64,000 nucleotides of DNA from Balneola sp. EhC07 (GTDB taxonomy: Bacteria > Bacteroidota > Rhodothermia > Balneolales > Balneolaceae), in NCBI RefSeq assembly GCF_001650905.1, contig NZ_LXYG01000002.1:1-64000 (forward strand). Direction: 5' to 3'. The notes beneath the pieces are model-generated. The model was not told the DNA's origin. It searched no databases and saw only the letters and a program-made list of their open reading frames with translations. Positions 1 through 64,000 of this stretch are shown piece after piece. Position numbers and translations under genes: made by a program. Position 1 is the stretch's first letter. The number at the start of each line of letters is the position of its first letter.

Positions 1-12
1 GGGCATAAATAA

Positions 13-84
13 TGGACATGGAATCTGGTAAAGCAAAACAATCCAGCGTTAGAGGATTGGTATGATACCTTAAGAGGATGGTAA
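13..84 (+). pseudogene. Possible 3' relic of a small gene (GIY-YIG nuclease-like tail)
   Basis: An open tail of 23 codons before a TAA reads like the C-terminus of GIY-YIG endonuclease-like proteins (NNPALEDWYDTL, compare the NP-x-W-x-DLY tail of that family). An in-frame TAA just upstream separates it from anything earlier, and the window starts here, so whether it belongs to a complete gene cannot be seen. The family guess is weak. Confidence 0.2.
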
Positions 85-220
85 ACAAGAATAGACTAAA
101 AGTCTTTACGTAAGATCCCGAAATAAATTCGGGATGACTGCTTGCAATATTGAGGTTGGTATAAAGAAATTTTGTCAGCGAATTATCTATCATCCTACAA
201 GGATGACTGTAAAAAGATAA
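85..220. other. Intergenic hairpins and dispersed-repeat fragment
   Basis: Contains a perfect hairpin (ATCCCGAA / TTCGGGAT, 115-135), a small AGACT/AGTCT stem (92-104) and a fragment beginning TGTCAGCGAATTA that recurs near 9150. Both end in GGATGAC-type sequence, as do the GTCATTTCGA repeats found further on. No gene is visible. Confidence 0.5.
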
Positions 221-1171
221 CTAACCCATCAAACTACAAACACAAGCCGTATTAACAATATCATCCCATTCACAACCACGGGAAAGATCCATCATCGGTT
301 TTGCGAGTCCTTGTATGATTGGCCCTGTAGCTGTTGCGCCCGCTAGACGTTCAGTGATCTTATAAGCAATATTTCCTGCATCCAGATTCGGAAAAATATA
401 AACATTTGCATTACCGGCTACTTCTGAGTTTGGTGCTTTTCGTTTTCCTACGGATTCAACAAAAGCCGTATCGAATTGAAGCTCTCCATCAACTACAAAA
501 TCTATATTGTATTCTTTCAATTTCTCGAAAGCTTGTTGAACCAACTCCACCCTTTCATGTTGAGCACTTCCTTTAGTACTGAATGAAAGCATGGCAACTT
601 TAGGTTCATCTCCAGTTATCAATTTGTGTGAGACAGCAGAATCAAAAGCTATGGTAGCTAATTGATCTGAGGTTGGATATGGAACTACCGCACAATCTCC
701 ATAAGAAAACACTTTACCATCCGGAAAGCTCATCAGGAAAATACTGGAAACTACATTAGAGCCTTTTTTGAGTCCGATGGTTTGAATGGCGGCTTTCAGA
801 ACATCACCAGTTGTTGAAACTGAACCGGCAACACAGCCGTCAGCATATCCCGCTGAAACCAAAGACGCTCCGAAAAACAAAGGATCTTTTATTATCTCTA
901 AAGCTTGCTCTTCGGTGATTCCTTTGTGTTTTCTTTTCTGATAAAAAGCTTCTGCAAATTCTTTGAGTTTCTCATCAGTTTCAGGATCAAGAACTTCAAT
1001 ATTCAGAGTTTCAACCTTGGAATCTTTATTTCTGAGAAGAATTACATCAGCCAATCCTTCATCCTGCAGAAACTGAGCAGCTTTTATTACACGCTCATCG
1101 GATGATCTTGGGAGTACGATTCTTTTTTTATGTGATGCGGCTTTTTCTCTAATAGATTTAATGATACTCAT
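221..1171 (-). CDS. pta: Phosphate acetyltransferase
   Basis: Interconverts acetyl-CoA plus phosphate and acetyl phosphate plus CoA in the cytoplasm. With the acetate kinase of the same operon it forms the Pta-Ack acetate/ATP pathway. The 316-residue protein is the short form of the PTA/PTB family. The N-terminal LPRSSDERVIKAA segment, the ADGCVAGSVSTTGDVLKAA segment near residue 115 and the C-terminal NLDAGNIAYK...GPIIQGLAKP...DLSRG block are family signatures. I start at the ATG (1171), one base after the TGA of the upstream permease; a TTG three codons earlier is possible. Last gene of the operon. Confidence is high from the motifs. Confidence 0.95.
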   Translation of the reverse strand: MSIIKSIREKAASHKKRIVLPRSSDERVIKAAQFLQDEGLADVILLRNKDSKVETLNIEVLDPETDEKLKEFAEAFYQKRKHKGITEEQALEIIKDPLFFGASLVSAGYADGCVAGSVSTTGDVLKAAIQTIGLKKGSNVVSSIFLMSFPDGKVFSYGDCAVVPYPTSDQLATIAFDSAVSHKLITGDEPKVAMLSFSTKGSAQHERVELVQQAFEKLKEYNIDFVVDGELQFDTAFVESVGKRKAPNSEVAGNANVYIFPNLDAGNIAYKITERLAGATATGPIIQGLAKPMMDLSRGCEWDDIVNTACVCSLMG

Positions 1172-1172
1172 A

Positions 1173-2027
1173 TCAGGCAACCAGTAAAAAAATTGATATT
1201 GAAGCTAATGCCAAACCGACCCATTGTCTTTTATCAGGTCGATCTTTCCAGAAGATAACACCTATAAAAGTTCCTGCAAAAACAATGCTCAAGTTCACTA
1301 AAGGAAAAACAACTGACCCCGGAATCTCTTTAAGCGCCAACAATATAAAATATGAGGAATATAAATTCACGACCCCGAGTATTACTCCATATATCAACTC
1401 TTTCATTTTGAAATTAAATTGACCTCGAACTAAAAGAACTACAGATCCTGTTAAAAAAGCGAAAAAGAAGAGTGCTGATAAAAACTGAGATTCATCAAAA
1501 AACAATGAAAATTCTCGTTCGAAAACCTTTAGCCCGGAATCAGTGATTCCTGAAATAAAGAAAAGCAGAACCGGCAAAACAGCGAACTTTAGTTGTACTC
1601 TACGATCTTTTTTGAGTGAAGGAACTAACAATAATAAAGATACGAAAGAGAGTATTATCCCAAGGATCAGCCCAGTTGTTACATCTTCATTATAGACCAT
1701 CAAGCTTAAAAGAATTGGAAACACTAATGACATTCTCATCGCGGCGATGCTGATTCCCATTCCATTTTTATCAATACTTTTGCTGTAGATCATAAAATTG
1801 GCAATGAACAAAAACCCAAGAATGGCAGAATGGATAAGAATTGGGATCAAGCCTGTCTGTTCTTCAAAACCATTCCAATCGGTCGAAAAAACACTAATTA
1901 CAACAGCAACCAAATAATTGTTCACCAGCACATTTAATACCCGTAAGGAACGCACTTCAATAAATTTTAAAACCTGAGCAACAGAAAGAGAGAAAACGGC
2001 ACTCAGTGTAAGAAACAAAAATCCCAT
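1173..2027 (-). CDS. EamA/DMT-superfamily permease
   Basis: A 284-residue inner-membrane protein with about ten hydrophobic helices in two halves, as in EamA (drug/metabolite transporter) permeases. The second half begins after a charged loop near residue 140 (KKDRRVQ) and ends SIVFAGTFIGVIFWKDRPDKRQW, typical of the repeat. The substrate cannot be told. Its ATG overlaps the TGA of the caspase-like lipoprotein (TGATG) and its own stop is one base from the pta start, so it is translationally coupled. Its place between ack and pta suggests a metabolite exporter, but this is only an inference from context. Confidence 0.8.
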   Translation of the reverse strand: MGFLFLTLSAVFSLSVAQVLKFIEVRSLRVLNVLVNNYLVAVVISVFSTDWNGFEEQTGLIPILIHSAILGFLFIANFMIYSKSIDKNGMGISIAAMRMSLVFPILLSLMVYNEDVTTGLILGIILSFVSLLLLVPSLKKDRRVQLKFAVLPVLLFFISGITDSGLKVFEREFSLFFDESQFLSALFFFAFLTGSVVLLVRGQFNFKMKELIYGVILGVVNLYSSYFILLALKEIPGSVVFPLVNLSIVFAGTFIGVIFWKDRPDKRQWVGLALASISIFLLVA

Positions 2028-3745
2028 CAGTCAATAAGGCTTAAGGAATCACTTCCAAAAAAGCGAATATCCTGAGCTGCATTGAAAATGCTTCGGGAAG
2101 TAAATGACACGTTTCTATCCAAATAACTTCTGATATCAGCCCAGTTTACATTTCCTTTTTTGAGGGCATCAGCAAGAAAATACGTGAATATAGTATGCCT
2201 TTTTTGCACTCCGTTAGGCTCAGCATAGATATATGATCTTTGATCAGTACTGGAAGCAAAAACTACCGTAGAATTTGGAATTTGATTTGTAATGGTAGCA
2301 GCAAGAAGGTCAAGAGAATTTTGTTTTGAAGATCCCCGAATAAAATCAATATCTGCTATTATTGTCAGGTTTTGCACCGGTAGATTGGCAAACCCATCAA
2401 GTAGGGAATTCAAATCTATTCTTGAAGCGGCACTATCTGATGTCGTTCCCAAAAAATATACTTTATCCGTTCTGGGATCGATTTCTGCATAACCATTTAA
2501 GTAAACCATCAGATCTACCTGACGATTATTGATTCTGGAAACCAATCGATTAAAACCATTTACGGCTGTTTGGTTACCTGATATATCCTGAAATTTGATC
2601 GTTTGAGTCGGAACAATTCCTAAAGCATCGTTCATGTATTTCTCTATCAATTGCCCGTCACGGTGTGCATAGGCCTTTTCAGGCAGATCACCTTCATAAG
2701 CCTGATTGGCTATAATAAAACCCCATCGACTTCTATCCTCTTCTGCCAAACTTGGTATATCTCTTTCAACGTCCACACTTCCAAAAGGCACATTAGGAAT
2801 AGCGACTACGGATAATTCTCGCGAAAATTGAGAGGGACGCCAAATAATATCCACGTCGCTAGAAGAGACCCAGTTTTCAGAAATACCATATAAAACCTTG
2901 ATCCAATCTCCTTGTGCTTCAACTAATTTTAGCTGACTTCCCTGAGCAAGATCCGTTAGAATATTATTTGAGCTTATTCTGGCTTGATTCCTTAATGCAG
3001 TTACAGTGGTTTTTACTACTACAAACGGGTCAAATATCGATTTAATAGGAACCTCATAGTTATATAAACTATCATTGAAAGTCACATCTAGTTCAATAAA
3101 TATATCTTCCTGACCAGGGAAAATATCGGGATTTAGTTCTTCTAAAAAATTAACGGTTAAGCTATTCTGAGATAAGCTCACATTATTTTTCTCAACCAAA
3201 ACCTGATCATTATAATGGATCAAGTACGATGCATTTTGTGGAGTATTTACAGCTGCATCTAATGTGTCTGTATCTACATAATCACCGGTTTTTCGTAATA
3301 ACCTTGTTTCTCCCGTTGGCTGAGGATCTCCGATAGGCTTCATATTCAAAAAAGAGATTCCCAATAAAGCCGAACTGGCTCCCAGTAGTGCGATCTGTTG
3401 ACCTTGTTTATTCGGATCTGAAAACTCTAACGCAGTATAACCTCCCAATGCAGCGGCACTAATACCTAGTGCCATGTATCCTAATCTTGGACGATACCGT
3501 TGTATGTATCGGTTGGTTTTTATTCTTAAAGCGTATTCAAATGTATTTGCTGATTTAAGCTTAAACTGAGCCACAGGCAACTCAGGAGTAACCGTTCCTG
3601 TTTTTTGCAAAAAAAGCTTTGATTCCAACAGCTTATAATCCCCACGATCAACTTCTTCCTGACTTTCTACGATCCATGTTGTTGTGGAACATGCCATCAA
3701 AAAAAACACCGGCAAAAGAATTAAAATTCTGATATTATTTTTCAT
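2027..3745 (-). CDS. Lipoprotein with SH3b domain and degenerate caspase-like domain
   Basis: A 572-residue exported lipoprotein (signal helix, then lipobox LMAC-S with Cys19). Middle part: a glycine-rich hydrophobic helix pair near 85-125, then an SH3b-like module near 245-300 (ALRNQA...GDWIKVLYG...NWVSSSDV). The C-terminal 230 residues follow the bacterial caspase (peptidase C14) fold pattern, but the catalytic sites are changed. The usual YFSGHG is YLNGYA and the usual DAC(R/H)SG is IADIDFIRGSS, so both His and Cys are missing. A binding or scaffold role is more likely than proteolysis. Starts at an ATG overlapping the ack stop (TGATG); the upstream TTG is less likely. Confidence 0.75.
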   Translation of the reverse strand: MKNNIRILILLPVFFLMACSTTTWIVESQEEVDRGDYKLLESKLFLQKTGTVTPELPVAQFKLKSANTFEYALRIKTNRYIQRYRPRLGYMALGISAAALGGYTALEFSDPNKQGQQIALLGASSALLGISFLNMKPIGDPQPTGETRLLRKTGDYVDTDTLDAAVNTPQNASYLIHYNDQVLVEKNNVSLSQNSLTVNFLEELNPDIFPGQEDIFIELDVTFNDSLYNYEVPIKSIFDPFVVVKTTVTALRNQARISSNNILTDLAQGSQLKLVEAQGDWIKVLYGISENWVSSSDVDIIWRPSQFSRELSVVAIPNVPFGSVDVERDIPSLAEEDRSRWGFIIANQAYEGDLPEKAYAHRDGQLIEKYMNDALGIVPTQTIKFQDISGNQTAVNGFNRLVSRINNRQVDLMVYLNGYAEIDPRTDKVYFLGTTSDSAASRIDLNSLLDGFANLPVQNLTIIADIDFIRGSSKQNSLDLLAATITNQIPNSTVVFASSTDQRSYIYAEPNGVQKRHTIFTYFLADALKKGNVNWADIRSYLDRNVSFTSRSIFNAAQDIRFFGSDSLSLID

Positions 3746-4962
3746 CAGGCCCAAGGAGTTTGCTTTGATGTAATTGCAATCTTTGCAGCATCAATAGCGA
3801 TTACAAGTTCTTCATTGGTTGGGATAACATACACTCCAACTTTAGAATCTTCAGAACTGATCAATGGTTTCTCTCCGGATAAATTATTTTTACTCTCATC
3901 TATTTCTATACCAAACGAACTCATATCCGAAAGTATTTTAGATCTTATTAAAGAAGAATTTTCACCTATTCCTCCGGTAAAGATAATTGCATCCACCCCA
4001 TTCATACTTGCAATGTACGACCCTATGTATTTCTTAGCCCGATAACAAAAAACATCAATTGCCTCCTGAGATCGCTTGTCGCCATCTTCCGCTTCTTCAA
4101 TCAAGTCTCTCATATCTGCGGCATAACCACTGAGTCCTAGCAAACCACTGTGTTTGTTTAAAAGTGCATGAACATTAGCCAAAGATAATTCCTCTTTCTC
4201 TATGAGGTAGAATAAGATAGAAGGATCGATGTCACCGGAACGTGTTCCCATTACCAAACCCTCTAATGGAGTAAAACCCATGCTTGTATCGATAGATTCA
4301 CCATCTTTAATGGCAGTGATAGAAGCTCCATTTCCTAAATGACAGGTAATAATTTTGGAACCCTTCTTTTTTATATCAGCTAATTTGTAATACTTCCGGC
4401 TTACGTAGTAATGAGAGGTTCCGTGAAATCCGTATCTCCGAATTTTATATCTGCGATAAAGCCGGTTTGGAATACCATACAAATACGCTTTTGAAGGTAA
4501 CGTTTGATGAAAAGCTGTATCAAAAACAGCAACATGCGGAACGTTTGGCAGATGCTCTTTAGCAGCTCTTATTCCCTGTAAATTAGGGGGATTATGCAAC
4601 GGAGCGATATCAAAAGCTTCCTGTATAGCTTCTTCTACATCTTCATCAATAAGTACGGAATCTTTGAATGTCTCGCCACCGTGAACAACGCGATGCCCCA
4701 CAGCCTCAATTTCATCCAGTGACGACAGATAATCATTATCAGCATCAACAAGTAACTCCATAACGGTTTTGAGAGCAATCGTATGATTATCTAAAGCAAG
4801 AGATTTCTTGACCGGCTTTTCTCCTTTCCATTCCTGCCTGATAATGGAAGTAACTGCACCGATCCTTTCCACTAAGCCTTTGCAAAGCGTTTCTTTGTCT
4901 TCAGTATGTATCAATTGATACTTAATAGAAGAACTACCACAATTTATAACCAGTACTTTCAT
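3745..4962 (-). CDS. ackA: Acetate kinase
   Basis: Transfers phosphate between acetyl phosphate and ADP, giving ATP and acetate. The 405-residue length is normal. Clear ASKHA-fold signatures: NCGSSSIKYQ at the N-terminus, HRVVHGGE, the HQTLP segment, CHLGNGASITAI, GTRSGDIDPS and FTGGIGENS. Its start is one base after the barrel gene's stop and its stop overlaps the next start. The operon therefore reads barrel-ack-caspase-like-permease-pta, with ack and pta separated by two unrelated genes. Confidence 0.97.
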   Translation of the reverse strand: MKVLVINCGSSSIKYQLIHTEDKETLCKGLVERIGAVTSIIRQEWKGEKPVKKSLALDNHTIALKTVMELLVDADNDYLSSLDEIEAVGHRVVHGGETFKDSVLIDEDVEEAIQEAFDIAPLHNPPNLQGIRAAKEHLPNVPHVAVFDTAFHQTLPSKAYLYGIPNRLYRRYKIRRYGFHGTSHYYVSRKYYKLADIKKKGSKIITCHLGNGASITAIKDGESIDTSMGFTPLEGLVMGTRSGDIDPSILFYLIEKEELSLANVHALLNKHSGLLGLSGYAADMRDLIEEAEDGDKRSQEAIDVFCYRAKKYIGSYIASMNGVDAIIFTGGIGENSSLIRSKILSDMSSFGIEIDESKNNLSGEKPLISSEDSKVGVYVIPTNEELVIAIDAAKIAITSKQTPWA

Positions 4963-4963
4963 A

Positions 4964-6169
4964 TCAAAGTGAGATTACAGCTCCAAAACCGATCAAATTT
5001 CTAAACTCAAAGTTTGATTTTCCGGCATCAGGTTCCGATATCCAGAAAGGAACTTCATATCTGATGGCAAACCCCCGGGGCTTTCCCAGAAAATCAGGAA
5101 TATTTATTGAAAACTGAAGTCCAACTCCTGCGTCAAGTAATACAGGATTATCTTCAAAAACAGTACCTGCATCAGCAAAAACATAGCTTTTTAAAAACAC
5201 GAACTCACCTATCATCCCATTCTTCAGAGAACTATTGATCGGATTCGGAAATTCGAATTCGGTATTCAGGGCTACAATGGAATTAAAACCTGCAACACTC
5301 AGATCAGAATATTGAGTATCAGTATAACCTCTGAGGTTCCCACCACCTGAAACCTGAGCTAAACCATTATCAAGCCAGCTTGTTGGAATTGTTCCTTTGG
5401 CTCTGCTGATACCGTTTCCAAGCCAGTTGATCGGTTGAGCATAACTAGCCGTGTACAAAAATTCAGGAGCTGTATTTTCAGACGTAAATCCCCCAAATAA
5501 TCGCAATGCTAAGCCAAATTGCTCATTTAAAGACAACACATTCCATATTTCAGCATTTAAAACCGAAAATGAAGGGCTTTCAGGATTGAGATTCTGTTGA
5601 AGATCCAGATTTAATTCAAAAATCTTCTCATCAGATTCGTTGTGCAACATAAACTCAATGCCTGCTAATGATTTCCAAGTTGAAGACCATTGTATTGGAT
5701 ATGGTCGGTACGCAACTTCATACATCTTTTGTTGAGAAAAAGAAGCGGAAAGTTCTTTGTATCTGAGTTCATTAAAACCGTCTTGCCAGCGTTTATTCAA
5801 TGAAAGAGAATGGCTTGAAAATCCCGTTCTTATACTTGAAACTGCCTGAATGCTTCCCTCTTCACCAAAATCTGAAATTGACTTTACGGGCTCTGTAAAA
5901 CTGAGATAGTAAGAAACCGGATTATCAGGGAAATTTGTCCCCAACCACAAACCGGCATCTAATCTATGAGGACCATCTTTAAAAGAACCTTCGAGTTCAC
6001 CTAAAACCCTGATTCCCAATCGAACTCCGTCAACAGAGTTGTACCATACATCAGGAGCTGGTATAAATTTATATTTACCGTAATTATCCTGAGAAATCAG
6101 TGTACTGCAGGTTATCAACCAAACAAAAATGAAAGAAAATAATTTAGCTATTTCAGATCTATGATCCAC
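4964..6169 (-). CDS. Outer-membrane beta-barrel protein
   Basis: About 400 residues: a signal peptide (hydrophobic core IAKLFSFIFVWLITCSTLIS, mature start near QDNYGKY) followed by alternating beta-strand pattern through to a C-terminal strand ending in GFGAVISL. The LYTASYAQPIN and GGGNLRGYTD segments resemble the end of Omp85/BamA-type barrels (the RGY motif), so it may be a small surface-antigen-like barrel. No in-frame ATG precedes the signal peptide. I use the GTG at 6169, which overlaps the Nudix gene; a TTG at 6238 would add a non-hydrophobic N-terminal extension. Role unknown. Confidence 0.7.
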   Translation of the reverse strand: MDHRSEIAKLFSFIFVWLITCSTLISQDNYGKYKFIPAPDVWYNSVDGVRLGIRVLGELEGSFKDGPHRLDAGLWLGTNFPDNPVSYYLSFTEPVKSISDFGEEGSIQAVSSIRTGFSSHSLSLNKRWQDGFNELRYKELSASFSQQKMYEVAYRPYPIQWSSTWKSLAGIEFMLHNESDEKIFELNLDLQQNLNPESPSFSVLNAEIWNVLSLNEQFGLALRLFGGFTSENTAPEFLYTASYAQPINWLGNGISRAKGTIPTSWLDNGLAQVSGGGNLRGYTDTQYSDLSVAGFNSIVALNTEFEFPNPINSSLKNGMIGEFVFLKSYVFADAGTVFEDNPVLLDAGVGLQFSINIPDFLGKPRGFAIRYEVPFWISEPDAGKSNFEFRNLIGFGAVISL

Positions 6170-6606
6170 TCTGGTAGGATTTGTTGGTTGATTAGGATAT
6201 CGTTTATCAGTCGTATCAATCTTTTTTGTTCCGGCCAATGAATATACTCATTGATTTGGTCAGCTTTAACCCATAAATATCCGGAATGTTCGTCATCCAG
6301 TTTAATACGTTCATCAGTCCATTCTATTTTTGCTGCAAATGCCGGAATTTGGTGAATGGTATCAGTTTTGTGTTCATAAAAAGAGTTAACCGATGGAACT
6401 GTCCAGAAACCAGAAGGCTTTTCTGAAATCTCTTCCTTCAACTCTCTTAAAGCAGCTTGCCAAAAGGTTTCCCCTTCTTCAACTTTACCGCCTATCATTC
6501 GCCATTGATTGGCATATATTTTTTGGGATGAACGCTTTAATATCAAAAACTCAACGTTCTTGCCGTTTATTCTGTAAGGATATACGTCAATGAGCTTTTT
6601 TTCCAA
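6148..6606 (-). CDS. Nudix hydrolase
   Basis: A 152-residue single-domain protein with a complete Nudix box (G-x5-E-x7-REL-x-EE, in GKVEEGETFWQAALRELKEE). The region before it (FLILKRS...WRMIGGKVEEGE) and the HSGYLWVKADQINEYIHWPEQ tail resemble dihydroneopterin-triphosphate/dATP pyrophosphohydrolase-type Nudix proteins, but substrate assignment from sequence is unsafe. TTG start 12 bases after the greA stop; overlaps the start of the barrel gene. Confidence 0.85.
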   Translation of the reverse strand: MEKKLIDVYPYRINGKNVEFLILKRSSQKIYANQWRMIGGKVEEGETFWQAALRELKEEISEKPSGFWTVPSVNSFYEHKTDTIHQIPAFAAKIEWTDERIKLDDEHSGYLWVKADQINEYIHWPEQKRLIRLINDILINQQILPEWIIDLK

Positions 6607-6618
6607 AGCCTGGTCTAT

Positions 6619-7092
6619 TTAGATTTCGATTTTCTTGATCTCTAATTCAAGCTCGCCTGCAGGTACTTTCACTGTTACAACATCACCAACTGCTTTCCCT
6701 ACTAATGCCTGACCGATCGGAGATTCAATAGAAATTTTACCGGCTTTAAAATCAGCTTCATTTGGAGAAACCAAAGTATATTGCATCTCCTTGTTCATCT
6801 TTTTATTCAGAATAGTGACTTTGGTTAAAACTCGTACCTGTGACAGATCAAGTTCTGATGCATCTAAAACACGAGCGTTTGCAAGAATGTCCTCTAGTTT
6901 TGTAATACGATCTTCCATATGTCCCTGCGCCTCTTTAGCAGCATCGTATTCTGCATTCTCACTTAGATCACCTTTTGCACGTGCTTCAGCGATATCTTCA
7001 GCAACTTCTTTACGACCTCTTGTTTTAAGGTCTTTTAATTCTGCATCTAGTTTATCGTACCCTTCCTGCGATAAATATTGGATCTTACTCAT
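6619..7092 (-). CDS. greA: Transcription elongation factor GreA
   Basis: Binds the RNA polymerase secondary channel and stimulates cleavage of backtracked transcripts. 157 residues, the usual length. An N-terminal coiled coil with the acidic tip motif DLSENAEYDAAKEAQ (about 44-58), then the C-terminal FKBP-like domain (ISIESPIGQALVGKAVGDVV, residues about 118-137). Starts at ATG 7092. It probably heads the downstream cluster (Nudix, barrel, ack and so on) because gaps after it are short or negative. Confidence 0.96.
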   Translation of the reverse strand: MSKIQYLSQEGYDKLDAELKDLKTRGRKEVAEDIAEARAKGDLSENAEYDAAKEAQGHMEDRITKLEDILANARVLDASELDLSQVRVLTKVTILNKKMNKEMQYTLVSPNEADFKAGKISIESPIGQALVGKAVGDVVTVKVPAGELELEIKKIEI

Positions 7093-7210
7093 GATCTTTC
7101 TTGTATTCGGTTTCTGAAATAAAAAGAAGAGCTCACCTTTCGGCTGCCCTTCAACTCTCTGAAAATAAGAGTTATTAGAGTGTTTTTCTAATAATTAATA
7201 GAATTTCTGT

Positions 7211-8437
7211 TTATGCGTCAACTACGCTTTTCCTACTGAGAATTCGAATGGCAAATACGAGGGCTCCTAAAACCAGAACTGCTCCCATAAAAAATGGTGC
7301 TCCTGAAAACTGAAAAGGTGCCGCATCTGAAGTAAAATATCCGAACAAACCGGTCATCATGGGCGGACCAAAGATAGAAGTAAAACTAACTAAACTAGTT
7401 AAAGCTCCCTGAAGCTCACCCTGCTGATTTTGTGGAACCTGATTTGACACAATTCCCTGTAACGATGGTCCTGCAAATCCTCCCAGGCAATATGGAACTA
7501 TCATTGCCATCATGATGGCTCCCGTGGGCGAAAAAGCAAACCCTAAAAAGCCTAAACAATACATTATCAGTCCAAAATAAACTGATTTAACTTCCCCGAT
7601 CTTTGGAATTACAATTCGTGTTAATCCTCCCTGGACGATGGCGACACAAAGTCCAACAACGCCCAGCGAAATACCTACCATCTTCTCATCCCATAAGAAT
7701 TTCTCCATTGTGTAATAAGTCCATGTGCTTTGAGTGGCATGACTAGCGAGATATATCAGTCCAAAAACGATCACTAATCCTGAAATCCCAGGAAATGATT
7801 TCAATTGTTTTAGTGATCCCATCGGATTAGCTCTTTTAAGTTCAAACTTACGTCGGTTTTCTTTGGGAAGTGATTCAGGAAGAATAAAATATCCATATGC
7901 TACATTCAGTAATGTAAGTCCCGCAGCAGCAAAAAACGGGACTCTAGTTCCGTATTGCCCTAAAAGACCACCGATCACAGGACCAATTATAAACCCTAAA
8001 CCGAATGCGGCTCCGATCAACCCAAAGTTTTGTGAACGTTTTTCCGGAGAACTGATATCAGCAATGTAGGCACTTGCCGTAGTTATGCTCGCTCCTGTTA
8101 ATCCTGAAATAAAGCGGGCGATAAACAACCAGAAAATATTTGGGGCAAAACCGATCAATATGTAATCGATCCCAAATCCAAACAGCGATAACAACAGAAC
8201 CGGTCGCCGACCAAAACGATCACTGAGAGCTCCTATCAAAGGAGCACATATAAATTGTGTGAATGCATACACAAACATCAGCCAACCGCCGTAAAGAGCT
8301 GCTTTTGATAGTCCTTCACCTGTAAGCTCTACAATAAGTGCGGGAATGATCGGGATTATAATTCCAAGTCCGATCACATCAATTAAAACGGTAATAAAAA
8401 TAAAAGCCAGTGCGGCTTTGCGTGGTTCTTTGGACAT
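7211..8437 (-). CDS. MFS transporter, TetA-like (DHA1 family)
   Basis: A 408-residue protein with 12 predicted membrane helices. The loop 2-3 motif A ([14 protein letters not shown]) and the helix 5 antiporter-type motif ([19 protein letters not shown]) place it with TetA/DHA1 drug:H+ antiporters. It follows the TetA(B)-like family pattern in [22 protein letters not shown]. Whether it gives tetracycline resistance cannot be told from sequence. ATG start; 118 bp separate it from greA, so it may be its own unit. Confidence 0.9.
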
Positions 8438-9331
8438 GGTATAAATTTGTGTCCAATGATAGGCTTTTGACTTCCTAATTGGAAGCAGGAATCCGGATTA
8501 CCATCACGGGTTTTCCCTTTAAATAAATTAGGATCTCGGACATACTCCGCTAGATGAAAAGTAAGGTCACCCTTGTTGATGTTAGATAATTCACTTACAA
8601 AAATTGATTTGTTTATAATCTTGATGATTTCAGAAAAAGCTTCCAACTACACCGACCTTTAGAATTATTGGCGAGGAAAGAACGTAATGAAATCGACGGC
8701 TCCGAAGGAGCAATCATTACACTCAGGATGATTCTTGAATGTGTTCAGTTAGAACGAAGACCTTTTGTAATGATTAGTCTATGCAATGGAGTTCGCACCA
8801 ATAATTCTTGTCGGGAGCTTTTGGTACTGGAGCCTGTGCTGAGGAAGCTCAGTAGCGGCACAAAAGTACATATAACCAAAGAACCGAAACCTACAAAAAG
8901 GCTTAACTTAGCACAAGGGTACCTACTTTTGTCTTGATACAAAAGTAGCAAAAGATCAAGCCGAAGTATTTAAGACGGGTTCACTGATCCTGCGCTGAAT
9001 AATCCTAAAGGTCTTCGTTCGATCTGATGCAGTTCTAGATTTCTCACCGGAAAGGATTATTCCTGCTTCGCAGACGCATCCGGATCATGTTCTCTTCTCC
9101 GTCTTAAATACTAAGGGCGAATTTTTTCTAGAGCTATCGCTACTAAAATGTCAGCGAATTACTTTAAATCCACAGGAATGACATATTAATTCAAAAAAAG
9201 ATAATAATCAGTTTCTGTGACCAATCACCTAACATCTTCAACCATAACCCTAACTCACTCCCCCAAAACCACTCAAAGAATCCGTACAAAAGTATGTATT
9301 AGTTTCTATTTTAGGACAAATAAAAGCGAAG
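8438..9331. other. Intergenic region of about 0.9 kb rich in inverted repeats
   Basis: No convincing gene. Open frames on both strands (8668-8937, 8745-8951, 8383-8646) have no start signal or recognisable fold and cross the repeats. The stretch holds a perfect 10-bp hairpin (8923-8948), two long-range perfect inverted repeats (8752-8765 with 9007-9020; 8966-8978 with 9099-9111) and, near 9150-9180, a copy of the TGTCAGCGAATTA dispersed fragment also seen near 170. Confidence 0.6.
8923..8948. repeat. Perfect 10-bp hairpin
   Basis: CTACTTTTGT and ACAAAAGTAG separated by six bases. It lies within the inverted-repeat mosaic between the MFS and TrmH-family genes. It has no following T-run that would make it a good terminator. 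Confidence 0.6.
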
Positions 9332-9862
9332 ATGCCTAAAAAACTAACTACCAAAGAAATACTTGAAGAGAATCTGTCTCAAAAGCCGCCGGCTAAATTA
9401 GCTGAGGTAAAAGTCATCCTTCATAATATTAGAAGTCTGCATAATGTGGGCTCTGTTTTTCGTTCTTCGGATGCATTCGGAATTTCTGAATTGATTCTTA
9501 CCGGATATACTCCCACTCCTCCCCGACCTGAGATCAACAAAACAGCTATTGGTGCCGAGAAATTTGTTGAATGGAGACATTTTGAAACGGCTACTGAGAT
9601 CATTGAATCACTTAAAGAAGATGGATATTCCATTTTGGGGATGGAGCAGACAACAGGAAGTATTTCCCTCAACAAACTTGATGTTAATAGCCACGATAAG
9701 ATCTGTTTGGTGATGGGAAATGAAGTCACCGGTATCGATTCCGAAATTCTCGAATTAATGGACGAATTTGTAGCCATCCCGCAGTTTGGTCAAAAGCACT
9801 CGCTTAACGTTTCGGTTGCCGCTGCGGTGATGCTTTATGCGTTACTAGAGAAACTGAGCTGA
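9332..9862 (+). CDS. TrmH/SpoU-family RNA methyltransferase
   Basis: A 176-residue SPOUT-fold methyltransferase, predicted to 2'-O-methylate a ribose in tRNA or rRNA using SAM. All three SpoU motifs are present: NIRSLHNVGSVFRSSDAFG (about 30-48), LVMGNEVTGID (about 128-138) and IPQFGQKHSLNVSVAAAVML at the C-terminus. It has no N-terminal substrate-binding extension, so it is one of the short family members; the exact target is not predictable. ATG start, monocistronic, transcribed away from the repeat region. Confidence 0.92.
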   Translation: MPKKLTTKEILEENLSQKPPAKLAEVKVILHNIRSLHNVGSVFRSSDAFGISELILTGYTPTPPRPEINKTAIGAEKFVEWRHFETATEIIESLKEDGYSILGMEQTTGSISLNKLDVNSHDKICLVMGNEVTGIDSEILELMDEFVAIPQFGQKHSLNVSVAAAVMLYALLEKLS

Positions 9863-10356
9863 TTGAATTTTAACCCTGACAGGGTTGTAACTAGACAAAG
9901 TCATCTCGCGGCGTATGCCCGAGATCTGGATCTAGTTGAAGCTTACCGTCTATTATTACAATTCAGATTCCTGCCTTCACAGTAATGAATTTAATTATAA
10001 GATGTTAAAGACCTCCTCTGTCTCCTCCTACAACAGGAGGAGAACTACTTACTGCCCAACAATTTGTTACATAACCGGGGAGGTCCGAATCTTACTCTTT
10101 CTCAGCAGTAATCAACCCTAAATGGGTTATAAACTCGAAAAACTTAAACTAGCTCTTTTTCACATTTTTAAATTTTTGAACCCCGGATTAATCAGATAGC
10201 CGAATTAAATCTGTAGTTCAAAATTGATAGTATGTGAACTACATATTTATTCAGCAAAAGCTATTCATCAACAAAAAAGTATTAAAATCCGAAACTGATT
10301 TCCCTATTTCCATGTTAGACAAGTAGAACTAAGAAAATTTAATCTAACTATAAAAA
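9863..10356. other. Intergenic region with hairpins
   Basis: About 0.5 kb without a credible gene. It contains AACCCTGACAGGGTT (9872-9886, possibly the terminator region of the methyltransferase gene), a perfect stem TCTCCTCC/GGAGGAGA (10021-10043) and an AACCC/GGGTT pair near 10115. These are short palindromes typical of dispersed intergenic repeats. The last 90 bases are AT-rich and probably hold the promoter of the next operon. Confidence 0.5.
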
Positions 10357-10563
10357 ATGAGTTTGAAAGAAAAGACAATCAGCGAAGTGGAAAACAGAAT
10401 CGAAAAAATTGAACGAGCGATTGCAAAGAACGGCGTTGGCTCAAGTTACCTGTCTAAAGCAGAACGTGTACAAAGAGATGTGAACATTGGGCTGGCTCTG
10501 GGTGGACTAGCTTTAATTGCCGGTGCAACAGCCTGGGCTTTACTTTCAAGCAAAGATGAGTGA
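10357..10563 (+). CDS. Small single-pass membrane protein
   Basis: 68 residues: an amphipathic, highly charged N-terminal helix (about 5-24), a linker, then one transmembrane segment (about 46-64, NIGLALGGLALIAGATAWALL) and a short charged tail. I do not recognise the family. The ATG is preceded by A-rich sequence rather than a Shine-Dalgarno. Its TGA overlaps the start of the next gene by eight bases (ATGAGTGA), so the two are co-translated and may act together at the envelope. Confidence 0.6.
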   Translation: MSLKEKTISEVENRIEKIERAIAKNGVGSSYLSKAERVQRDVNIGLALGGLALIAGATAWALLSSKDE

Positions 10564-11035
10564 TTTCTTGAAAACACGACTGAAATATTTTTTCCTTTTA
10601 CTTTTTGTTATTGGGATTTCGGGCAGTTTTGAATCATTAAATGCTCAACAAAAAGGTGACAATTTTGGGATAGGTGTCATGGTTGGAGAACCAAGCGGAC
10701 TTACCGTCAAAAAGTGGTTATCTGATAATACCGCGTTTGATATTGGAGCGGCTTGGTCTTTATCTGACAAAACAGAAGCGCTTCATCTTCATTCGGATTT
10801 ACTTTTTCACAGTTGGTTCGAGGATAATTCTAATTTAGCTTTTTACTATGGTATCGGAGCTAGAACTATTTTGGATAGCGACGCAAAATTAGGTGTCAGA
10901 TTACCATTTGGGCTCAATTATGTATTTAAGAATATCCCCTTTGATATGTTCGTGGAGGCTGTTCCGATTGTGGATCTGGCTCCCGATACAAAATTTGCAG
11001 GAAACGGAGCTGTTGGACTTAGATATTATTTCTAA
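10556..11035 (+). CDS. Small outer-membrane beta-barrel protein
   Basis: 159 residues starting at the ATG that overlaps the preceding stop; the frame extends upstream but without a sensible N-terminus. Signal peptide (core FFLLLFVIGISGSF, mature near AQQKGDNF), then about eight amphipathic strands (FGIGVMVGEPSGLTVKKWL... GAVGLRYYF) with a terminal aromatic residue. This fits a small 8-stranded OmpA-like/transport-unrelated barrel. Function unknown. Confidence 0.7.
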   Translation: MSDFLKTRLKYFFLLLFVIGISGSFESLNAQQKGDNFGIGVMVGEPSGLTVKKWLSDNTAFDIGAAWSLSDKTEALHLHSDLLFHSWFEDNSNLAFYYGIGARTILDSDAKLGVRLPFGLNYVFKNIPFDMFVEAVPIVDLAPDTKFAGNGAVGLRYYF

Positions 11036-11046
11036 TTTTAAAGTTT

Positions 11047-11076
11047 AAGAGGCAACAAAAACCATCGTTGCCTCTT
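11047..11076. terminator. Bidirectional intrinsic terminator
   Basis: Perfect 10-bp stem AAGAGGCAAC/GTTGCCTCTT with a 10-base loop, flanked by A- and T-rich sequence, placed between convergent genes. It can end the plus-strand barrel operon and the minus-strand gene that stops at 11082. Confidence 0.75.
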
Positions 11077-11081
11077 TGTAA

Positions 11082-11558
11082 TTAACAAATCATTGACTTT
11101 ATATCCTTAACAAGCTTCTTTGCTTTGCTCTCCTCTTCTGTGTAAGCCAGATTCTTCTTCATTTTATAAATTATAAGATCTACCGGCTGAGTTTTAGCAT
11201 CATTAAACTGAAGTCTCAAAAATCCAATTTTGTTTATGTCTGAATCTTTATCTGTCAATTCAGATTGATGCAATATGCAATTTGATATATGGGTCAGATC
11301 GTATACGCTCTCAACTGATTCATTGATCTCTTTACTTAAATAGATCAATGTTTTCTGTTTGGTATCTATTCCCAGCGCATATTCATGCTGAAATACAGCT
11401 GACTTTTCAACGGTTAATTTTAGTGTTTTTGCGTAACTAATCAACTGTTTAAGGATCTTAGAAGTCTTCCTTTTGTTTCTCTGGTCAATTGTTACGGGAA
11501 TAATAAATGCTAACAGTGCAATTGCTGTTATAATTAATGAACTTAAATCGAATTTCAT
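11082..11558 (-). CDS. Membrane-anchored protein of unknown function
   Basis: About 158 residues. One N-terminal membrane helix (SSLIITAIALLAFIIPVTI) followed by a basic stretch and a cytoplasmic alpha/beta domain (KTLIYLSKEI...FLRLQFND...VDLIIYKM) of no family I know. I choose the ATG at 11558 because the protein then begins with the membrane helix; an ATG at 11615 would add 19 residues. It faces the barrel operon convergently. Low certainty about role. Confidence 0.55.
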   Translation of the reverse strand: MKFDLSSLIITAIALLAFIIPVTIDQRNKRKTSKILKQLISYAKTLKLTVEKSAVFQHEYALGIDTKQKTLIYLSKEINESVESVYDLTHISNCILHQSELTDKDSDINKIGFLRLQFNDAKTQPVDLIIYKMKKNLAYTEEESKAKKLVKDIKSMIC

Positions 11559-11668
11559 ATTTGATATAATTATAGATAATAGTGACATACCGACACATTG
11601 ATCCTTAGGATTCATCGATATTAATTAAAAAAAGTTTGATTGAACGGTGTGTTCAGTTTGTCACTCTT

Positions 11669-12043
11669 CTACAGAAAAGAATGGAAAGGATAAATCAGTT
11701 TTTTAACGGATAAACCGATATCAAGTTGATTGGAGGAAACTATGAATGATTCGGTGTTATTTGGATGGGAAGTACTGCTTTGGGCTTCTTTTGAAAATCG
11801 GTCCTGTAATTTCTCAGAAACTTCCGGCTTTGGAATTCTAACTGAAAAAGAAAAATTAGCCTCTGCACTAAAAAGCAAAAATGGATCGTAAATTCCATTC
11901 GCAGGCACTCCCGTATCGGAAGTGGCTGCCGCTGTTTGAACAAGCTTATATTCATCTGCATTAGAAACTGAATAGTCTGATTGTACCAAAGATGGTACCG
12001 CAACCAGAACGGTCAGAAAGAATATGTTTGCGAAATTTTTCAC
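11669..12043 (-). CDS. Small secreted protein of unknown function
   Basis: 124 residues with a GTG start and a clear signal peptide (core ANIFFLTVLVAVPSLVQS). The mature part is short, rich in Ser/Asn/Glu and shows no domain I recognise. A competing frame (11740-12003) overlaps it without any secretion or domain signal. Weak coding evidence beyond the signal peptide. Confidence 0.45.
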   Translation of the reverse strand: MKNFANIFFLTVLVAVPSLVQSDYSVSNADEYKLVQTAAATSDTGVPANGIYDPFLLFSAEANFSFSVRIPKPEVSEKLQDRFSKEAQSSTSHPNNTESFIVSSNQLDIGLSVKKLIYPFHSFL

Positions 12044-12358
12044 AATGGAAAGGTACAGCTTGAAAAGATGGGAATTAGTTTAAATCTGTTAAACCGGATG
12101 GGATTGTATTTAACCTGGAGTGGATTGAGTTTCGCAGTAGATATGTAATTCTCTCAATTCATTGAAGCAAAATTTTTGTGGGATTAATTGATCAGCAGGA
12201 TTATTTCTCAGCTAATTTTCAATCCTGCTCATCTTGTAAATCCTTTAAAATCTTGGTCAAAAGCGAATTGAGATAGAATTATAACAGGATTTATTAGGAG
12301 CAGGAGATCCTGCAAGCTTTTAACTACAAAGCTAAGGTTTTTTTTAAAGCAAAATCCA
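12044..12358. other. Intergenic region with first copy of an 87-bp direct repeat
   Basis: AT-rich, no gene. Its main content is the repeat at 12217-12304, which recurs at 13556-13641 on the other side of the propeller lipoprotein gene. Confidence 0.6.
12217..12304. repeat. Direct repeat, copy 1
   Basis: About 87 bp, roughly 88-90% identical to 13556-13641 by eye and in the same orientation. On the minus strand it reads as a short frame TKILKDLQDEQD followed by a stop, like the tail relics that occur between genes in Bacteroidota-type genomes. Confidence 0.75.
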
Positions 12359-13483
12359 TCATAAAGCAGATAGTTTATACTGAACCACAGTCTTTTCTCC
12401 ATTTTCATCGGTATGTATTGCCCACACGTTTTCGCCTTTAGCTTCCTTGAATTTCACATTAAAAGGTAACTTCACTGTTCCATAGAACTCTCCACTTTCA
12501 AGAAACACATCAAATGTGGGCTGCTCCCACCAGCTGTTTTCTAAACGTGGGTAAACATCACTCCTTTGCATGGCTTCAACATATCTCCAAACCCAAATTC
12601 TCCTGTCAGCATCTACCTTTATGCTTTTGAAATAAGGCTTTGTGTCAGGAATGTTAACTTGTGCCCCGAAATTTCGGTTAAATTTTTTCCATTGAGGTAT
12701 TTCTTCTTCCTTAACCTTTTCTTTCTGAATCTCTCTTTTATAGAGTACTTCTGAAGAATCATTATTAAACCGCTTAATAGAATATTCTCCATTATAACCG
12801 GTTACTAAAAATCCGGATGGATGAACAGCTGTGACATTTGTTTCGGTAAATGGATATTGATTACCTGAGTTAGAAAACACTACATAAGTTCTTTTATCTG
12901 CCCATGCTTCTCTTGGAATAAATAATGTATCTAAAACTTCTCCCGTCTGTGAGTATTCAGCCCAAACTGTTTCTTTTACTTCTCTTTTTTCCGGATCAAA
13001 TACTCCCTTTTTAAAGAAGAAGTTTTTATTGAAGCCTATTTCAAACACTTTTTCTGAATAATAACCAATAGCAAAAGCCTGGCTGGAGATATACTCTCCA
13101 TCTTGGGAATAAAAATTTACGCGACCATTTCTTTGATCCCATAAAACTATTCTTCCATCCGGCAGAGTTTCTAAACCACCTACCGTTATATATTCTCCGG
13201 GACCTCGTCCTTCTTTACCTATTGTTTTAACGAATGAACCTTCTGCATCAAACATGCTGATAGTTGGTAATTGAGCATCTCCCATAAATATACTTCCGTC
13301 TATACCTATAGTAAGATTGCTTGGGGACACAAAATAGAACTGATCTGCTTCTAATGAACTTTCGATCCTGAATTCTTCAACAACTTCAAATTCTCTTGAT
13401 GTGTTTGATTGTTCTTTGTTTTTATCGGAGGAGCAATGAACCAGAAATGGAATGAGGATCAGAAGTGAAAATATGCTTCTCAT
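12359..13483 (-). CDS. 6-bladed beta-propeller lipoprotein
   Basis: 374 residues: signal peptide with lipobox LVHC-S, then repeated strands with YWTD/NHL-like blades. The GREGRGPGEY-type motif (here GKEGRGPGEYITVGG), DGRIVLWDQRNGRVNFY and the late RRIWVWRYV blade are typical of the Bacteroidota '6-bladed beta-propeller' lipoprotein family, whose ligand is unknown. ATG start. It is bracketed by two copies of an 87-bp direct repeat, which suggests it was gained or moved as a unit. Confidence 0.8.
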   Translation of the reverse strand: MRSIFSLLILIPFLVHCSSDKNKEQSNTSREFEVVEEFRIESSLEADQFYFVSPSNLTIGIDGSIFMGDAQLPTISMFDAEGSFVKTIGKEGRGPGEYITVGGLETLPDGRIVLWDQRNGRVNFYSQDGEYISSQAFAIGYYSEKVFEIGFNKNFFFKKGVFDPEKREVKETVWAEYSQTGEVLDTLFIPREAWADKRTYVVFSNSGNQYPFTETNVTAVHPSGFLVTGYNGEYSIKRFNNDSSEVLYKREIQKEKVKEEEIPQWKKFNRNFGAQVNIPDTKPYFKSIKVDADRRIWVWRYVEAMQRSDVYPRLENSWWEQPTFDVFLESGEFYGTVKLPFNVKFKEAKGENVWAIHTDENGEKTVVQYKLSAL

Positions 13484-13810
13484 GTATTGTCAGTCAATTA
13501 AGTTTAATGTTAGATGAATAAGAATAAATTACTTATAAACTGCAAATGAGATTTATTTCAATCCTGCTCATCTTGTAAATCCTTTGCAATCTTGGTCAAA
13601 AGCGGATTGAGATAGAATTTTAACCTGACTATTAGGAGCAGGGTCCTTTCTACCGACAAGGCAGGATCCAATTGGGCATTCCACAGCTTGGCTAGGAATG
13701 AAATAAAACTAAGAGGATGTAATGGAAGTCAGGAGACTTCCTGAGCTGTTTCTTTTAAGTCACCGCTATCGCTAAAGCCTTAAAAGATCTTGGGATGCAG
13801 CTTGGGAAAG
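13484..13810. other. Intergenic region with second direct-repeat copy and hairpins
   Basis: Holds the repeat copy 13556-13641 and degenerate hairpins of the CATTCC...GGAATG type (13679-13701), related to those at 14455-14481 and 16168-16243. No gene seen. Confidence 0.55.
13556..13641. repeat. Direct repeat, copy 2
   Basis: Same orientation as copy 1 at 12217-12304; begins TTTCAATCCTGCTCATCTTG and ends ATTAGGAGCAGG. The two copies bracket the beta-propeller lipoprotein gene. Confidence 0.75.
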
Positions 13811-14404
13811 CTATTCATTCAAGGATAATACTGTATCATGTAAATTATTCAGCATCTCTAGCTTTTTTGTGATTTGTTCATTTTGTTCTACCAGTGATTC
13901 AAATTCATCCTCAGAACCCAGTTCATTTTTTAACTCCTTCATTTCGTAATCAGAAAACGATCGGCATTCTTTCCATTTAATAGTTTTTGTTGTTGATGAA
14001 CTTGAATAACGAATAGATTTCAAGGGCTGATCTGTAATTGTTCCGCCAATATTTTTCTTTTCCTGATTTTCATCTTGATAAGAAATAGTACAATTATCAT
14101 CTACATTTTGAGGTAATGATTTGAAATACTGACTCTTCACAATTGAAAAAAGGGAGTCAGTCATAAAAGAACTAATATGTTCAGATTTTACTTTCTTGGA
14201 ACCAAACACATTTCGTTTTTCAGTAACTAAAGTTCTATCACTTAAAAGTATAGCCCGAGAAGGTGTTGAACTAAAAATTGAAGAACCAATATTTACTTCT
14301 ATAAACTCAGTATGATTATCCCTGATCTGCTCATAGGAAAGTTTACTGACAGAACATCCCCAAAAAGCTAATATCGAAATTATTAAGACCGATCTGTAAG
14401 CCAT
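13811..14404 (-). CDS. Lipoprotein of unknown function
   Basis: 197 residues with a signal helix and lipobox FWGC-S. The mature part has a beta-rich central region and a C-terminal coiled-coil-like helix (ELKNELGSEDEFESLVEQNE...LEMLNNLHDTV). No family recognised. ATG start. One of a run of minus-strand small accessory genes separated by hairpin repeats. Confidence 0.6.
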   Translation of the reverse strand: MAYRSVLIISILAFWGCSVSKLSYEQIRDNHTEFIEVNIGSSIFSSTPSRAILLSDRTLVTEKRNVFGSKKVKSEHISSFMTDSLFSIVKSQYFKSLPQNVDDNCTISYQDENQEKKNIGGTITDQPLKSIRYSSSSTTKTIKWKECRSFSDYEMKELKNELGSEDEFESLVEQNEQITKKLEMLNNLHDTVLSLNE

Positions 14405-14483
14405 TTCTACATATTGTTAGGTTAAGACTTGTACTGTTTTAAAAGTCAGAAAAAACATTCCGCACCGGAGGTACGGGATGTGA

Positions 14484-15191
14484 TCATGTACTAGCTACCA
14501 TTTTTATAATTTCTTGCATGTTTTCCTCCATAAAATTATCGGATAAAATGACTTGATTTTTCTTCCTGTTTATTATTTTTCTAGCTTTGAACCAATTATT
14601 ATAGCTGCTTTTCCAGGCAATATTTTTTATATCATCTTCTAAGCTCCCAAGAATATCTTCTGCGATTTTACTTTTAAAGTATTGCTTTACATTTTGCCAA
14701 AATTTCAATTCTTCTTCAGATTCAAAATCAAAAGCTTGGTTAGCCTTCTCAAAGTATTGATCAGCAAAATTTAGAACCTTTTCTAAACCTCTATCTTTAT
14801 TCATTTCGTAAGCTAAGATGGGATAACTAAAGCTAATTTCTTGAATAGCTTCATTGTATATTTTTTGCAAATCCTTTCCACTTAAATTTTTTCTTTGTTC
14901 TAAAAGATGATTTCTAAATTCCTTTAAAGCATAGTTAATAATAGAATTTTCTTCATCTGAATAAGAAACATCTACTCCCTTTTTTCTTAAAAATTTTTGA
15001 TACTGGTCAAGTAAATCTTGTTCGTCAATCTTGGAAATCAGATATACAATTCCCCATATTTCAAGCATAGTAAAAAGTATTTTGTTTAATTTCTTTTTGT
15101 GCTCTTGCCTTCTTTTAAAATAGTAGCTAATTGAACTTATAAAAGCTCCAATAATAGCTCCAATTATTATGCTGAAAACTTCTGAATTCAT
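14484..15191 (-). CDS. Membrane-anchored helical protein, unknown function
   Basis: 235 residues: one N-terminal membrane helix with glycines (FSIIIGAIIGAFISSISYYF), a basic stretch (KRRQEHKKK), then an almost all-helical, charged cytoplasmic domain. It resembles the general layout of small accessory-island proteins but no specific family is recognised. ATG start, AT-rich codons. Confidence 0.6.
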   Translation of the reverse strand: MNSEVFSIIIGAIIGAFISSISYYFKRRQEHKKKLNKILFTMLEIWGIVYLISKIDEQDLLDQYQKFLRKKGVDVSYSDEENSIINYALKEFRNHLLEQRKNLSGKDLQKIYNEAIQEISFSYPILAYEMNKDRGLEKVLNFADQYFEKANQAFDFESEEELKFWQNVKQYFKSKIAEDILGSLEDDIKNIAWKSSYNNWFKARKIINRKKNQVILSDNFMEENMQEIIKMVAST

Positions 15192-15404
15192 AAATCTAAT
15201 ATTTTTATTTGCGGTGCCTCTAACATTGTATATATGAATATTTCACTATTCAAAAGATAGAATAAATGATCACTTTTATCTGAGTATTCCGCAGCAGAGC
15301 TTTGAAATCAAAAAAAACTTAGAGGTTATAACGTGGCTGAAATTTAAAATTAAGTTTTTAAAAAATGTCCTAATCTCTTTTAGATACTTGCTAAGGTCCA
15401 GTTT

Positions 15405-15896
15405 TTATATAATTTCTTGTAGCCTATCTTTTATTATCAATTTGAATTGAAAACCCTCATAAGAATCAAGCATCTTGGAAAATTTTTCAAATTCAATGTA
15501 TATACCATCTACAACTATTCCACCAGAAGTTATTAGCCCAACTAATTCATCGTTTCTGGGATAATTTTTTCCAGCTATCTTTTCTAAAAATCTAACAGAA
15601 AGATGCTTTTTTATTTTTCTTCTTAAATCTCCTAAGGCCAAGCCAACATTAGATTCATGGTATGCTTCAAATTGATATCCACCATTATCATGTTCAATTT
15701 TATCCTCCTTTGCGATTAATAAGTGACCACCAATTGGCGATTCATATAGATTGATCGTAAAGTTTCTTTTCTGGTCTGAATAATCTATTACAATTTCTTT
15801 CAATGGAAACTTAAGTTTATTTGAGTTCATATCATCTGGATTAAGAGTTGAAAAAACAAAGTTGTTAGAAGAAGAATAGTACAATCCAATAAACAT
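15405..15896 (-). CDS. Hypothetical cytoplasmic protein
   Basis: 163 residues, alpha/beta, no signal peptide or membrane helix. Segments LVGLITSGGIVVDGIYIEFEKF and GLALGDLRRKIKKHLSVRFL are well formed, but I cannot place them in a family. The ATG has one of the better ribosome-binding sites in this region (GTGGAG six bases upstream). Its upstream DNA (15908-15952) is a near-perfect copy of the DNA just downstream of bioA, so this gene probably followed bioA directly before the neighbouring insertion. Confidence 0.6.
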   Translation of the reverse strand: MFIGLYYSSSNNFVFSTLNPDDMNSNKLKFPLKEIVIDYSDQKRNFTINLYESPIGGHLLIAKEDKIEHDNGGYQFEAYHESNVGLALGDLRRKIKKHLSVRFLEKIAGKNYPRNDELVGLITSGGIVVDGIYIEFEKFSKMLDSYEGFQFKLIIKDRLQEII

Positions 15897-15907
15897 TTTA
15901 TCTCCAC

Positions 15908-15952
15908 TAAAATAAACAAAATCAGATAAGAAACACCTAATCCCTTAAACCA
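15908..15952. repeat. Duplicate of the DNA flanking the bioA stop
   Basis: 45 bp matching 17495-17539 with a single mismatch. 17532 is the end of bioA, so this copy includes the last codons' edge and the downstream spacer of bioA. Confidence 0.9.
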
Positions 15953-16106
15953 GTTTAAAGAGTTATCCATCTGTCGGGCTTTGCACGGCTGATGGAGTTT
16001 AGCTAAGAGGAAAGAAATTTAGCTTGGTAATGAAATCAGAACCATATTCAAGTCTCCATCACCCCGCTTTCAGCGAAATGATGGAATGAACAGGAGTTTA
16101 AAGAAC
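15953..16106. mobile_element. About 154-bp MITE-like insertion inside the duplicated bioA tail
   Basis: Compared with bioA and its spacer, the duplicated copy is interrupted by 154 bp. The seven bases TAAACCA occur on both sides (15946-15952 and 16107-16113), as expected of a target-site duplication. Inside is a strong hairpin (CCATCA...TGATGG near 16052-16083). It has no coding capacity. Confidence 0.55.
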
Positions 16107-16138
16107 TAAACCAACTCTCCGATCTGCCCATAGATCAA
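16106..16138 (-). pseudogene. Relic of the bioA 3' end
   Basis: Ten codons plus stop reading LIYGQIGELV, against MIYGKIGELV at the end of the intact bioA. Nucleotide identity is about 28 of 33. It has its own TAG stop and no upstream coding sequence. Confidence 0.8.
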
Positions 16139-16167
16139 GAGTATTCGGAGCAGGAGCTCCAATCGAG

Positions 16168-16243
16168 CATTCCGCAGCAGAGCTACGGAACGAGGTTAAG
16201 CTTCAATTGGTCATTCCGCAGCAGAGCTACGGAACGAGGTTAA
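16168..16243. repeat. Tandem pair of 32-bp hairpin repeats
   Basis: Two identical 32-bp units (16168-16199 and 16212-16243) that each fold (CATTCCG...CGGAACG with an inner AGC/GCT stem), with a period of 44 bp. Degenerate single copies lie near 13679, 14457 and 15286. They abut the truncated attC-like site. Confidence 0.85.
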
Positions 16244-16278
16244 ACGCGTTCGAGTCCGACTTAAAACGCTTGTTATGC
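16244..16278 (-). repeat. Truncated attC-like site of cassette 2
   Basis: Carries the inverse core GCATAAC, then AAGCGTTTTAAGTCGGACTC as in the complete site; 32 bases are identical to the corresponding half of the 16983-17073 site. The other half (L'/R' side) is missing and hairpin repeats follow. Confidence 0.65.
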
Positions 16279-16280
16279 AG

Positions 16281-16967
16281 TTAAAGATTTGAACCAGATG
16301 ATAGATACTTTTCATAATTCATTCTTTGAGATAAATATTCTTTCAGAAAAGATTTAATCTCGGAATAGTTAGGTTCAAAGCTTGAAAAAACCAGCTTCTT
16401 TTTACCTTCAAAGTAGAGATTAATAAGGTCAACATAATCTTTCTTTGCTTCTTTTACTTCAATAGATCTCAACTCATTCAAAAGAAACACTTTGTTCTTT
16501 TTACCTCTTATTTCTTCAATAGATGAGTTTTTGAAAGTTATGCTAATGGTTTTTTCAGACCCTCGATATAAGTAAGAAAAGACGATACTTAAAAGAATTA
16601 GAATTGGTAGACCAACTAATAGTTCTTCTTTAAAAGCAATGTCACTCATTCTAATTCGGATCAGAACTACAATAATTAATGGAATAACTGTTGCTATGTA
16701 TACTTTTAAAAAGTTAGAGTTGAACTCTTTACTTCCTGTGCTATAAGAAAAAGAAACCTCGTTATAGTTATCTATTTTCTTAGGAATCTGATCTTTATCA
16801 AGTAATCGATATCCCGAATTAACTTGTATCAATTCAATGTTTTCAGGTTTCTTTTTTTCTAGTTCAGATATGAGCTGAGATACATTCTCTGGATATAGTT
16901 TTTGATTGATGTTGCGAAAACTATCAACTAACTGATCATATGAATAGCTACTAAAATCTGGCATCAT
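16281..16967 (-). CDS. Cassette-borne two-helix membrane protein
   Basis: 228 residues. An N-terminal soluble helical segment (YDQLVDSFRNINQKLYPENVSQLISELEKK), two membrane helices (about 88-107 and 117-136), then a PH-like beta domain (KTISITFKNSSIEEIRGKKNKVFLLNELRSIEV). Unknown function; layouts like this are common among integron cassette proteins. The ATG lies 15 bases after the cassette's core site and the TAA is directly joined to the inverse core, as is typical of cassettes. Confidence 0.65.
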   Translation of the reverse strand: MMPDFSSYSYDQLVDSFRNINQKLYPENVSQLISELEKKKPENIELIQVNSGYRLLDKDQIPKKIDNYNEVSFSYSTGSKEFNSNFLKVYIATVIPLIIVVLIRIRMSDIAFKEELLVGLPILILLSIVFSYLYRGSEKTISITFKNSSIEEIRGKKNKVFLLNELRSIEVKEAKKDYVDLINLYFEGKKKLVFSSFEPNYSEIKSFLKEYLSQRMNYEKYLSSGSNL

Positions 16968-16982
16968 TTAGTTTTCTTAACT

Positions 16983-17073
16983 GCATAACGACCCTGCGTT
17001 TAAGCGGCGAGTCTGGTTTTAATTATTAAAGTTCCGAACCGCGTTCGAGTCCGACTTAAAACGCTTGTTATAC
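16983..17073 (-). repeat. Complete attC-like recombination site
   Basis: Minus strand: GTATAAC...GTTATGC ends (6 of 7 paired). Inside them AAGCGTTTTAAG pairs with CTTAAACGC leaving one unpaired T, then TCGGACTC with GACTCGCCG. The centre folds separately (TTTAAT/ATTAAA). Order, size (91 bp) and the extrahelical base match attC architecture. The ends also resemble the known Vibrio repeat (TATAACAA-x-CG...AAG and CTTA...GGGCGTTAT), as I recall its consensus. Confidence 0.65.
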
Positions 17074-17445
17074 TTAAAACCTGATGAATTCCTGATAAGC
17101 TATAGAGGCTCCTAAGTAGCTTAAAATTATTGATAAAGCATTACCAATTAGAAACAAGTTGTATGTTCCTCTTTGGTTTTCTTTTGTCCACCTGCCCCAA
17201 TGTGTTGCCACTTTCAGGACTAGCCAAATACCAATAATTGTGGGCTCATAAACAAGAAAAGCTGTTGTATACAAAACACGTTCTACTACTCCCATTGGTA
17301 ACGTTAAAATTCCAGGCTCTTTCTTTGGAATTTGAAGCTTTTTTGCCAAATAATTCCAGCCAAGCTTATCTATTAAAATCCAGAGAATAATTGTAGAAAT
17401 AATTGTTGAAAATATATATCCAAGAACTATGCTTTGTATATCCAT
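17074..17445 (-). CDS. Cassette-borne multi-helix membrane protein
   Basis: 123 residues with about four membrane helices (SIVLGYIFSTIISTIILWILI, VERVLYTTAFLVY, TIIGIWLVLKVAT, NLFLIGNALSIILSYLGA). The central loop ATHWGRWTKENQRGTYN is well formed. No family or substrate recognised. Starts at ATG 17445; a TTG three codons earlier is possible. The gene sits between the core site GTTATAC and its complementary inverse core. Confidence 0.65.
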   Translation of the reverse strand: MDIQSIVLGYIFSTIISTIILWILIDKLGWNYLAKKLQIPKKEPGILTLPMGVVERVLYTTAFLVYEPTIIGIWLVLKVATHWGRWTKENQRGTYNLFLIGNALSIILSYLGASIAYQEFIRF

Positions 17446-17531
17446 ATTCTGCAATTTAAGTATAACATATTACTGATGAACATTTCACCCTGAGTAAAAT
17501 AAACAAAATCAGCTAAGAAACACCTAATCCC

Positions 17532-18797
17532 TTAAACCAACTCCCCAATCTTCCCATAGATCATATCCAGCTCAGCTTCTGTCACACAGTACGGAGGCAT
17601 CAGGTACAACACATTACCAAGCGGACGAAGTAACAATCCATGATCCACACATTCTTTTTTGATGCGTGCTGCTACCGAGTTCAGATATCCGCCCTCTTCT
17701 TCGTTGATGATATCCATCGCTGCTATGGTTCCTTTTACTCTGAATTTTTCGAGTCTTGGATGATCGGCAAGCTTTTCCAGATGTTTGGTATGAATGGCTT
17801 CCATTCCTTTGAATACCGGAGCATTTTCTCTCAACAATTTCCAGGATGCAATTCCTGCAGCACAGCCCAATGGATTTCCGGTATAACTGTGTCCATGCCA
17901 AAAAGTTTTGATCGGATCAGAAGAATTGAAGCTTTCGTAGATCTCGTCACTACTCACCGTAACCGAAAGCGGCATGAATCCGCCCGTAATTCCTTTACTC
18001 AGGCAAATGATGTCCGGCTGCACTTGCGCTCGTTTACACGCAAAATAGTCGCCCGTGCGACCAAATCCCGTCATTACTTCATCAAACAACAGCAAAGTAT
18101 CAAACTGTCGGTTGCTCCAATGTACTTTTTGGAGAAACTCTTCGGAACACATGCGCATCCCTCCTGCGCCCTGAACCAGTGGTTCCATCAAAATACCGGC
18201 GTATTTCTCCGGATACTTGGTTAGCAAACTTTCCAATTCTTCAATAACGGCATCTTCTTTATTCGCCCGATTCTCATCTCCGATCCATGTTTCCGGATAC
18301 GGGATCACTTCCATATCAAACATCCAGTCTTTGAATACATCGGTGAAAATAGAACGCTCCCCGGCCGACATCGCTCCCAACGTATCTCCGTGATAAGCTC
18401 CTTCAAAGCAGATAAAAGTTTTTCGCTCCTGACCAATATTCTTCCAGTACTGATAAGCGATCTTCATTCCAACTTCCACAGCGGTTGATCCATTATCAGA
18501 AAAGAATACTTTGTTCAGATTCTTAGGCAATTCCTGAGTGATCAACTCCGCCAACTGCTCTGCAGGGTCGTGCGTAAATCCGGCAAAGATAACATGTTCA
18601 AGCGTTTTTGCCTGCTCATAAATGGCTTTGGCAATATCAGGATGGGAATGTCCATGCATATTTACCCACCAGCTGGAAATACAATCCAGAACTTCCCTTC
18701 CGTCTTCTAATGTGAGATAAGCTCCCTTTCCGCTCTTTACCTTAAGAGGCTCAGGTGCATCTTTGATGATCGTAAATGGATGCCAAACGTTGTTCAT
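17532..18797 (-). CDS. bioA: Adenosylmethionine-8-amino-7-oxononanoate aminotransferase
   Basis: Class-III PLP aminotransferase making 7,8-diaminopelargonate from KAPA with SAM as amino donor (biotin pathway). 421 residues, normal length. SSWWVNMHGHSHP near the N-terminus is a BioA signature. LLLFDEVMTGFGRTG holds the PLP-ring aspartate, CLSKGITGGFMPL the PLP lysine, and FWHGHSYTGNPLGCAAG follows. ATG start. It is last in the trp-bio run, and its 3' end is duplicated at 16106-16138. Confidence 0.97.
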   Translation of the reverse strand: MNNVWHPFTIIKDAPEPLKVKSGKGAYLTLEDGREVLDCISSWWVNMHGHSHPDIAKAIYEQAKTLEHVIFAGFTHDPAEQLAELITQELPKNLNKVFFSDNGSTAVEVGMKIAYQYWKNIGQERKTFICFEGAYHGDTLGAMSAGERSIFTDVFKDWMFDMEVIPYPETWIGDENRANKEDAVIEELESLLTKYPEKYAGILMEPLVQGAGGMRMCSEEFLQKVHWSNRQFDTLLLFDEVMTGFGRTGDYFACKRAQVQPDIICLSKGITGGFMPLSVTVSSDEIYESFNSSDPIKTFWHGHSYTGNPLGCAAGIASWKLLRENAPVFKGMEAIHTKHLEKLADHPRLEKFRVKGTIAAMDIINEEEGGYLNSVAARIKKECVDHGLLLRPLGNVLYLMPPYCVTEAELDMIYGKIGELV

Positions 18798-18813
18798 AGA
18801 ATTAAGAATTATT

Positions 18814-18952
18814 CAATTAAGAATTAAGAATTACTTTTCTGTCATTTCGAATGTACATGAGAAATCTAAACTTCTCTTTGATAGCAATTTTTAGATATCT
18901 CGCTCCGCTCGATATGACAAAAGCAAAATTCTTAATTCTTAATTCTTAATTG
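18814..18952. repeat. Inverted-repeat element between bioD and bioA
   Basis: Outer inverted repeats of 19 bp (18814-18832 and 18934-18952, built of AATTAAG units) enclose a GTCATTTCGA...TCGATATGAC palindromic repeat (18841-18918). The right arm forms the last codons and stop of bioD. Similar inner elements occur at 24178, 24319 and 25633. Confidence 0.7.
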
Positions 18953-19564
18953 AAAGTTTTGATTAAAAGCTTTTTTCAATGATTCAGAGTCAACATTTTG
19001 AAGAGTTTCGATCTCGAATACATCAATGTCTCCAAAACGCTCAATCGTTTCTTTGTTGGATGGATGTTTTTCTCCGTTAAGGACTACTGCAAAGACTTCT
19101 ATGTTTCGATCTTTGAGTGCTTTCAGTGATAATAATGTGTGATTCAATGTTCCAAGACTGCTTCTTGCCACCAGTAAAACGGGGATATTCAACTGCTCGA
19201 TCATATCTAAAACGGTGTGTTCCCAGTTTATCGGCACGATCAATCCACCGGCTCCTTCTACGATCATATGCTTTGTTTCATATTCAGGCAATTCGAAATC
19301 GTTCAGTGAGATCTTAACTCCGTCGATATCAGCAGCGGCATGTGGACTCATCGGCGTTTCCAATCGGTATCTCTCCGGGAATATCCATGAGGGATCAGCT
19401 TTCGAAACTCTTTGTACAAATTCAGTATCGGTTTCTTCATCCAGTCCTGCCTGAATCGGTTTCCAGTAAGTTGCATCCAAAGCAGACATCAGCATGCCTG
19501 AAACTAATGTTTTACCAATTCCGGTGTCTGTTCCTGTTACAAAAAATTCTTTCGGAAATTCCAT
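18932..19564 (-). CDS. bioD: Dethiobiotin synthetase
   Basis: ATP-dependent carboxylation and ring closure of 7,8-diaminopelargonate to dethiobiotin. 210 residues from the ATG whose first base overlaps the bioC TGA (TGATG). P-loop GTDTGIGKT at residues 9-17, substrate/ATP motif KPIQAGLDEETD, and VEGAGGLIVPI containing the conserved GAGG. The longer frame upstream lies inside bioC and is ignored. The C-terminus QLRIKN is encoded by an inverted-repeat arm, so it may have been altered by element insertion. Confidence 0.95.
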   Translation of the reverse strand: MEFPKEFFVTGTDTGIGKTLVSGMLMSALDATYWKPIQAGLDEETDTEFVQRVSKADPSWIFPERYRLETPMSPHAAADIDGVKISLNDFELPEYETKHMIVEGAGGLIVPINWEHTVLDMIEQLNIPVLLVARSSLGTLNHTLLSLKALKDRNIEVFAVVLNGEKHPSNKETIERFGDIDVFEIETLQNVDSESLKKAFNQNFQLRIKN

Positions 19565-20376
19565 CACATATCTTTTTTGGCAGCCAAATAGACCACGTGC
19601 CATTTAACCTTGATTTCATTGGAAACTTTCTCATCCCAAAACTTAGTTAACAGCTTTAATTGCTTAGCAGTTAATTGCTTACCTGTTTTAGATTTACGAA
19701 CTCCGATCTCTTTCAGGTGCTTGAAAAAAGCCATAGAGTTATCAAATTCCTGGAACAGATCGTTCTCGTAATAATCAACCTGAACAGGATTCATCGACAG
19801 CTTTATCACCACCTCTTCCACATCAGGAAATGCATTGGCTGTAAATGGCAAACCCAGTTCCAAACAGTTGGAATACCATTCTGAAAAAGTATGATTTCCG
19901 GGGAATGTGCAGAGCAGAAGTCCGCCCGGAACAAGCAATTCACTTAGTTTTTCTAAACCCATGGAAGTGTCTTTAAACCACTGAGCGGCAAAATTACTTA
20001 CGATGAGACTGTATTTGGGTTCGGTTTCAGAGATTTCATCCACATTCAAAGTGTTGAAAGAGACCGAATCGTTTAGTAAACCTTTCTTCCCTAACTGATT
20101 CTTACAAAACGACACCATTCCCGCAGCCAAATCAGTAATGAGCTTATTCCGATCCGGAAATTCTTTGATGATCTGTTCCGATAAAAAGCCTGTACCACAA
20201 CCAACTTCCAGAATATCTCCGGCAGGTAGTGTGTCTTTCCAGGGCAAGAGCGACGAAATGAGTCCATCAGCTACTTTTTGCTGGATCTCAGCTTTCTGAT
20301 GATACTGTTCAGCAGCTTCAGAGAAGGTTTCGGCAATACTTTTTGATGAAATAGTTTGTTCAGCGGTTATTTTCAT
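19564..20376 (-). CDS. bioC: Malonyl-[acyl-carrier protein] O-methyltransferase
   Basis: SAM-dependent methyltransferase that caps malonyl-ACP so that it can enter fatty acid elongation toward pimelate. 270 residues from ATG 20376. SAM motif I EVGCGTGFLSEQI near residue 60; IVSNFAAQWFKD and LVPGGLLLCTFPGNHTFSEW are BioC-like. Overlaps the preceding esterase by 17 bases. Its neighbours in the bio cluster support the specific name. Confidence 0.92.
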   Translation of the reverse strand: MKITAEQTISSKSIAETFSEAAEQYHQKAEIQQKVADGLISSLLPWKDTLPAGDILEVGCGTGFLSEQIIKEFPDRNKLITDLAAGMVSFCKNQLGKKGLLNDSVSFNTLNVDEISETEPKYSLIVSNFAAQWFKDTSMGLEKLSELLVPGGLLLCTFPGNHTFSEWYSNCLELGLPFTANAFPDVEEVVIKLSMNPVQVDYYENDLFQEFDNSMAFFKHLKEIGVRKSKTGKQLTAKQLKLLTKFWDEKVSNEIKVKWHVVYLAAKKDM

Positions 20377-21058
20377 AGCGCTCAAAAATAGGAATGATTG
20401 AGCACAGATACGACCAACAATCTTTCGGATTTATGAATGGCAATGCGTGACCTTCATTCTCAAAGATCTTTACGGATTTCTTATTATAATGGCCGTCAAG
20501 CATGTTTTCTCCCCTAGGCTCTAAAAGGATCTTGTCTTCTGCACTGTCGATGGCAACCATGGTGGAACCAAAATCCAGATCGATGAGCGGAAATCGAGTG
20601 CCTCTGAGTGCCTTTAGATCTTCTAACAGCAGTTCTTTGTTAAGACCTGAAGGTATCTCCGATTTGAATTCAGAAGGGTGAAAACAGTTTCTATAAAAAC
20701 TCTTCAGAACGTGTTCTGGATCTGCATCAAAGCCTTTGATCATGGCTTCCAACCCTTTTTCGGAGACAGATTTAAGCTTTTCATCACTTGGATGGAAATC
20801 ACCAAAACCGTTAAATATCACCAGCAGATCTGCTTTACTAAGCACCGCTGAATTACTCCAATGCAGTCCGTATGAATGCGTAAAAACCACTCTGAATTTT
20901 GTATCTGCATCAAATCTTGGATAAAACGGCTTTCCGAAATAGCCCCGGTTGGCAGGTTTTAAAGGAATGTCATCCGGAATTACGGAAGCTAAGTTGTTCC
21001 AAAAATCAGCATTAATTCCCCACCCATGATAGGCCAATATTTCTACTTTCTTTTCCAA
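20360..21058 (-). CDS. Alpha/beta-hydrolase, probable pimeloyl-ACP methyl ester esterase
   Basis: 232 residues. N-terminal LAYHGWGINADFW is the oxyanion-hole strand-loop of alpha/beta hydrolases. The nucleophile elbow is THSYG (G-x-S-x-G variant, Ser near 63) and the catalytic His is in ENEGHALPF. Position between bioF and bioC fits the demethylating step that BioH/BioG/BioK-type enzymes perform, and small size also fits BioG. It is not a plain BioH by sequence, so the exact clan is open. TTG start overlapping bioF. Confidence 0.75.
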   Translation of the reverse strand: MEKKVEILAYHGWGINADFWNNLASVIPDDIPLKPANRGYFGKPFYPRFDADTKFRVVFTHSYGLHWSNSAVLSKADLLVIFNGFGDFHPSDEKLKSVSEKGLEAMIKGFDADPEHVLKSFYRNCFHPSEFKSEIPSGLNKELLLEDLKALRGTRFPLIDLDFGSTMVAIDSAEDKILLEPRGENMLDGHYNKKSVKIFENEGHALPFINPKDCWSYLCSIIPIFERYENNR

Positions 21059-22218
21059 TCAGCCAATTCCTTTAAGAGTTTACCCAGATGTTCTTTTGTG
21101 TGCTTTACTGAAAGTGTGATCCGAAGTCTTGAAGCATCTTTTTCCACCGTAGGTGGACGGATAGATGAAACCCATAATCCTTTTTCTTTCAATTGATTAG
21201 ACAATTCAATTGTCTCCTGTTCATCCCCAATAATGACCGGAATAATTTGGCTGTCTGAAGCAGCAGTATCGAATCCAAGCTTTTGAATTTCAGCCCTAGC
21301 ATACTCTACATTATTCATCAACTGAGTTCTTTCCTGATCCATTTCGGGAATCAGATCCAGAGCAGCATCAATAGCTCCAATTACATTTGGTGGTAGTGAA
21401 GTCGAATAAATAAATCCACCTGCAAAGTTGATCAGATAGTCTTTCATTTCTTTTGAGCAAAGAGCAAAAGCACCAAACGAACCAAAAGCTTTTCCAAAAG
21501 TACCCAGAGAAATATCTACTCCCTCCTTTCCATAATTCAAGCCCAGTCCTTTTTCTCCAAGCACTCCAACGGCATGAGCATCATCAGAATAAAGTAAAGC
21601 ATTATACTTTTCAGAAATCTCAATCAACCGATCGATATCATTTCGATCTCCATCCATACTGAAAACCGTTTCTGAAACGATCCAAATTCGATTGTAACGA
21701 ACTCTGTCTGTATTCTTGATTAGTTCCTCAAGACCATCATAGCTGTTGTGCTCAAAGCGTTTAAAAGTAGCCCTGCTGAGCAATGCGCCCTGAATCAAGC
21801 TGTTATGAATTTTCTTATCAGCAAGTATCAAAGAATTTCTGTCTGCTAATGCGGGAAGGATACTGGTATTAGCCTGAAATCCTGAATTGAAAAGAATTGC
21901 GGCTTCGCTTTGGAATATCCTTGCCAGTTTTTCTTCAAGTCCAGTGTGAATATTTAAATTACCTGTAACTAATCTTGAAGCACCCGATCCAACCCCGAAC
22001 TTGACAGCAAACTCGTTAGACCTTTTAATTAATTCCGGATGAGAGCTTAGTCCTAAATAGTCATTAGACGAAAAATTGATGTATTCATCCCCTTCAAATC
22101 GAATGTTTACTGAAGACAAACCGGCATCAAGATCAGATAAGGATCTAAAGCGATGCTCTGATTTTCTTTTATTCAGAGCATCGGTAATGAAATCTGACTT
22201 GTTGTCTTTTTTTACCAA
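21043..22218 (-). CDS. bioF: 8-amino-7-oxononanoate synthase
   Basis: PLP enzyme condensing pimeloyl-ACP with L-alanine to give KAPA. 391 residues. SNDYLGLSSHPELI, the SGASRLVTGNLNIH segment, DDAHAVGVLGEKGLG and the PLP-lysine segment LGTFGKAFGSFGAF are all present. TTG start immediately after the TGA of the DUF4837 gene, so coupled. Confidence 0.95.
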   Translation of the reverse strand: MVKKDNKSDFITDALNKRKSEHRFRSLSDLDAGLSSVNIRFEGDEYINFSSNDYLGLSSHPELIKRSNEFAVKFGVGSGASRLVTGNLNIHTGLEEKLARIFQSEAAILFNSGFQANTSILPALADRNSLILADKKIHNSLIQGALLSRATFKRFEHNSYDGLEELIKNTDRVRYNRIWIVSETVFSMDGDRNDIDRLIEISEKYNALLYSDDAHAVGVLGEKGLGLNYGKEGVDISLGTFGKAFGSFGAFALCSKEMKDYLINFAGGFIYSTSLPPNVIGAIDAALDLIPEMDQERTQLMNNVEYARAEIQKLGFDTAASDSQIIPVIIGDEQETIELSNQLKEKGLWVSSIRPPTVEKDASRLRITLSVKHTKEHLGKLLKELADWKRK

Positions 22219-23307
22219 TCAACTGTTCGTCTGATTCCAGGTTGAATCACTTTCAAACGTTCTTCCCATTGCTCTGAACTGACGAATAAAAGGAAGCTTC
22301 TTTCGTACCGAAGGAGCAAACTGAGAATATTCGATCATAAACAATCTGTTTGTAGCGGGATCGTAGTAGGTAAAATTCACAAACGGTCCGCCCATAGCGG
22401 CATTCTCCATTGTCCACCAGCCTTGTGTTTCATAAGCCAGATAACGGCCTTTCTGAAAACTGTTCATTCTCATCTGAATTCGGTCGTTGTATTCTGTGGT
22501 AACAAATTTATTCTCTGTACTTCCCTTAATGTATTGTTGATTCAATGAATCTCTGGTTGCATTGATCCAGTCCGAATCAAGGAAATTAATATCGGTTACA
22601 TCGTCTTTCCACCAAACCCAGAACCAACGATCGTTGATCTCCAGATTTCTTCTGAAAGAAATAAAGTCTGTTGTGTCAATTCTCGCTACATAATCGTGCT
22701 GAACTCTCACTTTAAATCCGTGATTGATCCACATGGAATCCGAATATTGAGTTTGTTCTTTCTTCTCATACACGTCGTATGTCCATCTGCTTAACTCGCG
22801 TTCCAGAATATCAGCCATTAAAGATCGCTCTGAGTTTATGATCTTTTCAGCAAGTGCTGAATCAGAAGTCGAGCTTAGTATCAATGCGTACTGATCTTTA
22901 TACCACTGATCTTTGATTGGAAATGCAAAGCTTTGACCGCTTCGCACCCTTTCTTCAACTCCGGCGTCTAAGAAACCACGGATTGCTCTGGAAACATCTG
23001 TAGTATCATCCAAAGCACCGGCAAAGATCACATTTTTCATTCCTTTTAATCGATCCAATTGCGAATTTGAGCGAATATCTGTGAACGAAAGATTATAATT
23101 AACCTCAGGATTCAGCATATGAAACTGATATTTCCCGTAAGTAGCACGGATAGCCTCTGCTGTTTTACTGTCGAAATGGGCTGAATCCATTACAACAATT
23201 ACTTCATTAATGGATCCCTGTGCTCTGGATCTGAAATCACCGTCACAAGCAGACAGTATTGTTGCAGCTATACATGTAAATAGAAAAACTGTTTTTCTTA
23301 AAGACAT
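22219..23307 (-). CDS. DUF4837 family lipoprotein
   Basis: 362 residues from ATG 23307. Lipobox LSAC-D, then INEVIVVMDSAHF, the YNLSFTDIRS segment, the WFWVWWKDDVTD-like middle and a C-terminal YETQGWWTMENAAMGGPFV, all typical of DUF4837 proteins of Bacteroidota. Function unknown. It sits ten bases after trpA and directly before bioF, linking the two biosynthetic runs in one transcript. Confidence 0.85.
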   Translation of the reverse strand: MSLRKTVFLFTCIAATILSACDGDFRSRAQGSINEVIVVMDSAHFDSKTAEAIRATYGKYQFHMLNPEVNYNLSFTDIRSNSQLDRLKGMKNVIFAGALDDTTDVSRAIRGFLDAGVEERVRSGQSFAFPIKDQWYKDQYALILSSTSDSALAEKIINSERSLMADILERELSRWTYDVYEKKEQTQYSDSMWINHGFKVRVQHDYVARIDTTDFISFRRNLEINDRWFWVWWKDDVTDINFLDSDWINATRDSLNQQYIKGSTENKFVTTEYNDRIQMRMNSFQKGRYLAYETQGWWTMENAAMGGPFVNFTYYDPATNRLFMIEYSQFAPSVRKKLPFIRQFRAMGRTFESDSTWNQTNS

Positions 23308-23317
23308 AGTCAATTTT

Positions 23318-24115
23318 TTAGTTTCCGAATTTTAATGAGTAAACCAAAGAATAAAGATCTTGTTTCCATTCAGGTTTAGGATACGAATTTTTGATGGTAT
23401 TAATTAATGCACTTCCAACTATGAATCCATCGGCATTTGATGCGATACGCTTGGCGTCTTCATGAGATTTTATCCCGAAGCCTACCATTACCGGATTACC
23501 GATAATATTTTCGCGTACACGTTCTATAAACTTATCCACTGAATCAGACACCTCCTTTCCGTCCCTGGCTCCTGTAACGCCCGTTACTGACACACAGTAT
23601 ACAAAGCCAGATGATTTGGAATCAGCGAGTTTCATGCGGATATCTGAGCTATTGGGAGCAACTAAATGGATCAGCGGCAAATTGTTTGCTTCTGCATGCT
23701 CACGAATTATCTCATCTTCATCAACGGGAATGTCCGGTAAGATCAATCCATCCACGCCTGATCTTGATGCTTTCTCACAGAATTCCTGAACTCCGTATCG
23801 CAGAACAGGATTCATATATCCCATCAGGATGATCGGAATCTCAGATTTCTCCCTGATCTCGACTACCATTTCAAAGATCTTGTCGATGGTAATCCCATTT
23901 TTAATGGCGATATCACTGGAATACTGAATGGTCGGACCATCAGCTAAGGGATCGCTGAAAGGCATTCCCAGCTCTATCATATCCGCTCCGTTCTCTTCCA
24001 TTCCTAAAACGATCTCAACGGTAGATTCAAGATCAGGATATCCGGCTGTAATGAATAAGCTCATAAGCTTTTCATCAGCTGCTTTTTCGTTAAACTTTTG
24101 TGTAATTCTATTCAT
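23318..24115 (-). CDS. trpA: Tryptophan synthase alpha chain
   Basis: Cleaves indole-3-glycerol phosphate to indole for TrpB. 265 residues. The catalytic Glu is in DMIELGMPFSDPLADGPTIQ and the catalytic Asp in GLILPDIPVDE. The phosphate-binding loop GFGIKSHEDAKRI and GFIVGSALI are present. ATG start. Separated from trpB by 300 bp carrying two palindromic repeats. Confidence 0.97.
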   Translation of the reverse strand: MNRITQKFNEKAADEKLMSLFITAGYPDLESTVEIVLGMEENGADMIELGMPFSDPLADGPTIQYSSDIAIKNGITIDKIFEMVVEIREKSEIPIILMGYMNPVLRYGVQEFCEKASRSGVDGLILPDIPVDEDEIIREHAEANNLPLIHLVAPNSSDIRMKLADSKSSGFVYCVSVTGVTGARDGKEVSDSVDKFIERVRENIIGNPVMVGFGIKSHEDAKRIASNADGFIVGSALINTIKNSYPKPEWKQDLYSLVYSLKFGN

Positions 24116-24177
24116 TTGCTGCTTTTGATGCCAGCGAAAACCTGAAGGATATCGCTTGTTTAAATTTTTACTCTTCC

Positions 24178-24258
24178 GTCATTCTGAGCGAAAGCGAAGA
24201 ATCTGCAAGATTAATCACTGTGTAGATCCTTCTCCCGAAGTTTCGGGATCAGGATGAC
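24178..24258. repeat. Dispersed palindromic repeat
   Basis: Begins GTCATTCTGAGCG, ends ATCAGGATGAC, with an internal CTCCCGAAGTTTCGGGA stem. Same family as 18841, 24319 and 25633. Confidence 0.65.
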
Positions 24259-24318
24259 TTTTCTTAATTAATATTTTTAGTGCTTTTGTGTAATTATGTT
24301 CAGCTAAAGTTAAATTTT

Positions 24319-24406
24319 GTCATTTCGAACGGATGTGAGAAATCTGAATATCTTTATTAAAGGAAATCTTTAGATATCTCTCCCGAATTCTCGGGATCGA
24401 TATGAC
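24319..24406. repeat. Dispersed palindromic repeat
   Basis: Begins GTCATTTCGAACG, contains GAGAAATCT and TAGATATCTC, and ends TCGATATGAC. Second element in the trpB-trpA spacer. Confidence 0.7.
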
Positions 24407-24415
24407 AGCAAATTG

Positions 24416-25618
24416 TTATAAATTCTCTGATATTGTTCCCATATCCTTATCACCTCTGCCCGAACAGTTTACAATAACCACCTGATCTTCCGTTGTAGTT
24501 GAAATCAGGTTTTCTAACCAAGCAAAAGCATGGGCTGTTTCCAGTGCCGGAATAATTCCTTCTTTCTTGGACAGCAACTTCACTGCTTCCATAGCTTCAT
24601 CATCAGTTACAGCATTATAACTTACTCTTCCGGTATCGAATAAGTGAGAATGCTCCGGTCCAATTCCCGGATAATCCAATCCTGCACTTATGGAATGAGC
24701 CAGTTCTATCTGACCGTTTTTATCGTGAAGCAAATAACTCATGGAACCGTGTAGAATTCCGGGAGTTCCTTTTGTTAGTGTTGCGGCTGTCTTACCGGAA
24801 TCCACTCCAAATCCGGCAGCTTCTATCCCGATAATATTCACTGATTCATCTTCAATAAACGGATAAAAGAATCCCATAGCGTTTGATCCTCCGCCCACAC
24901 AAGCAATCAAGTAATCCGGAAGCTTTCCTTCTGCTTCCATGATCTGTCGTTTCGTTTCATCGCCAATAACACGGTGAAAGTTTCTAACCATCATCGGGTA
25001 AGGATGAGGTCCAACCACAGATCCAATGATATAAAAAGTATCTTCTACATTGGTCACCCAATCCCGAATTGCTTCATTTGTTGCATCTTTAAGGGTTTTA
25101 GAACCACTTTCCACACTTCTGACCTCAGCTCCAAGTAAATGCATTCGGTCTACATTCAACTTTTGTCGAACCATGTCTTCAGCGCCCATATAAACCACAC
25201 ATTCAAGACCAAACTTAGCGCAGGCAGTCGCTGTTGCAACACCATGCTGTCCCGCTCCTGTTTCAGCTATAATGCGTTTCTTACCCATTCTCTGAGCTAA
25301 AAGCACTTGACCGATCGCATTGTTGATCTTATGCGCTCCGGTATGACAAAGATCTTCTCTTTTCATATAGATCCGGGCTTTTCCGTAGTGCTCCGTTAAC
25401 CTGTTTGCGAAAGTTAGCTTCGTAGGTCTGCCCACATATTCATCAAGCAGTTCATTTAATTGTGAATTAAACGATGGGTCTTTACTAGCACGCTCATATT
25501 CTTCTTCTAAAGCTCTTACAGCTGGAATAAGTATTTCGGGTACAAACTTACCGCCGTATTGCCCGAAATAGCCTCTTGTGTCAGGTTGTTGGTATTTAAT
25601 TTTGGTTTGTTCAGTCAT
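24416..25618 (-). CDS. trpB: Tryptophan synthase beta chain
   Basis: PLP enzyme joining indole and serine to tryptophan. 400 residues. [14 protein letters not shown] at the N-terminus, PLP lysine in [13 protein letters not shown], the [10 protein letters not shown] loop, and phosphate-binding [11 protein letters not shown] start. Canonical TrpB1 type. Confidence 0.98.
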
Positions 25619-25632
25619 TGTTAAATTAATTT

Positions 25633-25752
25633 GTCATGTCGATTGATTCCGATGCAATCGGAAGATTGAGACATCTAAAATTTATTTTGCTTTTTCTAAG
25701 TCTGTAAGATTTCTCGGTCATACTGACTACGTCAGTTTCATCTCGAAATGAC
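25633..25752. repeat. Dispersed palindromic repeat in the trpF-trpB spacer
   Basis: Starts GTCATGTCGATTG, ends TCTCGAAATGAC, with inner stems (GATTCCGATGCAATCGGAA; TACTGACTACGTCAGT). Longest of the four copies in the trp-bio run. Confidence 0.7.
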
Positions 25753-25787
25753 AAGAAAAGCTATTAATTCTTTGATCTATATTCATC

Positions 25788-26426
25788 CTAAATCAGCTCT
25801 ACAGGTTTAACTGCATTCACAAAGATTTCCATTTTTTCGAGATCTTTTAAACCCGGTTCTTCTTCAATACTGCTTGAAATATCCACTGCATAAGGATCAA
25901 GTGTTTCAACAGCTGTTTTCACATTATCTGAATTTAAACCACCGGATAAGAAAAATGGTTTTGAAGTCAGGTCTTTAACGATATCCCAATCGAAAGTCTT
26001 GCCCGTTCCTCCCCATTGATCTCCAACTTTGGTATCAAACAAAAAGAAATCGACTACATCGTTATACTGATCGACCTTTTCCTGCAAAGATTTCTTTGTG
26101 GAATCCAGAGTAATATGAATGGCTTTAATGATCGGCTTTTCGATCAATTCACAATATTCGGGAGTTTCATTTCCATGAAGCTGAACCAGATCCAATCCTG
26201 TTTCTTTGGCTGTGGCATTTACTTCATCAAGCGGTTGGTTGACAAACACTCCCACTTTCTCAGGACCTTCCAGCCAATTGATAATAGCTCCAGCTTTAGC
26301 AGGTTCAATGTAACGTGGACTTTTATCGTAAAATATGAATCCCAAATAGTCCACAAACAACCCGGAAGCAAACCTACCGTCTTCGAGATTGGTGATTCCA
26401 CATATTTTTATTTTTGTATCACTCAT
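25788..26426 (-). CDS. trpF: Phosphoribosylanthranilate isomerase
   Basis: Amadori rearrangement of PRA to CdRP, third step of tryptophan synthesis. 212 residues. The catalytic cysteine is in KICGITNLED and the catalytic Asp in FLFDTKVGDQWGGTGK. GVFVNQPLDEV, LVQLHGNE, FFLSGGLNSDNV and DISSSIEEEPGLKD complete the barrel motifs. ATG start overlapping the zinc-ribbon gene by eight bases. Confidence 0.96.
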   Translation of the reverse strand: MSDTKIKICGITNLEDGRFASGLFVDYLGFIFYDKSPRYIEPAKAGAIINWLEGPEKVGVFVNQPLDEVNATAKETGLDLVQLHGNETPEYCELIEKPIIKAIHITLDSTKKSLQEKVDQYNDVVDFFLFDTKVGDQWGGTGKTFDWDIVKDLTSKPFFLSGGLNSDNVKTAVETLDPYAVDISSSIEEEPGLKDLEKMEIFVNAVKPVELI

Positions 26427-26787
26427 CAGTTTTTAAGTTTGATCCACACCATGGACAAAATTTTATCTTAACTACGGAGCCTCCTCCATCTTGAACAGGA
26501 ATTCCATAAGTACCATCCTCCCACTTATGCATTATAACATCATGATTTCCATGATCGATCTCCCCATTATCATCATAACTTAGAAAAATGTGGTTTGCCA
26601 TGGTTATACAGCAATAATTACTGTAATCAAATCCTGCAGCTTCCAAATTTGACTTAACGGCCCAATCATGAAATTCTTTATTTTCCTGCATTGCTTCAGT
26701 GTATTCACTGAAATCACTCATTTCCAAGTTATTCCAATCAGATGCTGAATATTTATCATGAAGTTTTTTGAATCTATCGAAATCCAT
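26419..26787 (-). CDS. Small zinc-ribbon-tailed protein inside the trp operon
   Basis: 122 residues, soluble. The C-terminal half (NYCCITMANHI...DGTYGIPVQDGG...FCPWCGSNL) resembles the DUF6980-type pattern with a CC pair and a terminal CPWCG, suggesting metal binding. I am not sure of the family. The ATG overlaps the trpC TGA (TGATG) and its stop overlaps the trpF start, so it is translated in step with both. No enzyme of tryptophan synthesis looks like this, so its role is open. Confidence 0.65.
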   Translation of the reverse strand: MDFDRFKKLHDKYSASDWNNLEMSDFSEYTEAMQENKEFHDWAVKSNLEAAGFDYSNYCCITMANHIFLSYDDNGEIDHGNHDVIMHKWEDGTYGIPVQDGGGSVVKIKFCPWCGSNLKTDE

Positions 26788-27599
26788 CAAATGATTTCCT
26801 TTTCCATTTCTCTTTCTGCTGACTCAAGCAATTTCCGCACTGCATCTCCGGGATCATTCTGTCTCATAAAATATTCACCGATCAAAGCGGAGTTAATTCC
26901 TTCTTTTCTCAATAGAACCATATCCTCTCCGGAGGATAAACCGCTTTCTGATACCAAAATCGTTTCTTCCGGTGCTTGCTGAAGGATGCTGATCCCACGA
27001 TGCACATCTACTTCAAAATTCTTTAAGTCTCTATTATTAACACCCAGAATCTCTACCTGGCTAAAGTCTAACCTGTCAAAGTCTGTCTGATCATAACATT
27101 CAACCAAAGCTGATAATTCGAATTCTTTTGCTGCTGCAAGTAACTCATTCAATTGACTTCCATCTGTAATCGCAACAATGATCAAAACGGCATCTGCGCC
27201 ATAAGCTCTTGCTTCTTTGATCTGAAACGGATCAATAATGAAATCTTTTCTAAGTAATGGAAGTTGAACTCGTTTTGAAATCGCATTCAAATACTCCAGA
27301 TCTCCCATAAAAAATGGTTTATCTGTTAATACAGAAATCGCTGAAGCTCCACCCTCTTCGTATCTGAGGGCAATATCGAGAGGGTCAAAATCTTTTCGGA
27401 TCACTCCTTTTGATGGTGAGCCTTTCTTTACTTCTGCTATGATAGAAACTTCATCTTTTTTCTGTAATGCAGATTTAAAATCGATGCGTTTCTTTTCGAA
27501 TCCTTCCAGAGAATGCAGATCATTAAAACTGATCTCTTTTTTCCTTTTGATAAGATCTTCAGAAGTTTGAGCTACTATTTTATCCAGAATAGTTGACAT
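26787..27599 (-). CDS. trpC: Indole-3-glycerol-phosphate synthase
   Basis: Ring closure of CdRP to indole-3-glycerol phosphate. 270 residues. IIAEVKKGSPSKG (catalytic Lys/Glu region), LLRKDFIIDPFQI, ALVECYDQTDF, GVNNRDLKNFEVD and VSESGLSSGEDMV are the standard blocks. Start overlaps trpD stop (TGATG). Confidence 0.97.
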   Translation of the reverse strand: MSTILDKIVAQTSEDLIKRKKEISFNDLHSLEGFEKKRIDFKSALQKKDEVSIIAEVKKGSPSKGVIRKDFDPLDIALRYEEGGASAISVLTDKPFFMGDLEYLNAISKRVQLPLLRKDFIIDPFQIKEARAYGADAVLIIVAITDGSQLNELLAAAKEFELSALVECYDQTDFDRLDFSQVEILGVNNRDLKNFEVDVHRGISILQQAPEETILVSESGLSSGEDMVLLRKEGINSALIGEYFMRQNDPGDAVRKLLESAEREMEKEII

Positions 27600-28639
27600 C
27601 AGTACTTAAATACTCCCATTGCATCGTTTGTTGCATCAATAAAGTTATTGAATAATTTTCGTGCATTTCCAGATTCCAGACTATCAACCGCTTTCTTTTT
27701 GGCTTCCTGAAGTGAATTCACCAATCCGGATGCTTTGATTGCAAAAGTAGCATTTATCAACACGATATCTTTCTGTGCATCTGTGCATTTGTTTGCCAGA
27801 ATCTTTTTAAGAATAGATGAATTCTTTTCAGCATCACCGCCCATCAATTGTTCCATTTCATAGGTTTTAAAGCCCAATGATGTTGGATCAAATCTGTATG
27901 AATCCGATACCTTTTTATTCTCAAGTTCAAAAACGGTAGAATTACCTGTGATGCTAACTTCATCCAAGCCGTCATCTGCATTAAAGGTATAAGCGAATTC
28001 TGTATCAAGATTTGACAGTATTGAAGCCATTTTACCTGCAACCTCTGTATTGAAAGCACCGATCACATATTTTTGAACTCCGGCAGGATTAGCCATCGGT
28101 CCCAGAATATTGAAGAACGTACGAAATCCCAGTTGTCGTCGTGTGGGCATCACATATTTCATAGCGGGATGAAACATCGGAGCAAACATAAAAGCCATTC
28201 CAACTTCACTATAAACCTGTTCTACACCTTCTTTACCAAGTTCAATTGCAGCTCCCAGATGCTCCAGAACATCCGCACTACCGCATTTACTGGATGCACT
28301 TCGGTTTCCATGCTTGATAACGGGAACTCCTGCTCCGGCAACTACAAAACTGGCTGCTGTTGAAATATTGAATGTTCCTGATTTATCTCCACCTGTTCCA
28401 ACAAGATCGATAGCATTTGTGACGTCCACATCTACTTTAACAGACTTGTCGCGCATCACTTTAACGAAAGCAGTTAGCTCGTCAACAGTTTCGCCTTTCA
28501 TTCTCATTGCGGTTAGAAAAGAAGCTATTTGTTCTTCGGGAACTTCACCTTCCATGATCTGAGTCAGCGCCCAACCTGCTTCGATCAGCGTTAGGTCTTC
28601 TGAAAATGAAAGTTTGTTTAAAATACTTTTGAATGTCAT
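27599..28639 (-). CDS. trpD: Anthranilate phosphoribosyltransferase
   Basis: Transfers phosphoribose from PRPP to anthranilate. 346 residues. PRPP site GTGGDKSGTFNIST, GNRSASSKCGSADVLEHLG, RRQLGFRTFFNILGPMANP. Its ATG overlaps the trpG stop by four bases (ATGA). Confidence 0.97.
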   Translation of the reverse strand: MTFKSILNKLSFSEDLTLIEAGWALTQIMEGEVPEEQIASFLTAMRMKGETVDELTAFVKVMRDKSVKVDVDVTNAIDLVGTGGDKSGTFNISTAASFVVAGAGVPVIKHGNRSASSKCGSADVLEHLGAAIELGKEGVEQVYSEVGMAFMFAPMFHPAMKYVMPTRRQLGFRTFFNILGPMANPAGVQKYVIGAFNTEVAGKMASILSNLDTEFAYTFNADDGLDEVSITGNSTVFELENKKVSDSYRFDPTSLGFKTYEMEQLMGGDAEKNSSILKKILANKCTDAQKDIVLINATFAIKASGLVNSLQEAKKKAVDSLESGNARKLFNNFIDATNDAMGVFKY

Positions 28640-29199
28640 GATTGTGTTAACCAGTTGGTTATCATTTTTGGTCCTTCAGTGGTTAGAATACTTTCGGGAT
28701 GGAATTGAATGCCTTCGATCGGATATTCTTTGTGTCGAACTCCCATAATTACATCTTCAGATCTTGCAGTTATTTCCAATACTTCCGGTATAGAATCAGG
28801 TGCTAAAACCAAGGAATGATATCGTGTTGCTGTACAGTTCTGAGTGATATCTTTGAAGATATTTTTACCGTTATGTTCAACCTGTGAAACCTTGCCGTGC
28901 ATTAGTTTAGGAGCGTAATCTACTTTTGCTCCGAATACCTCACCTATGGCTTGATGTCCTAAGCAAACTCCCAGGATCGGAGTGGTTTTACCAAGCTCCT
29001 GAATAATTTGTTTGCTTACTCCCGCATTATCAGGTCTTCCCGGTCCGGGAGAGATCAATATCTTAGAAGGATCCAGTCCTTTGATCTGATCAAGAGTAAG
29101 CTCGTCATTGCGAATTACTTTATAATCATTAGTTACCGCAGCAACTAAGTGAACCAGATTATAAGTGAATGAATCGTAGTTGTCTATAATTAAGATCAC
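28636..29199 (-). CDS. trpG: Anthranilate synthase component II (glutamine amidotransferase)
   Basis: Supplies ammonia from glutamine to TrpE. 187 residues. Nucleophile Cys in GVCLGHQAIGE, catalytic His/Glu in IQFHPESILT, and an N-terminal IDNYDSFTYNLVH. GTG start. Separated from trpS by 96 bp containing an 8-bp perfect hairpin (29242-29259). Could also serve folate synthesis as PabA, as in many bacteria. Confidence 0.95.
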   Translation of the reverse strand: MILIIDNYDSFTYNLVHLVAAVTNDYKVIRNDELTLDQIKGLDPSKILISPGPGRPDNAGVSKQIIQELGKTTPILGVCLGHQAIGEVFGAKVDYAPKLMHGKVSQVEHNGKNIFKDITQNCTATRYHSLVLAPDSIPEVLEITARSEDVIMGVRHKEYPIEGIQFHPESILTTEGPKMITNWLTQS

Positions 29200-29241
29200 T
29201 GAATAGTCCCGTTAATTTTACCTTTACGACACACCCCTGAA

Positions 29242-29259
29242 TCCCCTCTCAAGAGGGGA
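29242..29259. repeat. Perfect hairpin in the trpS-trpG spacer
   Basis: TCCCCTCT/AGAGGGGA with a two-base spacer. A T-run follows only on the plus strand, so it is not a good terminator for the operon; an mRNA processing or polarity site is possible. Confidence 0.5.
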
Positions 29260-29295
29260 CTTTTTAATAACCTATATGAATAATTGTTCGTCATC

Positions 29296-30279
29296 TTAAA
29301 AACTCCTGATAATTCCACATGCTTCACGAATTGGCTCCATTACGGATTCTGCTCTTTCTCTGGCCTTATTTCCACCTTCCCGAAGAACATCTTTCACATA
29401 ATCCAGATCTTTTTCCAGTTCTTTACGTTTTTCGTGGGCATTACCAAAATAGCTTTCTATCATTTCAAGTAGTTCCAGTTTAGCATGACCATATCCGAAA
29501 CCTCCTGCTCTGTACTTTTCAGCTATTTCATCTTGTTTCGCTTTGTCACCAAACAGCTTGATCAGTGCAAAAACGTTATCAGTATCCGGATCTTTCGGCT
29601 CTTCTAATCCTTTTGAGTCCGTTTCAATAGACATAACTACTTTTTTGAGCTGTTTACCTTCCGCAAATAACGGAATGGTGTTCTTATAGCTCTTGCTCAT
29701 TTTTCGACCATCGGTTCCGGGAACTACGGCTACCGATTTTAGGATATGGTCTTCAGGTATTTTTAAAAGCTCGGAATCATATGCTCTGTTCAATTTTCCG
29801 GCAAGATCTCTGGCTATTTCGATATTCTGTTTTTGATCTTCTCCCACCGGCACTACATCAGAATGATAAATAAGTATATCCGCAGCTTGTAAGATCGGAT
29901 AAGTAAACAAACCGATATTCGGATTTAATCCTGCAGCGATCTTATCCTTATATGAAACTCCCTTTTCCATCAAACTAACCGGACAAAGTGTTCCCAATAT
30001 CCATGCAAGCTCAGTAACCTGAGGAACATCTGACTGAGCAAAGAACGTTGCTTTCTCCGGATCTAAACCCAAAGCCAGATAATCTAGAGTTACATCAATT
30101 GTATTTTGGTATAGTTGTTTGCCATCATTAAGCGATGTAAGGGAGTGAAAATTGGCAATAAAGTAAAAGGCATCACCTTTATCCTGCATTTCTATATGTT
30201 GCCTCATTGCTCCAAAGTAGTTTCCGATATGGAGTTTTCCCGAAGGCTGTATTCCTGATAAAATAGTTTTTTTGCTCAT
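29296..30279 (-). CDS. trpS: Tryptophanyl-tRNA synthetase
   Basis: Class Ic synthetase charging tRNA-Trp. 327 residues, normal for bacterial TrpRS. HIGH-equivalent in SGIQPSGKLHIGNYFGAM, SLMEKGVSYKDK segment, and KMSKS loop (GRKMSKSYKNTI). Its ATG overlaps the trpE stop by four bases (ATGA), so it is translated with trpE and lies under the same leader. Confidence 0.97.
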   Translation of the reverse strand: MSKKTILSGIQPSGKLHIGNYFGAMRQHIEMQDKGDAFYFIANFHSLTSLNDGKQLYQNTIDVTLDYLALGLDPEKATFFAQSDVPQVTELAWILGTLCPVSLMEKGVSYKDKIAAGLNPNIGLFTYPILQAADILIYHSDVVPVGEDQKQNIEIARDLAGKLNRAYDSELLKIPEDHILKSVAVVPGTDGRKMSKSYKNTIPLFAEGKQLKKVVMSIETDSKGLEEPKDPDTDNVFALIKLFGDKAKQDEIAEKYRAGGFGYGHAKLELLEMIESYFGNAHEKRKELEKDLDYVKDVLREGGNKARERAESVMEPIREACGIIRSF

Positions 30280-31736
30280 TCTATATCTAATGCTACGCTA
30301 AGAGCTTGAACTAATGCTCCTGCTTTGTTCTGTGTTTCTTCAAATTCTTTATCGGGATCACTGTCTGCCACTATCCCTGCTCCTGCCTGAATATAAACTT
30401 TGTTGCCGGTAACAACCATCGTTCTTATGGCAATACATGTATCCATATTTCCGGAGAAGTCAAAGTAGCCTACAGCTCCGGCATAAATACCTCTTTTGGT
30501 CGGTTCTAATTCATCAATGATCTGCATGGCTCTGATCTTTGGAGCTCCGCTTACCGTTCCTGCCGGAAAACATTGCATCAATGCTTCCACTGAAGATCGG
30601 TCCTCTGAGATCTCACCCACAACATCACTTACTATATGCATCACATGAGAATATCGCTCTACAACCTGATTACGTTCCATTTTAACCGTTCCCGGTTTTG
30701 ACACTCTGGACAGATCATTTCTACCCAGATCTACCAGCATAATATGTTCAGCTACTTCTTTGGGATCGTTTTTCAGATCGATCTCCAGTTCCAGATCTTC
30801 TTCATGTGTTTTGCCTCGTGGACGTGTTCCTGCAATCGGTAGAAGTCTCACTTCCTTGTCCTGAACTCTCACCAATACTTCAGGAGACGACCCAACGATC
30901 TGGAATTCATCGAAATCTAAATAGAATAAATACGGTGACGGATTTACCATTCTCAACGCGCGATAAAGCATGAAAGAATCACCACTCATATTGGCTTCAA
31001 ATCTTTGTGACAACACTACCTGAAAAATATCCCCTTCGTAGATGTGATCCTTAGCTTTGGACACCATCGCATTGAATTGCTCTCTTTCAATATTGCTTTC
31101 CAGTGAGCCCGGGTCAATTGTAAATTCTCTTCGTTGATATTTCGCTGACATTGCAGCTTTTTCCATCTCATCCAGAGAGACCTGAGCAGATTCATAAAGT
31201 GCTTCAGGATCAGAATTCTCATCTGTAAATACCGTTTTGATCAGGATCACCTGATGCTTTACATGATCAAAAGCATAAATTTCATCATAGAAACACCAAA
31301 TGCCTTCCGGAAGATCCAGATCATCCTTTGGGACATTCGGCAGATCCTCCACCAGCCTAAAAGTATCATAAGCTGAAAAACCTACCGCTCCACCTGTTAA
31401 TCGTGGCAGTTCAGGTATCTTTGGCTCTGTATATTTCGTTGTTTGATATTTAAGTTCTTCAAAATACGGGCGGTCTATTTCAACACTGCCATCTTTATTT
31501 TTTAACGAAGTGATCGATCCATCAAAATGAAGAGTCTGATAGGGATTTCTCCCAATAAATGAATAACGAGCAAGTTGCTCTCCCCCTTCAACCGATTCCA
31601 GCAAAAAAGGATTTCGTGCTCCTTCCCTGATATTCATAAACAAAGAAACCGGTGTAAGTACATCTGCCAGTAATCTCTTATAAACAGGTATCGCTGAGTA
31701 GTTTTTACTAAGTTCTAAAAATTGTTGTTTGTTCAT
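30276..31736 (-). CDS. trpE: Anthranilate synthase component I
   Basis: Makes anthranilate from chorismate using ammonia from TrpG. 486 residues from ATG 31736; the frame runs 11 codons further upstream without a plausible start. FLLESVEGGE is the LLES feedback (tryptophan-binding) motif. The chorismate-binding blocks include VLSQRFEA, GSSPEVLVRV, PIAGTRPRG, DLGRNDLSRV and CFPAGTVSGAPKIRAM. First structural gene after the attenuator. Confidence 0.97.
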   Translation of the reverse strand: MNKQQFLELSKNYSAIPVYKRLLADVLTPVSLFMNIREGARNPFLLESVEGGEQLARYSFIGRNPYQTLHFDGSITSLKNKDGSVEIDRPYFEELKYQTTKYTEPKIPELPRLTGGAVGFSAYDTFRLVEDLPNVPKDDLDLPEGIWCFYDEIYAFDHVKHQVILIKTVFTDENSDPEALYESAQVSLDEMEKAAMSAKYQRREFTIDPGSLESNIEREQFNAMVSKAKDHIYEGDIFQVVLSQRFEANMSGDSFMLYRALRMVNPSPYLFYLDFDEFQIVGSSPEVLVRVQDKEVRLLPIAGTRPRGKTHEEDLELEIDLKNDPKEVAEHIMLVDLGRNDLSRVSKPGTVKMERNQVVERYSHVMHIVSDVVGEISEDRSSVEALMQCFPAGTVSGAPKIRAMQIIDELEPTKRGIYAGAVGYFDFSGNMDTCIAIRTMVVTGNKVYIQAGAGIVADSDPDKEFEETQNKAGALVQALSVALDIE

Positions 31737-31811
31737 GTATTTATTGAAGCCACGAAAACTCAAAAACACTAAAATTTATGCATTCGTGCTTCTGTGGCAA
31801 AACTTAAGGTC

Positions 31812-31845
31812 AAAAAAAAACCCACTCTTCCGTAGGAACAGTGGG
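31812..31845 (-). terminator. trp operon attenuator (intrinsic terminator)
   Basis: On the minus strand CCCACTGTTCC and GGAAGAGTGGG form an 11-position stem (10 pairs) with a three-base loop, followed by nine T. It lies between the leader peptide stop (31873) and trpE (31736), the position of a classical attenuator. Confidence 0.85.
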
Positions 31846-31872
31846 TGTATGTAATTTCTTAGTTAAAAATCT

Positions 31873-31944
31873 TTATGCAACAATCCCACTGCTTATGTAA
31901 GCGTTGGGCCACCACCAAGTGTTATGTAGTTGCTTTTTTAACAT
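31873..31944 (-). CDS. trpL: trp leader peptide
   Basis: A 23-codon frame starting ATG at 31944 and ending TAA. It contains three consecutive Trp codons (TGG x3, 31917-31909), in the context HNTWWWPNAY. Followed by the terminator hairpin 28 bases downstream. Ribosome stalling at the Trp codons when charged tRNA-Trp is low would favour an antiterminator. There is no clear Shine-Dalgarno, as usual in this lineage. Confidence 0.85.
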   Translation of the reverse strand: MLKKQLHNTWWWPNAYISSGIVA

Positions 31945-32120
31945 GGCTGAAAATATAGCAGGGTAAGAATTTAATAGCAACGATTATTCAAAGAAATAAA
32001 CTTTCAATATTTAAGTTGCTATCTAAACAATGAATTCCTAATATTTACGTGAACCAAAAAAACATCGCCTATTTAGTATCGTTACAATATTTCTTCACCT
32101 AAAATTTAAACGCGATCTTT
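31945..32120. promoter_or_regulatory. Divergent promoter region, trp run and polysaccharide/PorV operon
   Basis: 176 AT-rich bases between the trp leader (minus) and the lipoprotein gene (plus). Promoters for both directions must lie here. I could not fix -7/-33 boxes with confidence. Confidence 0.5.
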
Positions 32121-32948
32121 TTGTCTTCTAAATTCTATTCTCTGGTTCTGCTTGCTTTGGTTTGGACTGTGTTTGCTTCTTGCGATGACGCCCTTACTCC
32201 CAAAGATTTCGATGAACAACAACCTTATGTTCAAAATCTGGTAGTTAATCCTTCCACTATTTCATTTGATCCTGAAACAGACGGACAGAAAGATACTACT
32301 CTTACTTTAGACGTTACCGTATATGGATTTAATTTTGAAGTAGATTCAGTTCCTTATTATTCTGTCTTTCTGGGTGATGATGAGAATCCGATTCTTCAGG
32401 ATAAATTTCTAGTAAACTTCAGCCCTATAACTACGTTTCAAGCCAGTATTCCAATTGAAACTAATACAATAGATTTTGAAACATATACTCTGTTGATCAC
32501 GCCCTCGCTTGACGGTAACAACAAAAACTTTGCGCAGTCAATTATTCAACAGATCGGGGTTCCTATTAATCCACCGGAGATCATTGAAGTTAATAATCCG
32601 GAGGAAGTAGAAATCCCCTCAGGATCTAATGTAACAAGAGTTTTGTTTACAGCTAAAGTTTTTGATCCTGATGGTCAGGAAAACTTAGACAGAGTATTTA
32701 TTGATTTTATTAATGAAGATGGTTCAATACTGACACCTGATCCTAATATTCTTCTGGATGATGGGGATAATTCAAGCTCAACTTCAAGCGGAGATGCCAC
32801 TGCATCAGATTCTGTTTATACAATTCAGTTCTTTATCGATTCAAGTAATACACCAAATAACAGAACCGCAAGATATTATGCTTTGGATAAATCCGGATTA
32901 AGTTCTGATACTCTTACAACCACTTTTAATATTGTAGATAATGAGTAA
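32121..32948 (+). CDS. Secreted lipoprotein with Ig-like strands
   Basis: 275 residues from a TTG (no in-frame ATG before the signal peptide). Lipobox FASC-D at Cys20. The mature part is beta-rich with two probable immunoglobulin-like domains (about 38-140 and 150-270; VFDPDGQENLDRVFIDF, ARYYALDKSGLSSDTLT). First gene of a ten-kilobase operon; it overlaps the next start by eight bases. Likely a surface partner of the next protein; no specific family known to me. Confidence 0.7.
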   Translation: MSSKFYSLVLLALVWTVFASCDDALTPKDFDEQQPYVQNLVVNPSTISFDPETDGQKDTTLTLDVTVYGFNFEVDSVPYYSVFLGDDENPILQDKFLVNFSPITTFQASIPIETNTIDFETYTLLITPSLDGNNKNFAQSIIQQIGVPINPPEIIEVNNPEEVEIPSGSNVTRVLFTAKVFDPDGQENLDRVFIDFINEDGSILTPDPNILLDDGDNSSSTSSGDATASDSVYTIQFFIDSSNTPNNRTARYYALDKSGLSSDTLTTTFNIVDNE

Positions 32949-34539
32949 GACTTTAAGTTTTATCATAGCCTTTTTGTTTTTATCTGTAGAAGTCTTTTCT
33001 CAGAATGTCTATCAGGTTGACTCCCCTTTTAACAGTATAAGTCAGAATGGAGTATCCAATATTCTTGGAGCGGGAGATACTTTATGGATCAGTCCATCTT
33101 TAAATTACAACGTTTCTAACAATATTGACTGGTTACAACCTTCCGGAATAGACAGCATTACAGACGGAGACGGTAGAATTTTTTCTATGGATATTTCCGG
33201 AACCAATTTTGCAGTCGGTTTAGGTTTTAGTATCGATCTTAATGGAGATCCCATATCATCAGGCTTCGGATTTTATTTTTCCTCAGACAATGGTACAAAC
33301 TGGCAATTTCAGGATTTCCCGCTCGACAGCAAACCATCAGACAGCTGTGATGATGATTCCATTCCTTATACAGGAGGTTGTGATATTGTATTTACTTATG
33401 GAGGTACTCAATATTTCAGGATCAGGAACACAGTTCGGCAACAATCTCCTCCTTTTGATATTCAAATAAAATCTGACACAGTCTTTGCAGCCGTTTGGGG
33501 TTCAGGTTTATTGAAAAGCACAAACAGAGGATCAACTTGGGATAAAGTCATCCTACCTCCTTCCGGTGTTCGTTCATTAACTCCCGAAAACTCTTATTCC
33601 TGGTCCTCAAATTATCAGAATACAACTATTAATCGATATGACGCTCGTTCAGATCTAAATTTGCTTGGCTTTGGTTTGCATTTAGATTCATCGAATAATG
33701 TCTGGTTTGGATCAGCCAATGGAATTAATTTTTCTTCTGATGCTTACACTACTTCAACAGACAGTATCTCTTGGAAACATGTAAATTTCGATAACAGCAA
33801 TGACGGATTGCTCGGTAACTGGGTAATTGAGATTGAAGAAGATCCGGCAACCAATACTATTTGGATAACCAACTGGATCACAGATGCGTCCAATGGCGAA
33901 CAATTCGGTATCGTTTCAACTTCAGATAATGCAGAGACTTTTCGTCAGCATCTGATCGGAGAAAAGATCAACAGTATTGGTTTCAAAGACGGTGCCGTGT
34001 TCGCTGCCGGTGACAACGGATTATTTATATCTACCAATAATGGAAACAGCTGGAGTAAATTCCCACAGATCCGAAGTGCCAATACTTTTCTTAAAGAAAA
34101 CACGGAGTTTCTTTCTGTTGGTTCTACTACAGACAGAGTTTGGATCGGAACAACCGATGGACTTGCTTCGTCTGACGATCTTGGCCAAACTTGGGAAATC
34201 ACACGCATTAATTTCCCGCTCAGCGGAGGCAATGCTTTTGATCCCGATGCTAAGACCGTTCAAACATATGCTTATCCGAATCCCTTCTCTCCTTCATTAC
34301 ATGATCTGGTGAGAATTAAATACGAGCTAAAAGAAAGCGGAACGGTAAATATCAGAGTATTTGATTTTGGAATGAATTTAGTTCGTGAAATCGAAAACGA
34401 TACTTTTTCTGCAGGCACTTATGAAGCTGTTTGGGATGGCGTGGATAATTCAGGAAGGAAAGTTGCCAATGCTCCTTATATCTATATAATCGAAATGCCG
34501 GACCGAACCATTAACGGTAAAATTCTGGTGATCGAATAA
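32941..34539 (+). CDS. Secreted BNR/propeller protein with C-terminal sorting-like domain
   Basis: 532 residues with a signal peptide (to about FSQN). The body carries BNR/sortilin-like repeats with the S-x-D-x-G-x-T-W motif (SSDNGTNWQ, STNRGSTWDK, STNNGNSWSK, SSDDLGQTWE), i.e. a beta-propeller. The last about 90 residues (YAYPNPFSPSLHD...FDFGMNLVREI...WDGVDNSGRKVANAPYIYII) form a FlgD-like/type IX sorting-type domain. Likely exported to the cell surface with help of the PorV-like proteins encoded next. Confidence 0.8.
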   Translation: MSKTLSFIIAFLFLSVEVFSQNVYQVDSPFNSISQNGVSNILGAGDTLWISPSLNYNVSNNIDWLQPSGIDSITDGDGRIFSMDISGTNFAVGLGFSIDLNGDPISSGFGFYFSSDNGTNWQFQDFPLDSKPSDSCDDDSIPYTGGCDIVFTYGGTQYFRIRNTVRQQSPPFDIQIKSDTVFAAVWGSGLLKSTNRGSTWDKVILPPSGVRSLTPENSYSWSSNYQNTTINRYDARSDLNLLGFGLHLDSSNNVWFGSANGINFSSDAYTTSTDSISWKHVNFDNSNDGLLGNWVIEIEEDPATNTIWITNWITDASNGEQFGIVSTSDNAETFRQHLIGEKINSIGFKDGAVFAAGDNGLFISTNNGNSWSKFPQIRSANTFLKENTEFLSVGSTTDRVWIGTTDGLASSDDLGQTWEITRINFPLSGGNAFDPDAKTVQTYAYPNPFSPSLHDLVRIKYELKESGTVNIRVFDFGMNLVREIENDTFSAGTYEAVWDGVDNSGRKVANAPYIYIIEMPDRTINGKILVIE

Positions 34540-34540
34540 C

Positions 34541-35566
34541 ATGAAATTAACTTCTTTAATATTATTCATTTTCATCACCACCGGAACTGTGTTTTCACAA
34601 TCAGGTGGCTTTGCAGGAGCTTCACAACGGATCGGTTATGGTCCTGAAGCTTTAGCAATGAGCAATGCAATGACTGCTGTAACTACACAAGGTTCTAACG
34701 CTCACTATAATCCGGCTCATTCTGCCCTGTTCTTAACTCATATTCCTTTAAATTTATCGGTGTCTTCGATGAGTTATGACAGAATTCATCAAACTTTTGG
34801 AGCTGTATTTCAACTTCCACCTTCTGCCGGAGTTACTGTAGGCTTGCTACGTTCCGGGATAGATGAAATTGACGGTCGTACTGTAAGCGGTTATCCCAAT
34901 GGAAGTTTTGATATATCAGAGTATCAATTATTTACCGCTTTTGGAATTCGTTTAAGCGAAAAGCTTAATGCCGGTTTTGGTTTTAAACTGAATTACGCCG
35001 ATTACCATAAAGATCTGGATGCGGAAACTAGTGTTGGTATAGATCTTGGATTTCTTTACAAAATAAACAATCACGTCAATTTTGGATTTACTATTCAGGA
35101 TATGTTTGCTGAATACAGATGGAATTCAGCTGATCTTTACAATCAAAATGAATCCCGAAATGTGATCAATAAATTCCCTACCCGCTTTAAATGGGGATTA
35201 GCTTATCAAAAAGAACAATACACTGTTTCAGCTGATTATGAAATTCAGGCTTTATCTTCCGAGGTGACGGAAGAAGAAATATTTATTTCCGGCGGACGTC
35301 CTGTTTTGATTTCTACCACTTCAGAACATAAAACAAATGTTCAGCAATTCAGATTTGGAGGTTCCTGGAATGTCCATGAGAGATTAACCCTTCGCGGAGG
35401 TTATAATTTACCTGACCTTTCTAACACTGACAGCTGGGGAGCAAGTAGTGGATTTTCGCTTTATCTTCCTTTTGATAAGTTTTCACCTTCAATAGGATAT
35501 GCTTTTGTCCTTGAACCCAACAGAATTTCAAATATGCACGTTTTCTCTTTAAGCTTAAAATTATGA
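34541..35566 (+). CDS. PorV/PorQ-family outer-membrane protein
   Basis: 341 residues with a signal peptide (core LILFIFITTGTVFS). The AMSNAMTAVTTQGSNAHYNPA segment near the N-terminus, GFGFKLNYADY and later FGGSWNVHERLTLRGGYN strands are typical of PorV/PorQ (UPF0164-like) barrels, some of which carry type IX cargo to the cell surface. Starts one base after the propeller gene's stop, and overlaps the next by four bases (ATGA). Confidence 0.8.
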   Translation: MKLTSLILFIFITTGTVFSQSGGFAGASQRIGYGPEALAMSNAMTAVTTQGSNAHYNPAHSALFLTHIPLNLSVSSMSYDRIHQTFGAVFQLPPSAGVTVGLLRSGIDEIDGRTVSGYPNGSFDISEYQLFTAFGIRLSEKLNAGFGFKLNYADYHKDLDAETSVGIDLGFLYKINNHVNFGFTIQDMFAEYRWNSADLYNQNESRNVINKFPTRFKWGLAYQKEQYTVSADYEIQALSSEVTEEEIFISGGRPVLISTTSEHKTNVQQFRFGGSWNVHERLTLRGGYNLPDLSNTDSWGASSGFSLYLPFDKFSPSIGYAFVLEPNRISNMHVFSLSLKL

Positions 35567-36507
35567 GAATTGGTTTAGTCCTTTTATTTCTTTTAGCTGC
35601 TATCAGCGTCAATGCTCAACAGACCAGTACGGGATTTCCTATGCTGGAAAATGCTCCCACCCCTTCAGGTTTAGCTATTGGTGAAGCCGGAGCTGCTGTC
35701 CCCATGGGATCTGCTTCTATTTATTTAAATCCGGCGTTATTGATATATAATTCTAACTCAACTATTGATCTTGGGTATTCCAGCTGGATCGATGAAAGTA
35801 CTTATCTGTTTGGTGGTGCAAACTTTATTAATGGCAACAGAGCTTTTTCTGTTGGAATATACAGTTCTGGTGTGGGAGGTTTTGAGCAACGAGACAGACC
35901 GGGTGAACCAAACGGTGATTTTTCTTTGACTTATCTTTCATTAAGCGCTGCCTTAGCCTATGATTTCGATTTTATTTCTCTGGGATTAGGCGGACAATTT
36001 TTAAATGAGGAGAATGCTCAATATCAAGCCTCTGGATATGCATTTAACTTTGGAGCTGCCGGTAATTTCCTGGATTCTAAACTGAAAACAGGAATTTCTG
36101 TACTGAATATTGGTAAACTTGACGATCTGAATAATCAACCAACAGAGTTACCTGAATTACTACGTGCCGGTATTGCTTTGGATGTTTTCGAATATACTCA
36201 CCCAAAGAATACTGATCTTCCTGTTTTAGTAAGTGTAGCTACTGACTTTGTAAAGCCTTTAAATAATCGCGAGAGCTTATCTTCCGGAGAACAAGAAAAT
36301 GAACATTACTTCAACCTTGGATTGATCTTAAATGTTGCCGAAGTACTGGAAATTTCCGGTGGCTATAAAACCGGAGAAAGTACTGTTAAACCGATTTCTT
36401 TTGGAGTTGGTTTTATAACAGACCTTATTAAGATAAATTACGCTTTGGTTCCTTATGAAACAGGCTTCGGAACCTTACATTCAATTGGGTTACAATATAA
36501 ATTTTAG
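35563..36507 (+). CDS. PorV/PorQ-family outer-membrane protein, second copy
   Basis: 314 residues, signal peptide (VLLFLLAAISVNA). The FPMLENAPTPSGLAIGEAGAAV and GSASIYLNPA segments are PorV/PorQ-like and repeat the layout of the gene before it, but identity between the two is low, so this is an old pair rather than a recent duplication. Ends with an aromatic strand SIGLQYKF. Followed after 11 bases by the first glycosyltransferase gene. Confidence 0.8.
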   Translation: MRIGLVLLFLLAAISVNAQQTSTGFPMLENAPTPSGLAIGEAGAAVPMGSASIYLNPALLIYNSNSTIDLGYSSWIDESTYLFGGANFINGNRAFSVGIYSSGVGGFEQRDRPGEPNGDFSLTYLSLSAALAYDFDFISLGLGGQFLNEENAQYQASGYAFNFGAAGNFLDSKLKTGISVLNIGKLDDLNNQPTELPELLRAGIALDVFEYTHPKNTDLPVLVSVATDFVKPLNNRESLSSGEQENEHYFNLGLILNVAEVLEISGGYKTGESTVKPISFGVGFITDLIKINYALVPYETGFGTLHSIGLQYKF

Positions 36508-36518
36508 ACCATCTCTTT

Positions 36519-37535
36519 ATGGAGAAGCAATCTCTCAGTGATATTTACTCGTCTATGGGAATGAAGGATTGCTCCGTTTACGTAGTGCCTAGAATCAGAT
36601 CAGACTATCCGGAATCTGATTATCATTTTTTGCTTTATAAACCATTACTCAATGACAGTAATTATCGGATTCTAAGTTTATCTGTTTTTGATCACTACAA
36701 GTTTGTGATGAAATCGATTACTTCTAAAAAAGTACTTCTGCATTACCATTGGCTTGAGTTTCAGGACATGAAATCACTACTAGGCATGCCATGGAAATTA
36801 GTGTGTATTATGTTGTTTAAGCTATTTGGAGGAAAAATTGTATGGACTGTTCATAATCTTGAACCTCATGACAGAAAATTTTTAAACCTTCATTTGCGCA
36901 TACATCGCTGGATGGCCGGAATCTCGGATAAGATCCATATCCATGCTGAAAGCACCGCTAACCTGATAAGAGATAAGTTCAATGCTGATGTTAATAAATT
37001 CTGTTTACTTCCCCATCCGAGTTTTCCTGCTCAACGTATAGACAGACAGGAATCAATAAATTACTTAAACAGCAATTTTGGATGGCAGCTTGCCTCTTCA
37101 CGTCCGATAGCTTTGATCTGGGGAAATATTTCGCACTATAAAAATATTGAACATCTTCTGAATTTAATTACTGAGCAGAACCTTGATCTGCAAGTGATAA
37201 TAGCCGGATCAATCAAAAAAGGTCAAGAGACACTCGCTGAAAGAATAACCCTGAAATGTGAAGAAGTGGCTGATTTTTATTGCAATTCAAGTTTTATTGA
37301 GGAAAAGGATATTCCATTTTTTTTTGGAGCAACTGACTTTTGTCTATTTAATTTTACTCAAATATTAACATCCGGGTCGGTTGAAATGGCACTTAGCTAC
37401 GATAAAGATATTATTGCTCCCAGAACCGGATCTTTAACAGAACTCTCTAACTCTGCTAATGCATTTCTTTTTTCAAATGAAAAGGAATTAAGCACTCTTA
37501 TCCGTTCATCAATCTTTACCTTCTATAATGAGTAA
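36519..37535 (+). CDS. Glycosyltransferase (GT4-like)
   Basis: 338 residues, soluble with a hydrophobic patch near 90-105 that may touch the membrane. N-terminal half has HYHWLEF and VWTVHNLEPHDRKF, C-terminal half IWGNISHYKNIEHLL, IAGSIKKG and a variant E-x7-E region (FTQILTSGSVEMALSYDKDIIAP), a GT-B layout as in GT4. It probably adds a sugar to a lipid-linked glycan. ATG start; overlaps the flippase by eight bases. Confidence 0.75.
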   Translation: MEKQSLSDIYSSMGMKDCSVYVVPRIRSDYPESDYHFLLYKPLLNDSNYRILSLSVFDHYKFVMKSITSKKVLLHYHWLEFQDMKSLLGMPWKLVCIMLFKLFGGKIVWTVHNLEPHDRKFLNLHLRIHRWMAGISDKIHIHAESTANLIRDKFNADVNKFCLLPHPSFPAQRIDRQESINYLNSNFGWQLASSRPIALIWGNISHYKNIEHLLNLITEQNLDLQVIIAGSIKKGQETLAERITLKCEEVADFYCNSSFIEEKDIPFFFGATDFCLFNFTQILTSGSVEMALSYDKDIIAPRTGSLTELSNSANAFLFSNEKELSTLIRSSIFTFYNE

Positions 37536-38931
37536 GTTCAAAGAAAAAGCTTTTTGGATTGCAGCTGGTGACTTTGGAGGTCGGGGGTTAGCATTTATCA
37601 CTACAATTTATTTAGCCCGAACTTTAGGTGCAGAATTCTATGGTTTAATTACTGTAGCGGTGTCAATTCTGGGTTATGCAACCTGGGGAGCTGATATGGG
37701 ATTAGTTAATATCGGAGTTCGGGAAATGGCCAAAGAACCGCAATTTCGGACTTTCAGAGCTAAAGAGATATTTACTACTAAAGTTCTATTAGGGGCTTTA
37801 GTACTCATTTCTTCGACAATTATTCTTTCATTCGTATCAATAGGTTCTTTACAAAAACAAGTTATCCTTGGGTACTTATACGCTTTGGTTCCTTATGCCC
37901 TTCTACTTGAATGGTATTATAGCGGCAGACAGGAATTTGGTAAAATAGCCTTATCCAAAATTATAAATGGTTTAGTTTATTTCGGACTGATCTTCTGGTT
38001 GATCAAAAGCTCCGATGATGTGGCTTTAGTCCCTATGCTTTATACCATTGGAATTACATCTGCTGTAGTAATACTAGGCACATTTTCGTTGACACATCAT
38101 CCATTTACGTTACCATCCAGAGGATTTAAAACTTACATAGAGCTTCTTAAAAATGGATCATTAATCGGTTTAGGAGAGTTTTTTGTTAAGGTTGTTCAAC
38201 TTTTACCTCCTATTTTAATCGGCATCTTTTTCAGCTTAAGAGAAGCCGGAATTTACGGAGCAGCATTCAAGATCATTCTGGTTGCAATGTTGCTTGACAG
38301 GATCTTTGTAAATCTGCTTTTGCCTAATCTCTCCTCTCTTTGGACTACAAACAAAGAAGCTGCTATTCAAAGAGTAAATATGGTATTGAGATTGGTTATC
38401 GTTGGTGGAGCCTTGGTTTCAGTTCTAACGGCTATCAATGCAAGTAAAATTGTTGCGTTGCTTTTTGGTTCTGAGTTTGTTGAAAGTGCTGAACTGTTAC
38501 AAATTCTATCGATCTTTATATTTCTCACTTTTGTAAACAGTCTGTTCTCATTTGGGCTTATTGCCACAAACAATGACAAGAAATATTTTTTAGCCACAAG
38601 TATTGGTGGATCTCTATCGGCAATAATTATTGTTCTGTTTTCAAGCTATGGCTCTTCTCATCTGGTGGCAATTTCAGTTATAATCTCTGAATTTATATTA
38701 GCAACTTCCTCATTTATTTGGTTTAAAAAAGTTATTCCTACACAAATTCTCAGACCTTTATTAATAACAATCGTTCTTAGTGTGGGCTTATTCTGGATCT
38801 TTTATCACTTTGAAGTACATTATTTACTAGCCTCAGTCATCTCAATAATATCGATTCCAATTTTAGTCTGGAAAACCAAAGTGATTAGAATCGGCGAGCT
38901 AAACTGGTTAAAAGAAAAGTTATTGAAATGA
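37528..38931 (+). CDS. Polysaccharide flippase (Wzx/MATE-like)
   Basis: 467 residues with about 12-14 membrane helices. N-terminal KEKAFWIAAGDFGGRGLAFITTIYLARTLGAEFYGL is typical of oligosaccharide flippases (PST family), with a C-terminal polysaccharide-biosynthesis half. Predicted to flip undecaprenyl-linked repeat units to the periplasm. Overlaps its neighbours on both sides. Confidence 0.85.
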   Translation: MSKFKEKAFWIAAGDFGGRGLAFITTIYLARTLGAEFYGLITVAVSILGYATWGADMGLVNIGVREMAKEPQFRTFRAKEIFTTKVLLGALVLISSTIILSFVSIGSLQKQVILGYLYALVPYALLLEWYYSGRQEFGKIALSKIINGLVYFGLIFWLIKSSDDVALVPMLYTIGITSAVVILGTFSLTHHPFTLPSRGFKTYIELLKNGSLIGLGEFFVKVVQLLPPILIGIFFSLREAGIYGAAFKIILVAMLLDRIFVNLLLPNLSSLWTTNKEAAIQRVNMVLRLVIVGGALVSVLTAINASKIVALLFGSEFVESAELLQILSIFIFLTFVNSLFSFGLIATNNDKKYFLATSIGGSLSAIIIVLFSSYGSSHLVAISVIISEFILATSSFIWFKKVIPTQILRPLLITIVLSVGLFWIFYHFEVHYLLASVISIISIPILVWKTKVIRIGELNWLKEKLLK

Positions 38932-40466
38932 AACAACGTCTTTGTACCGGCTTGATCTCTCCTTCTGATTATCTGATCTCTCTGTTAGACAGTATTGGAA
39001 TCTGGTATGAAGAAATAGATTTCAAAAAAGATCTTACAAAAAATTATTCTGTAATTATACTTGAAAAAGTAAGCCTAAATTCCAATCAGCAAACAAAGAT
39101 AAACGATTTCCTGAGGAACAATGGCTCTCTGTTGGAAATTAGTACAAAACCATACTTTTACTCTGATGAATTAACTACATCGTACTCAAAAACTATTTTT
39201 AATACCAATTCAGAATCGGGTTTCAACCGCGTCGGACCTATTGATATTTATTCTCATTGGACTTCTGCTAAAAACTCCACTTTATTCTCAGGGTTGGTAG
39301 ATTTCCAAAAAACAGAGAACAGTAGTTATCAAAATGTATGTTTCCTTGGTTTAGATGTGCATTCACTCCCAAAAGCTACAAGTTATTCCAGAAAGCGGTT
39401 TTACAGTCCATCGGGTCTTTTCCCGGATGAAATAGTTAATAAAGTAAGTAGAGATTCTTTGAGTGACCTGATCGAGCTGTGTATAAAAAAACTGCTTTAT
39501 GCCAGGAATCTTCCGTTCATCAAAAAATGGACTTCACCAAAACCCGAACCTGTATTCGGCTTTCGGGTTGACAGTGATTACGGAAGTAAAAAATCGCTAG
39601 ATTCGATCTATAATTTGTTATCTGACTTTGGTATAAAAGCTACCTGGTTTTTACATGTTCAGGCTCATGAAAATTATTTAGAGCACCTGAAAACGTTTGG
39701 AGAACAGGAACTCGCCTTACATGGATATAATCATGGCTACAGTGGTTCCATTGCAAAAATACAAGAAAACATCAGGACCGGACTTTCTGTACTTGCATCA
39801 TCAGGGATTCATCCATCAGGCTTTTGTGCACCCTATGGAATCTGGAACTTTGGACTACAAAAAGTTCTTTCTGAGTTTAACTTCAATTACACTTCAGAAT
39901 TTACTTCCGGATATGACGGTGTTCCTTTCGTTGTTCCAAAATCAACCAATCTGCAAATACCCATTCATCCCATTTGTACAGGAAGTATGAATAGAAAAGG
40001 ATACTCATCAGACCAGATGGAAGAGTATTTTTTGTCAGTTTATGAACAAAAAAAATCATCCCATAAACCTATTTTCTTTTACCATCATCCTATGCAAAAA
40101 GGATTAGATGTTTTTGGTGAAATTTTCAAGAAAGTTCTAGCTGATGGTTTGACCAATCTTACATTCAATGAATATGCTTCTTTCTGGAAAAAAAGACAGG
40201 ATCAGCAAATTTCGATCTATTCAGAAGAACAAAAGATCTTCATTGAATCAAATGATCCTGAATTATATTTATACATTTCAAATACAATTGATGAATTTGA
40301 TCTGGTTTCTACAAATACTCAAGTTTTGGAGAAAAGCGCTTATTCTACTTTTAAATACGACACTCCTTCTCTACCTTCAAATTCAGAAATCGAACAAATT
40401 CACCAAAATAGATTCCAACTCTACAAAACCAATATTTTAGACTGGAGAAATAGACAACGATTATGA
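38928..40466 (+). CDS. Polysaccharide deacetylase-family protein
   Basis: 512 residues. The central NodB-like domain (about 205-400) has motif 1 as GFRVDSDYG, motif 2 as ELALHGYNHGYS (two metal His), motif 3 as GFCAPYGIWN, and a late FFYHHPM His. The N-terminal 190 residues look like a degenerate glutamine-amidotransferase-like beta fold (VIILEKVSLN...FLRNNGSLLEIS) and the C-terminal 90 are beta-rich. It probably deacetylates the surface glycan or processes a linked sugar; the exact substrate is unknown. ATGA overlaps on both sides. Confidence 0.75.
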   Translation: MKQRLCTGLISPSDYLISLLDSIGIWYEEIDFKKDLTKNYSVIILEKVSLNSNQQTKINDFLRNNGSLLEISTKPYFYSDELTTSYSKTIFNTNSESGFNRVGPIDIYSHWTSAKNSTLFSGLVDFQKTENSSYQNVCFLGLDVHSLPKATSYSRKRFYSPSGLFPDEIVNKVSRDSLSDLIELCIKKLLYARNLPFIKKWTSPKPEPVFGFRVDSDYGSKKSLDSIYNLLSDFGIKATWFLHVQAHENYLEHLKTFGEQELALHGYNHGYSGSIAKIQENIRTGLSVLASSGIHPSGFCAPYGIWNFGLQKVLSEFNFNYTSEFTSGYDGVPFVVPKSTNLQIPIHPICTGSMNRKGYSSDQMEEYFLSVYEQKKSSHKPIFFYHHPMQKGLDVFGEIFKKVLADGLTNLTFNEYASFWKKRQDQQISIYSEEQKIFIESNDPELYLYISNTIDEFDLVSTNTQVLEKSAYSTFKYDTPSLPSNSEIEQIHQNRFQLYKTNILDWRNRQRL

Positions 40467-41494
40467 AAGTTGGATTTATAGCACCACAAAGTATTTATGC
40501 AGTTAATGGAGGTGTCAGAACTCAAGCTCTAATGACTGCCCGGGCACTTACAGATCTGGGAGTAAAAGTTAAATTTATTTCTCCTTGGGATGATATTTCC
40601 GAAAATCAATTAGATCTGTTCCATATTTTTACTGCCGGATATGAAACCATCGGAATTATTTCCAGACTTCAAGAGCAAAAAAAGAAGATAGTTCTTTCGC
40701 CTGTTCTCTTTTCAAACAGAAGTTATAAAACTATTCGCAGAGCAATTAATGTTGAAGAAAAATTAACTTCTGTAAGTGCCGGTATAAGATCGGAATTTGG
40801 TATAAAAAAGGATGTTTGCAAAAAAGCAGACCTTATTCTTCCAAACACTTCATCCGAAGCTAAACTCATTACCAAAGCATTTGAACTGGAGCAAGCTAGA
40901 ATCAAAGTTGTGCCTAATGGTGTGGAGCTCAGATTTAAAGATGCTGATCCCAAACTCTTTTTAACTGAAAAAAAGCTTCAGGATTTTGTTCTGTTTACCG
41001 GACAGGCATCTGCTCCCCGCAAAAATGTATTATCACTCATAAAAGCTATGCATAATATTGATGCTGATCTGGTGATCATAGGTAGTTTCAATGATTCTGA
41101 GTACAGTAAAGTATGTTTAAAGTTTGCTCATGAGAATCCAAGGATTCATTTACTGGAAACAATGGATCATAATTCAGATTTACTTCGCTCAGCTTATGCC
41201 GCTTCTAAAGTATTTGTATTGGCTTCTCAGTTTGAAACACCGGGAATTGCTGCAATGGAAGCCGCTTTAGCCGGAGCAAACATTGTGATCACTGAGGCCG
41301 GAGGAACTAAGGATTACTTTAAAGAATTTGCTCATTATGTTTCCCATAGTTCAATAGAATCAATTCAAAAAGGTATCAATGAAGCGCTTTCTAAGCCAAA
41401 ATCATCAGAGCTCATGGCACATATTTCTGAAAATTACTCCTGGTCGAAAGTTGGTGAACTTACCCTGAAAAACTATCAGGAATTACTTGTATGA
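40463..41494 (+). CDS. Glycosyltransferase family 4
   Basis: 343 residues, GT-B fold. GGVRTQALMTARALTDLGVKV (donor-side loop), VVPNGVELRF, LFTGQASAPRKNVLSLIKAM and the E-x7-E signature in FETPGIAAMEAALAGANIVITEAGG. Overlaps upstream and downstream genes by four bases. Confidence 0.85.
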   Translation: MKVGFIAPQSIYAVNGGVRTQALMTARALTDLGVKVKFISPWDDISENQLDLFHIFTAGYETIGIISRLQEQKKKIVLSPVLFSNRSYKTIRRAINVEEKLTSVSAGIRSEFGIKKDVCKKADLILPNTSSEAKLITKAFELEQARIKVVPNGVELRFKDADPKLFLTEKKLQDFVLFTGQASAPRKNVLSLIKAMHNIDADLVIIGSFNDSEYSKVCLKFAHENPRIHLLETMDHNSDLLRSAYAASKVFVLASQFETPGIAAMEAALAGANIVITEAGGTKDYFKEFAHYVSHSSIESIQKGINEALSKPKSSELMAHISENYSWSKVGELTLKNYQELLV

Positions 41495-42591
41495 AAAAGA
41501 TAGTTGTAGCATTCGGAACAAGACCCGAAATAATAAAACTGGCGCCACTGATAAATGAGCTGGAATTTGCCGGAAAATTCAATGTTATAAAAGTTCATAC
41601 AGGTCAACATGATGAACTGGCTGTTGATATGCTGAATGTGTTTGGGATTTCTCCCGATCATAATTTAAAAAGTATGGCTTCTACTTCTGATCTTTTTGAA
41701 CTGACAGAGTTTTTACTACCGAAATTAAAAGAACTATTTACATCAGAAAAACCGGATGCTGTTGTAGTTCAGGGTGATACTTCATCATCTTATTTAAGTG
41801 CACTGGCTGCTTTTTATTTACAGATCCCCGTTTATCATGTGGAAGCAGGTTTGAGATCTTTTGATAATTACAATCCATTTCCGGAAGAGATGAACAGAAA
41901 GCAAATTAGTTCAATCGCTTCTTTACATTTTGCACCTACAGATATAGCTGTTCAGAATTTGATTGATGAAGGAATCCAAGGATCTTCAGTTTATAATACC
42001 GGAAACACGGTTATTGATGCGCTTCATCAGATCAGGAAAACCGACCTATTTACTACCTCAAAGCCAGATATTCTGAGTGAATTTGATCATTCTCAGAAAC
42101 TGATCCTTGTCACTACTCATCGACGTGAAAACCTTGGCGAACCGTTGTATTCAATAATGAAAGGTTTAGTTGAAATACTGGAAGCAGATCATTCTAGAAT
42201 TATCCTTTTACCCGGTCATCCGAATCCAAAAGTTCAGGAAATTCTAAACTCAACTGAGTTCCAGCACGAGAGACTCAAAATTATTGATTCAATGGATTAT
42301 TTAACTTTTCAGCACGTACTGGAAAGAGCTGATCTTGTACTCACAGATTCAGGTGGTATTCAGGAAGAAGCTGCAGCCTTGGGTAAAAAGCTTTTGGTTC
42401 TTCGCAAAACCACAGAGCGGCAGGAACTCATTGAAAGCGGATATACTAATTTGGTGGGTTCAGACAGTGCACTTATATCAAAAGAAGCCGATAAAAAACT
42501 AAAAGATTCGGATTCTGATATAGCATACAATCCGTATGGTACCGGAGATGCATCTAAAAAGATAGCTGAAATTATTCGTTCTAAGATCTAA
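41491..42591 (+). CDS. wecB: UDP-N-acetylglucosamine 2-epimerase
   Basis: Converts UDP-GlcNAc to UDP-ManNAc (non-hydrolysing type). 366 residues. FGTRPEIIKLAPLI, HTGQH, VQGDTSSSYLSALAAFY, HVEAGLRSFDNYNPFPEEMNR, THRRENLG and LTDSGGIQEEAAALGK are the family blocks. Last gene of the operon; the neighbours suggest a ManNAc-containing glycan. No dehydrogenase to make the uronic acid follows it here. Confidence 0.93.
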   Translation: MKKIVVAFGTRPEIIKLAPLINELEFAGKFNVIKVHTGQHDELAVDMLNVFGISPDHNLKSMASTSDLFELTEFLLPKLKELFTSEKPDAVVVQGDTSSSYLSALAAFYLQIPVYHVEAGLRSFDNYNPFPEEMNRKQISSIASLHFAPTDIAVQNLIDEGIQGSSVYNTGNTVIDALHQIRKTDLFTTSKPDILSEFDHSQKLILVTTHRRENLGEPLYSIMKGLVEILEADHSRIILLPGHPNPKVQEILNSTEFQHERLKIIDSMDYLTFQHVLERADLVLTDSGGIQEEAAALGKKLLVLRKTTERQELIESGYTNLVGSDSALISKEADKKLKDSDSDIAYNPYGTGDASKKIAEIIRSKI

Positions 42592-42626
42592 GCAAATACT
42601 GATTCAGAAATAAACATCCTTCTGTT

Positions 42627-43454
42627 CTAGCTAAAATCCTGAAATACTTCTTCGCCTTCTTCTTCATAGTCCCAAAAGTAATGGATGGCTCCAATAATAA
42701 GCCCTTTGAAGATAAAAATGGTGAACACAGCCATAAGTCCATATTCTTTTAAGGTCACGATCAGGATCAGGTATAATAAAAGTAATCCCAGTTTACCCCT
42801 ATTCTCACGTAGCGAACGACGATCAAACCGCGGGATCTTATCAAATTTGATAGTACTTACCATAAGGAATGAAATCACAATTACTACAGGGATCAGAACG
42901 GAATTTATTCCTTGTTCAAAAACTGTAAATAGATCCAATTCATTTCTGAAAGTGAGGAAAAATGAACCGATCATAATTGCCTGAGCCGGTATTGGGAGTC
43001 CAATAAAGTGCTCATTGGTTGGAGATAAACGAGCATTTACATTAAACCTGGCTAAACGAACTGCACCACATAATGGTGGAATAGCACTTATGATCATTCC
43101 TAAAACACCAAGCTCATTTAAGCTGAATGTATAGATCAAAAAACCGGGAGCGACTCCAAAAGAAACCATATCACTGAGCGAATCCAGCTCTATACCAAAA
43201 TCGCTGGTAGCGTTTGCCAACCTTGCCATTAAACCGTCCATTACATCAAACATTCCGGCAATGGCAATTAACCAGGCGCCCCAGAACAGATTTCCGTCTG
43301 CGATGCTTATGATCGCCAGAAAACCGCTGAATAGATTCATAAGGGTAAAGAAGCTGGGCACTGCAATACGTCGGTTTACAGGCGGTTTTTCCTGCTTTAT
43401 ACGCTTTCTCTTTTCGCGAAACGAACCATATTTCTTCTGGATCGGATACTTCAC
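42627..43454 (-). CDS. pssA: CDP-diacylglycerol-serine O-phosphatidyltransferase
   Basis: Makes phosphatidylserine in the inner membrane. 275 residues, about six helices. CDP-alcohol phosphotransferase motif D-G-x2-A-R-x8-G-x3-D-x3-D seen as FDVMDGLMARLANATSDFGI and following ELDSLSD. GTG start overlapping the psd TAG by one base. C-terminal acidic tail. Confidence 0.95.
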   Translation of the reverse strand: MKYPIQKKYGSFREKRKRIKQEKPPVNRRIAVPSFFTLMNLFSGFLAIISIADGNLFWGAWLIAIAGMFDVMDGLMARLANATSDFGIELDSLSDMVSFGVAPGFLIYTFSLNELGVLGMIISAIPPLCGAVRLARFNVNARLSPTNEHFIGLPIPAQAIMIGSFFLTFRNELDLFTVFEQGINSVLIPVVIVISFLMVSTIKFDKIPRFDRRSLRENRGKLGLLLLYLILIVTLKEYGLMAVFTIFIFKGLIIGAIHYFWDYEEEGEEVFQDFS

Positions 43455-44104
43455 TATTTGATCTCTCCGATTATGGATTCTCCGGCAACCGTACGGTCTC
43501 CTTCTTTCACTTTGATCTCAACATTAGAAGGTACGATAACATCCATTCTGGAGCCGAATTTCATCATGCCAAAGCGTTCGCCTGCTGTTAACTCATCACC
43601 TTCTTTAATATGATACACAATTCTTCTTGCCAGAAATCCGGTTATTTGTTTAAAAAAGAATTTAGTCCCGGAAGGATGAAGTACACCGAAGTCAGCTCGT
43701 TCATTTAGATCAGATGCGTGTTCATTCCAGGCCATCAAATATTTTCCCGGGTGGTATTTTAGATATTCCAGTTTTCCCGAAATGGGATTTCTGTTTACGT
43801 GAACATCCAATGGTGAAAGGAAAATACTGATCTGAGTAGTTTTATCTTTTATGTACACATCTTCCTGATACTCTTTTACAAGAACAACGACACCATCCGC
43901 TGGAGAAATAACTAAGTTTTCGTCAGACGGTGTTTCTCTTTCAGGATCACGGAAAAAATAGATAACGATTCCACAACATATACCTACTACAATGTAGATC
44001 GGATAAGCGATCCAGTGTGAAACATAAAGTGCTGTAAGTGTGAAAACAATTGCTGTAAATAAAACAGCAACTGTCATTGTGAAGTAGCCTTCGCGTGCAA
44101 ACAT
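43454..44104 (-). CDS. psd: Phosphatidylserine decarboxylase
   Basis: Makes phosphatidylethanolamine from PssA's product. 216 residues, the short type found in Bacteroidota and Archaea with two N-terminal membrane helices. FFRDPERETP, SPADGVVV, LSPLDVHVNRNPISG and the self-cleavage site MKFGSRMDV (pyruvoyl from the Ser of GS). ATG start. Forms an operon with pssA. Confidence 0.95.
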   Translation of the reverse strand: MFAREGYFTMTVAVLFTAIVFTLTALYVSHWIAYPIYIVVGICCGIVIYFFRDPERETPSDENLVISPADGVVVLVKEYQEDVYIKDKTTQISIFLSPLDVHVNRNPISGKLEYLKYHPGKYLMAWNEHASDLNERADFGVLHPSGTKFFFKQITGFLARRIVYHIKEGDELTAGERFGMMKFGSRMDVIVPSNVEIKVKEGDRTVAGESIIGEIK

Positions 44105-44107
44105 AAA

Positions 44108-45439
44108 TTAAAAGAGCTTTATAACATCATTAAATACTACGAAGATCATGAGTGTGACCAATACAAAGAAACCAATATTTTGTGCGATAATCCTGACTTT
44201 CTCTGTTGGTTCTTTTCGGGTAATGCCTTCGTAGATCAGAAAAACTAAATGCCCGCCATCTAAAGCAGGAATAGGTAAAATATTCATAATTGCCAGTGTA
44301 ATACTCAGTAATGCAGTGATCGTCCAAAAACCGATCCAACCATTGGAATCTGTAGCTTGTTTGGTCATTTCGGCAATGGCAATCGGACCTCCTAAATTTT
44401 GACGTACGGAAATATCACCTTTGATCATTCTGGCAAATCCCTGTATGATTCCTGTCGTTTGGTCCGCTGTTTCTTCCCAACCTGCTGCAATCGATTCAAA
44501 GATTCCATACTCAATTCTTGTTCCAAATTGATAAGTCTGAGGTCCACCAACTCCAATCTTATTATCCTCATTTGGGGTTATACTGAATGATAACGTCTCT
44601 CCACCACGATCAATAGTAAGATCAATCGGAACTCCTTCTTCATTATTTCCAACTATATGAAAGAAAGCCAACCATGTTGTAACTTTCTCGCCGTTCATAG
44701 CAATAACCTTATCTCCAACCTCCAAGCCAGCTTCTGCTGCCGGAGAGCCTCTTTCTATTTGAGAGAAAATGCTTGGAGCAATACTTGTTCCGTCAATAAA
44801 CCCTCGCGTTTGAATGCTGTCTAAAAATGAAGACGCAACAGGAATAGTGATTTCTTCACCGTTTCTGATTATCTGATAATTCAGATTCTCTGAAGTCAAT
44901 GCCGATGCAGAAACCAGATCATTGAAATAAGGAACTTCTTCACCGTTTACTCCGATAATTTTATCGTTATTTCTGAATCCTATTTCGTGTAAAATAGATT
45001 CTTCGGGAACGTATAAACCGTCAATATTTTCTACCGGTACGACCAACTTTCCATTCGTCATGATCATCCCTGAGAAGATCACAAAAGCCAGGATCATATT
45101 GAAAATAACTCCCGCAGTAATAACAACCATTCTTTGCCAAACGGGTTTACTTCTGTATTCCCAAGGCTGGGGTTCCTGCTCAAGGAATTCGTTATCCATG
45201 CTTTCATCCACCATTCCGGCGATTTTCACATAACCGCCTAATGGAGTGGCTCCGATACAATAATCGGTATCTCCTTTTTTAAATCCCCAAACGCGAGGAG
45301 GAAAACCAACCGAAAAGCGTTCTACTCGCATTCCAAATAACTTGGCGGCCAAAAAATGTCCCAGTTCATGTATGAAAACCAGGATCATTAAAGCACCCAT
45401 AAAGATGCCGATTGTCGATAAAATTTCTATAAACGTCAT
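44108..45439 (-). CDS. rseP: RIP zinc metalloprotease (site-2 protease)
   Basis: Intramembrane protease that cleaves transmembrane substrates such as anti-sigma factors. 443 residues. HExxH in FIHELGHFLAAKLFGMRVE within the first helix, two PDZ domains in the middle (about 125-200 and 205-280; RGSPAAEAGLEVGDKVIAMNG), and the C-terminal LDGGHLVFLIYEG motif with the third zinc ligand. ATG one base after dxr. Confidence 0.95.
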   Translation of the reverse strand: MTFIEILSTIGIFMGALMILVFIHELGHFLAAKLFGMRVERFSVGFPPRVWGFKKGDTDYCIGATPLGGYVKIAGMVDESMDNEFLEQEPQPWEYRSKPVWQRMVVITAGVIFNMILAFVIFSGMIMTNGKLVVPVENIDGLYVPEESILHEIGFRNNDKIIGVNGEEVPYFNDLVSASALTSENLNYQIIRNGEEITIPVASSFLDSIQTRGFIDGTSIAPSIFSQIERGSPAAEAGLEVGDKVIAMNGEKVTTWLAFFHIVGNNEEGVPIDLTIDRGGETLSFSITPNEDNKIGVGGPQTYQFGTRIEYGIFESIAAGWEETADQTTGIIQGFARMIKGDISVRQNLGGPIAIAEMTKQATDSNGWIGFWTITALLSITLAIMNILPIPALDGGHLVFLIYEGITRKEPTEKVRIIAQNIGFFVLVTLMIFVVFNDVIKLF

Positions 45440-45440
45440 A

Positions 45441-46589
45441 TTACTTAATCTGCGCAGCTAAGTCGCGCGTCTCTTTATTGATTTCAATTAACGAGTCAAT
45501 GTTTACTTCATAACCCGACCCGATTTTTTCAAGACATTCCTCTACAATTTTCGGGATGTCAATATACTTAATTTCTTTATCCAAAAAGCGTTTAACTGCT
45601 ACTTCGTTCGCTGCATTTAAAACCGTCGGAGCAACCCCTCCTTTTTCTATAGATTCGATTGCGAGTTTTAGACAAGGAAACTTCCCGTAATCAACGGGCG
45701 AAAAGGTGAGTTCTTGTGCCTGAGTCCAGTCCATTCTCGGCGTTTCTAACTTTAGCCTGTCAGGATAAGTCAATGCATAAATAATCGGAACTTTCATATC
45801 CGGTGGACCAAGCTGTGCTTTGCTGGAACCATCCGTAAAAGTAACAATGGAATGAATTATGCTTTGTGGATGGATGACCGGCTCGATCTTGGAAACGGGA
45901 ATATCAAACAGCCATTTTGCCTCTATGATCTCGAGTCCTTTATTCATCATGGTCGCAGAATCTACAGTTATTTTAGCGCCCATATCCCAATTTGGATGAT
46001 CTAAGGCTTGAACTAACGTTACATTTTGCATCTGCTCTTTGTTCAGATCTCTGAACGGACCACCACTTGCTGTGATAATTATTTTCTCGATGTTCTCGTG
46101 CTTCTCTCCTACTATAGATTGAAGCATGGCACTGTGTTCTGAATCTACAGGAACTAATGTTCCGGAATACTCATCCAGAATATTTCTGATGATCTGGCCG
46201 CCAACCACCAAAGACTCTTTATTTGCCAGTGCTACTTTCTTTCCTGCTTTTAAAGCTTCAATCGTTGGGACAAATCCCGCGAATCCCACCAAACTGTTTA
46301 ATACGGTATCACAATTTTCATGAGTTGCGATCTCAACTAAATTATGAATTCCCGAAAGCAGATCAGTATTAGTTGATACGGCTTGTTTCAGATCTGAATA
46401 ATGAGCCTCATTACATATCAAGCCAAGTTCAGGAGTAAACTCATTGATCTGATCAGCCAGCAACTTCCAGTTACCATTGGCTGTGAGCGCCACAATCTCG
46501 AACTTGTCCGGATGTTGTCGGACCACTTCCAACACTTGTGTCCCGATAGATCCCGTAGACCCTAAAATAGCCAGTTTTTGTTTATTCAA
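45441..46589 (-). CDS. dxr: 1-deoxy-D-xylulose 5-phosphate reductoisomerase
   Basis: First committed step of the MEP isoprenoid pathway (DXP to MEP, NADPH). 382 residues. NADPH loop ILGSTGSIGTQ, ALANKESLVVGG, EHSAMLQSI, ASGGPFRD, the HPNWDMGAKITVDSATMMNK metal/substrate region and AANEVAV. TTG start (no ATG nearby). Confidence 0.96.
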   Translation of the reverse strand: MNKQKLAILGSTGSIGTQVLEVVRQHPDKFEIVALTANGNWKLLADQINEFTPELGLICNEAHYSDLKQAVSTNTDLLSGIHNLVEIATHENCDTVLNSLVGFAGFVPTIEALKAGKKVALANKESLVVGGQIIRNILDEYSGTLVPVDSEHSAMLQSIVGEKHENIEKIIITASGGPFRDLNKEQMQNVTLVQALDHPNWDMGAKITVDSATMMNKGLEIIEAKWLFDIPVSKIEPVIHPQSIIHSIVTFTDGSSKAQLGPPDMKVPIIYALTYPDRLKLETPRMDWTQAQELTFSPVDYGKFPCLKLAIESIEKGGVAPTVLNAANEVAVKRFLDKEIKYIDIPKIVEECLEKIGSGYEVNIDSLIEINKETRDLAAQIK

Positions 46590-46850
46590 TACTTGATGTG
46601 TCTTTGATTTTCAGAGCTGAAATATAGAGCACAATGAGCTTAATTAGAAACCTAATTCTTTAACCACTTCATACATCTGAGCATGAGCAATTACCTTTTA
46701 TTCTAAAGTTCAAGTACAAACATATTCCAACCCCAGTGCTATTCTATTACTTTCATGTTAAAAGCTTCTTCCTTCAGCATTAATCGTAAATGAAATGAAA
46801 ACGAAAGAAATAAAACAAAGTCTTTTTATAACCATAAATAATAAATTAGT
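46590..46850. other. Spacer holding an HDAC-gene 3' relic
   Basis: 261 AT-rich bases. Apart from the relic at 46644-46697 nothing coding is visible. Confidence 0.6.
46644..46697 (-). pseudogene. Relic of the 3' end of the HDAC-family gene
   Basis: Seventeen codons plus TAA reading KVIAHAQMYEVVKELGF, against TVIAHAQMFELAKELGF at the end of the intact gene at 48522. About 82% identical in DNA by eye. Nothing upstream continues the gene, so it is a 3'-end duplicate or left-over. Confidence 0.85.
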
Positions 46851-47495
46851 TTATCTTTTTTTAGAAATTAAAGAGAAGGTTCTCTTGCTATTATCAAATT
46901 CCTCTTCCCAATAAACTATTCCTATACCACTTACTATATGAAAAAAAGTTTTTGATTCATTTAATAATGTTTCAACCTTATAAACACGATTGCTTGTTGA
47001 GTAATCTAAATTCATATCAATAGTAATATTTCTAAAGCCTAAAATAGAATCACCATCATACCAAATGAAACTAGTGGTATCTTCAACTGAAGCTGGAAAA
47101 ATAAATTCCTCTCTTTCTATGCATTGATTAGCCCTATCGGTGGTACATGTAAAATAAACACCTAAAGAATCGATACTGATATGTTTATACCAATCAAATA
47201 GTGTTAACCCAAATGGGGACCAGTCATATGTGTGACCAAATTTCCAAGATTTTTTATCATTAAAAATGAATTCTTGAGCAAGTGATAATGTATCTAACCT
47301 GTTTTCAAAAACTACAGTATCATTTCGAGATAGATTAGTCTCATAAACCCAATAATTCCCTTCTGCAAGCGGAATGATCATATCGTTCTCAGGAGGGAGT
47401 TCTGTATTAGTGCTGCAGCCAATCAATAAAAATATAGGCATAGCAAAAAAAATACTTGGAAAGACAAAAGTATTTTTAAGTGAAAATTTACACAT
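46851..47495 (-). CDS. Lipoprotein of unknown function
   Basis: 214 residues. Long signal segment ending in lipobox LIGC-S. Mature part begins PLAEGNYWVYETNLSRND, like Bacteroidota lipoproteins of the 'hypothetical, PLxxGNxWVY' group, and is beta-rich. Low GC and AT-rich codons compared with flanking core genes. One of two accessory genes inserted between dxr and the HDAC gene. Confidence 0.65.
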   Translation of the reverse strand: MCKFSLKNTFVFPSIFFAMPIFLLIGCSTNTELPPENDMIIPLAEGNYWVYETNLSRNDTVVFENRLDTLSLAQEFIFNDKKSWKFGHTYDWSPFGLTLFDWYKHISIDSLGVYFTCTTDRANQCIEREEFIFPASVEDTTSFIWYDGDSILGFRNITIDMNLDYSTSNRVYKVETLLNESKTFFHIVSGIGIVYWEEEFDNSKRTFSLISKKR

Positions 47496-47534
47496 AACCT
47501 ATTATTTACTTCTTACTAATTAACGAAAGTATAG

Positions 47535-48443
47535 TTATTTAATCAAAGTTATCTTTTGGGTGCTTATACTCTCTCCCAGTTTTCCCCGAATAAAATATGT
47601 GCCACTTGACAAGTTTGAAGCGTCAAAACGAATTTTATACTCTCCAGACAATTTATATTCATTTACTATCTCTTCAACAAATCTTCCTGTAATGTCATAT
47701 AGCTCTAACACTACAGTTCCTGCCTCTTTCATGCTGTAGGAAACTGTTGTGGAAGGATTGAAAGGATTGGGATAGTTACTTAACTGAAAATCATTTAGGA
47801 AAGAATTTTCTTCTTCATTAGAAGTTATCAATGTAAGAGTTGTATCCCCAAAAATTTCATCACCAATTTTTCCTCCTTTAAGCAAATATCTTGGTCCAAA
47901 TTCGTAGCTAAAAACATCTATAAATCCTAAACTATCCTTTACTGTCGCTCCAATAGTCTGAAATCCTGATGAGGAAGTGCTATCACCAGCTGTGAAATAT
48001 TCTATATTTTTGTGTTCAGATTTTATTCCTAAATAATTTGAAGTGTCGGTACTTAATACTCTTCCAATTTCAAATTCTTCACTCGAATAGAACCAAGCGA
48101 TCCAATTCTCTTCAGTAATAAGCTCATAATTTAAAATTTTCCACTTCTCCGTAGGTGTCCACCAATCATTTCCAAATACGTTTCCTGAGCTGTCAATTTT
48201 TAAATCCGAAAATATTGGATTTTCATAACCTTCATAGTTTAGGGTGAAAAAGGTATTTTTATTCGAATCCGTAGAAACATCTACAAAACTTACTTTATGA
48301 TCATTCATCCGGTCATTACCTTGAAAAACGGCAAATACAATAATATCACCACTCTTATAAGGAAAAAAATCCTTGTTTTGCGCCTCTATTTCTAAAGTTG
48401 ATACAACAAAGATAATGTAACATATCGCTATTATAAATCTCAT
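47535..48443 (-). CDS. Secreted protein with type IX-like C-terminal sorting domain
   Basis: 302 residues. Signal peptide (IIAICYIIFVVSTLEIEA), a beta-rich body beginning FFPYKSGDIIVFAVF similar in style to the lipoprotein before it, and a C-terminal type A sorting domain ([16 protein letters not shown]...GRFVEEI...FDASNLSSGTYFIRG...QKITLIK). Expected on the surface or released by the type IX system. ATG start. Both this gene and its neighbour have lower GC than the flanking genes. Confidence 0.75.
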   Translation of the reverse strand: MRFIIAICYIIFVVSTLEIEAQNKDFFPYKSGDIIVFAVFQGNDRMNDHKVSFVDVSTDSNKNTFFTLNYEGYENPIFSDLKIDSSGNVFGNDWWTPTEKWKILNYELITEENWIAWFYSSEEFEIGRVLSTDTSNYLGIKSEHKNIEYFTAGDSTSSSGFQTIGATVKDSLGFIDVFSYEFGPRYLLKGGKIGDEIFGDTTLTLITSNEEENSFLNDFQLSNYPNPFNPSTTVSYSMKEAGTVVLELYDITGRFVEEIVNEYKLSGEYKIRFDASNLSSGTYFIRGKLGESISTQKITLIK

Positions 48444-48521
48444 TTTTATATCACCATTTTCTTTAAGTATAATTATTTAGCCATTTAATTTATTATGAGA
48501 CTTTATACCCAATTTAAATAT

Positions 48522-49421
48522 TTAAAAACCCAACTCTTTAGCCAGTTCAAACATCTGAGCATGAGCAATCACTGTTTCTTCAAGTGTGGGTGCATAGCCA
48601 CCGGAAAGTAACAAAACTAAAGGCAATTCCTTTTGAGTGATCATTTCTATTACAATACGATCACGTTCTCTGAGTCCTTTTAAAGTAAGTGACAATCTCC
48701 CGAAATGATCGGTTTCCAGCGGATCGATTCCTCCCAGATAAAAAACGATGTCCGGTTCAAATGAACTAAGTACCGAATCCAGTGACTCGATCAGATTTCT
48801 GTGATATTCTTTGTCTCCCGTTTTGTCAGGTAATCCAACATCTAAATTTGAAGGTGGTTTTTTGAACGGATAATTCTTTTCGCCATGAATGGAATAGGTA
48901 AAAACTGTCTCATCATCTTTGAATATTTCAGCCGTTCCATTACCCTGGTGGACATCACAATCGATCACCAAAGCTTTATTTATCCACATGGATTGTTGCA
49001 ACACTTTTATGGCAACGGCCACATCGTTAAATACGCAAAATCCTTCTCCCCAATCAGCCATAGCGTGATGGGTTCCTCCTGCAAGATTCCCCGAAATCCC
49101 ATCCTGCAGTGCCATTATTCCGGCATTCAAAGTTCCCTGAACAGCTAATCTGGATCGAATCGCCAGACTTTTTGTCCATGGCAGCCCCATTTTTCTCACT
49201 TCTTTTTTATCTAGTGTTCCGTTCCAGACACCGTAAGCATATCGTGATGTATGAGCCGTCATCAGATTTATGAAATCGATCATTTTGGGTTCAATGATCT
49301 CAAAATCAGAAAGAATTTCTTTTTCCAGCAAATAGCGATGCAATCCCTGAAATTTCCCCATCGGGAAAATATGCTCGTTAGGAATAGTAGCGTAATACCC
49401 GGGACTATAACTAACTCTCAA
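48522..49421 (-). CDS. Histone deacetylase family protein (class IV-like)
   Basis: Zn-dependent deacetylase fold, 299 residues, cytoplasmic. GNLAGGTHHAMADWGEGFCVFND carries the active-site His pair, VIDCDVHQGNGTAEIF the zinc Asp/His, and FYLGGIDPLETD the second Asp. Bacterial relatives act on acetylated small molecules such as polyamines or on acetyl-lysine; substrate unknown. TTG start overlapping the pgeF stop. Its 3' end is duplicated at 46644-46697. Confidence 0.88.
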   Translation of the reverse strand: MRVSYSPGYYATIPNEHIFPMGKFQGLHRYLLEKEILSDFEIIEPKMIDFINLMTAHTSRYAYGVWNGTLDKKEVRKMGLPWTKSLAIRSRLAVQGTLNAGIMALQDGISGNLAGGTHHAMADWGEGFCVFNDVAVAIKVLQQSMWINKALVIDCDVHQGNGTAEIFKDDETVFTYSIHGEKNYPFKKPPSNLDVGLPDKTGDKEYHRNLIESLDSVLSSFEPDIVFYLGGIDPLETDHFGRLSLTLKGLRERDRIVIEMITQKELPLVLLLSGGYAPTLEETVIAHAQMFELAKELGF

Positions 49422-50173
49422 ACCGTGTCATTCAGTTTTATGATACCCATCATTCGTCCCGATCTTTTTCCGTCTCTTCTGTAAGAATAATAATCTGAAT
49501 CAGAAAAGGTACAACTTCCGTGAATTTCAATATTCTCATCAAGTATACCTGCATTCACAAGCTGAGATTCTATGAATTTTTTGATGTCGATATGTGGCTT
49601 TGAATAGCTTTTTCGATCAACAAAATCATCCGAGAATTTTTCAGCCACTTCGTCTCCGACTTCAAATTGCTTTTGAGAGATACACGGACTAATGAATACT
49701 TTTATGTCCTTTGGATCGGCATTCAAGCTCACCATTTTTTGTATAGCTTTGGGTACAATTTCAGCTTCGGCTCCTCTCCAGCCTGCGTGAACGGCACTTA
49801 TAACTCCTGCTTTTGAATCGCCAAATAATACTGCAGCACAATCTGCAACCTGAATAGCCAAAGCCAACCCTTTTTCCCTAGTTATAAAACCATCAATATT
49901 TTTATAGATGCCGCCTTTTTGTACTTCAATGATCTCATTTCCATGTACCTGATCTGCAAAGGCGATATCAGAAATCGGAGTAGAAATAGAATTGGCTAAA
50001 AAATTTCTGTTTCCTTCTACTATTTCTTCATTTTCTTCTGTGTTAAATCCAAGATTCAAACCTCTGATCTTAAAATTATCCTGAACAGACTCTCCCCGCT
50101 TTGTAAACCAGGAAGAAATAGCTTCCGAATCAAATACCGATGGTTTTATAAAATCAGGTTGGTAAGACTTCAT
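49418..50173 (-). CDS. pgeF: Peptidoglycan editing factor / laccase-domain protein (PgeF/YfiH)
   Basis: 251 residues. Family blocks RGLNLGFNTEEN, ADQVHGNEI, ADCAAVLFGDSKAGVISAVHAGWRGAEAEI (metal His/Cys) and ISPCISQKQFEVGDEV. Members act as purine nucleoside phosphorylase/deaminase or in removal of misincorporated L-Ser from peptidoglycan precursors. ATG start overlapping aroE by 20 bases. Confidence 0.92.
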   Translation of the reverse strand: MKSYQPDFIKPSVFDSEAISSWFTKRGESVQDNFKIRGLNLGFNTEENEEIVEGNRNFLANSISTPISDIAFADQVHGNEIIEVQKGGIYKNIDGFITREKGLALAIQVADCAAVLFGDSKAGVISAVHAGWRGAEAEIVPKAIQKMVSLNADPKDIKVFISPCISQKQFEVGDEVAEKFSDDFVDRKSYSKPHIDIKKFIESQLVNAGILDENIEIHGSCTFSDSDYYSYRRDGKRSGRMMGIIKLNDTV

Positions 50174-51011
50174 CTAACTTTGATTTAATTTTCTCAATTG
50201 GGAATTCAAATCCCGTCCACAAATTAAACGATTTAGCTCCCTGATATATCAGCATATCCAAACCACCAATGGGTGTTCCACCTGCTTGTATGGCCTGTTT
50301 CAGGAATTTCGTTTGTCTGGGATTATATACAATGTCATAACAGATCTTTTCATTCAGAATTTCAATATCCTGATCCGGTACGGGTGAACTTTCTGTGTTC
50401 GGTGTCATTCCCAGTGGAGTGGCATTCACGATCATGGCAGCATCGTCTGCATAAGCGATCCAGTTGTCATAGCTGCAACGGATAATATTTTCCGAGCCAT
50501 TGCTTTCATACATTTCCGGTCTTCTGGACACCAATACGATCTGTTCAACTCCAAGATCCTGAAGAGCAAAAACAATCGCTTTTGTCGCACCACCTGATCC
50601 AAAAATGATCACTCTTTCTCCATGCAGAGTATCTATATAATTCTCTATTGGTTTTATGAAGCCGTATGCATCGGTATTATGTCCGATCAATTTCCCATCC
50701 TGCTTTACCAAAGTATTGATGGCTCCGATCTCTTTTGCTTCATCGGTTAATTCATCCACCATATCCAGAAATAATTCTTTATGCGGAATTGTGATATTTG
50801 CTCCCAGGAACGAATCGTTGGTGCAATGTGCCAGAACCATGTTCACATCTCTGGAAGAAACTGAAACCGAAATGTACTCCCCTCCTATTTTGTTATGCTT
50901 TAAAGCAAGGTTATGCATCGCGGGAGATAAACTGTGCATTACAGGATTTCCAATTAGCAAATAATGGGAAAGCTGACTTTTCTCGGATTCTATAAACTCT
51001 GAAAATTTCAA
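50154..51011 (-). CDS. aroE: Shikimate dehydrogenase
   Basis: NADP-dependent reduction of 3-dehydroshikimate, shikimate pathway. 285 residues. GNPVMHSLSPAMHN (shikimate site), ANITIPHKE with catalytic Lys, HNTDAYGF, GSGGATKAIVFALQDLG (NADP), NATPLGMTPN and GLDMLIYQGAKSF. TTG start. Confidence 0.95.
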   Translation of the reverse strand: MKFSEFIESEKSQLSHYLLIGNPVMHSLSPAMHNLALKHNKIGGEYISVSVSSRDVNMVLAHCTNDSFLGANITIPHKELFLDMVDELTDEAKEIGAINTLVKQDGKLIGHNTDAYGFIKPIENYIDTLHGERVIIFGSGGATKAIVFALQDLGVEQIVLVSRRPEMYESNGSENIIRCSYDNWIAYADDAAMIVNATPLGMTPNTESSPVPDQDIEILNEKICYDIVYNPRQTKFLKQAIQAGGTPIGGLDMLIYQGAKSFNLWTGFEFPIEKIKSKLDEVLPT

Positions 51012-51035
51012 AAAATTATCGGGCTTGGATTATGG

Positions 51036-51069
51036 ACAAAAAAAATGCGCACCTGATAGGGTGCGCATT
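51036..51069 (-). terminator. Intrinsic terminator of the SRPBCC gene
   Basis: On the minus strand AATGCGCACC/GGTGCGCATT forms a perfect 10-bp stem with a 6-base loop, followed by a long T-run. It lies just after the SRPBCC gene and upstream of aroE. Confidence 0.85.
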
Positions 51070-51094
51070 AAAATACTAAATAATTTTAGAGTAA

Positions 51095-51568
51095 CTATGC
51101 TGTTACTTCTTCAGTTTCTTCAGCTGGTTTTAATTCAGTCTCTTTGAATGTACCAGATTCAGCAAGTTTCTTAAACGTTTCTAAATCTTTTGCCAATTGA
51201 GCGGCTGATTCTTCAATAAATTTAGCAACTTCTTCGCTAGGCTCGCCAAAAAATGTACGATAGTCTAAAGAAAACTCAACACGTGTGCGCTCGCCATTAT
51301 CTAATGGAGTAAAGCGGATTGTGCCTGTTTGGTTTAGGTTACCGTTGATGGTGATCCAAGCAAATCTTGTGTTGCGAAGATTGTCAATTAAGTTAGTTGT
51401 CCACTTAAATTCTTCGTTACCGATCTTAGTGTTATATTCGAATGTTTGTGAATTTATTCGATTAACTACATCGATACGCTCCAAAAACTTAGGAAATTCA
51501 ACTGGATTACTTAATAACTCATACGCTTTGGCAAGAGGTAAATCAATTTCGATTCTTTCGTGCGCCAT
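51095..51568 (-). CDS. SRPBCC (START/Bet v 1-like) domain protein
   Basis: 157 residues. ERIEIDLPLAKAYELLSNPVEFPKFLERIDVV is the start of a polyketide cyclase/dehydrase-type SRPBCC fold. The fold continues through TTNLIDNLRNTRFAW and ends in a helix (EEVAKFIEESAAQLAKDLETFKKLA). Ligand unknown; an acidic tail follows. ATG start, own terminator. Confidence 0.85.
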   Translation of the reverse strand: MAHERIEIDLPLAKAYELLSNPVEFPKFLERIDVVNRINSQTFEYNTKIGNEEFKWTTNLIDNLRNTRFAWITINGNLNQTGTIRFTPLDNGERTRVEFSLDYRTFFGEPSEEVAKFIEESAAQLAKDLETFKKLAESGTFKETELKPAEETEEVTA

Positions 51569-51733
51569 AATAGATTTCTTAGTATTGTGTTCGTTTTGAG
51601 ATTAAAATCTTGATGATGAACCGACTTTCACGGATACAGATAGGATTTAACCATAATGAACTAAAAATACGGATAAATTGGTTAAGCCTCAATAACAATC
51701 ACGATATAAATAAACTTTTAATTACTTCTTTTT

Positions 51734-53095
51734 ATGACTATAAGTCAAATCGGGCGACCCCTATTTTTCTTGATTCTGATTTTCTCCATTAATTTCACCC
51801 CTAAGCTTATTTTTTCTCAAGATGTTACCGGATTTCTTAGAAACTATAATGCTGTATTAACAAGCCCTCCTAACGAATATCTGGTTGGAAGAAACAGACT
51901 TGGAGTCGACATTTCGTTCAATACTAATTACGGAACAGTGTTTATTTCTAACGAAATACTAAATACTTATTCAGAATCTGCGAATAATTATGCGTATGAT
52001 TTTTCGGAAGGTTATATAGATCTGTTTTTCAGGAATAGTGATCTGCGGATCGGGAAGCAGGTCATAAGTCAGGGAAGAACAAACGGAACATTTATAACCG
52101 ATATACTCTCCCCTGTAGATGTGAGTGAGTTTTTAACACTTTCAGTAGAAGATCTTAAAGGAGGAATTCCGGCCGTAAGATATACCAGATACTATGGGAA
52201 TAACTTTTTAGAATTCATTGCCACTCCTGTTTTTCAATCCAATACACTGGCTAAACCCGGTTCCAGATGGTTTCCGTTTACAGAGCTGGAAAAAAGTACA
52301 AACGTCACCTATTCAGATTCATTAACTGAAAACTCATTCAGCTCTTTTCAGGGAATGATAAAGTGGGGAATCAGAAGCAGTTTAAAATGGGATTTAGATC
52401 TGACAGCAATGTGGTGGACGGAAGGAAATCCATCGTATAAAAAAGATCTTGTGTTTACCGGTCCTTTATTACCTGCTGAACCTGCAATCGAATTGACAAA
52501 GACCTATTTAAAATCACCAATAATAGGTTATTCAGGAAATTATATTGTAAATGATAATCTGATCTTTAAATCTGAATCAGCTTTCCATTTTAAGAAGTAT
52601 TTCGATTATCTGCCTGAACTCGCCACTTCTGCAGACCTCAATAGCCTTACTCCTGCTCAGGCACAGCAGTTGATCTTAATTTTCAATCAAAATGAAGATG
52701 GCTTTTTATTCGAAAAGCCTTGGCTTATTAGTATGATCGGAGTTAAGACAAGTTTATCCAGTTTGGATATTGAGTCTCAGTTCTTTTATGAATGTATATT
52801 TAACTATGATGAGTTGATACTACAAGAAGAGAATTTCTTTTATTCCACTCTAAGCCTTCGGAGATCATTTCTAAGAAATAATCTTTTATTGTCAGGATTT
52901 GGGCGATACAACTATGTAGGAAGTGATTTTTGGATTAACCCCGAAGCTCAATACGATATTAAGGACGGCCTTAAAACAGCTCTTGGCTTTCATTTTTTTG
53001 GAGGTAAAAAAAGCGAAAACTTTTATGGGCATTTCAATTTTAAAAACTATGCAGCCAGCTCGTTTGGATATATCAAGCTGACGGCATATTTCTAA
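51734..53095 (+). CDS. Outer-membrane porin-like protein (DUF1302-like)
   Basis: 453 residues with a signal peptide (LFFLILIFSINFT...FSQ) and a long beta-strand pattern ending FGYIKLTAYF. The segment LRIGKQVISQGRTNGTFITDILSPVDVSEF matches the GRQ-x-x-x-WGR...D-x-L-x-P pattern of DUF1302-type barrels that often accompany MMPL/RND exporters, one of which starts ten kilobases downstream. Assignment to DUF1302 is by eye only. Confidence 0.65.
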   Translation: MTISQIGRPLFFLILIFSINFTPKLIFSQDVTGFLRNYNAVLTSPPNEYLVGRNRLGVDISFNTNYGTVFISNEILNTYSESANNYAYDFSEGYIDLFFRNSDLRIGKQVISQGRTNGTFITDILSPVDVSEFLTLSVEDLKGGIPAVRYTRYYGNNFLEFIATPVFQSNTLAKPGSRWFPFTELEKSTNVTYSDSLTENSFSSFQGMIKWGIRSSLKWDLDLTAMWWTEGNPSYKKDLVFTGPLLPAEPAIELTKTYLKSPIIGYSGNYIVNDNLIFKSESAFHFKKYFDYLPELATSADLNSLTPAQAQQLILIFNQNEDGFLFEKPWLISMIGVKTSLSSLDIESQFFYECIFNYDELILQEENFFYSTLSLRRSFLRNNLLLSGFGRYNYVGSDFWINPEAQYDIKDGLKTALGFHFFGGKKSENFYGHFNFKNYAASSFGYIKLTAYF

Positions 53096-53106
53096 ATCCG
53101 GACCTA

Positions 53107-53445
53107 CTAAAGTTTAGAATCTATATCTTTGACTGTTACAGGTCCTAACTCAAAACTTGCTTCTTTTGCATAGTTGAGAAATTTGTTTGCTTTTTCTTCT
53201 TCACCGGCTTCTTTCAAAATAACTCCGGCATTTTGTTCTTTATAGAATTTATTTGGTTCTGTAAGAAGCTCCTCCGCTTTTACCAAATAGCTTACATCTT
53301 TTGTGATTCCAAACATTGACTGATACACTGAAGCTAGTTTAACTTTATAAACAGGAGTTTCATTTTCCTCCAGTTTCGAAACCCGAGAAGTAATATCCTC
53401 ATTTACTTTTTCATTACCACTTTTTTGTAAATAATTATTTAACAA
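53107..53445 (-). pseudogene. Deletion derivative of the TPR lipoprotein gene
   Basis: 112 codons, over 80% identical in parts to the intact gene at 59121-60428. It lacks the signal peptide (the only start is a TTG) and joins the N-terminal region (KFYKEQNAGV) directly to the last 35 residues (ILKEAGEEEKANKFLNYAKE). About 280 internal residues are missing, and the bases CCGGCAT occur at both deletion ends. It is probably not functional. Confidence 0.8.
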
Positions 53446-53447
53446 AA

Positions 53448-53467
53448 AAATAAACCCGGGTTTATTT
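53448..53467. promoter_or_regulatory. Perfect 20-bp palindrome between divergent reading frames
   Basis: AAATAAACCCGGGTTTATTT, a perfect palindrome 134 bases before the giant nucleotidase gene. It could be an operator for that gene or a terminator; no protein is known to bind it. Confidence 0.5.
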
Positions 53468-53600
53468 TAAAACCCATGACTTATCAAATTGATAATATAG
53501 GATATACTCTATTAATAGAATCATAAACAGGGAGTAATCTTGTAGTAAAGTTAGCTGTGCATTCTGGGTTGTTTTCAATCTTAACAAACAAACCTAACTA

Positions 53601-56600
53601 ATGAAGAAAAAAGCTAACTTTTCCCTGCTTTTAGCAGTGATGATTTTCACGTCTACGGTGGTTTTCGCACAAGAGGTCTCATTCGATTTTCTTGGAGATT
53701 ACCATACCGGAGTTTTTGATGGAGGTGCAGCCGAAATCTCGGCTTACGATCCCGCATCTAAACATTTATTCTTTACCAATGCTGATGCAAACTCAGTAGT
53801 TGTTTTGGATATTTCAGACCCAAACAACCCAACCGAAGTTACTAACATCGACATGTCGGTTTATGGTGGTGGCGTTAACAGTGTGGCCATTTTTAACGGG
53901 TTGGTTGCCGTAGCTGTAGAAGCAGCTATTAAAACCGATGCCGGGAGTGTGGTATTTTTTGAAGCATCTACCGGTGCTTTCATCAACAGTATAACTGCAG
54001 GTGCTCTTCCTGATATGCTAATATTTACTCCTGATGGATCTAAAGTAATTGTAGCAAACGAAGGTGAACCAAATGATGATTATGATGTAGATCCTGAAGG
54101 TAGCATCACTATTATAGATGTTTCCGGCGGAGCTGCAAGCGCTACTACTTCAACTGCTGATTTTACAGCCTATAACTCTGAAAAAACTACTTTGTTGGAA
54201 GCAGGTGTTCGCATTTTCGGACCCGGAGCTACCGTTGCTCAGGATCTCGAACCTGAATACATAGCTATTGATTCTACCGGAACTACTGCATATGTATCGC
54301 TTCAGGAAGCAAATGCTCTGGCTGTTGTGGATATCACTTCCGCTACGGTTACAGAAATTAACGCATTGGGATATAAAAACCATGCAACAGCGGGCAATGA
54401 ACTTGACGCCAGTAACGATGATGATGAAATCAATATCACAAACTGGCCTGTTTGGGGAATGTACCAACCCGATGCTATTTCTTCATTTACAATGAATGGA
54501 ACTACTTATATCGTTTCCGCTAATGAAGGAGATTCCCGTGATTATGACGGTTTTAGTGAAGAAGCTCGTGTTAAAGATCTACGTTTAAACCCATCCATAT
54601 TTACAGATCCTGATCTGCAGGAAGATGAAAACTTAGGTCGTATCAATATTACAACCACACTGGGCGTGAATACGGATTCTACATTTCTGTACACAGAACT
54701 TGATGGAGATCAGGAAGTTGCAGAAGTAGATTCGGATGCTGAGGGTGAAGGTGAGTTTTACTTAAGTGCCACTGAAGATACTCTACACTATCTTTTCTAC
54801 ATAGAAGGGTTAGATTTTGGCGAAATTGCAGGGGGAGATTCTGTTACTGTTAGCTCTCTGGATGATGTTACCGGAATGCACTTTCATTTTGAAGAAAGCG
54901 GAGCTAATGGAAACGTTGTATTTAATATTGGCACGGATGCAGATACTGAGTTCGAATTAGTAGATTCTACTGCAGCATGGATTTCAGGATTCTGGGTTCA
55001 GGGTGAAGGATTAAACGGTTCTGATCTGTCTGATTTCGTATCAGCTCTTAAATCGGCTGCGTTTGAAGAGGAAGTAAACTTATATGTAAATGTACACACT
55101 GCCGCAAATCCTGGTGGCGAGATCCGTGGTCAGCTTTATGGAGATCCTATGTATGATGCATTATATAGTTATGGTGCACGCTCTTTCAGTATCTGGAATC
55201 CATCTACCGGAGAATTAGTCTGGGACAGCGGCAGCGAGTTCGAACAAATTCTTTCCGTTCTTGACCCCGAAAACTTCAACTCTACCAATTCAGAAAACGA
55301 TTCTTTCGACAATCGTTCTGATGATAAAGGTCCGGAACCGGAAGCCGTAACTGTGGTGAAATTAGCTGGAAAAGTATACGCTTTCATCGGTTTGGAAAGA
55401 ATTGGAGGTGTAATGGTGTATGACATTACCAACCCTACAGCACCCGAATTTGTTACTTACGACAATGTTCGAAACTTTGATGAAGCCAACTTCAATGAAG
55501 ATATGATTGAATCCTTGGACGACCTAGCTGATCATTCTGGAATTAAAACCATTCTTGAATCAACTATTGCTTCCGGTCCCGAAAGCATTTCTTTCTTAAA
55601 ACAAGGCGCCAGTCCAATAGGTCTCCCTCTTGCTGTTTTAAGTAATGAGATTACCGGTTCTATTACCATTCATGAAATAAACTTCGAAACTCAGGCTGCT
55701 CCACTATTCTTCTCAGAATATGCTGAAGGAAGTGGAAACAACAAGTATATTGAAGTTTATAACCCTACAAATGAAGATGTAAGTCTTGCCAATTATGCTT
55801 TCCCAAACATGAATAACGGACTGACCGGTAGTAACCAAAATAACGTGGCAGGCGAATTTGATTTCTGGAATACCTTTCCTGAAGGCGCTGTTGTTCCTGC
55901 TAAAGGTACCTACGTAATTGCAAATTCTAGCGCTGATGCAGGAGTTCTCGATTTCGCTGATGGAACCGGCTCCGTTTTCCATAATGGTGATGATGCGTAT
56001 GCATTGGTTTATGGTACCGAAAACAACTACGAGATTCTTGATATCATAGGTGATCTTTTTGCAGATCCGGGTTCAGGATGGGAAGTTGCGGGTGTTGCTA
56101 ATGGAACTCAGGATCATACCTTAGTTCGTAAAGTTGAAATCTCGCATGGTAACCCAGCTCCACAAGGTTCATTCGGAACTAATACTGAAGATTCTGAATG
56201 GATTGTATTGGCTCAAAATGATTGGTCAAGTTTAGGTATCCGTGGCATACCCGAGCCTTTTACTCTTACAGTACTCCATAATAATGATGGTGAATCTCAG
56301 CTTCTTAATGCTGGTGCTGGATTTGAGAATTTTGGTGGTGTTGCACGTTTTAAAACACTTACCGATCAACAAAAGCAGGACGCTTGGGATGCTGGCAATG
56401 AAGTAATTATGGTTTCCTCGGGTGACAACTTCCTTGCAGGAACTGAGTTCAATGCTAGTCTCGATCTAGGAACCTTCTTCGATGCCCGTGCAATAGGGCT
56501 CATTGGGTACGACGCTCTTGCTATGGGTAATCACGATTTTGATGCAGGACCGGTTACATATTCTGGCTTCATCTCAGATACTCGTGGTAACATGCCTCCA

Positions 56601-58817
56601 TTTCTAAGTGCCAACCTTGATTTCTCAAATCAACCAGAGCTACTCGAACTTCAAACTAAAGGGCGCATTGCTAAAAGTACTACTATTGAATTATCAAATG
56701 GTGCTTCAGTAGGAATTATTGGAGCTACTACCGAAAACCTTAATTTCATTTCAAGCCCAGGAACGGTGATTGTAAATGAGGTTTTACCTGCAGTTCAGGC
56801 AGAAGTAGCAGCATTACAAGCTCAAAATATCAGGAGCATTGTTCTTATCAGCCACTTACAAGGCATTGAAGAAGATTCGCTTCTTGCAGCACAGCTAACA
56901 GGAATTGATATCATGATTGCGGGTGGTGGAGACGAACTACTTGCAAATGATGATAATCTTCTCATTCCGGGAGACGAAGCACTTATCCGCTCTTCATATC
57001 CTATGATTGTAAAGGATGCAGAAAATAAAGAAGTGCCGGTAGTTACTACTAAGGGCAATTACACATATTTAGGCCGTTTAAATGTTGATTTCGACATTAA
57101 CGGAGAAGTGACCTCATTTAATGGTGGCCCGATTCGTGTAGCTGATGCTTCACTTGAAGGAGGTGTTGAAGAAGACTCTCAGGTTCTTCAAGAAGTTGTT
57201 GAACCCGTTCGTGAGTATGTAGAACAACTTTCAAGAATTAAAGTAGCTACTACTGAAGTGCATTTGATAGGTGAAAGAAATCAAATTCGCTCCCGTGAAA
57301 CCAATCTTGGTAATCTGATTACCGATGGATATCTGGCTGTTACATTAGCAACGGCAGAGAATTTTGGCTTAGATCTTGATCCTAGTCGTTTAGTTGCACT
57401 TGCAAATGGTGGTGGCATTAGGGATCAAATTCCTGCAGGTATAATTACTGCCAGCCAAACATTCGATGTACTTCCTTTTGGTAATATTCTTGCTGTTGTT
57501 GAAGATGTTTCACCAACACTCCTTCTTGAAATTATGGAAAATGCTGTCTCAAGTATTGACCCTGAAACAGGAATGGGTACGGGAGACGGAACAGGTCGTT
57601 TTGCACAAATTGCAGGATTCAGAATCGAGTTCGATCCTTCCGAGCAGGCAATCGTTTATAACAATGACCAAGGTCAGACTATAGCAACTCAGGGCAATCG
57701 TATTAAAACCATTACTCTTGCAGATGGAACTGCCATAGTAATTGATGGTGAGATTGCTGAAGGTGCACCAACTGTAGATTTGGTTACTGCCGATTTCACA
57801 GCCCGTGGTGGTGATCAATATCCATTCAGAGGTAAAGAATTCAAGACCATTGGTATCACTTACCAACAATCACTACAGATTTACCTTGAAGATTTTCTTG
57901 GTGAAATTGTATTTGCAAGCAGATACCCAATGGGGGGATCTGGTCGTATTATAGATTTGAAAAACTCCATTGAAAATGCTGCTCCGGATATAAATCTTCC
58001 GGTTGAAATGAGTTTTCTTGAAGATGAAGCTTTAACTTTCGAACTGGGTCAGGTTATTACTGACGCTAACGATGAACTGTCCAGCCTGACAGTTTTAATA
58101 CAAGGCGGCCAGATTTCAGGTTCTGCAAATGGTAATGTTTTAAGCTTCTCGGCTCCAGAAAATCACTTCGGGCAGGAACGCGTTAAAGTTACGGTAATGG
58201 ACTCTTTTGGTGCTACCGCTTCCGATTCAGTGTTGATAACGGTTGTACCTGTTAATGACGCACCTACAGCGGATTTCAAACTTGAAAAAAGCGGATTCGA
58301 AAACGGTGATAACGTAGTCACCTTTATCGATGAATCGAATGATGAGAAAGATCCGAACGGAGCTATAATTTCATATTCATGGAATTTCGGTGACGGAAGT
58401 ACAAGTACCGATAAAAATCCGGTTCACACATATAATTCTGTTGATGAGTACGAAGTAGTATTAACTGTAACAGACAATGAAGGTGCGGTTTCTAAAAGCA
58501 CCCAAACTGTAGAAGTATCAGTTGTAACTTCTATCGAAACTGAAAATTTACCTTCTGAATTTGCCCTGAAGCAGAACTATCCAAACCCATTCAACCCTTC
58601 TACCAACATAAGTTATGATGTGCCAAAAGCTTCTAAGGTGCACATTGATGTGTATAATATTATGGGCCAAAAAGTAGCTACTCTGGTAAATGAAACAAAA
58701 GCAGCAGGAACGTACTCTGTATCGTTCGATGCGGCACAACTTTCAAGCGGAATGTATATCTATCGATTACAGGCCGGTAACTTCTTAAGCACTAAAAAAA
58801 TGATGCTTATTAAGTAA
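53601..58817 (+). CDS. Giant secreted multidomain 5'-nucleotidase-like protein
   Basis: 1738 residues with a signal peptide. In order: choice-of-anchor-I beta-propeller (about 25-358), a CHRD domain set into it (about 359-515), rest of the propeller (516-690; GARSFSIW...GPEPEAVTV...FIGLERIGG), lamin-tail domain (about 700-850), metallophosphatase (about 886-1180), 5'-nucleotidase C-domain (about 1215-1430), cadherin-like domain (1459-1552), PKD domain (1553-1640; [11 protein letters not shown]) and type IX sorting domain (from NYPNPFNPS near 1659). Phosphatase metal motifs are altered: HNNDGES and IAGGGDELL replace N-D-x-H and GGH-x-Q. Likely a surface enzyme for extracellular nucleotides or organophosphates. 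Confidence 0.9.
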
Positions 58818-58867
58818 ACAAGAAAATCTGCTGATTTAAGTAAGCAGAATTATCTCCTCATCATGTA

Positions 58868-58901
58868 ATCCCTCACATAGGAATATGTGGGGGATTTTTT
58901 T
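58868..58901 (+). terminator. Intrinsic terminator of the giant nucleotidase gene
   Basis: ATCCCTCACATA / TATGTGGGGGAT (one mismatch, four-base loop) followed by seven T. It lies 50 bases after the stop codon. Confidence 0.85.
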
Positions 58902-58942
58902 GTCCCTGATTAGCTGCCTTTCTATACTCTGCCCCCCTTAAA

Positions 58943-59116
58943 TTATGATCCGCTTTTAACAGTAGCACCTGCTATTGGTTTACCGGATTTTCGATCCAGT
59001 ATTTGTCCGGATATTGTCACTTCATCTGAAATGCTCTGGGAAAAAATTGTCCCGGAAAATAATACAGTGAATGCCGCAAATGAGATAGTAAGAATATATT
59101 TTAAGCTCATTGTCAT
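58943..59116 (-). pseudogene. Truncated secreted protein with start of a carboxypeptidase-regulatory-like domain
   Basis: 57 codons from ATG 59116 (or ATG 59110). A good signal peptide (core YILTISFAAFTVLFSGTIFS) is followed by VTISGQILDRKSGKPIAGAT, the first strands of the CarboxypepD_reg-like/TonB-receptor plug-preceding domain, and then a TAA. The complete family runs to hundreds of residues, so this is a truncated gene. It lies four bases after the TPR gene's stop. Confidence 0.7.
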
Positions 59117-59120
59117 GGTC

Positions 59121-60428
59121 CTAATTTAAATTAGTATCTATATCTCTAACAGTGACAGGTCCTAACTCAAAACTTGCTTCTTTAGCATAGTTGAGAAGTT
59201 TGTTTGCTTTTTCTTCTTCACCGGCTTCTTTCAAAATGATTCCGGCATGATAAGCAGGTACAGGCTCGTAGGTTTTGCCAAGAACTTTATCTTCTAAGAT
59301 AGATCTGGCTTCTTCAATCTCGCCTTTATGAAACTTTACCCAGGCTTGAAGATCATAGGTTATTGGACTGGGTCTGTTTTCTAATTCTTTTTGGATCAGA
59401 GCTTCAGCTACTTCAAAATCACCGAATTCCGTAGCAGCCAGTTGAATTAATTCTGCATCATACATTCCATAATATTTAGTATCGGATGCTTTGCTGTAAA
59501 ACTCATTTAAATATTCTCTTTTTAGAGAATCATCGCCTTCATATTCTGCAATTTCAGCATACATCAGTAATGCGTCAGGTGATTCCTGGTTACTATGAAC
59601 AAAATCCAGGATCTCTTTAGCAAACTCAGTATTTCCATCATGTGCATACGCGATATACGCTATTCCTTTTAAAGAATGCAGATATGAAGCACCTGATCTT
59701 TTCTTTTTCAATACTTTAAGAAACATTTCGTAAGACTTAGGAACGTTTCCTTCATGTCCCAGACGATCGCCTAAATTGCTATGAGCCCATGATGAAAGTG
59801 ACTCGCTGTAATCGATACGTTCTGCACCCTTTTCAAGAGCACTTATAGATTCTGATGCGTTTCCTGAATAGTCTTCAAATTGTGATTTCCTAATCAGATA
59901 ATTAAAGGAAGATTTATTAGTAATCTCATTTTCCAGAATATAGCTGGCATGTTCAAAATCTCCGGTTTCCATACTCGCATCATAAATGATCATATGACTG
60001 AGTAATTTATCTTCACCAATCAAAAGTGCTTTTTCAGCATAATCTATAGCACTTCTGAAATCATGTTTGGTAATAGATAATTGAGCTAATGCCTGAAGAA
60101 CACCGGCATTTTGCTCTTTATAGAATTTATTTGATTCTGTAAGAAGCTCCTCCGCTTTTGCCAGATAGCTTACATCTTTTGTGATTCCAAATTTTGCTTG
60201 ATACACAGAAGCAAGTTTAACTTTATAAACAGGTGTTTCATTTTCTTCCAGTTTAGAAGTCCAAAAAGTTATATCCTCATTTACTTTCTCAATGCCACTT
60301 TTTTGAACAAATTTTTTCTCATCTATAAATGGCTTTATCTCTTCTTTGTTTACAATGGGTTCCGTGTTCTGAGTACAACTGATTGTGGTACATACTAATA
60401 GAACCCCGAATAAAATTCGCTTTAACAT
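59121..60428 (-). CDS. TPR-repeat lipoprotein
   Basis: 435 residues from ATG 60428. Lipobox TISC-T. The mature part is entirely helical with about eight TPR-like pairs (LQALAQLSITKHDFRSAIDYAEKALL, YDLQAWVKFHKGEIEEARSILE, AGIILKEAGEEEKANKLLNYAK), so it is a periplasmic or surface adaptor. Its gene neighbours are the split DUF4331 pair upstream and a truncated regulatory-domain gene downstream. A shortened paralogue lies at 53107. The pairing with DUF4331 genes suggests a shared role that is not known. Confidence 0.8.
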   Translation of the reverse strand: MLKRILFGVLLVCTTISCTQNTEPIVNKEEIKPFIDEKKFVQKSGIEKVNEDITFWTSKLEENETPVYKVKLASVYQAKFGITKDVSYLAKAEELLTESNKFYKEQNAGVLQALAQLSITKHDFRSAIDYAEKALLIGEDKLLSHMIIYDASMETGDFEHASYILENEITNKSSFNYLIRKSQFEDYSGNASESISALEKGAERIDYSESLSSWAHSNLGDRLGHEGNVPKSYEMFLKVLKKKRSGASYLHSLKGIAYIAYAHDGNTEFAKEILDFVHSNQESPDALLMYAEIAEYEGDDSLKREYLNEFYSKASDTKYYGMYDAELIQLAATEFGDFEVAEALIQKELENRPSPITYDLQAWVKFHKGEIEEARSILEDKVLGKTYEPVPAYHAGIILKEAGEEEKANKLLNYAKEASFELGPVTVRDIDTNLN

Positions 60429-60454
60429 AATCAACGCTTTTTAAGTTTTAGGTA

Positions 60455-60483
60455 AAAAAGAACCCCTGAATCGGGGCTCTTTA
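60455..60483 (-). terminator. Intrinsic terminator after the DUF4331 lipoprotein gene
   Basis: AAAGA-x-CCCC and GGGG-x-TCTTT (one internal mismatch), with a six-T run on the minus strand. It sits between the DUF4331 gene end (60500) and the TPR gene start. Confidence 0.7.
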
Positions 60484-60499
60484 TAAGATTTTGTTCTGT

Positions 60500-61051
60500 T
60501 TAGAACGGTGCAGCTAGGTACGGAAATGTACTTAAGAATGCTTTATCGTTAGAATCCACATTGTCATCAGATAGTCCCGGAAATTCAGTTCCATCTTCTC
60601 CACCGAAAATCAGTAGTAATTCAGTACTGATAACATCATCAGCAAGTGCTCTACCTGTAAGTACATTTGTTCCGTCGAAGAACGTAGTTTTACCGGTAAG
60701 ACTAACATTAAGTACATCCGTTGCTAAAAGATCTATAAAAGCATCTCTGTTTTGACCTAATGCATTAGCATCAGACTCGTTAGCATATGCCGGACTTAAA
60801 CCTGAAAGATTGGTTTCCATCTCTGTTCTGAAAGCAGCGCTTTGGTTTGATGGAAGTGTAGTATTAAAACTGTTCTTACTTGAAGCAGAAATAAATACTG
60901 TGTTCACTGCCGGACGTCCCATTTGATCTGCTGTCGTGAAACGAGCATCTTCAGCAATAGGAGTTGATGACCCGTCGTCATCGTCGTTGCTACAGCCTGT
61001 AAAAACTAAGCCTGCAACCAATAAAAGTGTAAATAATTTTGAAAGTTTCAT
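60500..61051 (-). CDS. DUF4331-like lipoprotein, C-terminal half
   Basis: 183 residues. Lipobox FTGC-S, an acidic linker, then RFTTADQMGRPAVNTVFISASSKNSFN, the C-terminal block of DUF4331 proteins, which usually run to 450 or more residues in one chain. It has its own export signal and lies 41 bases after the N-terminal half gene. The protein is likely periplasmic or surface-attached and works with the next gene's product. Confidence 0.75.
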   Translation of the reverse strand: MKLSKLFTLLLVAGLVFTGCSNDDDDGSSTPIAEDARFTTADQMGRPAVNTVFISASSKNSFNTTLPSNQSAAFRTEMETNLSGLSPAYANESDANALGQNRDAFIDLLATDVLNVSLTGKTTFFDGTNVLTGRALADDVISTELLLIFGGEDGTEFPGLSDDNVDSNDKAFLSTFPYLAAPF

Positions 61052-61092
61052 TTTGATAATAATTTTAAAATTCTTGATATAATTAGTTCGTC

Positions 61093-61752
61093 TTAGTTAA
61101 CGCGATTCTTGGCTTGAACCCATGTATTGATGGTTTCAGCACTTCCTAAAGTAGACTTAGGTACTTCCACTACAACACTCATTACATTAGTTCCTGCAAA
61201 AGTATCTGAACCGGGATCGTTAAAGCTGGAAGCATTTCCTGCTATAATTTCACCGTATTGAGCAAAGTCCATAAAGAAAGGATCGTCACGTGGTCCTGCA
61301 AATAATGAGATACCATTATTGATACCAATATTAGCTGAGCTTCCGTATTCCGTAATAGCCACTGAAGCATTATTAGTAGCGTTAAACTCAACACCACTTG
61401 TTAAACCTGTTTCAGATGGAGCTACCGGACCGTAAGCATATGCTACGCCGTCAGCGAAGATCACCTGAATTACCAGATCTTCTACATTATCGCCTGTGTT
61501 ATCAATATTAAATTGAATCATGGTGTTTTCACTAAACTCTGCACCAGCGGTTGCCGAAGGAGATAATAGACCTTGAACATTTGCTACAAAAACTAAATTA
61601 TTGCTTGAAGAACCTTCAAACGCATAATAATCAGTGATATCAGCTTTCGTTCCTTCTACTGCGGGAGCATCGATATGATCTGCTGCAAATACTATGATAG
61701 AGCCGATCAATACTAAGCTCAGAATGGAGTATGTTATTTTTTTGAAATTCAT
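61093..61752 (-). CDS. DUF4331-like secreted protein, N-terminal half
   Basis: 219 residues. Signal peptide (YSILSLVLIGSIIVFA), then ADHIDAPAVEGTKADITDYYAFEG, the DUF4331 N-terminal signature, and later FAGPRDDPFFMDFAQYGEI and NVMSVVVEVPKSTL. It ends where the family's C-terminal block should begin; that block is in the next gene. Start is 145 bp from the divergent MMPL gene. Function of DUF4331 unknown; often found near RND-type exporters. Confidence 0.8.
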   Translation of the reverse strand: MNFKKITYSILSLVLIGSIIVFAADHIDAPAVEGTKADITDYYAFEGSSSNNLVFVANVQGLLSPSATAGAEFSENTMIQFNIDNTGDNVEDLVIQVIFADGVAYAYGPVAPSETGLTSGVEFNATNNASVAITEYGSSANIGINNGISLFAGPRDDPFFMDFAQYGEIIAGNASSFNDPGSDTFAGTNVMSVVVEVPKSTLGSAETINTWVQAKNRVN

Positions 61753-61897
61753 TGTGATTGGTTGTTATGATTTATGATTAATTTCAATTGATACTACGAA
61801 CAGTATTTGCACATGGATTGCTTTGATTGGAATTTCTTTCAGATAATTTCAGTTTGTCTCATGAACTAACTTATCATCTTACTTCTGCACTGATTAA
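61753..61897. promoter_or_regulatory. Divergent promoter region between DUF4331 and MMPL genes
   Basis: 145 bases separating two oppositely transcribed genes; promoters for both should be here. No motif could be fixed with confidence. Confidence 0.4.
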
Positions 61898-64000
61898 ATG
61901 CATAAATTCGCTGACTTTGTGATCAATAACCCACGCTTGGTCACTTTCTTTATATTTCTACTGGTTATAGCTGCGATCTTCCCGGCTTCAAAGATCAGAA
62001 CCGATTTCGACCTGGAAAACTTTTATCCCAAAACTGATCCCACTGTTCAATCTTATCGTTTGTTGGAAGATGAGTTTGGCAGAGATGACAATGTGATCAT
62101 GGTGGGCTTTAAATCAGATTCTCTTTTTACTGTTTCGAGTCTACTGGATCTGAAAGCAATTGTAGATACTCTGGAAACAATTCCCAATGTAACAGAGGTT
62201 CAAAGCATTTGGTCGGCTGAAGAAATGGTTAATCTGAATGGCACACTTAAATTTGACCCTTTTCTCGATACTGATTCTTTACAATCCAACTTGAATACCA
62301 TCAAAGAGAGAATCACTTCCGACTCTTTTACAGAAGGATTTCTAATTGACAAAGCCGGCACTACAACTGCTTTTTTTCTTGAGATAGATGAGGAAAATAA
62401 TACCTATGAAACACGCAATGAAATTATTGACCGGTTACAGTCAACTTTAAGTAACTATCCTTCCAAAGATTTCAAGATCACAGGTATTCCTTTTTTCAGA
62501 AATCAGTATGTGAATATTCTCAACGAGGAAGTCATATTCTATATCTCCTTTTCTTCTGTTCTGATCATTTTACTATTGTGGTATTTATACCGAAGCATAT
62601 CCGGAGTTTTGATTCCTATGTTTATAGTATGGTTTACTGTACTCTTTACGGTTGCAGTTATTACTTTAAGCGGTGGTTATCTGGAAATAATGAGTAGCAC
62701 CATCGCCCCTATTCTGCTTTGTGTCGGTGTTGCCGACTCCATACATATGATCTCCAAATTTGATGATGCTGTCCAAAACGGACTCAAAAAAAGAAAAGCA
62801 ATAATCGAAATGCTACTTACACTTGGCAGCGCTACTTTTCTTACCAGTATCACCACAGCAATTGGATTTGGTACTCTATTGACCAGTTCTGTAGTTCCGA
62901 TGAAACGCTTCGGCATTTACACAGCCGTAGGTGTGCTGATTGCTTACACCATTACCATTCTGTTCCTTCCGGCGATTCTGAGGATCACAAATATTAAAAA
63001 AGTCTTTCGTGAAACAGGAGGAAAACTGTATCCATGGATTGGAGATAAATTGTTAAACGTTTCCGCATTTAATAGAAGGCATTATAAAGCAATTTCTTTG
63101 AGTGCATTGCTGATCTGTTTTGTTGTTGGAATCGGAATCTATCAACTTCAGGTAAACGGTCGTGTATTTGATGATGTGAGCAGAGATTCTGAACTAATTA
63201 AAGACAGTGACTTTTTCTCTGAAAATCTGGCTCCGGCATTCCCTTTAGAATTTGTTATTGACACAAAAGAGCCTGAAGGAATCACTGACCCGGAATTGAT
63301 ACAAAAAATAGATAATCTACAAACACACCTGCTGTCTTATCCAGAAATAAAACGTGCTACTTCTTTCAGTACTCTTTTAAAAGAATTACATCAGGTAATG
63401 TCTCCAGAAGATGCCTCTCAGTTTTCTCTCCCCGTTGATCAGAATCTTATCGCACAATACTTACTTCTCTTGGAGATAACTGATAATGACATCCTGCAAA
63501 ACGTAACAGATTTTGATTATCAAAAACTGAGGATTGCTGCTCAAACAGAAGATGCAGGATCGAGGCGTATTAATGAGATCAGAGATTCCATTGATGTATA
63601 CCTGTCTCAGAATTTTAACAATGAAGAAATTACCGTTACAGGGTCAACCGTTTTAAGTGCAAACCTGGTTGGGAAAATGGTTTATTCTCTTGCTTCCAGT
63701 ATCGGCTTGGCTTTTATCTGTATTTCAATATTGATGGCTTTTCTGTTCAAAGATTTAAAGATGGTGATCATATCACTGATTCCGAATATCATGCCTCTGG
63801 TTTTAATTGCAGGAATAATGGGTTATTTGGGAGTGGATATAAAACCCTCTACTGCCGTGATCTTTACTATTGCTTTTGGGATAGCTGTTGATGACACCAT
63901 TCATTATTTAGCACGATTCAGGATCGAATTAAAACGAGGCTTGAGCATCCAGGATGCCTTGGAAATAACTACTCAAAAAACTGGTCGGGCCATTATTATT
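61898..64000 (+). CDS. MMPL/RND-family transporter, partial (runs off the window)
   Basis: At least 701 codons from ATG 61898, open to the window end. First membrane helix at about 16-36, then a large periplasmic loop (KIRTDFDLENFYPKTDPTVQ) and a membrane block with LLCVGVADSIHMISKFDDA. A second loop and second block follow with FTIAFGIAVDDTIHYLARFR, the characteristic MMPL family repeats. Predicted to export a hydrophobic compound or lipid. The remaining C-terminal helices are beyond the window. With the DUF1302-like porin it may form an exporter set. Confidence 0.9.
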   Translation, partial: MHKFADFVINNPRLVTFFIFLLVIAAIFPASKIRTDFDLENFYPKTDPTVQSYRLLEDEFGRDDNVIMVGFKSDSLFTVSSLLDLKAIVDTLETIPNVTEVQSIWSAEEMVNLNGTLKFDPFLDTDSLQSNLNTIKERITSDSFTEGFLIDKAGTTTAFFLEIDEENNTYETRNEIIDRLQSTLSNYPSKDFKITGIPFFRNQYVNILNEEVIFYISFSSVLIILLLWYLYRSISGVLIPMFIVWFTVLFTVAVITLSGGYLEIMSSTIAPILLCVGVADSIHMISKFDDAVQNGLKKRKAIIEMLLTLGSATFLTSITTAIGFGTLLTSSVVPMKRFGIYTAVGVLIAYTITILFLPAILRITNIKKVFRETGGKLYPWIGDKLLNVSAFNRRHYKAISLSALLICFVVGIGIYQLQVNGRVFDDVSRDSELIKDSDFFSENLAPAFPLEFVIDTKEPEGITDPELIQKIDNLQTHLLSYPEIKRATSFSTLLKELHQVMSPEDASQFSLPVDQNLIAQYLLLLEITDNDILQNVTDFDYQKLRIAAQTEDAGSRRINEIRDSIDVYLSQNFNNEEITVTGSTVLSANLVGKMVYSLASSIGLAFICISILMAFLFKDLKMVIISLIPNIMPLVLIAGIMGYLGVDIKPSTAVIFTIAFGIAVDDTIHYLARFRIELKRGLSIQDALEITTQKTGRAIII

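Follow-up and report, generated by a model that had tools for sequence, protein, structure and literature searches.

Just after bioA, which we take from its sequence and its biotin-gene neighbourhood to encode adenosylmethionine-8-amino-7-oxononanoate aminotransferase, Balneola sp. EhC07 (G000) carries two genes that a sequence-only reading of the window (the whole stretch of 64,000 nucleotides analysed here) had taken for integron cassettes without an integrase. Are these genes cassettes, and how did they come to form a satellite cluster at this spot, away from the resident cassette array? Our conclusion is that they are genuine cassettes of an integron system that is widespread in Balneolaceae, arranged head to tail, that they were very probably inserted by IntI at a non-integron site after bioA, and that intI was lost later.

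Read along the minus strand, the locus comprises the junction TAATATG^TTATAC, gene A, an attC site (GTATAAC...GTTATGC), gene B, a truncated attC site (GCATAACAAGCGTTTTAAGTCGGACTCGAACGCG), two copies of a 44-nt repeat and native post-bioA DNA (Table 1). As had been claimed, each open reading frame is bracketed by 7-bp cores whose complementarity continues into the flanks, to a total of 12 nt for cassette A (GTTATACTTAAA, 17067-17078, against TTTAAGTATAAC, 17455-17466) and 13 nt for cassette B (GTTATGCAGTTAA, 16272-16284, against TTAACTGCATAAC, 16977-16989). The stop codon was said to abut the inverse core in both genes; this holds for gene A, but the stop codon of gene B lies 2 nt off. The 91-bp site between the genes and its truncated second copy are both present, and have 34 of 35 bases in common (16242-16276 and 17037-17071) rather than the 32 counted earlier. 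A scan for attC ends picked up the truncated site as a left half only.

Table 1. Features of the cassette cluster and its surroundings (window coordinates)
Feature	Position	Strand	Remarks
Native post-bioA DNA, long allele, whose start repeats the final ~31 bp of bioA	15888..16137	-	
44-nt low-copy repeat, two tandem copies, TTCCGTAGCTCTGCTGCGGAA core	16155..16242	-	Abuts truncated attC; four exact copies genome-wide
Truncated attC, 37 nt, R''/L'' half only	16242..16278	-	Cut at ...AACGCG; 97% identity to complete attC over 35 nt
Cassette gene B	16281..16967	-	ORF, 228 aa, two hydrophobic segments
Complete attC	16983..17073	-	R'' GTATAAC 17067-17073, R' GTTATGC 16983-16989; congener-only covariance model R1
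Cassette gene A	17074..17454	-	ORF, 126 aa, TTG start; in-frame ATG at 17442
Entry core GTTATAC, left end of first cassette	17460..17466	-	Junction TAATATG^TTATAC; 12-nt pairing with R'' of first cassette
First bioA tail/post-bioA segment, short allele as in G002	17476..17539	-	Leads into junction
bioA, host gene by the docking site	17532..18797	-	ORF; one orthologue in each of the 8 genomes of the genus

In order to judge the 91-bp site we used a covariance model built from 25 attC sites of congeneric genomes only. This model calls the site a complete attC on the minus strand, with a score of 93.3 bits and an E-value of 1.9e-25 for the 64-kb window, a match far beyond chance given that the model contains no sequence of G000. 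It scores the complete site alone and not the truncated one, with no second match in the window up to E 10; in Rfam, the region has no match. The site has the imperfect palindrome R''-L''...L'-R' with AAC/GTT boxes and extrahelical bases that characterises attC, though the single extrahelical base described earlier must be corrected, since the L stem has two extrahelical positions. At the first of these the bottom strand has A where most of the family has G, and the site may for that reason be a weak substrate. Folding gave a divided answer to the suggestion that the site folds like attC: the integrated site folds no better than shuffled sequences (z -0.09 and -0.71), which is expected given that in an array the outer boxes come from different cassettes, but the excised form folds strongly. 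With the ends of cassette A joined as in the excised circle, the 101-nt bottom strand forms one hairpin of -17.7 kcal/mol (z -3.10; matched by 0 of 200 shuffles).

The same logic predicts which ends should pair. Neighbouring R'' and R' boxes in an array come from two successive cassettes, so that the only R' expected to match a given R'' is the one that opens its own cassette. In the attC alignment, the variable pairs formed by neighbouring outer boxes indeed match no better than shuffles, while own-cassette ends with 7/7 cores match over about 4 further nucleotides (mean 4.14; shuffled partners, 0.74; 58 counts from both strands of 29 cassettes). The 12- and 13-nt complementarity between R'' and own R' in the window cassettes is thus an instance of something general in the genus. 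We considered whether such long complementarity is a new trait and rejected this, as extension past the 7-nt boxes has already been described and several integrons of other phyla show it too. The attC sites of Bouvier 2009 (PMC2727003) likewise have R and L boxes, extrahelical bases and R-box pairing that exceeds 7 nt, reaching 9-11 nt; the differences lie in the 12 and 13 nt found here and in the bottom-strand extrahelical A in place of the usual G. Cassette identity is therefore confirmed, on better evidence than the sequence-only reading had.

Each gene is flanked by inverted ends complementary over 12-13 nt, which would also suit a MITE or another inverted-repeat element unrelated to integrons. 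We regard this as so improbable that it can be set aside: the complete attC architecture and the covariance score speak against it, and it is refuted by the congeners, in which the same attC family forms long arrays adjacent to intI and attI.

How widespread is this family? The window site finds siblings by BLAST in G000 and in congeners, and the congener-trained model detects 25 attC sites in G000 and 11-26 in each of six of the seven congeners. Above the curated cut-off of TIGR02249, intI is present in 29 of 59 relatives, again including six of the seven congeners; the remaining congener, G005, has neither intI over this cut-off nor an attC detected by the model, and has either wholly lost the system or never had it. 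The lineage had been described as one where such elements are rarely reported. With intI in about half of the 59 relatives and in six of seven congeners, integrons are in fact common in it, but they are little described: our literature search found no open paper devoted to integrons of Balneolota, and Bacteroidetes yielded few integrons in the IntegronFinder 2.0 survey, among them a complete integron of Salinibacter ruber (PMC9024848).

The integrase gene, noted earlier as missing beside the two cassettes, is absent from the window and from the rest of the G000 genome as well. No TIGR02249 match exceeds the cut-off in the genome, which is 98.6% complete, and the IntI protein of congener G007 matches only other tyrosine recombinases there. 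In G002 and G007, where its location is precise, intI lies near metK together with attI and an array. At the corresponding place in G000 (C17:58-69 kb) the attI core GGATAATATTATG^TTAGGT and the cassettes are kept and intI is gone; metK and a REP-type transposase-like gene are also retained. Given that this locus keeps attI and array, and that G007 IntI finds only other recombinases, the absence of intI in G000 is a secondary loss by clean deletion. The REP-associated transposase-like gene lies between metK and the resident intI/attI region in both G000 and G007 (L080:3469-3849 and L022:11170-11739).

No complete integron, with intI adjacent to attI and an array, is present at the window locus. 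The label CALIN, given to it earlier, fits in so far as attC-bounded genes lie far from intI, but the cluster has one complete and one truncated attC, and so falls under the default threshold of IntegronFinder 2.0 of at least two attC sites without neighbouring intI (PMC9024848). CALINs have been proposed to be degraded parts of integrons (Cury 2016; PMC9024848).

By its sequence, the entry junction resembles an attI-like or attG site, and TAATATG^TTATAC fits the entry of a cassette at the G^TT of a chromosomal non-att site. The core is similar to the attI core of the genus (TAATATTATG^TT or TAATATG^TT). It is important to note that this similarity is suggestive only, as the window has a single copy of the entry core TAATATGTTA and 25 of 100 shuffles contain it too, and so short and AT-rich a motif proves little by itself. 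These data bear on a further explanation, in which the satellite is the remnant of a second complete integron beside bioA that lost its own intI. An attI-like core, and the cassettes that several congeners have at this place, would be consistent with such an origin. However, the likeness to attI regions is confined to the core, with post-bioA sequence upstream of it, and intI is found beside metK in the two congeners in which it was placed; we thus consider a former second integron improbable. The covariance call, the attI-like junction after bioA and the loss of intI with attI kept instead support the integration of cassettes at a secondary site, as suggested by the sequence-only reading.

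Comparison of the region after bioA across the genus reveals cassette-like presence and absence. Genes A and B are missing from all congeners, apart from a match of 41 aa at the N-terminus of gene B in G003, and other cassettes occupy the same site. G001 has TAATATG^TTAGCT at the junction, followed by a different cassette with a good attC (93.9 bits) and by a second cassette, which pairs at its end with the R' of the preceding attC before decaying. In G003, bioA is followed by a small membrane-protein gene, a decayed attC (E 3e-8) and another gene. The same small gene is present in G002 and G007, where no attC accompanies it. A 64% identical relative in the resident array of G002 identifies it as a cassette gene; G002 and G007, candidates for empty sites, are ruled out as such, as both carry this old cassette gene. 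In G004 a further gene follows TTGTG^TTATG, with no recognisable attC, and no truly empty orthologous site was found among the close relatives compared. This varied content amounts to at least three different cassette sets at one spot in five species, which gives the spot the look of an old docking site where cassettes turn over. A tentative extension, which we would sooner doubt than assert, is that the post-bioA region may serve the Balneolaceae integron as a second docking site of long standing, mimicking the attI core away from intI and repeatedly loaded and swapped over the divergence of the genus, so that one integrase would serve several fixed entry points.

A second satellite array occurs in two species (G000, C18 at ~154 kb, L079; G002, C15 at ~43 kb, L086). 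Its left flank (GGATAATATYATG^TT / ATCCTTGTTTGGATAATATYATG^TT) is common to both and close to the attI core.

Insertion of cassettes into genomes at attG sites has been reported (Loot et al. 2024, Nat Microbiol, as cited in PMC11023631, PMC12901181 and PMC12444791), and in our locus, too, the cassettes occupy a chromosomal site distinct both from attC and from the resident attI. In contrast to the attG sites of E. coli, which PMC12444791 reports as broadly spread, the bioA site resembles the genus attI core and appears to be reused across species. In Xanthomonas, intI has been lost repeatedly and CALINs lie at conserved positions in several species (PMC12444791). The ancestral integron by a housekeeping gene, the repeated intI loss and the conserved CALIN places are shared features; the differences are the phylum, a resident integron by metK with a satellite by bioA, and the full deletion of intI here. 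As attG insertion, CALINs, loss of intI and conserved CALIN positions have all been described, the window cassettes are a clear and well-supported new case of a known phenomenon, and the interesting part is the putative reuse of one attI-like site beside bioA. For Balneolota, a group hardly represented in the integron papers searched, the case shows that most members of one genus possess integrons, with attC families that are homogeneous and with satellite clusters. Between them these genomes form a natural series in which intact, satellite and integrase-less states are all represented. If a fixed satellite site is truly reused by different cassettes, preferred secondary entry points could be tested against random attG sites.

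For insertion by IntI followed by loss of intI, our preferred explanation, we infer the following order of events. An IntI of this lineage would have folded the bottom-strand attC of a circular cassette and recombined it into the double-stranded, attI-like TAATATG^TT, after which more cassettes would have been added or exchanged at the same place. Later deletion of intI at the resident integron near metK would have frozen the satellite and the other arrays. The last attC would have been truncated by a rearrangement involving the short repeat and duplication of the bioA tail. Counting against this explanation are the loss of half of the second attC, which leaves cassette B without a complete site, the extrahelical A of a possibly weak substrate, the low weight of the entry motif by itself and the lack of a truly empty site among the close relatives compared.

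The right end of the cluster bears on this missing half. The 3' end of bioA and the next ~60 bp occur twice (15888-16137 and 17476-17563), in two allele types that surround the cluster: copy 1 resembles the short allele seen in G002 and copy 2 the long allele present in G001, G004 and G007, with 89-92% identity over 15888..16137 to the DNA directly 3' of bioA in these three. Congeners differ by a hairpin-rich insert of ~150 bp directly after the bioA stop codon. Given that copy 2 follows the truncated attC and the repeat, the rearrangement would have severed the last attC once the cassettes had been inserted, possibly through recombination with the allele of a relative. The two allele types would also suit the arrival of the whole cluster ready-made, by homologous recombination with the bioA region of a relative that supplied the short allele and the cassettes, the duplicated tail being the scar. 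To this we give a chance not far short of even. It would, however, only shift the IntI event to a donor of the same genus, leaving the cassette structure and the attI-like junction unchanged.

As for what the cassettes encode, searches with gene A and gene B assigned neither to a family (for gene A, Pfam, NCBIfam and PADLOC), and in 129 genomes of the order gene A has weak matches only and gene B no close relative. Matches to SMC_ScpB and DUF1286 were weak and below cut-off, and we do not believe them. The earlier description of both as membrane proteins of no known family is upheld: both are ORFans, and their hydrophobic segments suggest membrane proteins.

Two further observations concern the neighbourhood. 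The gene after the second bioA tail (15405-15896) has DUF7686 and DUF7713 domains, and starts where the cassette or other genes of the congeners begin. A direct repeat of ~88 nt (12217-12304 and 13556-13642, 91% identity) flanks a beta-propeller-like gene (12359-13483), and related copies of this repeat are present at corresponding places in G007, G004 and G001.
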